In this document: piece after piece, positions 1-34,128 of the stretch
Layout of the letters: each line of letters starts with the position of its first letter
Position numbering within the stretch: the stretch's first letter is position 1
Origin: a virus
Strand: one strand, 5' to 3'
DNA length: 34,128 bases
Virus record (IMG/VR): IMGVR_UViG_3300044617_000557
Coordinates: 1 to 34,128 of that record
Position numbers and translations under genes: made by a program
The notes under the pieces: model-generated
What the model saw: only the letters and a program-made list of their open reading frames with translations
Told to the model about the DNA's origin: nothing
Databases searched by the model: none

Positions 1-126
1 CCTGGTTCGGTAACTGAAGACCTACCTAGAACAGCCTATTACGACATTCAGCTGACATCCTCTACCGGGGTAGTCAAGACCTATTTAACTGGTAAAGTCT
101 TTACAGAAAGGCAGATCACCACATGA
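1..126 (+). CDS. 3' end of a phage structural (tail) protein, partial
   Basis: The frame starting at base 1 is open for 41 codons and ends at the TGA at 124-126, which overlaps the next start as ATGA. The visible tail includes YYDIQLTSSTG and TYLTGKVFTERQ, which looks like a beta-strand-rich terminal domain of a small phage tail protein. The start lies outside the window, so length and domain content are unknown. The overlap and the fibre genes that follow make a virion protein likely. That function is inferred from context and style of sequence only. Confidence 0.6.
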   Translation, partial: PGSVTEDLPRTAYYDIQLTSSTGVVKTYLTGKVFTERQITT

Positions 127-422
127 GTCCAATTTGGGAGTCACAACCAGCCTACGGAATTGAAATTCCAAACATTACTACGATAGTAGAGCCTGCTGAT
201 ATTATCATCCGGGATATTGATTTCCCGGCAGTGGCCTTTGCCCACACCCAGGGGGTTTCTAGTAATACTTGGACTATAAACCACAATTTGAACTTCTATC
301 CAAACGTAACCGTGATAGACTCAGCCGGAACAGTCGTTGAAGGTGAGATTTCGTACACTAGCAGGAATACCCTTATCGTAACTTTTAGTGGAGCATTCAG
401 CGGAAAAGCTTATCTTTCATAA
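123..422 (+). CDS. Small phage tail-fibre type protein (99 aa)
   Basis: This 99-residue protein starts at an ATG that overlaps the preceding TGA. Its C-terminal half (about residues 40-99) has the pattern TWTINHNLNFYPNVTVIDS, then GEISYTSRNTLIVTFS and a final G-KAYLS. This is a beta-rich module common in aquatic phage tail proteins. A related module forms the C-terminus of the next gene (434-1897), where it reads SYTITHNLNTRDVIVTLYD, so the two neighbours share a domain. The N-terminal 35 residues (IEIPNITTIVEPADIIIRD) may be a separate attachment part. It probably belongs to the distal tail or fibre network. No catalytic motif is visible. Confidence 0.75.
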   Translation: MSPIWESQPAYGIEIPNITTIVEPADIIIRDIDFPAVAFAHTQGVSSNTWTINHNLNFYPNVTVIDSAGTVVEGEISYTSRNTLIVTFSGAFSGKAYLS

Positions 423-433
423 GGAGAGAATAA

Positions 434-1897
434 ATGGCACGTAAGTTTCTAACGTCAATTGATTTGGCGAAGAACGAACTACAAAATGCAGTAGTTCAAA
501 ACTTGGCAGCAGACCCATCTAACCCAATTGTGGGTCAGGTCTACTACAACACAACCTCCAATGAAATGCGTATCTATAATGGTACGATCTTTGAAGCTAT
601 CGGCCTTAATGGTGTAACAGCAGACGCTGCCGAAATCAACATTCTTGACGGCGCTACCCTAACTACTACAGAGCTTAACTATGTAGATGGTGTTACAAGC
701 GGAATCCAAGGACAGCTTGATCTAAAGTCTCCTTCTAACAACCCAACTTTTACTGGCACAGTAACCCTCGATACTGGTGTCAACCTTGTATTTGAAGGCA
801 CAACAGCCAATGCGTTTGAACTTACTCTAACCTCTGGCGATCCAACAGCAGATCGAGTAGTAACTCTTCCAGACTTAACGACAACACTTGTTGGTCGTGA
901 CACAACTGATACTCTTACAAACAAGACTCTTACAAATCCAACAGTATCTGGCCTATACCTTTCTGATCTTAGTATTGTTGTTGAAGGCTCAACTGCTGAT
1001 GACTTTGAAACCACTCTATCTTTCGTAGATCCAACAGCTGACCGCACAATTTACGTTCCAGATGCTAATGGTACCCTTGCTCGCGTTGAGAACAAACTTC
1101 ATGACTTTGCTCTTGCAACTGCTTCTGTTGACCTTAACAACCAGAAGATTACAAATCTTACAGATCCAACTAATCCACAAGATGCTGCTAACAAGCGCTA
1201 TGTTGATGCTGCAGTTGTTGGTATTGACTGGAAGCCATCAGTTCGTGTAGCAACTACTGCTGCTATTACTTTAGCAACAGGTCTTGAAAACGGAGATACT
1301 CTTGACGGAGTAACTCTTGCTACAGGAGATCGCGTACTTGTTAAGAACCAGGTTGATGCAACAGAAAACGGTATCTACGTAGTAGCTTCATCTGGTGCTC
1401 CTAGCCGCTCAACTGATGCAGATACTGCCGCAGAAATTACAGCCTCTTTTGCAGTATTTGTAGAAGAAGGAACAGTAAACACTGACTCTGGCTGGACTCT
1501 AACTAACAACGGCGCTGTAACAGTAGGCACCTCAGAACTATCTTTCACACAGTTTACTGGCCTTGGTCAAATCACAGCTGGTGCCGGTCTTACAAAGACT
1601 GCTAATACACTTGATGTAATTGGCGGAGATGGTATTACTGTAAACGCTGATAGCGTAGTAATCAACCGTGCAGTAGTTGTAACCAAGTACGCAACCAATG
1701 TTGGAGATGGTACAAACACCTCTTACACAATTACACACAACCTAAATACTCGTGACGTAATCGTAACCCTTTACGATAACTCCTCACCTTATGCTGAGGT
1801 TATGGCTGATGTAGAGCATTCAACTACAAACACAATCACACTCTTGTTCTCTGTTGCTCCAACCACTGATAAGTACAGGGTAGTAGTACACGCATAA
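434..1897 (+). CDS. Tail fibre protein with repeated fibre motifs
   Basis: 487 residues, preceded by AAGGAGA at a good spacing. Residues 1-55 carry LAADPSNPIVGQVYYNTTSN, typical of phage fibre proteins. A 'TADAAEINILDGATLT / TTELNYVDGVTSGIQGQLD' repeat follows, then two related blocks built on 'F-EGTTANAFELTLTSGDPTADR' and 'VEGSTADDFETTLSFVDPTADR'. The middle has the classic shaft phrase LNNQKITNLTDPTNPQDAANKRYVDAA split over several strands, and 'GDRVLVKNQVDATENGIYVV', a module known from many tail fibres. The C-terminal 70 residues repeat the module of the preceding 99-residue protein. It likely forms a trimeric fibre for host binding. Confidence 0.85.
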   Translation: MARKFLTSIDLAKNELQNAVVQNLAADPSNPIVGQVYYNTTSNEMRIYNGTIFEAIGLNGVTADAAEINILDGATLTTTELNYVDGVTSGIQGQLDLKSPSNNPTFTGTVTLDTGVNLVFEGTTANAFELTLTSGDPTADRVVTLPDLTTTLVGRDTTDTLTNKTLTNPTVSGLYLSDLSIVVEGSTADDFETTLSFVDPTADRTIYVPDANGTLARVENKLHDFALATASVDLNNQKITNLTDPTNPQDAANKRYVDAAVVGIDWKPSVRVATTAAITLATGLENGDTLDGVTLATGDRVLVKNQVDATENGIYVVASSGAPSRSTDADTAAEITASFAVFVEEGTVNTDSGWTLTNNGAVTVGTSELSFTQFTGLGQITAGAGLTKTANTLDVIGGDGITVNADSVVINRAVVVTKYATNVGDGTNTSYTITHNLNTRDVIVTLYDNSSPYAEVMADVEHSTTNTITLLFSVAPTTDKYRVVVHA

Positions 1898-2229
1898 TGA
1901 GTCGCCTAAACCTAACCCCCGTAAACATACCTGCCCTAGCGGCAGCGCCTACAGTACCCACCATTAAGGTAGGTGACTTGTATTTTAATACAGTCATTAA
2001 GGCGCTTTATGTTTACAACGGTACAGTTTGGTCTGAGGCTGGCGGTGGAGTAACAGTCTCTGCTTCAGAGCCTACGACTAACCTTCGTGAAGGTTTACTT
2101 TGGTTTGACCCAACTTCTGATTCTCTACTAGTCTACTACGATGGTGAGTTTGTTCTCACAGGTAGTGGTGGCGGAACTTCTACAGCTAGTGCAGCGGATC
2201 TTACCTCTGCCTGGTTCTTGGGGGTCTAA
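1897..2229 (+). CDS. Small fibre-associated structural protein (110 aa)
   Basis: The start codon overlaps the previous stop as TAATG, so translation is probably coupled. The protein has two related segments: VGDLYFNTVIKALYVYNGTVW (residues about 26-46) and 'REGLLWFDPTSDSLLVYYDGEF' (about 64-85). Each is a short beta hairpin of the 'G-LW-D-T---L-VY--G-W' type that recurs at the N-terminal or head ends of phage fibres. It ends in a Gly/Ser-rich linker and a short hydrophobic tail. It may be an adaptor that joins fibre to baseplate. No enzyme signature is present. Function is inferred from neighbours and this motif. Confidence 0.7.
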   Translation: MSRLNLTPVNIPALAAAPTVPTIKVGDLYFNTVIKALYVYNGTVWSEAGGGVTVSASEPTTNLREGLLWFDPTSDSLLVYYDGEFVLTGSGGGTSTASAADLTSAWFLGV

Positions 2230-2685
2230 ATGGCTGTAACTAGAATGGGTGTTGCAAACCCCGCGTCCAACACATCTACATCAATCTTTACCGCAGATGC
2301 TGCCTACCTTTGTTCAGTTATCGCAACTAACAAGGGGACTGCTGCAAGCACCGTACGTGCTTGGGTTGTACCTAACGGCTCAACCTCAACAGCCGACCAT
2401 GCTTACATGCTCTACAACGTAGCCCTTCCGATCAGCAACGGTATTGAATCTCACCGTTTTGCCATCTCTCTTGGGGACACTGTACGAGTCTCAGCGACAA
2501 CCGCGGATGTATCTTTCTCACTAAACGGCATATATGACTCATCAGCTTCCATTGATGCCCATATTCCGCAAACTACAAATGTTCATGGTATAGTCGATAC
2601 TACGAACTTAGCTACACTTACCACCACCAATGCTCTCAATACTCGTCTAATTTCGCTAGAATTAGGCTTGGGAATTTTTGACTAG
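2230..2685 (+). CDS. Small beta-rich virion protein, paralogue of the 5637-6056 product
   Basis: 151 residues, starting immediately after the previous stop. The first about 105 residues align by eye with the protein at 5637-6056: MAVTRMGVANPASNTST against MAISRLAVSNPAQNTNT, then 'SVIATNKGTAASTVRAWVVP' against 'SIIATNKSSDAATIRVWVVP', and 'VSATTADVSFSLNGI' against 'IRSSSADVSFTLSGI'. The pattern suggests a compact beta-sandwich. In both cases the gene lies directly upstream of a large fibre of the HGFxVGD family, so it may be a cap, connector or decoration for that fibre. A small C-terminal extension (IVDTTNLATLTTTNALNTR) looks helical. Specific role unknown. Confidence 0.75.
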   Translation: MAVTRMGVANPASNTSTSIFTADAAYLCSVIATNKGTAASTVRAWVVPNGSTSTADHAYMLYNVALPISNGIESHRFAISLGDTVRVSATTADVSFSLNGIYDSSASIDAHIPQTTNVHGIVDTTNLATLTTTNALNTRLISLELGLGIFD

Positions 2686-2693
2686 GAGATAGA

Positions 2694-4556
2694 ATGCCAA
2701 ACTATACAAGCCTGGAAACCCAGGTAACTGCAATCAAAAGTGAGATCTCCTCATCTCTTGCTGCCAGCGCATACACCGCACAAGACCTAGTCTATGTGGC
2801 TAAAGCACTTCAGGCGCTCAGTACAGTAGTAGCTCCTGACGGAGTGTCTAACCTCACTGTTAATGACAACATTTATCTTGGCACAGCCGCTGAAGCTTTT
2901 GCAACAACTGCCTCCCTTACAAATCCAACTTTAGTAGTAACAACCACCGCAACTGACTACGCTCAGATTGCATTTAGCAACCGCTCATCAAATGCTAACG
3001 CTTCAACAGATTTAATTCTTTACTCAAACAATGGTACCGATGCCTCTGGTTATATAGACATGGGTATTACTTCAAGCAACTTTGCTGACCCAGACTTTAC
3101 CATTACAGGTAAAGGTGACGGTTACATTTTTATGGTTGGCGCCGAGGCAAGCTCTGCAGACCAAGGTAACTTGGTCCTAGCTACTGGTGACACAGGCACT
3201 CAGAATAAGATTATCTTTGCAGCTGGAGGTCTATCCTCTGATGATACTCAAATGGAGATCACTCCTGGAGTAAATGTTCATATTGAAATTGATACACCTT
3301 CTACATCTCCAACTACTGGTGCGCTCACCGTAGTAGGCGGAGTTGGTATTCAAGGCGACGTTAATATTGATGGAACAATTACCTTTGGTGGTGCTGGAAC
3401 CACAGTTGAAACTTCAAATCTTGCAGTATCTGACCCACTTATCTTTACAGGAAACGTAAACCAAGGTGACGCTCTTGACCTTGGATTTGTTGGGGAGTAC
3501 GCAAATACAATCTCTACAATCACAAAGACTGTATCTAATAAGGCTCTTACTTCTAACGTAGCAACTATTACTACCTCAGCAACCCACGGATTTTCTGTTG
3601 GAGACATCGCTGTTATTACTGGTGTGGATGCCACTTTCAATGGTACTTATTACGTAACCGGCGTACCAACAACTACAACTTTCACTTTTGATAAGACCAA
3701 TGCCAACGTAACTTCAGCATCAGCTGCGGGTTCAGTGTCGGTATCTCTACAGCGTAGATACGCTGCTGTAGCAAGAGATGCTTCTGATGGTATTATCAAG
3801 TTTGCTAGAAATCTTACAACTAAGCCAACTTCTACAATTAACTTCTCAGAAGCTGGATCTAGCTTTGCAACTATCAAGGTAGGCGGAGCTGAGATTGGCT
3901 CTGTAACTAATACTGAAATTGGTTATCTATCAGGCGTTACATCTGCACTCCAAACACAGATTGACTCTAAAGCAACAGCTTCTTTATACGCTACTTTAGC
4001 TAGCCCAACCCTTACAGGCATTCCTTTGGCCCCAACAGCTACTGCCGATACTAACACTACACAGCTTGCAACTACTGCTTACGTAGTAGGTCAGGGATAC
4101 CTTAAGTCTTCAACCGCATCATCTACATACGCTACTCTTAATAGCGCAGCGTTAAACAAGCCGGTGCTTACATCAGCATTTGAAACAGTTACAGTCTCAG
4201 CTACTGCTGCCACTGGAACAGTTAACGTAGATCTTTCGACTTCAGCAGTTAAGTACTATACATCTAACGCTACCGCTGACTGGACATTTAACTTCCGTGG
4301 GGATGGTTCAACAACTTTAAACTCCCTTCTTGCTAATGGTCAATCAGCTACTGTAGCTTTCTTGGTAACTAATGGCTCTACAGCTTATAAGCCAACAGTA
4401 TTCCAAGTAGATGGTTCAGCTGTTACTCCTAAGTGGCAAAACGGTTCAGCGCCTGCAAATGGTAACGCAAACTCTATTGACTCATATACATTTACAATTA
4501 TTAAGACAGCATCTGCAACATTCACAGTACTTGGTGCTCAGACTAGATTTGCGTAA
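2694..4556 (+). CDS. Large tail fibre, paralogue 1 of 3
   Basis: 620 residues with an AGGAGAT ribosome binding site. Residues 1-50 are a helical segment (SAYTAQDLVYVAKALQAL) shared with the fibre at 12074, probably the virion-attachment end. Residues about 60-235 form a conserved block containing ILYSNNGTDASGYIDMGITS, FTITGKGDGYIFMVG and HIEIDTPSTSPTTGALTVVG. Residues about 275-345 hold the HGFSVGD module (His298). An 'EIGYLSGVTSALQTQIDSKA' trimerisation-type repeat and NTTQLATTAYVVGQGYL follow, then a C-terminal beta domain. It is paralogous to the products of 6081-8003 and 12074-13546 but has its own C-terminal end, as expected when receptor-binding tips are exchanged. Confidence 0.85.
   Translation: MPNYTSLETQVTAIKSEISSSLAASAYTAQDLVYVAKALQALSTVVAPDGVSNLTVNDNIYLGTAAEAFATTASLTNPTLVVTTTATDYAQIAFSNRSSNANASTDLILYSNNGTDASGYIDMGITSSNFADPDFTITGKGDGYIFMVGAEASSADQGNLVLATGDTGTQNKIIFAAGGLSSDDTQMEITPGVNVHIEIDTPSTSPTTGALTVVGGVGIQGDVNIDGTITFGGAGTTVETSNLAVSDPLIFTGNVNQGDALDLGFVGEYANTISTITKTVSNKALTSNVATITTSATHGFSVGDIAVITGVDATFNGTYYVTGVPTTTTFTFDKTNANVTSASAAGSVSVSLQRRYAAVARDASDGIIKFARNLTTKPTSTINFSEAGSSFATIKVGGAEIGSVTNTEIGYLSGVTSALQTQIDSKATASLYATLASPTLTGIPLAPTATADTNTTQLATTAYVVGQGYLKSSTASSTYATLNSAALNKPVLTSAFETVTVSATAATGTVNVDLSTSAVKYYTSNATADWTFNFRGDGSTTLNSLLANGQSATVAFLVTNGSTAYKPTVFQVDGSAVTPKWQNGSAPANGNANSIDSYTFTIIKTASATFTVLGAQTRFA
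3270..3308 (+). repeat. 39-base exact repeat shared by fibres 1 and 2 (copy 1)
   Basis: Bases 3270-3308 are identical to 6804-6842. They encode VNVHIEIDTPSTS. The flanking sequence differs at many third positions, so this is an island of identity within diverged paralogues. Confidence 0.85.
3510..3740 (+). repeat. HGFxVGD module copy in fibre 1
   Basis: Approximate limits. The encoded module runs from a 'SNKALTSNVATITTSA' segment through HGFSVGDIAVITGVDATFNG to VPTTTTFTFDKTNANVTS. It is about 70 residues long and present in all three large fibres; related segments are at 22870-23090 and 33944-34090. Confidence 0.7.
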
Positions 4557-4565
4557 GGAGTAAAG

Positions 4566-5321
4566 ATGCCAATTATTGAGCAAGCAGGTAATCTTCTTAC
4601 ACCTTTTGGAGGAAGTGCTCCTGGTATTACTGCATCCAACCCTTATACAACTGTTGCACAAATTAGGTCAACAACTGTAAACGGAAATTATTGGATTAGA
4701 TTATCTGGAATGTCAGCGGCACGACAAATGTTTATTGACACAGAAAATACTAACGGTCCTTCTGGAACAAAGTGGGTAAGAATATTCCTTCCTACAAGCT
4801 TTATATACAATTATAACAATTTCTCTGAAGATGTAGATGTTTGGTTAAATACAGATGTACCTACAATTATTAACGCTATGACTTACTTTATGTATTCATT
4901 TGTAAACACGTCAACAAATGTAAGGTCTCAATCTTGGTATTTTGGAAAACCTAGTGGTAATGCGTCTGCCTTTGTTAATACCCCACCTACTACGCACGGT
5001 GGAGAAGGTTCTCCGTTAATTACCCAAATAACTGCAACTAGAATGGCAGACGGTTCTTCTACTACACAATTTTTAAGAACAGGTGTTTCTAGTTTTAATT
5101 CTATGTGTGATGACTCACGAAGTTCTTTGTGGGGGTATATATGTTTAAAGGCAGGAAATACGTCTTCAACAGGAAGTGGAGGATTCTCCGACTTTCCATC
5201 TTATGCTTCATACTCAGTTGCCAATAACAATTCAGTAGTAACTCATTGCGCTAACTCTAACCAAATTTATAATGCTACGGACTGTACTTCTTCTAAACAA
5301 TTTGCTATTTATGTGGGGTAA
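4566..5321 (+). CDS. Fibrinogen-like putative adhesin, cysteine-containing
   Basis: 251 residues, SD GTAAGGAG upstream. The phrase 'SNPYTTVAQIRSTTVNGNYWIRL' followed by 'ARQMFIDTENTNGPSGTKWVRI' resembles the start of fibrinogen-related domains, where 'G-YWI' is followed by 'Q-F-D------W--I'. The assignment is by pattern only and would need a profile search. The last 80 residues contain four cysteines (SMCDDS, YICLK, THCANS, TDCTSS), which could form two disulphides and would suit an exposed receptor-binding tip. It is separated by only 2 bases from a thioredoxin-fold gene. Its codons look more AT-rich than the flanking fibres, which hints at recent acquisition. An alternative is an unrelated beta-rich phage tip domain. 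Confidence 0.65.
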   Translation: MPIIEQAGNLLTPFGGSAPGITASNPYTTVAQIRSTTVNGNYWIRLSGMSAARQMFIDTENTNGPSGTKWVRIFLPTSFIYNYNNFSEDVDVWLNTDVPTIINAMTYFMYSFVNTSTNVRSQSWYFGKPSGNASAFVNTPPTTHGGEGSPLITQITATRMADGSSTTQFLRTGVSSFNSMCDDSRSSLWGYICLKAGNTSSTGSGGFSDFPSYASYSVANNNSVVTHCANSNQIYNATDCTSSKQFAIYVG

Positions 5322-5323
5322 CT

Positions 5324-5665
5324 ATGTACGATAAAGTAAAAAATATAGTTGATACTAATGAGTCTGTTGTAGCCCTTGTTGCTGCCTCTTCTATGTGCCA
5401 AACATGCACAGATTGGATACCTTCGGTACTTAAGTCAGTGTGTGCCGAGTTTGACGTATCTGTAAATATTATCTATGTCGATAAAGAGTTTGTACCGCTA
5501 CCTCCAGCACACTCTCCTACTACGTACTTTTATGTAAAAGGTGTCAAGGACCCAATGATTATTCTTGGCCCTGAACCTGAAGAACAGATAAAGCTTCGCT
5601 TAAATATGTGTTTTGAAGAGTTAGAGAGGTTAAAAGATGGCCATCTCACGTCTAGCGGTATCTAA
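5324..5665 (+). CDS. Thioredoxin-fold protein with CxxC motif
   Basis: 113 residues. Seen: a helix, strand ESVVALVAAS, then the redox-type motif CQTC (Cys25, Cys28) followed by a Trp, strand VNIIYVD, and the Ser-Pro-Thr-Thr-Tyr-Phe-Tyr segment with Pro65 placed where thioredoxins have their cis-proline, then a strand (DPMIILG) and a C-terminal helix. This is the expected beta-alpha order of a short thioredoxin-like protein. By family knowledge it could reduce, form or isomerise disulphides. Its placement between a cysteine-containing adhesin (4566) and further fibres suggests a role in virion protein folding, or as a structural part of the tail. The 3' end overlaps the next gene by 29 bases. 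Confidence 0.7.
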   Translation: MYDKVKNIVDTNESVVALVAASSMCQTCTDWIPSVLKSVCAEFDVSVNIIYVDKEFVPLPPAHSPTTYFYVKGVKDPMIILGPEPEEQIKLRLNMCFEELERLKDGHLTSSGI

Positions 5666-6056
5666 TCCAGCGCAAAATACAAATACCCTTATGTATACCC
5701 GCACTGGTTCTCGTGATGCCTTGGCATCAATTATTGCCACCAATAAGTCTTCTGATGCCGCAACTATCAGAGTTTGGGTAGTCCCTTCTGGACAAGATTC
5801 AACCCCTGCAAATCACGCCACTATTGCCTATGACTCAGCCGTGGGTGGTAATAACTCCCTTGAGACTTTTCGTTTTCCAGTAACCCCAAACGACAAGGTC
5901 TATATCCGCTCATCTAGCGCAGACGTTTCTTTCACGCTTTCAGGCATTGATAACACCAATGTATCAGGAACTGAATACGCAACAGCATTGGCAGCAGCAG
6001 CGGCAGCTCAAACCACAGCAGATACAGCCTTAACTTACGCCCTCGTTGGTCTATAA
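5637..6056 (+). CDS. Small beta-rich virion protein, paralogue of the 2230-2685 product
   Basis: 139 residues. The ATG lies within the end of the thioredoxin-like gene and has a GAGAGG ribosome binding site 7 bases upstream, which supports this start. Residues 1-110 match the product of 2230-2685 (NPAQNTNT, SIIATNKSSDAATIRVWVVP, RSSSADVSFTLSGI). The C-terminus differs: an alanine-rich segment (ATALAAAAAAQTTADTALTY) that is probably helical, possibly a coiled coil that contacts a partner. The large fibre at 6081 follows directly, repeating the small-protein-plus-fibre arrangement of 2230/2694. Function inferred as fibre accessory. Confidence 0.75.
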   Translation: MAISRLAVSNPAQNTNTLMYTRTGSRDALASIIATNKSSDAATIRVWVVPSGQDSTPANHATIAYDSAVGGNNSLETFRFPVTPNDKVYIRSSSADVSFTLSGIDNTNVSGTEYATALAAAAAAQTTADTALTYALVGL

Positions 6057-6080
6057 TACAATAACACCTTAGGAGATCTC

Positions 6081-8003
6081 ATGGCAACCTTTACAATGAC
6101 GACGTTTAATACGGCGTTGCAGAACAAGCTTAATACTGCAAACGTATCCCTAAGCGCTCAGGACTACCTCCTTCTTACCAAGGCACTAAAAGATGCTATT
6201 GAGATTTCTGATGCCGTAGATACCCTTGCAGTAAAAGGTATTGCAAATGGCGTAGCCTCATTAGACGCAAACGTACAGGTCCCTGCAGCACAACTTATCA
6301 ACGCTCTGCCTTCTCAAGCCTCTAACGCTAACAAGGTATTGACTACTAACGGATCTACAGCCTCTTGGACAGACTCCCCTACTTTTGCTTCTCTTTCTCC
6401 AACTATTATCTACGTAGGTACTGGCGCTGCAGCGTTTAATACTTCAGCCGGTCTTACTAGCCCAACTGGTGTATTTAATGTTACAAGTGCTAATGACTCA
6501 TTTGGTCAGCTAGCTGTGCACAACGCTTCATCCTCATCTTCAACAGACATTATCGCTTACGCTAACAACGGTGTAGATGGTGCTGGTTGGATTGACATGG
6601 GTATCACCGGAGCTACATTTAACTCTGCTACTTACGGAATTACTGGGCCACACGATGGCTACATCTTTATGTCTGCCCCTGTTGGTACATCAGGTGCGGG
6701 TAACCTAGTTATTGCTACAGGTGATAATGGAACAGACAACAAGATTGTTTTTGCTGCTGGCGGTTACGAATCTGGAACTACACAGATGGAGATTACTCCA
6801 GACGTAAATGTTCATATTGAAATTGATACACCTTCTACATCTTCAACTACAGGTGCTTTAACCGTAGTCGGTGGTGTTGGTATTTCAGGCGATCTTAACA
6901 TCGAAGGCGATGTTGATATCCAAGGAACAATTACATTTGGCGGTGCAGGAACAACTGTAGAAACAGCAAACCTATCGGTTACTGATCCGCTTTTATTTGT
7001 GGGTAAAGACAATGCAGCAGATATTTCAGATTTAGGGTTTATTGGAGAGTACTCTTCAACCGTATCAACAATTACAAAAACTGTCTCTAATAAGGCTTTG
7101 ACTTCAAATGTAGCAACTCTTACAACCTCTGCTACTCACGGTTTTTCTGTGGGAGATTATGTTGTTGTATCTGGTGTTGATGCTACCTTTAACGGAACAT
7201 ATTTAGTTGCATCAGTCCCAACCACAACAACATTTACATACGCTAAAACAAATGCAAACGTAACCTCTGCAGTAGCTACTGGATCAGCGGTAGTTTCTTC
7301 AAACCGTAGATTTTCAGGAGTGGTGCGTGATGCCTCAGATGGCGTTGTTAAAGCATTTAAAGACGCAACTACCAAGCCAACATCTACAATTAACTTCTCA
7401 GAAGCAGGACTTGCTTATGCTGATTTTCGTGTAGGCGCATTAACTGCTTCCTCTCTTACTGTTGGGGACGTCTCTGCTACAGAGATTGGCTACCTAGACG
7501 GGGTCTCTTCTTCTATTCAAACACAGTTAAATGCTAAGGCGCCCTCTGCTAACCCAACATTTACAGGTACAGTAACCGTACCGGCTACAATTACAGCTCC
7601 TTCTTCAGTTGTAGTAACACTTCCTACAACTACAGGAACATTAGCTACAGTTGGTGATGTTAATACTGCTGTAGCAGCTTACGCACCTCTTATTCAGACT
7701 ATAGCAACTCCTAGCTTTACTTCTAATGCTTATACAATTCAATCAACAGATAAAGACAAGATTATCTTGGCTTCTAATGGATCTACAGCAGGCACCGTAA
7801 CAATTCCAACAGGAACATTTACTACAGGAACTGTTTTAAACATTGTTCAAACAGGTTCTGGTCAATTAACCTTAGCGTCTAGTGGAACTATTAACTCTAC
7901 TGGTGCAACAGCAACTTCCCCTAAGCTACGTGCTCAGTGGTCTTCAGCAACTATTATTGTTACAGCTTCTAACACTTTCTTGGTTGTGGGAGATATAGCC
8001 TAA
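6081..8003 (+). CDS. Large tail fibre, paralogue 2 of 3
   Basis: 640 residues, SD TTAGGAGA. The N-terminal about 50 residues (LSAQDYLLLTKALKDAIEI) match the helical attachment segment of its paralogues. They are followed by 'SNANKVLTTNGSTASWTD', a short fibre repeat. The shared block (AYANNGVDGAGWIDMGITG, GPHDGYIFMS, HIEIDTPSTSSTTGALTVVG) spans residues about 110-300, and the HGFSVGD module sits at about 330-400 (His353). An 'EIGYLDGVSSSIQTQLNAKA' repeat and 'NPTFTGTVTVPATIT' precede a distinct C-terminal domain ending FLVVGDIA. Paralogous to the fibres at 2694 and 12074. Synonymous codons differ strongly between copies although the protein is conserved. Confidence 0.85.
   Translation: MATFTMTTFNTALQNKLNTANVSLSAQDYLLLTKALKDAIEISDAVDTLAVKGIANGVASLDANVQVPAAQLINALPSQASNANKVLTTNGSTASWTDSPTFASLSPTIIYVGTGAAAFNTSAGLTSPTGVFNVTSANDSFGQLAVHNASSSSSTDIIAYANNGVDGAGWIDMGITGATFNSATYGITGPHDGYIFMSAPVGTSGAGNLVIATGDNGTDNKIVFAAGGYESGTTQMEITPDVNVHIEIDTPSTSSTTGALTVVGGVGISGDLNIEGDVDIQGTITFGGAGTTVETANLSVTDPLLFVGKDNAADISDLGFIGEYSSTVSTITKTVSNKALTSNVATLTTSATHGFSVGDYVVVSGVDATFNGTYLVASVPTTTTFTYAKTNANVTSAVATGSAVVSSNRRFSGVVRDASDGVVKAFKDATTKPTSTINFSEAGLAYADFRVGALTASSLTVGDVSATEIGYLDGVSSSIQTQLNAKAPSANPTFTGTVTVPATITAPSSVVVTLPTTTGTLATVGDVNTAVAAYAPLIQTIATPSFTSNAYTIQSTDKDKIILASNGSTAGTVTIPTGTFTTGTVLNIVQTGSGQLTLASSGTINSTGATATSPKLRAQWSSATIIVTASNTFLVVGDIA
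6804..6842 (+). repeat. 39-base exact repeat shared by fibres 1 and 2 (copy 2)
   Basis: Second copy of the identical 39-base stretch at 3270-3308. The third fibre encodes nearly the same residues (12640-12680) but with several different codons. Confidence 0.85.
7060..7295 (+). repeat. HGFxVGD module copy in fibre 2
   Basis: Encodes HGFSVGDYVVVSGVDATFNG and VPTTTTFTYAKTNANVTS. Over 23 aligned codons (3537-3605 against 7089-7157) 22 residues agree, but 10 of those codons differ synonymously from the copy in fibre 1. Confidence 0.7.
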
Positions 8004-8587
8004 TGCCAACGATTCTGGGAATCACCGCTTCTCAGATAAGCGGGCACTTAACACCGCCTTGGAGTCCACAAGGTGGCTTTGACGCACTTGCTTCTGTAAC
8101 GGTACCATCAGGTGGAGCTGCGTCAATTACTTTTGATGGTATACCTACAGGATATAAACACCTACAGGTTCGTGCTATGAGTCGTTCAACAAATTCTCTT
8201 CATTATAGTCAAATATTTTTTACTATAAATAATACTTCAAGTTATTTTAGGCATTTGATTCTTTCAGATGCTGTTAATGCACCAGGAGCATATGGATACA
8301 CATCACAGTCTTATGCTAGTTTGGGATATTTAGCAGGTGCTAATGCACTTTCTAATAACTTTGGTGTAGCAATTCTTGACATACCTGACTATACAAACCC
8401 AAATAAAAACAAAACTTACAAAGGATTATTTGGAGCTAATAATAATTCGCAAGCTAGCCCAGATACATATATGGGTATGGTAAGCGGTACTTTTCCTTCT
8501 ACTGATCCAATAACTAAAATTGTATTTACTCCAGAAACAGGAAGTTTTGTTCAATATACTTCCTTTGCACTTTACGGGGTAAAATAA
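8003..8587 (+). CDS. Putative receptor-binding/tail protein (194 aa)
   Basis: Starts at a TAATG overlap with the fibre at 6081. The core runs from 'FDALASVTVPSGGAASITFDGIPTG / YKHLQVRAMSR' to the closing 'FVQYTSFALYGVK'. This pattern, a beta-sandwich that ends F-LYGVK, recurs as the N-terminal domain of the next two genes (8589 and 9969), where it is fused to a glycine-rich tip. Here it stands alone. The Asn/Ser/Tyr-rich middle would suit a surface-exposed binding face. It is probably a small virion adhesin or an adaptor for the glycine-rich fibres. No catalytic residues are visible. Confidence 0.7.
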   Translation: MPTILGITASQISGHLTPPWSPQGGFDALASVTVPSGGAASITFDGIPTGYKHLQVRAMSRSTNSLHYSQIFFTINNTSSYFRHLILSDAVNAPGAYGYTSQSYASLGYLAGANALSNNFGVAILDIPDYTNPNKNKTYKGLFGANNNSQASPDTYMGMVSGTFPSTDPITKIVFTPETGSFVQYTSFALYGVK

Positions 8588-8588
8588 A

Positions 8589-9956
8589 ATGCCTACTAGT
8601 ACTCACGTAGCACTTAACACAGTAACTCTTGCTAGTGCAGCATCTGCTGCAACTTTTACTTCAATTCCTCAAGGTTATACTGATTTAATTTTAGTTTGCA
8701 ATGTTGGTTCGCAAAGTACTAACGCATTTCCTTATTTGCAGTTTAATGGTGACACAGGAACTAACTATTCATTTAGTCAGCTGTATGGTACCGGTACTGG
8801 CGCTTTTAATTCTAGAGTAGCTAATACTAATCAATTATTCAATAGTGACGTATCTATGAAACAAGACGCTGTTAACGCCACTAATATTTATCATATAATG
8901 AACTACTCAAACACAACAACATTTAAAACATCTTTAAGTAGGCAAAACACTCTTAATGCGGCAGATTACAACGGTACATTAGCAGCAGTTGGGATATGGC
9001 GCAGTACTGCAGCAATTAATCGTATTGATGTTAAAGCAACTAGAGGTGGGACCGCTTACAATTTTATTGCTGGTTCTACATTTACTTTGTATGGCGTTAA
9101 GTCTTGGGCTGATGAAGCAACTCCTAAAGCAACTGGTGGGTATGTATACTCAGACTCTACCTACTGGTATCACGCTTTCCCATTCTCATCCACATTTACA
9201 CCACTGCAAGCACTAACAGCTGATGTTCTAGTTGTTGCAGGTGGCGGAGGTGGAGGTAACGCTAACGGTGGCGGAGGTGGAGGAGCAGGTGGAGTCCTTG
9301 GTCTTACATCACAATCACTTACAACAACATCTTACACAGTAACTATCGGTGCTGGTGGGGCAATGTCAACTGATGGAGTTAATTCATCGTTTGCCTCTTC
9401 TATTGCGTTAAAGGGTGCTAGAGGTGCAAACGCCGTTACTAGTAACGCAATTGGTGGTTCTGGTACTTATGGTTCAGGCGGTGGTACGGGACGCGACCCT
9501 GTGTCAGGAGCTGCACAGTCTGGTGGAGCTGGAACCCCCGGACAAGGTTACAATGGTGGTAACGTACCAGCTGGTGGTAACGGAGGTTCCGGTGGTGGTG
9601 GAGCGGGTGGAAATGGAAACAACGCACCAGGAGATGATTCTGAACATAGAATTCCACCTAATGGTGATGGCGGTATTGGAACAAATGCTTATGCATCTTG
9701 GCTTGGTGCTACTGGGCTAGGTATTGCTGGATATATTGCTGGTGGCGGTGGCGGTGCTGGATACCAAGTTGTTAGAAATGCTGTTGGTGGTTTAGGTGGT
9801 GGTGGTCGAGGAACTATGGCTAACACTGGTTCTCTAGGCGCTACAGCCGGTATGTCAAACACTGGCTCAGGCGGTGGTGGTGGCGGTACTGGAGCATTTA
9901 AGTCAAACGGTATGCCAGGTGGTTCAGGCCTTGTTATTGTTAGATACGCGAAATAA
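8589..9956 (+). CDS. Glycine-rich tail adhesin 1
   Basis: 455 residues. Residues 1-172 are the beta-sandwich seen in the 8003 product, ending FTLYGVKSW. A linker 'PKATGGYVYSDSTYWYHAF' follows. From about residue 205 the protein is a glycine-rich domain that opens with DVLVVAGGGGGG, contains YTVTIGAGGA, many GGG and GGSG runs, and closes with GGSGLVIVRYAK. Known phage adhesins with such glycine runs (for example the gp38 type of phage S16) pack polyglycine-II helices and carry variable loops at the receptor-binding tip. No strong ribosome binding site is seen (only GGGG before the start), so coupling to the upstream gene is likely. Reverse-strand frames here are shadows of the glycine codons. 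Confidence 0.8.
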   Translation: MPTSTHVALNTVTLASAASAATFTSIPQGYTDLILVCNVGSQSTNAFPYLQFNGDTGTNYSFSQLYGTGTGAFNSRVANTNQLFNSDVSMKQDAVNATNIYHIMNYSNTTTFKTSLSRQNTLNAADYNGTLAAVGIWRSTAAINRIDVKATRGGTAYNFIAGSTFTLYGVKSWADEATPKATGGYVYSDSTYWYHAFPFSSTFTPLQALTADVLVVAGGGGGGNANGGGGGGAGGVLGLTSQSLTTTSYTVTIGAGGAMSTDGVNSSFASSIALKGARGANAVTSNAIGGSGTYGSGGGTGRDPVSGAAQSGGAGTPGQGYNGGNVPAGGNGGSGGGGAGGNGNNAPGDDSEHRIPPNGDGGIGTNAYASWLGATGLGIAGYIAGGGGGAGYQVVRNAVGGLGGGGRGTMANTGSLGATAGMSNTGSGGGGGGTGAFKSNGMPGGSGLVIVRYAK

Positions 9957-9968
9957 AGGAGAGGGATA

Positions 9969-11336
9969 ATGCCAGATAACCACGTACTGTTAGAAACAAT
10001 AGAACTTACGCAAACTGCATCATCTGTTGTTTTTGATTTAATACCTCAAACCGGATATACAGATTTAAAACTCATTATTTCTGCAAGAAGCACTAGAGGG
10101 ACTTATGCAGAAGATGGTCTTGGAATTAGACTAAATTCTTCTACAACTGGGTATACATATAAAATTCTTGGTGGTAATGGTGGTGGTTTATACAATTTAG
10201 ATACATCTTACGAACAAACTTGGGTTTGTAACATTCCAGCATCTACCGCAACTTCTGGAGTATTTGGAAGCGCTGAAGCATACATACCAAACTACACAAG
10301 CAGCTTTGCAAAGAGCTATTCTGTAGAAGGAAATGCAGAAAACAATTCTTCTACAGGCTATATGACTATGGGTGCAATTCTTCAAGCGTCAACTTCTCCT
10401 ATTACATCTATTACTTTATTGGCACAAAACGGCAACTTGCTTGCCGGATCTACCTTTAGTTTGTACGGGATAGCGGCTGCAGAAATTACTCCTGCTATTG
10501 CACCTAAAGCTACTGGTGGAAACATCGTTGCTAACGATGGTACTTATTGGTACCACGCTTTTCTTACTTCTGGAACATTTACTCCGCAGACCGCATTGTC
10601 TTGTAACTACTTAGTTATTGGCGGCGGAGGCAGTGCTGGACGATACGGCGGTGGTGGTGCTGGAGGTTACAGAACAGCAGCAGAAAATTTGACAGTGTCT
10701 AACTACACAGTGCTTGTTGGCGCTGGCGGAGCCAGTCACTACGCTAACTTCCAAGGAAATAACGGAACATCAAGCACTTTTTCTTCTATAACTTCTGCCG
10801 GAGGCGGTGGTGGTGGCAGCGTAGGCGGTAGTGTAGGTGTTGGATTAGCTGGTGCTTCAGGAGGTGGCGGTGGTAGCGATGGTGTTTATGCTGGTGGAGC
10901 GGGTAACACTCCCGCAACATCTCCAGCACAAGGTTTTGCTGGCTCAGCAGGCGGCGCATCTCACCCAAATTATTTTGGCGGTGGCGGTGGTGGTGCTACT
11001 GGTGTTGGTACAACTGGTTCAGGTTCAACAGGAGGTAGCGGAGGACCGGGTAGTAATGCCCACTCAACTTGGGCTTCTGCAACAAATACTGGTGTAAGCG
11101 GGTATTACGCAGGTGGTGGTGGTGGAGTTGGCTATGCCTACCCTGGCACTGGTACACCTGGCGTTGGTGGGGCTGGAGGAGGCGGAACCGCATCAAACAT
11201 TGGTGATGGTTCTGGAACTCCAAACGCGGGTGTTAGAGGAACTGGCGGAGGTGGCGGTGCTGGTTTTAGATCTGACAACACAGGTAGCAACGCAGGCGGT
11301 TCAGGTATAATTATTATTAGATACGCAATGGTATAA
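9969..11336 (+). CDS. Glycine-rich tail adhesin 2
   Basis: 455 residues, the same length as the preceding adhesin, with an AAGGAGAGG ribosome binding site. The layout is identical: a beta-sandwich (residues 1 to about 170, closing FSLYGIAAAE), linker 'PKATGGNIVANDGTYWYHAF', then a glycine-rich domain that opens NYLVIGGGGSAG and ends GGSGIIIIRYAMV. The N-terminal domains of the two neighbours are diverged, while linker and domain edges remain similar. This indicates an old tandem duplication with loop diversification. It probably forms a host-binding tip. The gene is followed by a 'SYNG...DAFIPP' protein at 11349, as adhesin 4 is by the 15759 gene. Confidence 0.8.
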   Translation: MPDNHVLLETIELTQTASSVVFDLIPQTGYTDLKLIISARSTRGTYAEDGLGIRLNSSTTGYTYKILGGNGGGLYNLDTSYEQTWVCNIPASTATSGVFGSAEAYIPNYTSSFAKSYSVEGNAENNSSTGYMTMGAILQASTSPITSITLLAQNGNLLAGSTFSLYGIAAAEITPAIAPKATGGNIVANDGTYWYHAFLTSGTFTPQTALSCNYLVIGGGGSAGRYGGGGAGGYRTAAENLTVSNYTVLVGAGGASHYANFQGNNGTSSTFSSITSAGGGGGGSVGGSVGVGLAGASGGGGGSDGVYAGGAGNTPATSPAQGFAGSAGGASHPNYFGGGGGGATGVGTTGSGSTGGSGGPGSNAHSTWASATNTGVSGYYAGGGGGVGYAYPGTGTPGVGGAGGGGTASNIGDGSGTPNAGVRGTGGGGGAGFRSDNTGSNAGGSGIIIIRYAMV

Positions 11337-11348
11337 GGAGATATAGAT

Positions 11349-11684
11349 ATGTCACATTGGGCCGAAATAGACGAGAACAATACTGTTCTACGTGTGCTTG
11401 TTGGTAATAACAGCGAGCCAGATGAAGGCGAAGCCTTCATGAATTCACTAGGTGGAACATGGGTAAAGACTTCTTACAATGGAAACATTCGCAAGAACTT
11501 TGCTGGTATTGGTTTTACCTATGATGCAGGGCGGGATGCTTTCATCCCACCTAAGCCATACGAATCTTGGCTACTTAATGAAGATACCTGTCTTTGGGAA
11601 GCACCTGTTCCATACCCAAATGATGGAGTCATGTACACATGGAACGAAGAACTAGCAGATTGGCAGGCGATTATCAATGAGTGA
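11349..11684 (+). CDS. Conserved 'SYNG...DAFIPP' phage protein, copy 1
   Basis: 111 residues with SD AAGGAGA. It starts MSHWAEIDENNTVLRVLVG. The core is 'WVKTSYNGNIRKNFAGIGFTYD' followed by 'DAFIPPKPYESWLLN' and 'CLWEAPVPYPND', a family often seen in T4-like aquatic phages near fibre genes and usually listed as hypothetical. The Trp/Tyr-rich composition suggests a small beta protein. A clear paralogue is at 15759-16133. Both copies lie immediately after a glycine-rich adhesin, which suggests a cognate tip, cap or folding helper. That functional link is inferred from position. Its last 8 bases overlap the next gene. Confidence 0.75.
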   Translation: MSHWAEIDENNTVLRVLVGNNSEPDEGEAFMNSLGGTWVKTSYNGNIRKNFAGIGFTYDAGRDAFIPPKPYESWLLNEDTCLWEAPVPYPNDGVMYTWNEELADWQAIINE

Positions 11685-11913
11685 TGTACCAAAGAAACTC
11701 GTAGTAGATGTAGCAGCAGGAACACAGCAGTACATAGATCTAACACCAGAAGAAATTCAACAGCGTGAGCTTGATGCTATTGAGTACGCTACACGCAAGG
11801 CAGAAGAAGATGCCGCTAAGGAAGCGCTAGATGCCCTTAAGGCATCTGCTAAAGCTAAGCTAGTTGCTGGTCAACCCCTAACTGAAGAAGAAGCCGCAAC
11901 CCTAGTCATCTAA
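11677..11913 (+). CDS. Small charged alpha-helical protein (78 aa)
   Basis: Starts within the end of the previous gene. After a short beta start (KKLVVDVAAGTQQYIDLT), the sequence 'PEEIQQRELDAIEYATRKAEEDAAKEAL' and what follows form a long charged helix, probably a coiled coil, ending PLTEEEAATLVI. Similar small helical proteins are found downstream of phage fibres and resemble the C-terminal parts of tail-fibre assembly proteins. This is a resemblance in style, not a firm family match. A role as assembly helper for the neighbouring fibre is possible. No other motif is seen. Confidence 0.65.
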   Translation: MSDVPKKLVVDVAAGTQQYIDLTPEEIQQRELDAIEYATRKAEEDAAKEALDALKASAKAKLVAGQPLTEEEAATLVI

Positions 11914-11923
11914 GGAACCTATC

Positions 11924-12046
11924 ATGCCAGGATATTTAAGTAATAGGTTAGTAGCCTTCACCCCAGCGGAGAAGGCGGCTACAGACGCGGCCATTGAAAT
12001 TATTCAAGGGGATATAGACGACCTATCCCTTAATATTGGCGTATAG
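11924..12046 (+). CDS. 40-residue micro-protein between fibre genes
   Basis: A short frame runs from ATG 11924 to TAG 12044-12046 and encodes a protein starting MPGYLSNRLVAFTPAEKAAT and ending DIDDLSLNIGV. AAGGAAC lies at a suitable distance before the ATG, and the frame fills the gap between the 78-residue gene and the fibre at 12074. The predicted protein is mostly helical and acidic. Gene spacing and the ribosome binding site make it plausible. No family is recognised. Confidence 0.5.
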   Translation: MPGYLSNRLVAFTPAEKAATDAAIEIIQGDIDDLSLNIGV

Positions 12047-12073
12047 TTACCCTAGGAATCAAGGAGAAACCAC

Positions 12074-13546
12074 ATGGCATTTACCACAGAAATTGGCAAC
12101 GTTAAGTCAGAGATTAATGCTGGTTTAGCTGCTGCCCAGTACACAGCTAAAGACCTCGTATATGTCTCTAAGGCTATTGAGGCATTGGCAAACGCTGAGG
12201 CTAGCGGGGGCACCTTTGTTGATGGAACTTTCACCGGTATTATTTATGTAGGTAGTGGAGCTGCCACATTTAATACCGCTGCTGCTCTTACCAATCCTGT
12301 AGCTGTTTTTCAAACTACAGCCGCTGATTACGCTCAAATTGCGTTTAAGAACTCTAGTTCAGCTGCTAACGCTTCTACAGATATTATCGCATACTCAAAC
12401 AATGGAACCGATTCAGATGGCTACATTGATATGGGTATCACATCTTCTAACTTCCTAGATCCTGACTTTACAATCACTGGTAAGGGCGATGGCTATATCT
12501 TTATGGTTGGAGCAGCTGGCGGAACTGATCAAGGTAACTTAGTATTTGCCACAGGTGATACCGGTTCTCAGAATAAAATTATTTTTGCTGCGGGTGGACT
12601 TGCATCTGACAATGAACAAATGTCTATTACTCCAGATGAGAATGTTCACATCGAGATCGATACACCTTCAACTAGCCCTACTACAGGTGCTTTGACAGTT
12701 GTTGGTGGTGTAGGTATTACTGGTGACATCAATATTGCAGGTAGCTTAACATTCGGTGGCGAAGGATCATCACTTGAGACCTCTACCCTGGCTGTAGCGG
12801 ACCCCCTAATTTTCGTAGGTAGCAATAACCGTACAGACTCTGTAGACCTAGGTCTTATTGCAGAGTACGCAACCTCAACAACTACTATTACAAAAGCCAT
12901 TTCTAACAAGGCTTTGACATCTAATGTGGCTACCCTAACCACATCTACAACCCACGGTTTTGCTGTTGGAGATATCGTAGTTGTTGGAAGCGTAGATGCA
13001 ACGTTTAACGGAACTTACGTAGTCAAGGCTGTTCCTACTACGACTACCTTTACATATGACAAAGAAAATGCCAACGTAACATCTGCCGCAGTATCCCCAG
13101 CAGGTACAGCAGAAGTTACAACTAAGCGTAGATTTGCCGGAGTTATCCGAGACGCCTCTGATGGCGTAGTTAAGTTCTTCAAGGACGCTACAACTAAGCC
13201 AACCTCTACCGTTAACCTAGCAGAAGCCGGTGCTTCATATGCAGGTATTGTTGTAGGTAGTGCTACAATTGGTTCAGTAACCAATACTGAAATCGGGTAC
13301 TTGTCTGGCGTCACAAGCGCTATTCAAACTCAACTTGCTGCTAAAGCAGTTTACCCAACTCAGACTTCTAACAGCGGTAAGTACCTTACTACTGATGGAA
13401 CAAACACCTCTTGGGCTACAGTAGACGCCCTGCCTTCACAATCAGGCAACACAGGTAATTACCTGACTACTGATGGTACTACTGCTACATGGGCAGCTAT
13501 TACTACAGATCCAAATCCACAAATCTTCATGCTTATGGGAGCCTAA
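12074..13546 (+). CDS. Large tail fibre, paralogue 3 of 3
   Basis: 490 residues, SD AAGGAGA. The N-terminal helix (AAQYTAKDLVYVSKAIEAL) is close to that of the 2694 fibre. The shared block includes AYSNNGTDSDGYIDMGITSS, FTITGKGDGYIFMVG and HIEIDTPSTSPTTGALTVVG, and the HGFAVGD module is at residues about 270-340 (His294). After the 'EIGYLSGVTSAIQTQLAAKA' repeat the protein ends early, with two tandem units 'GKYLTTDGTNTSWATV' and 'GNYLTTDGTTATWAAI', then a short tail. It lacks the long C-terminal domains of its two paralogues, so a separate protein, perhaps the one at 13550, may serve as its tip. Confidence 0.85.
   Translation: MAFTTEIGNVKSEINAGLAAAQYTAKDLVYVSKAIEALANAEASGGTFVDGTFTGIIYVGSGAATFNTAAALTNPVAVFQTTAADYAQIAFKNSSSAANASTDIIAYSNNGTDSDGYIDMGITSSNFLDPDFTITGKGDGYIFMVGAAGGTDQGNLVFATGDTGSQNKIIFAAGGLASDNEQMSITPDENVHIEIDTPSTSPTTGALTVVGGVGITGDINIAGSLTFGGEGSSLETSTLAVADPLIFVGSNNRTDSVDLGLIAEYATSTTTITKAISNKALTSNVATLTTSTTHGFAVGDIVVVGSVDATFNGTYVVKAVPTTTTFTYDKENANVTSAAVSPAGTAEVTTKRRFAGVIRDASDGVVKFFKDATTKPTSTVNLAEAGASYAGIVVGSATIGSVTNTEIGYLSGVTSAIQTQLAAKAVYPTQTSNSGKYLTTDGTNTSWATVDALPSQSGNTGNYLTTDGTTATWAAITTDPNPQIFMLMGA
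12880..13105 (+). repeat. HGFxVGD module copy in fibre 3
   Basis: Encodes HGFAVGDIVVVGSVDATFNG and VPTTTTFTYDKENANVTS. Limits approximate. Same position relative to the shared fibre block as in the other two fibres. Confidence 0.7.
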
Positions 13547-13549
13547 ATT

Positions 13550-13885
13550 ATGCCAACAGCTTATAAAGTACTAGGTAGAAAGCACTCAGCGGCTACCACG
13601 ATGGAAGAGCTTTACGCAGTTCCATCAAGCACTAGCGCAGTAGTTTCTACAATCACTATCTGCAATATCACAAGCTCAGCTAAGACATATCGTATTGCTA
13701 TTAAACCAGCAACAGGTACTACTCTAGCTTCTGAGCACTATATTGCTTACGATGCAACTATCGCTGCAAATGATACTGTCGCACTTACACTTGGAATTAC
13801 TCTTGCTACCTTGAACTCAATTCAGGTATACGCATCAGCAGCAACAGCTCTAACATTCCAGGCTTTCGGTTCTGAAATATCCTAA
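13550..13885 (+). CDS. Small beta-rich virion protein (111 aa)
   Basis: Starts 3 bases after the preceding fibre. Pattern: 'YKVLGRKHSAATTMEELYAVPSS' then TSAVVSTITICNITSSAKTY, 'EHYIAYDATIAANDTVALTLGI' and LNSIQVYASAATALTFQAFG. The order of strands is like that of the 2230 and 5637 products ('T-I-V-N-----T-R---', 'I-YD--I--N-------I-L---D-I-V-A------F---G'), so it is probably a distant relative with the same fold. In this case it follows its fibre instead of preceding it. Likely a fibre-tip or decoration protein. No enzyme motif. Confidence 0.7.
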   Translation: MPTAYKVLGRKHSAATTMEELYAVPSSTSAVVSTITICNITSSAKTYRIAIKPATGTTLASEHYIAYDATIAANDTVALTLGITLATLNSIQVYASAATALTFQAFGSEIS

Positions 13886-13903
13886 TAAGGGGGAATAACC
13901 AGC

Positions 13904-14833
13904 ATGGCTATTTCCAGATCTAGTAAGTCAAGTCTTAGTACTGGCATGCAAAAATCAACACGTTTTAGTGGCGGAGCTTTGCCTTCAACACCTACTGTAG
14001 AGTATTTAGTAGTAGGTGGCGGTGGAGGCGGAGGAATCAACCGTGGTGGCGGCGGTGGAGGTGGAGCAGTAAGAACTGCTACTGGATTCTCAGTAACACC
14101 TGGAACCCCTATTACTGTAACTGTCGGTGCTGGTGGCACTGGTGCTTGGGTAAGCCAATCAGGTGGCGGTGAAGGTGGTAGCTCTGTATTTGGAACAATC
14201 ACTGCAAATGGTGGCGGTCGTGGAGCTGGATATAATGACCCCGCAAGTAACCCTGGTAATGGTTCTGGTGGTGGTGGCTGTGGTTCTAATGAATCAACTA
14301 GAATTGCTGCAGGCGGCGGTGCTTTTGGAGGTAACGGCGGAAACGGTTCTGCTGCTTCAGGTGCTGGCGGAGGCGGAGGCGGAGCTGGTGGCGCCGGTGG
14401 CGCTGGTGGTGGTACAAACGGCGGTACTGGTGGCGCAGGAGTTGCATCATCCATTACAGGAACAAGTATTTTTTATGGTGCAGGTGGTGGGGGTGCTAAC
14501 CAAGGTGGTTTTGCAGCTACTGGTGCTGCTGGAGGATCCAGCGTAGGTGGTGCTGGTGGAAATGGTTTTATGGGAAATGATGGGACTGGAGCTGGTTGGT
14601 GGGCTACTGCTTTTACTGGCTCAGGCGGTGGTGGCGGTTCTGACAACGGTGCAGCTAATAGTGAGACAGATCGAAGCATGACTACTGCTGGTTCAGGGTC
14701 ATCTGGAATAGTTGTAATTCGATATGCAAATACTTTTGCAGATGCAGCTTCATTAACTGGTGGCGCAACATACACAAACTCTGGTGGGTTTAAAGTTTAT
14801 ACATTTTACGGAAGTGGGAGCATAACTTTCTAA
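13904..14833 (+). CDS. Glycine-rich tail adhesin 3
   Basis: 309 residues, SD AAGGGGG. After a short Ser-rich N-terminus (MAISRSSKSSLSTG) the glycine-rich domain starts at about residue 35 with EYLVVGGGGGGG, contains ITVTVGAGGTG and long GGAGGAGG runs, and reaches SSGIVVIRYAN. A C-terminal extension follows (TFADAASLTGGATYTNSGG, then YTFYGSGSITF) that adhesins 1 and 2 lack but adhesin 4 has. It is shorter than adhesins 1 and 2 because the N-terminal beta-sandwich is missing. Probable polyglycine-II type receptor-binding tip. The start of the next gene overlaps its stop (TAATG). Confidence 0.8.
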   Translation: MAISRSSKSSLSTGMQKSTRFSGGALPSTPTVEYLVVGGGGGGGINRGGGGGGGAVRTATGFSVTPGTPITVTVGAGGTGAWVSQSGGGEGGSSVFGTITANGGGRGAGYNDPASNPGNGSGGGGCGSNESTRIAAGGGAFGGNGGNGSAASGAGGGGGGAGGAGGAGGGTNGGTGGAGVASSITGTSIFYGAGGGGANQGGFAATGAAGGSSVGGAGGNGFMGNDGTGAGWWATAFTGSGGGGGSDNGAANSETDRSMTTAGSGSSGIVVIRYANTFADAASLTGGATYTNSGGFKVYTFYGSGSITF

Positions 14834-14837
14834 TGGC
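14815..14837 (+). repeat. 23-base exact repeat at the end of adhesin 3
   Basis: Identical to 15741-15763. It covers the last codons (GSITF), the TAA stop and the overlapping ATG of the next gene. Confidence 0.85.
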
Positions 14838-15759
14838 TATTCGTAAATTTACATCTTCTTCTTTTAGCGGTACTAAAATTAATAATACAACTACTAGCAC
14901 ATCTGCTGGTGGTACCAGCATTATTATGGATTATTTAATAGTTGCTGGTGGCGGATCTGGTGGGCACGATAATGGTGTCGGAGCTACCGCAGGTGGTGGT
15001 GGAGCGGGTGGGCTTCTTCAGGGAACAAATTTTGCAGGAACTATCGGACAGACATACACAGTAGTTGTTGGTGCAGGCGGAGCAGTACCCTCTCCAGGCG
15101 GCGGTAATTCTGGAGCTAACTCATCTTTTGCTGGAATAGTTACAAGAGGTGGCGGTAACGGCATGCGATATACAGGCAGTTATTATTCTACTGCATCACC
15201 AGGCGGCTCAGGCGGTGGTGGTGGTTATTCTGCGCAAACCACACAGGGTTGGAACAAAGGTGCATCAGGTATTCCAGGTCAAGGAAACCGTGGTGGTAAT
15301 GGTTCAGGAACATTTAGTAATAACTCTCCATACACAGGTGGTGGAGGTGGTGGAGCAGGAGCACAAGGCGTAGATGTAACAAATCTTGGTTTTGGTACAG
15401 CAGGTGGAGCAGGTATTACATGGAACGGAACCACCTATGCTGGTGGTGGAGGTGGGCAAGCTGGTGGTGGTGGTGGTAATGCAACGTCAGCAGGAGCTGG
15501 CGGCTCAGGTGGCGGTGGCGCAGGCGGTTTAAACACTAATGGGTCAGCAACAAACGGAACAGCAAACACAGGTGGTGGAGGTGGTGGGGCCTTTGGCTCA
15601 AACAGCAACATTGCAGGTGGAGGCGGATCAGGTGTTGTAATACTTCGCTACGCAGATTCATATCCAGCAGCAGCTGCAACTACTGGGTCTCCAACGATTA
15701 CAGTAAGCGGTGGGTTTAGAACTTACAAATTTACTGGGAATGGGAGCATAACTTTCTAA
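14833..15759 (+). CDS. Glycine-rich tail adhesin 4
   Basis: 308 residues, one fewer than the preceding gene, with which it forms a tandem pair. It starts MAIRKFTSSSFSGTK, has MDYLIVAGGGSGG at the start of the glycine-rich domain and YTVVVGAGGAV inside it, and ends with VVILRYAD and 'GGFRTYKFTGNGSITF'. The last bases of both genes, including the stop and the next start, are identical over 23 bases (14815-14837 and 15741-15763), a trace of duplication or exchange at a fixed boundary. It is followed directly by the second 'SYNG...DAFIPP' gene. Probable receptor-binding tip. Confidence 0.8.
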   Translation: MAIRKFTSSSFSGTKINNTTTSTSAGGTSIIMDYLIVAGGGSGGHDNGVGATAGGGGAGGLLQGTNFAGTIGQTYTVVVGAGGAVPSPGGGNSGANSSFAGIVTRGGGNGMRYTGSYYSTASPGGSGGGGGYSAQTTQGWNKGASGIPGQGNRGGNGSGTFSNNSPYTGGGGGGAGAQGVDVTNLGFGTAGGAGITWNGTTYAGGGGGQAGGGGGNATSAGAGGSGGGGAGGLNTNGSATNGTANTGGGGGGAFGSNSNIAGGGGSGVVILRYADSYPAAAATTGSPTITVSGGFRTYKFTGNGSITF

Positions 15760-15763
15760 TGGC
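15741..15763 (+). repeat. 23-base exact repeat at the end of adhesin 4
   Basis: Second copy of the stretch at 14815-14837, again spanning the stop and the next start. The repeats bracket adhesin 4 exactly as one cassette. Confidence 0.85.
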
Positions 15764-16133
15764 ACACTTTGCTAAACTTGATGCAAACAACTTGGTTATT
15801 GATGTTCATGTTGTTCACAATGATGTAATTACTGTTGACGGTCAAGAATCAGAACAAGCAGGTATTGACTTTTTAACTGGTCTTTTTGACCACCCATACT
15901 GGAAACAGACCTCATATAATGGGTCTTTTAGAAAGCGTATGGCGGGTATATTTTATACTTATAACCCTACGCTAGATGCTTTTATTCCCCCAAGAGAGTT
16001 TTCTTCATTTGTATTTGATGAGGCTGAGCTACTCTATGTGCCTCCTATTTCCCGCCCAAATGATGAAAAAGACTATTACTGGTGTGAGGTAGATAAGGAC
16101 GGAAACGTAGTACAGAACTGGGTTGAATACTAA
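15759..16133 (+). CDS. Conserved 'SYNG...DAFIPP' phage protein, copy 2
   Basis: 124 residues, start overlapping the preceding stop (TAATG). It begins MAHFAKLDANNLVIDVHVV, a start typical of a widespread aquatic phage family. The core 'WKQTSYNGSFRKRMAGIFYTYN' and 'DAFIPPREFSSFVFDE' matches the 11349 product. An extra 'DGQESEQAGIDFLTGLFDHPYW' section is present before the core. It closes with 'YYWCEVDKDGNVVQNWVEY'. The position after a glycine-rich adhesin is the same as for copy 1. Function unknown; likely fibre-associated. Confidence 0.75.
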   Translation: MAHFAKLDANNLVIDVHVVHNDVITVDGQESEQAGIDFLTGLFDHPYWKQTSYNGSFRKRMAGIFYTYNPTLDAFIPPREFSSFVFDEAELLYVPPISRPNDEKDYYWCEVDKDGNVVQNWVEY

Positions 16134-16190
16134 GCCAAAGCCTTCCCTGGCTGGTAAACTACAATACATAATAGACGTTAGGACTTAAAC

Positions 16191-16718
16191 ATGGTAGCAG
16201 TATTTCCCAATAGCGTAAGACAATATACCCCTCAACAGGACCTTGTCAATACGATTATCGCTGACAACGTTAACTCCCTCCAGGAGGAAGTTAAGAAGAT
16301 TGAAGAAGTCCTAGGTAGTGCGGCTACATCGCAAAACCCCCTTACCTCTACATGGACTGGATCATTCTCTCAGGCTACTACTTGGGGAACTCTCTATGAC
16401 CGTATTGCTAATATTGAATCTGGACTTATTGCCGGCGTAACAGGGTTGCTGCCAAATATTGTACGTGGAGATCTTGTTATTGGATCTGGCACATCAATTA
16501 TTGCTAGACTAGCTCTAGGTGCAAATGGAACTGTTCTAACAAGTAATGGAACTACAGCAACTTGGGCAGCACCGGTAACATCTTATGTTGCACAAAGTAA
16601 TGGAACCGTATCAGCAGCTTCTACATCATCAGGAGTTGTCCGAAATGTTTGGACTTCTACATCAGCCCCAACAAGCGGACAAGGTGCTGATGGGGATGTC
16701 TGGTTAGTTTACGCCTAA
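16191..16718 (+). CDS. Fibre/attachment protein with N-terminal helical adaptor (175 aa)
   Basis: SD TTAGGA before the ATG. Residues 1-45 (DLVNTIIADNVNSLQEEVKK, then IEEVLG) form an amphipathic helix known from the virion-attachment end of many aquatic phage fibres. Residues about 95-125 contain GDLVIGSGTSIIARLALGAN followed by GTVLTSNGTTATWAAP, the same 'LT-NGT-A-WA' fibre repeat found in the 6081 and 12074 products. The C-terminus (TSAPTSGQGADGDVWLVYA) is the short 'P---GADGD-WLVY' hairpin also common in tail proteins. It may serve as a base for the next gene product, which overlaps it by a TAATG. Confidence 0.75.
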   Translation: MVAVFPNSVRQYTPQQDLVNTIIADNVNSLQEEVKKIEEVLGSAATSQNPLTSTWTGSFSQATTWGTLYDRIANIESGLIAGVTGLLPNIVRGDLVIGSGTSIIARLALGANGTVLTSNGTTATWAAPVTSYVAQSNGTVSAASTSSGVVRNVWTSTSAPTSGQGADGDVWLVYA

Positions 16719-17896
16719 TGCCAAAAGTTCGGGTATCGGGCGCTTGGAAAAACCCGAAGAGTGTTTTTGTAAAGGTCACAACAAGTGGATCTTCTTCTTG
16801 GCGTACCGTTACAGAAGGTTGGGTAAAAGTATCTGGTACCTGGCGTAAAGCTTACGGCCTACCTCCTAGTCCACCAACTATTACCGGAACTACTATGGCT
16901 GATGGTCAAGCCTTTGGAACTACAGCAGTTGTTTCTGTAGCATTTACTCCTGGCGCTGAAGGTGGATCACCTATAACAGGATTTACAGTAACCTCTTCTT
17001 CAGGAAATACTAACACTGGTGCCTCTTCTCCAATTACTATCTCAGATAATATTGGAACTTCTAGAACTTACACAGTAACTGCAGACAATATTTATGGAAC
17101 TAGTGAGTCGTCTACAGCATCTGCCTCAATTACTCCGGCTACTATTCCTCAAGTACCTACTATTGGTACTCCTTCAAGAGTAAGCAACTCTGCAGTATCT
17201 CTACCGTTTACTGGATCTGATGGTGGATCCCCATTAACTAGCCTTGCTATTACCTCCTCTCCTACAGTAACTTTAAGCTACACGGGTGTAAACTCCCCTG
17301 TTTCTATTGCAGGAAGTTTTGTTACTGGCCAATCTTACACATTTATAATGAGTGCAACTAGTGCTCGTGGTTCTTCTGCAAATAGTGCAAGCTCTAGTGG
17401 GGTAATACCCAACCCTACGCCTCCGCCTCCTCCACCTCCTCCTCCTGCTCCTCCTGCTCCACCTCCTCCTCCTGCTGTAACTTGTGGTGCATGCCAGCTG
17501 TATACTGTTGAACAACCTACATGTAATGGTGAAGATAGCTACTTTGGTATTTACAGTGGAACTAGACAAACCTGTTCTGATGGAACTTTTAGAACCTGTA
17601 CAAGCTTAACGTTTTCTGGTTTCGGTGGGTTAATTGAGGCAAACAATCGTTCATGCGGTGGAACAGGTACGCCTCCACCACCACCTCCGCCTCCACCTCC
17701 ACCACCAGTTGATCCACCAACACAGTACACATATTGCCCAAGCCTTGGCTACAGCATTCCTATAGGTAGTTTCTGCCCAGGATTTACGCCTCCGCCTCCA
17801 CCGCCTCCTCCACCTCCTCCACCTCCAACTGGAAGTTGTTTCTTCTGTCCTGAGGCTCTAGGATGCTTCTGCATAGGATCTACATGTTTATGCTAG
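16718..17896 (+). CDS. FN3-like / polyproline / cysteine-rich tail protein
   Basis: 392 residues. Residues 1-48 contain repeats of the type 'GAWKNPKSVFVKV', 'GWVKVSGTWRKAYGL', typical of phage tail tips. Two fibronectin-III-like domains follow (about 50-137 and 143-232), each with the 'GGSP(I/L)T' turn. The C-terminal 160 residues are unusual. Three polyproline tracts (9 prolines then a shorter mixed run, 12 and 13) alternate with cysteine blocks of 6, 2 and 6 cysteines, ending CFFC...CFC...CLC. The even counts fit disulphide pairing. Polyproline runs would need elongation factor P for efficient translation. The coding frame is convincing, since the reverse frames are shadows. Function: probable exposed adhesin on a rigid polyproline stalk, by inference. 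Confidence 0.8.
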   Translation: MPKVRVSGAWKNPKSVFVKVTTSGSSSWRTVTEGWVKVSGTWRKAYGLPPSPPTITGTTMADGQAFGTTAVVSVAFTPGAEGGSPITGFTVTSSSGNTNTGASSPITISDNIGTSRTYTVTADNIYGTSESSTASASITPATIPQVPTIGTPSRVSNSAVSLPFTGSDGGSPLTSLAITSSPTVTLSYTGVNSPVSIAGSFVTGQSYTFIMSATSARGSSANSASSSGVIPNPTPPPPPPPPPAPPAPPPPPAVTCGACQLYTVEQPTCNGEDSYFGIYSGTRQTCSDGTFRTCTSLTFSGFGGLIEANNRSCGGTGTPPPPPPPPPPPPVDPPTQYTYCPSLGYSIPIGSFCPGFTPPPPPPPPPPPPPTGSCFFCPEALGCFCIGSTCLC

Positions 17897-17922
17897 ACTT
17901 AGAAATATACTTAGGAGAATAA

Positions 17923-18159
17923 ATGATCATACATAAATTTGCTATTGTAGTTGATGGCGATGTAGCCGGAACTATCAGCATAGATGACACAAATACGTCA
18001 GCATCTGCTCGTAGGCACATAGCGGCATATAACTCGGACCCAAAGATTATCCCAGTTCCTTCGGATTTAGAAGTAGCGTATGGATGGACTTATGAAGATG
18101 GTATCTTTGTAAGTCCTCCTATCGCTGATACGGGTTCTGGTGAATCTGAGGTAGGGTAA
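17923..18159 (+). CDS. Conserved small phage protein (78 aa)
   Basis: SD TTAGGAGAA. It begins MIIHKFAIVVDGDVAGTISI and continues 'ARRHIAAYNSDPKIIPVPSDLE' and GWTYEDGIFVSPP. The last phrase ('G-TY-DG-F--P') is common to small structural or fibre-associated proteins of T4-like aquatic phages. The remainder looks like a compact alpha/beta domain. It leads a short group of accessory genes ending with the DUF6065-like gene. Function unknown. Confidence 0.65.
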   Translation: MIIHKFAIVVDGDVAGTISIDDTNTSASARRHIAAYNSDPKIIPVPSDLEVAYGWTYEDGIFVSPPIADTGSGESEVG

Positions 18160-18161
18160 CC

Positions 18162-18401
18162 ATGTCAAATGAACTGACTCCTTGGCAAAAATGGAAACAA
18201 AATTTAGGTGAAACACGTCCTTGGGATATGCTTAATCCTAATGTAGAGCAAGTTTCAGATGAAGAACAGACTAGGCGTTTTGCTATATGCAAAGCCTGTC
18301 CAGAATTATTGCCGATAACTAATCAGTGCAAGAAATGCGGGTGTGTTATGAACTTAAAAACAAAACTATCAAAAGCTACTTGCCCTATAGGTAAGTGGTA
18401 A
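18162..18401 (+). CDS. Small zinc-binding CxxC protein (DUF6171-like)
   Basis: 79 residues, beginning 3 bases after the previous stop. Six cysteines lie at residues 43, 46, 56, 59, 61 and 74 in the pattern 'RFAICKACPELLPITNQC / KKCGCVMNLKTKL / CPIGKW'. This matches a small family frequent in aquatic phages, probably the one called DUF6171; that name is from memory and should be checked. Two CxxC knuckles imply a structural zinc site. In many phages it neighbours a 2-oxoglutarate dioxygenase, as here. Its role is unknown. Confidence 0.75.
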   Translation: MSNELTPWQKWKQNLGETRPWDMLNPNVEQVSDEEQTRRFAICKACPELLPITNQCKKCGCVMNLKTKLSKATCPIGKW

Positions 18402-18402
18402 T

Positions 18403-18969
18403 ATGTTTAATGCAAAGACATTAGATAACTTTTTAAGTCTAGAAGATGCCTCTAAGGTAGTTGACGCTCTTTCAGCTACAGATGGTTGGGGACGATCAGA
18501 TGTTGCATTCTGGGATAATAGAGTAATTAACACTCCTGACGTAAACAGATTGCTTGGGCCTGAAATAGATGCCATAGTTTTTGAATCAACTATGAAAGTT
18601 AAAGACTTTATAACTAAAGAGTACGGACTAGAAGAAGACTTGATTCCAGATATTGTATCTTTATGTCGTTGGTTTCCGGGAATGGAACAACCACCTCATG
18701 CAGATGATATGACTAACTCTGAGATTAAAGGTTTTGAGCATAGAGTGTTCGGAGCAATTATCTATCTAAATGATAACTACGAGGGTGGTAAAACTTATTA
18801 CCCCACTCATGGAGTTGAGATAACCCCTAAAGCTGGTTCTTTAGCAGTGCATCCAGGAGACCCTGAACATCTTCATGGAGTAACTAAAATTGAAGGAAAC
18901 GTTAGATATACAATTGCTTCATTCTGGACTTATGACAAGAGCAAGAGTTATGTCTGGTCCGCACATTAA
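18403..18969 (+). CDS. 2-oxoglutarate/Fe(II)-dependent dioxygenase (prolyl 4-hydroxylase type)
   Basis: 188 residues. The iron-binding triad is visible: His99 and Asp101 in PPHADD and distal His158 in 'GDPEHLHGVTKIEGNVRYTI', with Arg168 of NVRY placed to bind 2-oxoglutarate. 'AIIYLNDNYEGGKTYYP' is the usual central strand of the P4H-like phage family. By family knowledge it hydroxylates a protein, nucleotide or small-molecule substrate using O2, iron and 2-oxoglutarate. The substrate here is not known. Proline-rich virion proteins encoded nearby (16718) are one speculative target. The 3' end overlaps the next gene by 20 bases. Codons look AT-rich compared with the fibres. Confidence 0.85.
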   Translation: MFNAKTLDNFLSLEDASKVVDALSATDGWGRSDVAFWDNRVINTPDVNRLLGPEIDAIVFESTMKVKDFITKEYGLEEDLIPDIVSLCRWFPGMEQPPHADDMTNSEIKGFEHRVFGAIIYLNDNYEGGKTYYPTHGVEITPKAGSLAVHPGDPEHLHGVTKIEGNVRYTIASFWTYDKSKSYVWSAH

Positions 18970-19699
18970 TGACCCGGGCTATGAGGTTCCCGAAAATACA
19001 ATTGTTGTAGTACCTCATACCCCAGGTCAAACCGGATTTTATAAAGAAATTCTTTTTCCTTTAAAGGGAGAAAGTAAAAGAGATTGGTTTACCGCACACT
19101 TTTACTATTGTTTGCCGCTAACCATTGGTAATCAATATGGGGTTGCTGTTAGATCTGCATATACCTTTGAGGCTTCTTGGCCTGGTGGGGAAGCCCCAGC
19201 TTTTTTAAAGTTTGAGAGTACTGATGGCATTCCAGAGCAAGCTATCTCTACTCATTTTAACAACGGAATTATTACTTTTCAAAACTTTTTTGCTTTAAAG
19301 ACCCCTCCAGGAATTAACTTAATGACTATTCAGCCCCCTAATATGTTTATTCCAGGCTGTGTAGCTATGACTGGAGTTGTAGAAACAGATCAAATACGGC
19401 GTGACTTTACTTTTAACCTAAAGATAACAGTCCCAAACTACACTATAAAGGTAAACAAGGGTGACATAATCGGTGCTTTTATACCTATCCCTAGATACTT
19501 TGTAGATAAGTTTGATATATCTTTAGTTGGAGATGTGTTTGCTGAAGAGTTTCATGTAAATGAGGTTAATGAGGCAAAAGTTTTAGGTGAAGAACGAAGC
19601 ACCACGGATAGAGAAAAAAACCATATGGTGGGCAGACGTTATTTTAAAGGCCTACATTCAGATGGAACTCGGTACACAGACCATCAAAAGATCATTTAA
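18950..19699 (+). CDS. DUF6065-like phage protein (249 aa)
   Basis: The ATG at 18950 is chosen over the upstream in-frame ATG at 18890. The longer form would begin deep inside the dioxygenase gene and add an atypical stretch, while MSGPHINDPGYEVPENTIVV starts well and has an AAGAG sequence upstream. The core 'FFALKTPPGINLMTIQPPN', 'GCVAMTGVVETD', 'FTFNLKITVPNYTIKVNKGD / IIGAFIPIPRYFVD' has the order of DUF6065 proteins as I recall them, a family often encoded with dioxygenases in phages and in secondary-metabolite clusters. The C-terminal 45 residues are charged and end 'GTRYTDHQKII'. No enzymatic mechanism is established from sequence. Confidence 0.65.
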   Translation: MSGPHINDPGYEVPENTIVVVPHTPGQTGFYKEILFPLKGESKRDWFTAHFYYCLPLTIGNQYGVAVRSAYTFEASWPGGEAPAFLKFESTDGIPEQAISTHFNNGIITFQNFFALKTPPGINLMTIQPPNMFIPGCVAMTGVVETDQIRRDFTFNLKITVPNYTIKVNKGDIIGAFIPIPRYFVDKFDISLVGDVFAEEFHVNEVNEAKVLGEERSTTDREKNHMVGRRYFKGLHSDGTRYTDHQKII

Positions 19700-19701
19700 T
19701 A

Positions 19702-19718
19702 GGCCTGACAAATAGGCC
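19702..19718 (+). other. Short hairpin in the 68-base gap before the head closure gene
   Basis: GGCCT at 19702-19706 can pair with AGGCC at 19714-19718 across a 7-base loop. No run of T follows, so it is not a convincing intrinsic terminator. It lies just after the stop of the DUF6065-like gene, in one of the longer gaps of the window. It could be an RNA processing or stability element. No promoter with good boxes and spacing was found in the gap. Confidence 0.3.
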
Positions 19719-19767
19719 ATCCTCTTAGACAATAAGACTATACACAACAGGTTTGGAAAGTAGACAA

Positions 19768-20349
19768 ATGCGTGGAGATCAGCGTGAAGGCAGGTTTAAT
19801 ATCGCCTATGAGCGTGGTTCTAGCGTGTCAGGGACCAGCGTTGAACTTGTTCAAACTGTGGGTACCTTTGTAGACTGGTGGATCTTTGATAAAGTCAATA
19901 CTGTCGTAGACCCTATCTATGACGTGGGATCTTCAACTATTGGTGGAGGTCGTAAGTGGCTTACCCCATTTACTATCCCTGTAGTTAACGCCCACCTAGA
20001 ACAAGGCGCTACAGTACAGAGCGACCGAGGTTTCTATAACACAGATACCCTGACTATTACCATTAATATTGACGTTGTCGAAAACCACTTAAACTTCTAT
20101 GGTGGAAATGCCTCTAATCGTCGTGAGCTTTCAACTGTCGAGATCAACCCAGATGCCTATCTACGTGATAGAATTGTTTTTAGAAACCAAGTGTTTTCCC
20201 CAACACAGGTCTCACCACGAGGTATAATTAAAGATAGATACACCTTGTTACAGGTATCCTGTGAGCAAGTCAACGCTGAAGAACTTGTCAATGATTCGCA
20301 GTTCCAGTACTATGCTGGGTACACTGCCTTTGATGAGACTTCAATCTAA
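19768..20349 (+). CDS. Probable head closure / head-tail connector protein
   Basis: 193 residues from ATG 19768, which has GGAAAG seven bases upstream. An alternative TTG at 19753 has no such site. The sequence 'FDKVNTVVDPIYDVGSS', 'GGGRKWLTPFTIPVVNA', GFYNTDTLTITINIDVVE, 'DAYLRDRIVFRNQVFSPTQV / SPRG' and 'LLQVSCEQVNAEELVND' fits the pattern of head-to-tail stopper proteins (SPP1 gp16 type): a DP-Y region, a central barrel, then 'D-I-F---F-P----P-G--------V'. It precedes the neck and tail terminator genes, as expected. Assignment is by pattern and order, without a profile search. Confidence 0.6.
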   Translation: MRGDQREGRFNIAYERGSSVSGTSVELVQTVGTFVDWWIFDKVNTVVDPIYDVGSSTIGGGRKWLTPFTIPVVNAHLEQGATVQSDRGFYNTDTLTITINIDVVENHLNFYGGNASNRRELSTVEINPDAYLRDRIVFRNQVFSPTQVSPRGIIKDRYTLLQVSCEQVNAEELVNDSQFQYYAGYTAFDETSI

Positions 20350-20359
20350 AGGAGACACC

Positions 20360-20647
20360 ATGGCAATTGTACACGACACTTTTACGGTAGGGACTACCGC
20401 TACCTTAATTGCAACAATACCAGAAGGAAATCCCACTACTACGGTAGCCGTGGTCAATGACGACAACTCTTCAATTTTTATTGGAGACTCTACCATCTCT
20501 GTTTCTGGGGCTAACAAAGGGCTTACAGTAGTAAAGAGCACTAACTACAGAATTGATTTAAATGCTGGAGACAAGCTTTACGCTATATCATCAGCTGGCA
20601 CTTCTGCAAACGCAGTGACTATCCTGTACTCTACGGTTACTCGCTAA
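20360..20647 (+). CDS. Small beta-sandwich virion protein (95 aa)
   Basis: ATG 20360 has AAAGGAGA ahead of it. A longer in-frame form starting at 20261 would lie mostly inside the previous gene and is rejected. The sequence 'TTTVAVVNDDNSSIFIGDST', 'NKGLTVVKSTNYRIDLNAGD / KLYAISSAGTSANAVTILYS' is the common small phage beta domain 'V-V-N-----I-IG---V------G--L-----I-L-AGD-LYA------AV-V'. It resembles in order the fibre companions 2230, 5637 and 13550. Its place among head-tail genes suggests decoration or a connector accessory. Confidence 0.7.
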   Translation: MAIVHDTFTVGTTATLIATIPEGNPTTTVAVVNDDNSSIFIGDSTISVSGANKGLTVVKSTNYRIDLNAGDKLYAISSAGTSANAVTILYSTVTR

Positions 20648-20859
20648 TGGCAAAAGTAAAAGTTGCTGGCAAAGTACACGAAATTAAAAAGAACAAAAAG
20701 GGTGACGTTATAGTAGACCACGCTGGGGATAATGACCCTAAGTGGGATAAGATTAACCTAACCAAAAAAGCTGGAGCAAAGACAGTCAAGGAAGGCATCA
20801 AAGCCACTAAAGACTGGCATAAGAAAAACCCCCATATCGGAAAGAAAGGCAAGAAATAA
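20647..20859 (+). CDS. Lysine-rich small protein (70 aa), first of four in a cassette
   Basis: Start overlaps the previous stop (TAATG). It begins MAKVKVAGKVHEIKKNKKGD and ends 'HKKNPHIGKKGKK', with a helical 'KAGAKTVKEGIKATKDWHKK' between. About a third of the residues are Lys, giving a strongly positive charge. This suggests binding to nucleic acid or an acidic surface. It is the first of four one-base-overlapping Lys-rich mini-genes that end at the terminator at 21352. No family is recognised. Confidence 0.65.
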   Translation: MAKVKVAGKVHEIKKNKKGDVIVDHAGDNDPKWDKINLTKKAGAKTVKEGIKATKDWHKKNPHIGKKGKK

Positions 20860-21026
20860 TGTGCGTTAAATGTGGTTGCGGAAAGAAAAAAGGCGAGCCT
20901 GGCTACGGCAAGGGTAAGAAGTCAGACTCAAAGAAGATGTCTCCAAAGCAGAAGAAGCTTGACATGGACAAAGACGGCAAGCTAGAAGGCTCAGACTTTG
21001 CTGCTCTACGAAAGAAGAAGAAGTAA
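20859..21026 (+). CDS. 55-residue CxxCxC / EF-hand-like Lys-rich protein
   Basis: Read directly from the sequence: ATG at 20859 overlaps the previous TAA, and the stop is TAA 21024-21026. It starts MCVKCGCGKKKGEPGYGKGK, continues with 'KSDSKKMSPKQKK' and ends 'LDMDKDGKLEGSDFAAL' plus Lys/Arg. Cys2, Cys5 and Cys7 could bind metal. Residues 35-46 (DMDKDGKLEGSD) follow the EF-hand loop rule, with Asp at 1, 3 and 5, Gly at 6, Leu at 8 and Asp at 12, followed by Phe. That makes it a candidate calcium-binding mini-protein. The small size and tight overlap make it easy to miss in annotation. Confidence 0.65.
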   Translation: MCVKCGCGKKKGEPGYGKGKKSDSKKMSPKQKKLDMDKDGKLEGSDFAALRKKKK

Positions 21027-21169
21027 TGTGCGCCACTTGTGGCTGTGGTAAGCCAAAAGACAAGCACGGCATGAAGACCCTAGCTGCTGCTAATAAGAAG
21101 TATGATAAGAAGTCTGACTCTAAGGGCAAGGCTAAGAAAGCTAACATAGTACGCAAGAAGGGTATGTAG
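21026..21169 (+). CDS. 47-residue CxxCxC Lys-rich protein
   Basis: ATG at 21026 overlaps the previous TAA; stop TAG at 21167-21169. It starts MCATCGCGKPKDKHGMKTLA and ends 'KANIVRKKGM'. The MCxxCGCGK start is the same as in the preceding gene, and the segment KKSDSKGK recalls its KKSDSKK, so the two are probably duplicates that diverged outside these motifs. The EF-hand-like loop is absent. Short MCxxCGCG proteins are known among actinobacterial phages as hypothetical proteins, by recollection. The three cysteines with a following His could bind zinc or iron. Function unknown. Confidence 0.6.
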   Translation: MCATCGCGKPKDKHGMKTLAAANKKYDKKSDSKGKAKKANIVRKKGM

Positions 21170-21345
21170 TGGCTAAGTACACCGAGAAGTCAGACAAGAA
21201 GCAGGACGCTAAGGACACCAAGGGCATGACCCCTAAGCAGAAGGCGGCTTTTCATAAGGCTGACAAAAAGCATCGTAAGCCTAAGTCTCAAGAAGACGAT
21301 GCCAAGATGGACAAGAAGATCATTAAGAAGATTAAAAAGAAGTAG
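21169..21345 (+). CDS. 58-residue Lys-rich protein, last in the cassette
   Basis: GTG start at 21169 overlaps the previous TAG (TAGTG), and the frame ends at TAG 21343-21345. It begins VAKYTEKSDKKQDAKDTKGM and ends 'DKKIIKKIKKK'. The 'TKGMTPKQKAAF' segment resembles 'KKMSPKQKKLD' of the 55-residue protein, which supports common origin within the cassette. No cysteines are present. Lys codons are mostly AAG, unlike the AAA-rich neighbours at 18162-19699. The terminator follows 7 bases after the stop. Confidence 0.6.
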   Translation: MAKYTEKSDKKQDAKDTKGMTPKQKAAFHKADKKHRKPKSQEDDAKMDKKIIKKIKKK

Positions 21346-21351
21346 CGATTT

Positions 21352-21373
21352 AACCCCCGTAAGGGGGTTTTTT
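21352..21373 (+). terminator. Intrinsic (rho-independent) terminator
   Basis: AACCCCC (21352-21358) pairs with GGGGGTT (21363-21369) around a GTAA loop, and the T run covers 21368-21373. The strong GC stem and T run make it the only clear terminator seen in the window. It closes the transcription unit that contains the lysine-rich cassette and separates it from the neck and tail genes. Confidence 0.9.
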
Positions 21374-21394
21374 CGTTTATGATTGTTATTAACG

Positions 21395-21408
21395 CCGGAG
21401 TAATCCGG
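21395..21408 (+). other. Second hairpin with a GTAA loop between terminator and next gene
   Basis: CCGGA (21395-21399) pairs with TCCGG (21404-21408) around GTAA, the same loop as the terminator just upstream. No T run follows. It lies in the leader of the 21450 gene, so it may stabilise the new 5' end or mark an RNA processing site. The gap 21374-21449 should also hold the promoter for the tail genes if the terminator is efficient, but no good consensus boxes were recognised. Confidence 0.4.
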
Positions 21409-21449
21409 AACCCTGCTTGTAACACCCTGCGCCTTCCTATGGAGGATTT

Positions 21450-21611
21450 ATGATTAATTTAGCTAATCGGCTTGCTCGTGAAGAGACTGATGCCGATAAA
21501 CAGGAGTTTGTTCGTGGCTTAGCCAGCCTTGACCAAAACGGTGGTAAGAAAATCGTTGTTGGTTTTGCTGCAGGGTATTTGCTATCGAATTGGCTCCGTA
21601 ATCGTGGCTAA
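21450..21611 (+). CDS. 53-residue protein with possible membrane segment
   Basis: ATG 21450 preceded by GGAGGA, the strongest ribosome binding site in this part, and ended by TAA 21609-21611. It starts MINLANRLAREETDADKQEF and ends 'KKIVVGFAAGYLLSNWLRNRG'. The last part is a hydrophobic stretch of about 12-15 residues flanked by basic residues, which may be a short membrane helix or a buried helix. It is the first gene after the terminator. The next gene starts inside its 3' end. No family recognised. Confidence 0.6.
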   Translation: MINLANRLAREETDADKQEFVRGLASLDQNGGKKIVVGFAAGYLLSNWLRNRG

Positions 21612-21870
21612 AGTTAAATCATTTTTATACTCTATTCTAGAGCAGGTTGCCGAGCCTCATACTAAAAAATACGAAACTGAAGACTTGCGTGCCCATGCAA
21701 CCTCATATGGGTGGCCTCAGGAAATCGTAAGCAGTATGTCTATTGACCACACCGGTACCATAAAGTTTTCCCACCCTAAGCATAAAAAGATGGCGGAAGA
21801 TTTAGAGTATGGTACTCAAGATATACCGCTTTCCCCAGCTATTAGAACATACTTACAGGGGGTAATGTAA
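21604..21870 (+). CDS. Probable neck protein (HK97 gp10-like), 88 aa
   Basis: GTG at 21604 is preferred. A TTG at 21529 would extend the frame through the previous gene with an atypical sequence, while the GTG start overlaps the previous stop by 8 bases in the usual coupled manner. The protein ends 'HPKHKKMAEDLEYGTQDIPL / SPAIRTYL', close to the C-terminal 'E-EYGT---P--P-lR-f' signature of gp10-type neck/minor capsid proteins. The position between a head closure candidate and the tail terminator agrees. It is shorter than usual for the family, so the N-terminal domain may be reduced. Confidence 0.55.
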   Translation: MAKVKSFLYSILEQVAEPHTKKYETEDLRAHATSYGWPQEIVSSMSIDHTGTIKFSHPKHKKMAEDLEYGTQDIPLSPAIRTYLQGVM

Positions 21871-22481
21871 TGCCATTTCTTATTAATGAAGATGAAGCTC
21901 TAAAGACTTTGCTTCAAGGCATCACTGTTTCAGACAGTGGTAACCCATCCCGTCCTGTAGGGGTCTACTATGGGCAGCCAGATAAAGACATCCGCCAGCA
22001 GATCTATCCTTACATTACCCTAGATTTAGTAGGAGTACGTGAGGATACAGAGCGTGCTCACAGAGGTGTGGTAAACCTAACCTACACCCCAGAAGGTTAT
22101 ACACCTAACCTTAATGAGGATGACTCTATTAATCAACCCGTTGAATTTCCTATACCGGTAGATCTTATCTACCAAGTCTCAACATGGTCCCGCCAACCTC
22201 GTCATGATCGTCAGATTATGGCTAAGTTGTTTGCACCTGGTAGACTACCATTTAGATTTGGGCAACTACCCATTCCTCAAGACGGAACAAACCGTCGTTT
22301 GGATATGTTGGGGTTCTCAAAAAGAGACACTACTGAAGGTGGCAAGCGCCTCTTTAGCAATGTCTATAACATTCGTATAAGCTCTGAACTATTCGTTGAT
22401 CAACTCACCGCTGTGTATCAGGTAACGGATGTCAATACATCACTCATATCTCAAACTATACCTTTTACTATAACTCAGTAA
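21870..22481 (+). CDS. Tail terminator (tail completion) protein
   Basis: 203 residues, start overlapping the previous stop (TAATG). Seen: 'RPVGVYYGQPDKDIRQQIYPYITLDL', 'PIPVDLIYQVSTWSRQPRHDRQIM', then LPFRFGQLPIPQDG and a C-terminal 'NVYNIRISSELFVDQ'. The combination of an input beta-strand region, 'YQV-T-SR-PRHD--I', and 'LP-RFG-L' is typical of tail terminators of contractile phages. It caps the tail tube and joins it to the neck. It lies directly upstream of the sheath gene, the standard position. Confidence 0.7.
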   Translation: MPFLINEDEALKTLLQGITVSDSGNPSRPVGVYYGQPDKDIRQQIYPYITLDLVGVREDTERAHRGVVNLTYTPEGYTPNLNEDDSINQPVEFPIPVDLIYQVSTWSRQPRHDRQIMAKLFAPGRLPFRFGQLPIPQDGTNRRLDMLGFSKRDTTEGGKRLFSNVYNIRISSELFVDQLTAVYQVTDVNTSLISQTIPFTITQ

Positions 22482-22530
22482 ATAATCCGGCCTCACTAAG
22501 AAAACAACCTAACCGAAGGAGTAACCCCGA

Positions 22531-24315
22531 ATGGCAAACTTTGCCCGTCCCGGAGTCTATATCCAAGAAGTAGCTCTGCAACAATCTGTACAGCCTGCAA
22601 ACACTGCAAACGCTGTCGGCGCATTTGTTGGAGCTCTTCCTAAAGGTCTTACGACTGCACCAGTACTAGTTAGTACTTGGACAGATTTTGTTAAGGCTTT
22701 TGGTGGATTAAATGACTCATTCCCAACCACTTGGGCTGCCTATAACTTTTTTGCTAATGGCGGCCGAGATCTATATGTAAAGCGTGTAATTGGAGCGTCA
22801 TCTGCTACAGGTTCAGTAGTAATTAACGATGGTCCTGGAAGTACAACTACTACCACAGCTACCGTTACAGCAGCCTCTGCTTCAAGCGGAACTGTTACTT
22901 ACACAGCTACTAATACGTTTTCTGTTGGACAGACAGTATCTATTACCGGTCTTTCAACATCAGCGTTTAACCTATCTAACGTAGAAATTGCGTCTCGTTC
23001 AGGATCACAATTTACCGTTACCAGTGCTGCTACTGGAACTGCTGTTACAGGCGCTTCAGCAACAGCAACTGTTACTGTTACTGTAACTCCAAACCCAGTA
23101 TTTACAGTTACCGCAGTTAACCAAGGAGCATGGTCTACTAGCTACTCAGTAGCTATTACTGCAGGAGGATCTGCTAATCGTTTTGGCCTTGAAGTCTATC
23201 AAATAACTGCTGTTGGTGGATCAACCGCTGTTAACTTAGTAGAGTCTTATAATGATCTAAGCATGGTTTCTACTGACAGAAACTTTGTGCGCTCAGTTAT
23301 TAACTCTAACCCTACATCCGTAATTACAATTGGTACCACAGGATTTGACGCTACTAAGTTCCCAGGTGTAACTGCTACTGCATTAGGAATTACTGGTGGA
23401 GCTGACGGAGCAGCACCAGTACGTACAGATTACGCAGCATCATGGACAACATTTGATTCTGTAGTTAATCCTTTAGTTATGTACGCACCAGATGCACCGT
23501 ATGCTGCAACAGGAACTTTGACTGCAGGAATTCACGGAGATGCGGTATCTTATGCTGCTGGCCGCGACGATGCGTTTGTAGTTGTTGATACTCCTTCTGG
23601 ACTATCAGTTACTGCAGCTCAACAACAAATTACGGCTACTTCAGCTATCTTTGCTGCAAATAACACAGGAAATATTGCGGCAGCGTATTTCCCATGGTAT
23701 AACATTCCAGACCCAACTAAGAGCATCGGCGTAACTCGCCTACAAGCTCCAGGTGCAGGAGTTGTTGGACAATACCTTGCTACTGATGCAAGCCGTGGTC
23801 CAGCCAAGACTCCAGCAGGTTTACAGAATGTTATGGCTCTTGCCGTATCTACTCAACACCTATTTACTAACGCTGAGCTTGACACTATTAACACAAGCGT
23901 AGACCCTATCAATGCTATCCGCCAGGTTCCTGGTGCAGGCATTGTTATCATGGGTGGCCGTACTCTTGATAATACACCAAACAACCGTTATATCAATCTT
24001 CGACGTTCTTTAATTTACATCCGAAAGTCAATGAATGATCTAACATCATTTGCCCTTTTTGAGAACAATGATTCAACTCTTTGGTCTCAAATTAATACAT
24101 CACTAAATAGTTTCCTTCGTAGCTACTGGCAAGCAGGTGGCCTACGTGGAACAAATCCAAGTCAGGCATTTTATGTCTTGTGTGATGCTACTAACAATCC
24201 CTTTACCGAAATTCAAGCCGGTAGAGTTAACATTGAAGTCGGCGTTGCGCTTGAATACCCAGCAGAGTTTGTTGTCATTAAGCTTGGACAACTAACCGGA
24301 AACGCATCAGCGTAA
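22531..24315 (+). CDS. Tail sheath protein
   Basis: 594 residues with SD GAAGGAG. The N-terminus 'FARPGVYIQEVALQQSVQ' and 'VGAFVGALPKG' is the usual sheath start, followed by 'FVKAFGG' and 'AAYNFFANGGRDLYVKRV'. The C-terminal domain has the conserved NRYINLRRSLIYIRKSMNDL and ends INIEVGVALEYPAEFVVIKL. Residues about 108-190 are a Thr/Ser/Ala/Val-rich insertion that contains FSVGQTVSITGLS, related by pattern to the HGFxVGD module of the fibres. It probably projects from the outside of the sheath. The protein polymerises around the tube and contracts during injection. Confidence 0.95.
   Translation: MANFARPGVYIQEVALQQSVQPANTANAVGAFVGALPKGLTTAPVLVSTWTDFVKAFGGLNDSFPTTWAAYNFFANGGRDLYVKRVIGASSATGSVVINDGPGSTTTTTATVTAASASSGTVTYTATNTFSVGQTVSITGLSTSAFNLSNVEIASRSGSQFTVTSAATGTAVTGASATATVTVTVTPNPVFTVTAVNQGAWSTSYSVAITAGGSANRFGLEVYQITAVGGSTAVNLVESYNDLSMVSTDRNFVRSVINSNPTSVITIGTTGFDATKFPGVTATALGITGGADGAAPVRTDYAASWTTFDSVVNPLVMYAPDAPYAATGTLTAGIHGDAVSYAAGRDDAFVVVDTPSGLSVTAAQQQITATSAIFAANNTGNIAAAYFPWYNIPDPTKSIGVTRLQAPGAGVVGQYLATDASRGPAKTPAGLQNVMALAVSTQHLFTNAELDTINTSVDPINAIRQVPGAGIVIMGGRTLDNTPNNRYINLRRSLIYIRKSMNDLTSFALFENNDSTLWSQINTSLNSFLRSYWQAGGLRGTNPSQAFYVLCDATNNPFTEIQAGRVNIEVGVALEYPAEFVVIKLGQLTGNASA
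22870..23090 (+). repeat. HGFxVGD-like module within the tail sheath gene
   Basis: Encodes 'SGTVTYTATNTFSVGQTVSITGLS' in pieces, followed by FNLSNVEIASRSGSQFTVTS. The central FSVGQ-V-I-G, F-L-NV-I and QFTVTS elements match the module order, though more diverged than among the fibres. Confidence 0.5.
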
Positions 24316-24331
24316 AGGAGACAGATAAAAA

Positions 24332-24949
24332 ATGGCCGCATTTCAAAATCCACTAAGTACTCTGATGACGGATCCAGTCCGTAATTTTAGATTCTTAGTC
24401 ACATTTATTCCTACAGACGAGTGGAAAGACACAGCTAAGCCAGCAAAGATGGGGTTTGTTTCTCTATCAGGTCTTAGCGTAACCACAGAACCGATTGCCT
24501 ATCGTGAAGGTGGATACAATACTAACGTCCATCAGATCCCTGGTCAATCTGCATTCACCCCTATTACTCTCTCTAAGGGAGTAATGTTGGGTCAAGACTC
24601 AAACATCAAATGGATGAAGCGTCTGTTTTCAGTTATCACACCTAGTGTTACTAGTGGTGTGGGTGCTGGATTCCGTGCAGACATCGACATTCAGGTTTTG
24701 AGCCATCCAAATCCTCAGGCAAGTACAGGTGCTGCAACCGCTCAGGCTCAGGCAGGAACGGCTTACGATCAGCACACATCACTTCGCTTTAAGGTCTACA
24801 ACGCATGGATCTCATCACTCTCATACAGCAACCTAGATGCAGGAGCTAATACCCTTATGGTAGAAGAAATGTCTCTAGTGCACGAAGGGTTTGACGTAGT
24901 TTACGCAAAAGACTATACACTAGCTAATACCGCTAAAGAAATCAATTAA
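24332..24949 (+). CDS. Tail tube protein (T4 gp19-like)
   Basis: 205 residues, SD AAAGGAGACAG. 'DPVRNFRFLVTFIPTDEW', 'MGFVSLSGLSVTTEPIAYRE', 'GGYNTNVHQIPGQSAFTPIT' and 'LSKGVMLGQDSNIKWMKRLF' are the order of the gp19-like tube family: the F-V-F start, 'V-GL', 'EGG-N---H--PG', 'L-KG'. A Gln/Ala-rich stretch (STGAATAQAQAGTAYDQ) sits in a loop at about residue 135, and the C-terminal 'SYSNLDAGANTLMVEEMSL' completes the fold. It forms the inner channel below the sheath. Length is close to the family norm with a small loop extension. Confidence 0.95.
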   Translation: MAAFQNPLSTLMTDPVRNFRFLVTFIPTDEWKDTAKPAKMGFVSLSGLSVTTEPIAYREGGYNTNVHQIPGQSAFTPITLSKGVMLGQDSNIKWMKRLFSVITPSVTSGVGAGFRADIDIQVLSHPNPQASTGAATAQAQAGTAYDQHTSLRFKVYNAWISSLSYSNLDAGANTLMVEEMSLVHEGFDVVYAKDYTLANTAKEIN

Positions 24950-24969
24950 TTAAAGAATAGGTGAACAAG

Positions 24970-25791
24970 ATGACTACAGATACCGTTATAAATGCGACAC
25001 TCGATCCAGCTTTAGCAAATGACTTAGCTAATAAAGCTATGAAACCTTCTGATCAGGTGGTGGCTAGTAGTGCCCCTAAAGTAACTACTACGCCACCGCC
25101 CGATACAGATGTAGAACTATTGGGTGGACTACTAGATCCAATCAAGGGTTTTATTTCTACAGCAGAGGTTAGAGAATTAACTGGATTAGACGAAGAGATT
25201 ATCTCTAAGATTACAGATCCAGGCAAGGCTCTTTTAACAATCCTTGAAAGAGCAACCGTAAAGATTGGCGACGAACTATCCGATAAAGACACGCTAGACG
25301 CTCTTTATGCAGGTGATCGTGAGCTACTTCTTTTGGCAATTAGAAAAGCTACTTTTGGTTCTGACGTTAAATTAGGACCTGGAGAATGCCCTAGTTGTTC
25401 AGTAGAACAGACGTTTGAAGTAGACTTGACTAGAGATGTGCCCCTTAAGAAACTTGAGGGAGAACACACATTTACTGTTAAGTGTAAGGTTGGAGAAGTT
25501 GTAGTTAGCCTTCCTACAGGAAGCACTCAAAAAGCTATTGTAACTTCTACCAACAAAACCTCAGCAGAATTGGATACAATTCTTCTGAAAAACTGCATTG
25601 AATCTATCAACGGTGCCCCAGTTTTGGGTATGGATGACGTTAGACGACTAAGTCTTAAAGACCGTAGAGATATTCTTGAAGAGATTACAAACCGCAACCC
25701 AGGCCCACAACTCAGTAAAATTAAAATCCCATGTCAGTCTTGCGGCGCGGAGGTACCGCTTCCGCTAACTTTAGCGGAATTGTTTCGTTAA
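24970..25791 (+). CDS. T4 gp26-like baseplate / tail assembly chaperone protein with zinc ribbon
   Basis: ATG 24970 is chosen because AGGTGA lies 5 bases upstream; an in-frame GTG at 24961 is part of that site. 273 residues. An extended N-terminus is followed by 'GFISTAEVRELTGLDEEII', 'DKDTLDALYAGDRELLLLAI' and two CxxC pairs (Cys140/143 in GECPSCS and Cys255/258 in PCQSCGA) that could form a zinc ribbon. This is the T4 gp26-like / tail assembly chaperone family placed between tube and tape measure. The stop TAA (25789-25791) sits in a sequence where the +1 frame is open into a short partner gene, so a longer fused form is possible. Confidence 0.75.
   Translation: MTTDTVINATLDPALANDLANKAMKPSDQVVASSAPKVTTTPPPDTDVELLGGLLDPIKGFISTAEVRELTGLDEEIISKITDPGKALLTILERATVKIGDELSDKDTLDALYAGDRELLLLAIRKATFGSDVKLGPGECPSCSVEQTFEVDLTRDVPLKKLEGEHTFTVKCKVGEVVVSLPTGSTQKAIVTSTNKTSAELDTILLKNCIESINGAPVLGMDDVRRLSLKDRRDILEEITNRNPGPQLSKIKIPCQSCGAEVPLPLTLAELFR
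25783..25791 (+). promoter_or_regulatory. Candidate +1 ribosomal frameshift site
   Basis: The codons TTT CGT TAA end the chaperone gene. A +1 slip of the Phe tRNA from TTT (25783-25785) to TTC (25784-25786) keeps full pairing and moves the ribosome into the frame GTT AAC GAG ATT GAT TAC, which continues to the stop at 25934-25936. The fused product would be about 321 residues. A -2 slip would reach the same frame. Phage tail assembly chaperones are well known for programmed frameshifts at this position upstream of the tape measure. The site is a proposal from sequence only. Confidence 0.4.
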
Positions 25792-25813
25792 CGAGATTGA
25801 TTACGAACTGCTT

Positions 25814-25936
25814 ATGGATATGCAGGACTTATTAGTTCAGAACTATCCAGGGTGGACACTAAACGAGGTACGCAACCTAAGTATTAGAGAGCGTATAAAT
25901 TGGCTAGAAAGAGCTACGGCTAGAATAAGGCGGTGA
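25814..25936 (+). CDS. Short downstream chaperone partner (gp51-like or frameshift extension)
   Basis: Frame open from about 25775 to the TGA at 25934-25936. The first ATG is at 25814, giving 40 residues: MDMQDLLVQNYPGWTLNEVR and 'NLSIRERINWLERATARIRR'. No ribosome binding site lies at a suitable distance before this ATG, while the upstream codons (VNEIDYELL) also look like protein. The 'Y-G-T--EV--L-IRER--WL-R' pattern is that of short hub-assembly (gp51-like) proteins and of C-terminal extensions of tail assembly chaperones. Either it is translated by coupling as a separate protein, or as a +1 frameshift extension of the gene ending at 25791. Confidence 0.6.
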   Translation: MDMQDLLVQNYPGWTLNEVRNLSIRERINWLERATARIRR

Positions 25937-25941
25937 TGTAA

Positions 25942-28317
25942 ATGGCAGGTGCAATCGGAAATATGGAAAACCCTTCCGATGCTCAGTCCACCCCTCTTTC
26001 AGCTATGGGAAGTGACGTTGAGTTTGAAGGCATGCCTAAAGGCTTTATTAAATACTTTAGAGAAGCTAAAAAACTTGTAGATCAAATTGCAGATGAGTGG
26101 AGTAAGGTCCTTAAGGACACTGAAGCTTCTGCAACTAGATTAGGTTCTGACAAACCTGGTTCTGGACGTCTTGGCCTTGGTTCTTTTAGCCGTGCTGAAA
26201 AAGTTGGGATGGGCATTGGCCTAGCAGGTTTTGGTGCCGCTACATATACCGCTGTTGCCCCTAACACTATGGCCGCAGTCACACAACGCATGGGTGCAGA
26301 TACCTATGCTGGCCTTAGCGGCATGTCTTCACGCCAAGCAATTATGCAGGCTAACCGACAAGTAGGTGGCGGAGCAACAAGCGCTATGGGCCCAACCATG
26401 GCTGCAATGAACTTAACCTATCAAGGTGGTTACACAGCTAGCTCACTAAGCTCTAGAAACATTATGTCACAAATTGGTGGCATGAGTGCCATGTCTGGTA
26501 TGAGTAACGAAATGGCTGCTGCAAGTGTGGCAGGGATGAACGGTATGAGTTTCTTACGTGCCGGTGTTCAAATTCGTGATCCTCAAGGCAATCTAAAACC
26601 ACCTAATACAATTATTAATGATGTGTACCGCTTCTTATATCGCGGACAAAAGATTACAAAACAACAAGCTGCTCTCGTAATGAACCCTGGAAGTAAGGGT
26701 TATGCAACTCTTCAGCAGATTACTGGTGGCGACCCTCAGCTAATGCAGATGATTCAATCAGGAATTATTGCACGTGCTAGCGCAGGTAGCGACAGTAAGT
26801 TTAGCTCTGCCATGAATAGCAAAGATCCAAACACAATGCTTAACGTATTGGGTGTAGATAAAAGCTCACCTATTCGTTCTAATTTTAGATTTAATTCTAG
26901 TGAGAATAGAAAACTAGAATCAACTGAAGAAGGTTTAGTTGGCGGGTACAACGTATCTCTTCGCACTACCGCAGCCCTTAACGATGCCTACAGTGTTATG
27001 GCAGATACTCTTGGCCCGGTTAACGATGGCTTAATGACTCTTAAAGGAATTTTACAAACGCTACCTAACGCAGGAAATATGGGCGGAGCTATTGCTGGGT
27101 TTGCAGGTGCACTTGCAGGTCTTGCATCAACCATCATACAAGTAGCTTTAGTAAGCAGATTACTTGGGGGTGCTGGCGTTGCTGGACTTCTTGGTAAGGG
27201 TGCAGGATTAACTGCTGGCCTAGCAACTGCTGGAACTGCGGCAGCTGTAGGTTTAGGTGCTGGCGTTGCAGGGTTTGGAGTTGGTAAAGGTGGAAAAGCT
27301 TTAGGAAATAAACTAGGTACATCTAATACAGTGACTCGTACAGGCAGTACTTTAGCAGGTGCCGGAGCTGGTGCTGCTATTGGAACTATGATTATGCCTG
27401 GTGTTGGAACCGTAGTTGGTTCTGTTCTTGGAGGCCTTGGAGGTTTCTTTGGTTCCGGTGGTCCACATGATCACGGTAATTTAGGCGTTGGTGGCCCTAA
27501 AGAAAATGCTTCTCCAACTCCATATGCTAGTCCTGTTCCAAAAGCAACCCCAATTACTTCTCCATTTGGTCCAAGAGATAATTCTCAGAACCCACAAATT
27601 TCTTCTAACCATAAAGGTATAGACTTTGGTACTCCATCAGGTACAGCTTTAACATCTATCACAGATGGCGTAATTAGTGTTATGGGAAATGAAGCTAAGG
27701 GTTACGGTCGTTGGGTTGAAGTAAAACACGAAGACGGTACAGCATCTCGTTACGCACACTTGTCACAAGTCAATGTTTCTAAGGGACAAAAGGTTGTGCC
27801 AGGACAAGTTATTGGTAGGTCTGGAGGAAAAAAGGGGCAACCAGGTGCAGGTAACTCTACAGGTGCCCACCTTCACTTTGAAATTCTTAATGAGCGTGGG
27901 GTTAAAGTTAATCCAGCACCATACTTAAGCGGTGCTCCTGCGTCTCCTATTAATGGAAGTATGACCGCTTCAGCAGCAGCCGGTCCTAAAGCACACGGAT
28001 CAGATGCAACCTGGTCAGCTAAAAAAGCTACTTCTAAAGCTAAGTTTACCGGCAAAAACGTAAAGCAACTTTCAAGCCCTGCCCTTACTACTTCACTAAG
28101 TACAGCAGGGTATAACGAAGATGTTGGAGGACCTTCAGCCGCAATGAACGTTGGTGTGTCTTCATCATCAGGTAGTTCTAAGAACGTTGTTATTAACTTA
28201 CAAATGAAGGTAAGTATTGCTCAAGGTAGTGTTCAAGAAGCAGATCGTCTAGTAAGATTAGTTGGTAAGAAGCTTACCGATAGTGATGTACTTAAAAAGA
28301 TTGGAAGTGCTCTTTAA
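25942..28317 (+). CDS. Tape measure protein with M23 peptidase domain
   Basis: 791 residues. The N-terminal third is helical and Met/Gly/Ala-rich (GGMSAMSGMSNEMAAASVAG), and residues about 370-510 are strongly hydrophobic (AGFAGALAGLASTIIQVALV and Gly/Ala repeats), as in tape measures that insert into membranes. Residues about 535-660 are an M23 (lysostaphin-type) zinc endopeptidase. They start TPITSPFGPRD, with His557 and Asp561 in HKGIDF, His606 in RYAHLS, and His643/His645 in HLHFEI, so all metal and catalytic positions are present. It sets tail length and on ejection probably cuts peptide cross-links in the host wall. The C-terminus 'NVVINLQMKVSIAQGSVQEA' is the baseplate-binding end. Confidence 0.9.
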   Translation: MAGAIGNMENPSDAQSTPLSAMGSDVEFEGMPKGFIKYFREAKKLVDQIADEWSKVLKDTEASATRLGSDKPGSGRLGLGSFSRAEKVGMGIGLAGFGAATYTAVAPNTMAAVTQRMGADTYAGLSGMSSRQAIMQANRQVGGGATSAMGPTMAAMNLTYQGGYTASSLSSRNIMSQIGGMSAMSGMSNEMAAASVAGMNGMSFLRAGVQIRDPQGNLKPPNTIINDVYRFLYRGQKITKQQAALVMNPGSKGYATLQQITGGDPQLMQMIQSGIIARASAGSDSKFSSAMNSKDPNTMLNVLGVDKSSPIRSNFRFNSSENRKLESTEEGLVGGYNVSLRTTAALNDAYSVMADTLGPVNDGLMTLKGILQTLPNAGNMGGAIAGFAGALAGLASTIIQVALVSRLLGGAGVAGLLGKGAGLTAGLATAGTAAAVGLGAGVAGFGVGKGGKALGNKLGTSNTVTRTGSTLAGAGAGAAIGTMIMPGVGTVVGSVLGGLGGFFGSGGPHDHGNLGVGGPKENASPTPYASPVPKATPITSPFGPRDNSQNPQISSNHKGIDFGTPSGTALTSITDGVISVMGNEAKGYGRWVEVKHEDGTASRYAHLSQVNVSKGQKVVPGQVIGRSGGKKGQPGAGNSTGAHLHFEILNERGVKVNPAPYLSGAPASPINGSMTASAAAGPKAHGSDATWSAKKATSKAKFTGKNVKQLSSPALTTSLSTAGYNEDVGGPSAAMNVGVSSSSGSSKNVVINLQMKVSIAQGSVQEADRLVRLVGKKLTDSDVLKKIGSAL

Positions 28318-30083
28318 TGGCTACTTACTATTATGCAAATGTTAAGCGCTATCAAGATGAAGAAGGTAGGCTTGAAGCCCAGTATATAATGCGTAACACA
28401 CGTATTACATCTGCCAATCATAAAACAAACACTAAATTTTATGTGTACTATTTAGTTGAGGTTTATGCAACTAGTATTAGTAATTTTGCTACTTGGGTAG
28501 CTACAGGTGCTAACGGAACTTTTGCTGGAACTCTTGTTTCTCCTAACTCAGGAACTAATGAAAACAATGGGTTAGCTAATGGTTTGACTACAAGCACTAC
28601 AGCTAGTGCAAATGCTGCTGCAAATCAAGTGCAATTTGTTACACAAGGGGCGCTTACAAACGATAACGGACGTTTAAAAGTTAGCTTTAGTCGCAAAAGT
28701 GGGGCCACAAATACAACGGTAATTGCTACCCCAACAGTAGCAATTCAGTGGAAAAGTGATGCTAGCCCTAACTGGACAAAGATACCTGACAATAGAATAA
28801 ACTGGGGAACCCCAAATAACGTTGTACCAAGCATTACTTGGACTACTGTAGTTACTGCGCCTGTTTTTCCTTTAGTTGCTATTCAAGCTGTTATAAAAGA
28901 ACTATATGGAGATACTCCTCAGCTGCAAAAAAATGAAGTTTTAGCACAAAATCAAATTCAAATTTTAACAAACTACACTTGGGATAAATGTACCTCATTA
29001 TGGAACTTTGTTGTAAACTACAAAACTAAGCAGTTTGGTGGTAAAGGGTATCAAGCACATTGGACCTGTACAAAAAATGGAGATCAGTGCAGACAAGTTT
29101 CTCCAGAACCAAGTGCTAACGATTTATCTACAAAAACAAAGTTAGCTACTTGGACTAAAAAATATGTAACTAAACCAATGATTGACGCTAAGTCAAATGC
29201 AGCATGCGGTGAAACTTCTAGTGGTAATGGTCTAAAAGATATTACTACTGTAACTCCTCCTAAGGGACAGACTAGATGGAACCCACCCCCACATCGTGAT
29301 GCACGAGCTGCTTCTTTTGGAGAACGAGACAACTACGGTACTAATGATGCTCTTGATATTGTCCCAGCTTTTTCAGAAAAAGAGCGTGGACGAATTTTTC
29401 AAGATATAAATAGTGCTGCTGTTTTAAATAAAAACCCGGACAAGTTAAAAGAACTAGTGTCGGCTAAAGGTGCTACTAATCAGTGGGGCTTTAGGTTTAT
29501 GTATAACCCTACTACGTTTGGGTACAGCAGCTCTTCTAATAATTCTGTTGACTGGACATTAGGGGCTAGCGATCCGGCTACCCTACTTACAGGTAACTCT
29601 TTAGTTAGTTTTGAGGTTTACATTAATCGTATCCCTGACTTAAAATACTTGCGTTTAAAAAATCCAGCTCTTTCTGAAAAACAAGTATATGGAAGAGATC
29701 TTGATGAGATTGAAAAACAAGGTATTTTAAATAGAGGCACAGAATACGATATTGAGTTTTTATACAGAGTTTTGAATGGCGATCCTTTAAAAGAGTCGTT
29801 ACTACTAAGCACTAAGTACAAGGGTGTTACCTCTGATTTTGGCTATACTACTGGAGTACCTTGCTGGTTAGTGCTTAATGAAAATTTAAGGTACTATGGT
29901 TCTGTGGCTAGTTTCCAAGTAAACCACGCAATGTTTGATTTAAACATGGTTCCTATGCTCAGCACTGTAAGCATTTCGTTTGCCCGTTACCCAGCTCTTT
30001 GGAATGAAACAGAGGCTTTTGGAACAGGCGCTTCTGTAGCATCCGTTAAAGAATATATTGCTAGCACTCCACAGGGGGGATAA
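28317..30083 (+). CDS. Large baseplate / tube-cap type tail protein (588 aa)
   Basis: Starts at a TAATG overlap with the tape measure. Residues 1 to about 190 are beta-rich with an Asn/Thr/Ala-rich section. The middle has four cysteines (Cys at DKCTSL, HWTCTK, DQCRQ, AACGE). From Trp390 a conserved domain begins, 'WGFRFMYNPTTFGYSSSSNN', 'LVSFEVYINRIPDLKYLR', 'YDIEFLYRVLNGDPLKESLL', 'GVPCWLVLNENLRYYGSVAS' and 'VPMLSTVSISFARYP', which resembles the tail proteins that follow the tape measure in actinobacterial contractile phages. It probably initiates the tube on the hub, analogous to T4 gp48/gp54. That equivalence is inferred from order. Confidence 0.6.
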   Translation: MATYYYANVKRYQDEEGRLEAQYIMRNTRITSANHKTNTKFYVYYLVEVYATSISNFATWVATGANGTFAGTLVSPNSGTNENNGLANGLTTSTTASANAAANQVQFVTQGALTNDNGRLKVSFSRKSGATNTTVIATPTVAIQWKSDASPNWTKIPDNRINWGTPNNVVPSITWTTVVTAPVFPLVAIQAVIKELYGDTPQLQKNEVLAQNQIQILTNYTWDKCTSLWNFVVNYKTKQFGGKGYQAHWTCTKNGDQCRQVSPEPSANDLSTKTKLATWTKKYVTKPMIDAKSNAACGETSSGNGLKDITTVTPPKGQTRWNPPPHRDARAASFGERDNYGTNDALDIVPAFSEKERGRIFQDINSAAVLNKNPDKLKELVSAKGATNQWGFRFMYNPTTFGYSSSSNNSVDWTLGASDPATLLTGNSLVSFEVYINRIPDLKYLRLKNPALSEKQVYGRDLDEIEKQGILNRGTEYDIEFLYRVLNGDPLKESLLLSTKYKGVTSDFGYTTGVPCWLVLNENLRYYGSVASFQVNHAMFDLNMVPMLSTVSISFARYPALWNETEAFGTGASVASVKEYIASTPQGG

Positions 30084-30086
30084 AAA

Positions 30087-30368
30087 ATGATAGAAAGAGT
30101 TTCTAGATATTATAATGGTTCTTTAACACAGACACCAGAAAAGTACAAAGATGGGTACGTCATCTCTGTTTTTAGGCGTTTTTCTGATAACAAAGAGGTT
30201 AATTACATTACATATACCTGGAAAGATGGAGATAATCTTTCTAGTCTTTCTGAGGTATTTGGTGTAGGGGCTAAGTATTGGTGGGAAATTTTAGATATTA
30301 ATCCAGAAATTCTAGACCCATTTGATATTTCTGAAGGCACTATCTTGCGAGTTCCATATGGCAACTAA
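30087..30368 (+). CDS. LysM-like baseplate protein (gp53 type)
   Basis: 93 residues. 'YITYTWKDGDNLSSLSEVFG', 'GAKYWWEILDINPEILDPFD' and 'ISEGTILRVP' follow the LysM-type order: a 'Y-v--GD-L--la---yG---W--I---N----P--i--G--L-iP' motif. Such small proteins lie directly after the tape measure cluster in contractile phages (T4 gp53, P2 gpX families) and attach the hub to the wedges. The next gene starts 11 bases before its stop. Confident as LysM-like; the equivalence to gp53 is by context. Confidence 0.75.
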   Translation: MIERVSRYYNGSLTQTPEKYKDGYVISVFRRFSDNKEVNYITYTWKDGDNLSSLSEVFGVGAKYWWEILDINPEILDPFDISEGTILRVPYGN

Positions 30369-31221
30369 TAAACAATCACCTGCACAGAAAAATTTTGTAT
30401 GGAATTCTAATGCAAAAGACAGTGATTTTGTTGCATCATTTCCTAAAGCACCAGATATGGAGCTTATCTTAATTGGTGCCGAACTACACCAAGACCCTGA
30501 TGAACACGACCGTCTAGTTCTTCATTACAAGGGTAAACCTACTAATAGAAAAAACTCTATTGTGTCAGGAGACCCTATAGTTTTTACGTATCGTTCAGGA
30601 AAACTTAAGTCTACTTGGAATGGTTATGTTCACCATGTAACACAAGACAACTCCCATAAAGGTGGCAATACAGATATTGTATGCGTAGGCGCTTCTTGGG
30701 TTTTAAAAAATACTGATCAAAAGATCTATAAAGATGTTACAGCAGACCAGGTCATATCTAAAATTGCTAAGAAGAATAGCTTAGAAGCTGTTACCCAAAG
30801 AGACCCTAGAGTTCGTGCCCAGGTATCTCAATCTGGTCAAAGTGACTGGCAACTTTGTCGAAGTTTAGCTAAGCAAAATGGGTTTGCCTTACGCACTGAA
30901 AATACGACTATAATCTTTGTATCTAAAAATAAAATTTATCAAAGCCAGAAAAACTCCGCCCCTTATTTTAATTACGTTGATGATGAAATCGGTGGTGTGG
31001 TCCCTGCCTCTCTTCGTATGACAGGTACTATTCTTTCTTTTGAACCATTAATTTCTGATCAAGCTCCAGAAAACTCAAGTCGTATAGACAGGGTTGTTAG
31101 CGGAGTTAACACTAATACTGGAGCAGCGGTTAAAGCTACCCATACTCATGCTGCTCCTGCACCAGGAAACGCCGGCGTAGTTATTCCAAACAAGGCGTAC
31201 TTTGCCCAAAGGTTGGTTTAA
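30358..31221 (+). CDS. Baseplate hub protein, N-terminal part (gpD / gp27-like)
   Basis: 287 residues from ATG 30358, which lies at the end of the LysM-like gene. An in-frame ATG at 30322 would sit well inside that gene and is rejected. 'ELHQDPDEHDRLVLHYKG', 'DPIVFTYRSGKLKSTWNGYV' and 'DIVCVGASWVLKNTDQKIYK', followed by 'ADQVISKIAKKNSL' and 'QSDWQLCRSLAKQNGFALRT', are the order of the phage late control gene D / gp27 hub family. The expected last domain of that family is not in this gene but seems to be in the next, so the hub is split. It forms the ring that holds the spike. Confidence 0.75.
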   Translation: MATNKQSPAQKNFVWNSNAKDSDFVASFPKAPDMELILIGAELHQDPDEHDRLVLHYKGKPTNRKNSIVSGDPIVFTYRSGKLKSTWNGYVHHVTQDNSHKGGNTDIVCVGASWVLKNTDQKIYKDVTADQVISKIAKKNSLEAVTQRDPRVRAQVSQSGQSDWQLCRSLAKQNGFALRTENTTIIFVSKNKIYQSQKNSAPYFNYVDDEIGGVVPASLRMTGTILSFEPLISDQAPENSSRIDRVVSGVNTNTGAAVKATHTHAAPAPGNAGVVIPNKAYFAQRLV

Positions 31222-31223
31222 TA

Positions 31224-31838
31224 ATGAGTAACTTTTCAACTAATAAATCTGATGGTAAACAAACAGCGGTTTTTAAAACCCACTACCCCCATGAAGTTAT
31301 CAAGGACCTAACTAATTCTAAACAAATAGCTAAGTCATATAGCGACACTAAGCGATATCAGCACAGGGCAAAAGTAACTATTGTAGGACATGCAACTCTT
31401 CGTCCGTACGACCCTATCTACCTAGACGGCCTTCCAAATGGGATGTCTGGATACTGGACAGTTCTTTCTGTAGAACATGTGTTTGGTGGCCGTGTAGCAA
31501 AGTATTTAATGCACCTTGAGGTAGGTACAGATGTGATAGGAGATGTTGATTCAAAAGCTAAGACTAGAGCTGATACTAGAGATGTACAAAGTGATTTTGC
31601 TAATCAGTCTTTAACCGCGTCTCCTTCTAAGCTTAGCCAATACAATCTTTCTCCTAATGCCTCTACCTTAAACCCAAAATATGGAGTTACCCCTAAAACC
31701 GCAGTTCAAAATTTATCTAAAGTTGCTGTTCCAAAAATCCCTGGGGCAACGCCGTTTAAAGACTCTTCCCCAAATATCGAGGGAGTAAAAAAGACGGTAC
31801 AATGGGTTGCTACTAGTAGTGGAAGGGTATTAAAATGA
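31224..31838 (+). CDS. Baseplate hub protein, C-terminal part
   Basis: 204 residues, starting 2 bases after the previous stop and in a different frame. 'YQHRAKVTIVGHATLRPYDP', 'IYLDGLPNGMSGYWTVLSVE' and 'HVFGGRVAKYLMHLEVGTD' is the typical final domain of gpD/gp27-type hubs ('A-V-V-G-----P-d-i-L-gl-----G-W-V--v-H----Y---L-vG'). The last 90 residues are Ser/Lys/Pro-rich and probably flexible. Upstream residues (AVFKTHYPHEVIKDLTNSKQ) may be the linker to the N-terminal part. The ribosome binding site is weak (AAGG, 11 bases). It likely assembles with the 30358 product. Confidence 0.65.
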   Translation: MSNFSTNKSDGKQTAVFKTHYPHEVIKDLTNSKQIAKSYSDTKRYQHRAKVTIVGHATLRPYDPIYLDGLPNGMSGYWTVLSVEHVFGGRVAKYLMHLEVGTDVIGDVDSKAKTRADTRDVQSDFANQSLTASPSKLSQYNLSPNASTLNPKYGVTPKTAVQNLSKVAVPKIPGATPFKDSSPNIEGVKKTVQWVATSSGRVLK

Positions 31839-32425
31839 GCAGTGATTCTGAGTACATGATGGACCCACAAGGGCGCCCACGTTTTTACGGTATTTACTCT
31901 GGACAAGTAACAAGTATTAATGATCCCCTAAAACAAAATAGAATTAAAGTTTTAGTTCATGGACCTACCGGAGTTGAGTCTCATAACTGGGCCCCCTCAT
32001 GTTCTCCTATAACCTCTACATCCTACCACCCAGATCATCAACCACATACAGCTGCACAGATTGCAGCGTTGCTAACAACTACTGCAGCTACAGTTAGTGG
32101 TGGCGGTGGTGGCACAGTGCCTGCTCTAACTGTTGTGGCAAAACCTGGAGGTGGACAACTGAACCATCCCCACACTACTACTAAAACCATGACAAATAAA
32201 AATGTTATCGTGTCTTCACCTACATCTACCACAGACACTTTAGAGGCTAGCATCTATACTACTGCTAGCGGACTTAGTGCCCCAGGAACCACAAGTTCCT
32301 CTACTAGCAATAACGTTCCAGAGCACACTTTTCACAGAACCATTCCGGCACTAAACCAACTAGTGTGGGTTATGTTTATTGCAGGAGACCCTGATCACCC
32401 AGTATGGATAGGAGTACAGTCATGA
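31835..32425 (+). CDS. Baseplate spike protein (gp5/gpV OB-fold type) with internal insertion
   Basis: 196 residues, start overlapping the previous stop by 4 bases. 'GIYSGQVTSINDPLKQNRIK / VLVHGPTGVESHNWAPSC' is the first half of the gp5-type OB fold, and 'NQLVWVMFIAGDPDHPVWIG / VQS' is its end. Between them lie about 125 residues rich in Ser, Thr, Ala and Gly (TVSGGGGGTVPAL; HPHTTTKTMTNKNVIVSSPT), much longer than the usual loop. No lysozyme domain and no long beta-helix repeat is present, so it is either a minimal spike base or pairs with another tip protein. Peptidoglycan cutting may instead rest with the M23 domain of the tape measure. Confidence 0.75.
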   Translation: MSSDSEYMMDPQGRPRFYGIYSGQVTSINDPLKQNRIKVLVHGPTGVESHNWAPSCSPITSTSYHPDHQPHTAAQIAALLTTTAATVSGGGGGTVPALTVVAKPGGGQLNHPHTTTKTMTNKNVIVSSPTSTTDTLEASIYTTASGLSAPGTTSSSTSNNVPEHTFHRTIPALNQLVWVMFIAGDPDHPVWIGVQS

Positions 32426-32817
32426 GTAGAGCAATTAGCTTTCCCTACACTATTAGTCCTTCTGGAGTAGTTCAATTTACAGACTCCTCCGCTAAAATTT
32501 ATTTAGATAGGGTTTTGACCCTACTATCTTTTTACGTAGGACAGCGACCAATGCAACCAACCTATGGCGTTGACTGGAGCAGAACCTTATTTGAAAACAA
32601 CAGCGATGCCAGAATTGCTATCCCTATTGCTATATCTGAGGCAGTCTCAAAGTGGATTCCACAGGTTAGTGTTATCTCAGTAGATTTTGCTGGGGAAAAT
32701 ACAGACGGTACCGAAAACGTCATAGTGTCTCTAAAGCTTCCAGATGATACACTTACGTCCTTAACCATTAATACTGGAACAATTAACTATGACGGAACTA
32801 TGACAGAGGAGTATTAA
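32422..32817 (+). CDS. Baseplate wedge protein, gp25/W-like
   Basis: 131 residues from ATG 32422 (ATGA overlap), with AGGAG 7 bases upstream. A start at 32404 lacks this. 'ISFPYTISPSGVVQFTD', 'VLTLLSFYVGQRPMQPTYGV', 'DARIAIPIAISEAVSKWIPQ' and 'VSVISVDF' match the GPW/gp25 family, where a conserved 'G-R---P-yG------lf----' is followed by 'I--ai--W-P-I'. It joins the wedge to the hub and starts sheath assembly. Position before the gp6/J-like gene is standard. Confidence 0.9.
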   Translation: MSRAISFPYTISPSGVVQFTDSSAKIYLDRVLTLLSFYVGQRPMQPTYGVDWSRTLFENNSDARIAIPIAISEAVSKWIPQVSVISVDFAGENTDGTENVIVSLKLPDDTLTSLTINTGTINYDGTMTEEY

Positions 32818-32821
32818 TATA

Positions 32822-34128
32822 ATGCAAATTGACTATACATCTAGAGATTTTGCTGCATTGAAAGCAGATTTAGTTGATCTAATCAAAGAGCGTACCAATA
32901 CTACTTGGGATCCTACTGACTACTCTGATCTAGGTAACGTGTTGGTTGAAACCTTTGCCTATATGGGTGACATTATGTCTCACTACCTAGACCGTATTGC
33001 AAACGAAACAACTATTGATACAGCTATTCAACGTAAGACTTTGCTTTCTTTTGCTAAGCTTTATGACTATGTTATTTCTGGGCCAACCCCAGCTACAGTA
33101 AATGTAACCTTTACCAATATTAGTAATAATACGTTAGACATCCCAGCAGGTACTCAGGTTATGGCACCTCTTTCTTTTGGTGAGTACTCTGAAGTGTACT
33201 TTGAAACTACGACTTCAGCTACAGCAATTGTTCCTGGTGCATCAATTACTCTTCTATGTCAAGAAGGAAAGACAGTCAATACTGACAAGCCAGACTTAAT
33301 TGACAGTACGTTTAATATTGCTTTGCCAGCTAACCTTGGAACATCAGATGGTAGAGCTACTCAAGCGTTTACTATTCCTGAAACTGGAATTGTAAACAAA
33401 TCTATCACAGTATACGTAGGTCAAGGAGTTGCTTTTGGTAACTGGACTTACGTAGATAATTTATTTGAATCTGGTCCTAACGATAAAGTATTTACTACAA
33501 CACCAAATGAAGATGGGACAGTTGACATTGTATTTGGAGACAATGTAAACGGATCTATTCCTCCAAGTGGACAGCTTATCAGCGCAACCTATAAGGTAAG
33601 TGTTGGTTCTGCTGGAAACATTAAATCTCTTTCTATCACAGAACTTACATTTTTTCCTGGAAACCTAGACCCACAAGTTACCTCTTACTTTACCGTGTCC
33701 AATAGCGCCCCGGCATCAGGCGGTACTGATGGAGATACCCTAGTTAATATTAAAAATAAAATTAAAGCTGCGGTTTCTACAAGACGTAGAGCCGTAACTT
33801 TAGACGATTTTTCTTACTTAGCAACACTTGCCGAAGGAGTAGGAAAGGCTAGTGCAGCATCAAGCGTATATACCAACGTTAACTTGTATGTTCAACCGTT
33901 AAATGATGGGCAGGCAGCCCCAGGATACCCTCAAGCAAATATTATTGGTGTTGCTACAACAGGAACAGCAGTAACTTTTGCTACAGACGTAGACCATGGG
34001 TTTGCTGTTGGAAACACTATAAATATTTCTGGTGTTGATCCTGTTGCCTATAACTTACAAAATGTTGTTATTACAGCAGTACCTTCAACAGTAACTTTTA
34101 CAGTAGCTAGCACTCTTACTACCGCCTA
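32822..34128 (+). CDS. Baseplate wedge protein, gp6 / gpJ-like, 3' end missing
   Basis: ATG 32822 with AGAGGAG upstream. The frame is open to the window end (435 complete codons, no stop). 'IDYTSRDFAALKADLVDLIK', 'DYSDLGNVLVETFAYMGDIM' and 'YLDRIANETTIDTAIQRKTL' form the start of the Baseplate_J family. 'LDIPAGTQVMAP' and 'FGDNVNGSIPPSGQLISATY' are its beta domain, and 'TRRRAVTLDDFSYLA' its later conserved segment. A module 'VDHGFAVGNTINISGVD' (His392) is inserted near the cut end and resembles that of the fibres. It forms the wedge ring of the baseplate. Confidence 0.9.
   Translation, partial: MQIDYTSRDFAALKADLVDLIKERTNTTWDPTDYSDLGNVLVETFAYMGDIMSHYLDRIANETTIDTAIQRKTLLSFAKLYDYVISGPTPATVNVTFTNISNNTLDIPAGTQVMAPLSFGEYSEVYFETTTSATAIVPGASITLLCQEGKTVNTDKPDLIDSTFNIALPANLGTSDGRATQAFTIPETGIVNKSITVYVGQGVAFGNWTYVDNLFESGPNDKVFTTTPNEDGTVDIVFGDNVNGSIPPSGQLISATYKVSVGSAGNIKSLSITELTFFPGNLDPQVTSYFTVSNSAPASGGTDGDTLVNIKNKIKAAVSTRRRAVTLDDFSYLATLAEGVGKASAASSVYTNVNLYVQPLNDGQAAPGYPQANIIGVATTGTAVTFATDVDHGFAVGNTINISGVDPVAYNLQNVVITAVPSTVTFTVASTLTTA
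33944..34090 (+). repeat. HGFxVGD-like module within the gp6/J-like wedge gene
   Basis: Encodes 'TGTAVTFATDVDHGFAVGN / TINISGVDPVAYNLQNVVIT' and AVPSTVTFTVAS. The order His-Gly-Phe, VGN, I-GV, Y-L-NV and VPSTVTFT is the same as in the fibre modules. Confidence 0.6.

Follow-up and report, generated by a model that had tools for sequence, protein, structure and literature searches.

IMG/VR record IMGVR_UViG_3300044617_000557 comes from a virus with a contractile tail module; the window analysed here is the whole record, 34,128 bases. Between its tail tube and tape measure genes, the frame of a gp26-like chaperone ends within a second open frame; this raises the question of whether the second frame is a small gene of its own or the C-terminal part of a longer chaperone. 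The sequence data favour the latter: two chaperone forms, TAC-N and TAC-NC, are very probably made from this one locus by a +1 slip on UUU_C (probability roughly 0.93). The relevant features are as follows.

22531..24315, plus strand: tail sheath (phrog_23, E 4.7e-45; PF17482, E 7.8e-9)
24332..24949, plus strand: tail tube, gp19-like, upstream neighbour (PF06841, E 4.8e-23)
24970..25791, plus strand: TAC-N, zero-frame gp26-like tail assembly chaperone, 273 aa
25783..25786, plus strand: putative +1 slip site UUU_C, with re-pairing of the P-site Phe tRNA from UUU to UUC
25789..25791, plus strand: zero-frame stop TAA
25787..25936, plus strand: extension in the +1 frame (49 aa beyond Phe272, then stop), the GpE/E'-like C-terminal domain of TAC-NC
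24970..25785 joined to 25787..25936, plus strand: TAC-NC, predicted fused product, 321 aa
25814..25816, plus strand: first ATG of the +1 frame; not conserved, without ribosome binding site, not a gene start
25942..28317, plus strand: tape-measure-like protein with M23 peptidase, downstream neighbour (PF01551, E 7.2e-26)

TAC-N matches PF12322 (T4_baseplate; E 6.6e-12) and phrog_150 (baseplate hub; E 7.4e-12). Its score is above the curated PF12322 cut-off (46 bits vs 24.5), and the family is matched by all 34 aligned relatives; a GTG at 24961 is a possible alternative start. The tape-measure-like protein also matches phrog_167 (tail length tape measure; E 1.5e-19). The gene order is therefore sheath-tube-TAC-tape measure, with the chaperone locus (24970-25936) between tube (24332-24949) and tape-measure-like gene (25942-28317).

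The chaperone gene ends in TTG TTT CGT TAA. In the +1 frame, stops at 25766 and 25772 (TAG) are followed by an open stretch that starts at 25775 and runs to the stop at 25934-25936. Since it is open from 25775 onward and the zero-frame stop ends at 25791, the shift must fall between these positions. TTT is the one codon of this stretch (GAA, TTG, TTT and CGT) with good re-pairing, to TTC, once moved by +1; in-frame TTTC occurs only once in the chaperone gene. If TTTC is read as Phe, the two frames yield a single chain of 321 residues whose junction residue is F272, compared with 273 residues without the shift. The sequence-only reading had described the TTT CGT TAA ending (25783-25791), a +1 frame open from about 25775 to 25936 across the chaperone stop, and re-pairing of the Phe tRNA from TTT to TTC, and all three descriptions hold. 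Its view that TTT-C followed by CGT is an unusual variant does not; influenza PA-X has UUU_CGU as its proven slip sequence, and the +1-prone nature of UUU_Ynn is known from bacteria.

The junction is conserved in close relatives. In viral contigs, 53 loci were found with 66-96% identity, and 52 of these span the junction. Each of the 52 has TTTC, then CGY (in one case CTC), a TAA or TAG stop and an open +1 frame; the latter encodes F-[VAS]-[NS]-E-x-[DN]-Y...YPGW[TS]L...RER..W. A search of cultured phages with the window at the DNA level gave no match, and cultured relatives came from a protein search. The cultured phages matched in this way are all Streptomyces phages (BRock, Alone3, LuckySocke, GiJojo and pSt2308); one metagenomic jumbo phage was matched as well. 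Further searches added Bacillus SP-15, Listeria LIS04, a Streptococcus phage, Microcystis and Flavobacterium phages, Streptomyces, Saccharothrix and Terracoccus genomes, and hundreds of viral contigs.

A profile of the C-terminal domain was scored in three frames over 353 loci. The domain lies strongly in the +1 frame in 214 of these and strongly in the -1 frame in none. The 214 loci form 92 clusters at 90% identity, 36 at 60% and 12 at 45%, and span uncultured viral contigs, Streptomyces phages and GC-rich prophages. In every one of them the overlap holds a zero-frame TTT with C or T behind it, and the +1 frame is open to either side, as is characteristic of the UUU_Y class. The conservation of the slip tetranucleotide, which the sequence-only reading had proposed as a check, is thus found both in close relatives (TTTC, 52/52) and in every relative with a clear C-terminal domain (TTT-Y, 214/214). 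Beyond the reach of the profile, among loci whose +1 frame is open, TTT-Y is present in 75/75 of the jumbo/Flavobacterium/Microcystis type and in 21/26 of the SP-15 type. The +1 frame is open for at least 90 nt past the stop in 73/76 window-type, 75/76 jumbo/Flavobacterium-type, 26/27 SP-15-type and 65/65 Streptomyces-type loci; the -1 frame is open over this distance in 2, 24, 2 and 2 loci of these groups, respectively.

The slip codon stands out from the rest of the gene. TTT at this position is improbable given the genes' use of Phe codons (log10 P about -25 over the 60% clusters, assuming independence), a value which is indicative only, given the relatedness of the sequences. Elsewhere in these genes, C seldom follows TTT (9/211 TTT codons, vs 23.7% C after all codons). 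The slip site keeps its place at a conserved Leu-Phe; behind it, the tail in the zero frame varies from none to several codons (TAA; CGC TAA; CGG GAG TGA; CGC GAA CTC TAA). As the tail differs in length and codons while TTT-Y stays, TTT-Y is what selection keeps. The E-site codon is mostly Leu (UUG, CUG, CUA). The A-site codon is mostly CGN, with CAG, CTC, TGG and TAA as well; a stop directly after the slip codon (TTT TAA) is found only in L100 and L101. The Streptomyces phages examined have CTG TTT CGC GAA CTC TAA/TGA, with CAG for CGC in Alone3, and their +1 frame is open into the domain. In BRock, the predicted unshifted chain ends ...NVGILFREL and the predicted shifted chain reads ...NVGILFANSNYK; slippage on UUU would give the tryptic peptide YDQVTAACHACEGEVPVPLNVGILFANSNYK.

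The extension resembles a known chaperone domain. Against PF06528 (Phage_P2_GpE) it scores 20.3 bits (E 3.9e-4), under the curated cut-off of 23. It is likely to be related to P2 E', although it is not filed as a PF06528 member, since hhalign against P2 E' gives E 2.4e-4. F1, Y7, Y21, W24, L26 and R35-E36-R37 of the extension are invariant in 26 relatives. The short C-terminal partner of the sequence-only reading is a joined, P2 E'-like chaperone domain and no short gene of its own. Several Streptomyces-class genomes have both parts as a single continuous gene, the tail of which aligns with the +1 domain at hhalign E 8e-6; this indicates that the fused product is a natural one.

A start codon for a separate gene is not maintained. 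No Shine-Dalgarno-like sequence lies before ATG 25814, as had been noted from the sequence, and the ATG is replaced by GTA, ATA or ACG in L014, L020, L021, L035-L038 and L041-L050. No ATG, GTG or TTG precedes the conserved Trp of the domain in 41 of the 92 lineages (90% clusters). A conserved ATG with a ribosome binding site had been named as a finding that would speak for a separate gene; many relatives have swapped the ATG or have no start at all. The stretch from the slip site to the ATG varies as coding sequence does (entropy 0.66, 0.52 and 1.04 at +1 codon positions 1, 2 and 3). The variability at third positions and the invariant Tyr at +1 codon 7 agree with the earlier impression that the residues before the ATG look like normal protein. 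The +1 frame is conserved ahead of the ATG, and those refuting conditions of the sequence-only reading that were run all left it standing. No frameshift is annotated in the public records examined; those of the Streptomyces phages list two genes or one instead. Annotated 'hypothetical protein' genes start inside the +1 extension in L055 (BRock, 3848-4030), L056 (Alone3, 3758-3913) and L063 (SP-15, 3249-3368). These starts are likely to be wrong because they are placed after conserved residues of the extension.

Four other explanations can be weighed against these data. If the +1 frame were a separate small gene, translation would start at ATG 25814 or at a non-standard codon through coupling to the chaperone stop. 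The frame is annotated in this way in the public records of BRock, Alone3, GiJojo and SP-15, and one distant jumbo phage, L065, has a TAATG overlap, which fits a start of its own. However, a separate gene is very improbable: loss of the ATG, conserved residues and coding-type variation ahead of it, and the lineages without a start lead to its rejection, and it gives no reason for the retention of TTT-Y. The possibility that a one-base sequencing error or gene decay split one normal gene takes some support from the Streptomyces-class genomes in which both parts are continuous, but its probability is practically nil; several cultured phages share the frame break, at the same codon, with hundreds of contigs that come from independent samples, and this refutes it.

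The remaining two explanations accept a frameshift and place it differently. A -2 shift, as in phage Mu, would reach the same frame with a product one residue longer, and TTTTTT, on which -2 re-pairing is possible, is present in 70/75 relatives of the jumbo/Flavobacterium type. In the window, however, such a shift would set the Phe tRNA on UGU, a mismatch. The +1 direction is favoured because window-type and Streptomyces-type sites are nearly always UUU_C, and the probability of a -2 shift is put very low. A slip of the prfB type would have CGT in the P site and TAA in the A site, where a stop is a usual stimulus; 48 of the 84 distinct relatives in the first set have the stop as the second codon behind TTT. 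Re-pairing of CGU to GUU is poor, though, and elsewhere the stop is directly behind TTT or several codons off, with differing codons in between; this explanation is extremely improbable.

Under the preferred reading, a +1 slip on UUU_C, most ribosomes would decode TTT CGT and terminate at TAA, with TAC-N (273 aa) as the product. Others would slip one nucleotide forward with tRNA-Phe (anticodon GAA) on the P-site UUU, which would re-pair with UUC; reading would continue as GUU AAC GAG ... to give TAC-NC (321 aa) with its small P2 E'-like domain. The P-site slip would be favoured because tRNA-Phe (GAA) pairs better with UUC than with UUU, as has been argued for the influenza PA-X UUU_CGU slip (PMC3498833). 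UUU_Ynn is +1-prone in bacteria and does not need an adjacent stop codon (PMC5009743). The A-site codon CGT or CGC is not obviously slow to decode, which counts against a shift. The sequence-only reading had proposed a fused product of about 321 residues in addition to the 273-residue form; the conservation of slip site and frame supports this, with the fused chain itself as a predicted product. The slip direction in the living cell, the product ratio and the assembly function are predictions of this scheme. If the roles follow those in lambda G/GT and P2 E/E+E', the tape measure protein would be coated by TAC-N, and TAC-NC would bring in tail tube subunits through its extra domain.

Three elements lie upstream of the slip site.

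25749..25754, plus strand: Shine-Dalgarno-like GGAGGT inside the gene, 28 nt upstream of the slip codon
25760..25779, plus strand: RNA hairpin whose 3' end is one codon short of the slip codon, possibly a +1 stimulator (-11 kcal/mol, z -4.5)
25774..25779, plus strand: GCGGAA with weak anti-SD complementarity, 3 nt upstream of the slip codon (a prfB-like position)

On 70S ribosomes, hairpins and SD-like elements adjoining the E site reportedly stimulate +1 shifts (PMC6321510). The pairs of the window hairpin are kept in most, not all, window-type relatives, with no compensatory changes. As a general element the hairpin is rejected; some window-type relatives lose pairs without compensation, and the other groups lack it. 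No notable RNA structure is found downstream of the slip site in the window (z -1.15). Anti-SD complementarity in window-type loci averages -3.87 kcal/mol, vs -0.96 for synonymous re-encodings, and its mean rank among these is 0.11 in the window type and 0.47 in the Streptomyces type. The SD-like GCGGAR is confined to the window-type group and is also rejected as a general stimulator. GGAGGT is exact in 24/24 window-type lineages, and the residue supplying its first G varies (Gln, Ser, Thr, Val, Ala). GAGGT is kept in 42/51 Streptomyces-type loci, and the other two groups show a lesser enrichment at roughly this position. GGAGGT 25749-25754 has no start codon at SD distance. A composite 5' stimulator, consisting of GGAGGT at a fixed 28 nt and a hairpin or SD-like element abutting the E-site codon, is conceivable but unlikely; in it, the 16S rRNA tail would tether the elongating ribosome across a loop and promote +1 slippage. 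If true, a distal SD at 28-nt range would be a new kind of frameshift stimulator.

An AlphaFold2 model of the unshifted protein only (pLDDT 86.7) has the HK97 tail assembly chaperone as its top PDB match, with a Foldseek probability of 0.93 but E 0.25. In VIA-align this match has Z 7.0 (below 8) over 94/104 residues at rmsd 4.8, and the next match has 3.7. A sequence search against solved structures found no match. A TAC-N/TAC-NC pair is the best reading of the locus from sequence and model, because the gene lies between tube and tape measure, the model best matches HK97 and the extension is P2 E'-like. As in TAC pairs, the overlapping second frame is conserved, has no start of its own and is joined at a conserved slip site. 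From lambda and P2 we infer the binding partners, the product ratio and absence from virions.

Phage P2 E/E+E' is a close parallel: P2 is also a contractile phage, and its pair has the same position between tube and tape measure and a similar extension domain. P2 E' is itself an extension of the P2 tail chaperone made by a frameshift (PMC3091744). In contrast to the +1 slip on UUU_C, the P2 shift is -1, and the P2 record annotates its site, T_TTT_TTG. The N-terminal parts differ as well; P2 E has 91 aa, while the gp26-like PF12322 protein has 273 aa with two CxxC pairs. Likeness to lambda G/GT, HK97 and other TACs consists in the best PDB match of the model; these systems mostly shift -1 and have no detected sequence match to the present gene. 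Listeria phage PSA shifts +1 on proline codons in capsid and tail genes. It is likened here by description only, as is haloarchaeal myovirus HSTV-2; both have +1 shifting in structural or assembly genes of tailed viruses, and PSA differs in its proline codons and in the genes concerned. In tail chaperones +1 shifts are rare; the one case that PMC5009743 names is HSTV-2, with a TAC shift considered very likely there. Influenza A PA-X (UCC_UUU_CGU) shares UUU_CGU and the P-site Phe slip to UUC (PMC3498833), but involves eukaryotic ribosomes, an unrelated gene and E-site UCC, compared to mostly Leu codons here. In prfB-type +1 sites the stop directly follows the slip codon; here CGT intervenes.

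Other layouts of the locus are also seen. In L155-L161, from Streptomyces-class genomes, a gp26-like part and a GpE-like tail share one frame; these loci possibly belong to contractile injection systems. In Agrobacterium phage Atu_ph07 (L066, near 3200) the -1 frame is open at T_TTT_TTC and leads into a tail domain of similar appearance; judged by its sequence, this is a candidate for a -1 version of the same arrangement. L153, from a GC-rich Streptomyces-class genome (reverse complement, around 2160-2190), has a gp26-like gene with T_TTT_TTA and a DUF6760-like C-terminal domain in the -1 frame (E 9.5e-6). T_TTT_TTA is rare in such GC-rich DNA; TTA is the rare bldA codon in Streptomyces. Three SP-15-type loci (L263, L267, L268) have no TTT-Y, and their +1 frame is still open; CCC_A (CCC AGT) is a possible alternative +1 site.

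Chaperones of T4-like phages are reportedly made by a mechanism other than frameshifting, to go by the title of Vladimirov et al. 2022 (Virology 566:9; cited in PMC12846349). The T4 gp26/gp51 chaperones have the PF12322 family in common with the present gene; the present branch differs in its probable frameshift. A 2016 review states that the tail-chaperone frameshift is conserved in long-tailed phages 'except T4' (PMC5009743). A partial literature search found no report of a frameshift in the present gp26-like branch. T4-type phages are thus the stated exception to tail-chaperone frameshifting, and a large branch of the same family shows one. This branch, which includes uncultured phages, Streptomyces prophages, Bacillus SP-15 and jumbo phages, would use a +1 shift and not the usual -1. 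Its many natural UUU_Y sites in bacterial systems, of a class that PA-X had led one to predict, offer a means of testing which adjacent codons and which upstream elements drive forward slippage. For annotation, the short 'hypothetical proteins' behind gp26-like genes would be corrected to C-terminal domains of the chaperone, often without a start codon of their own.
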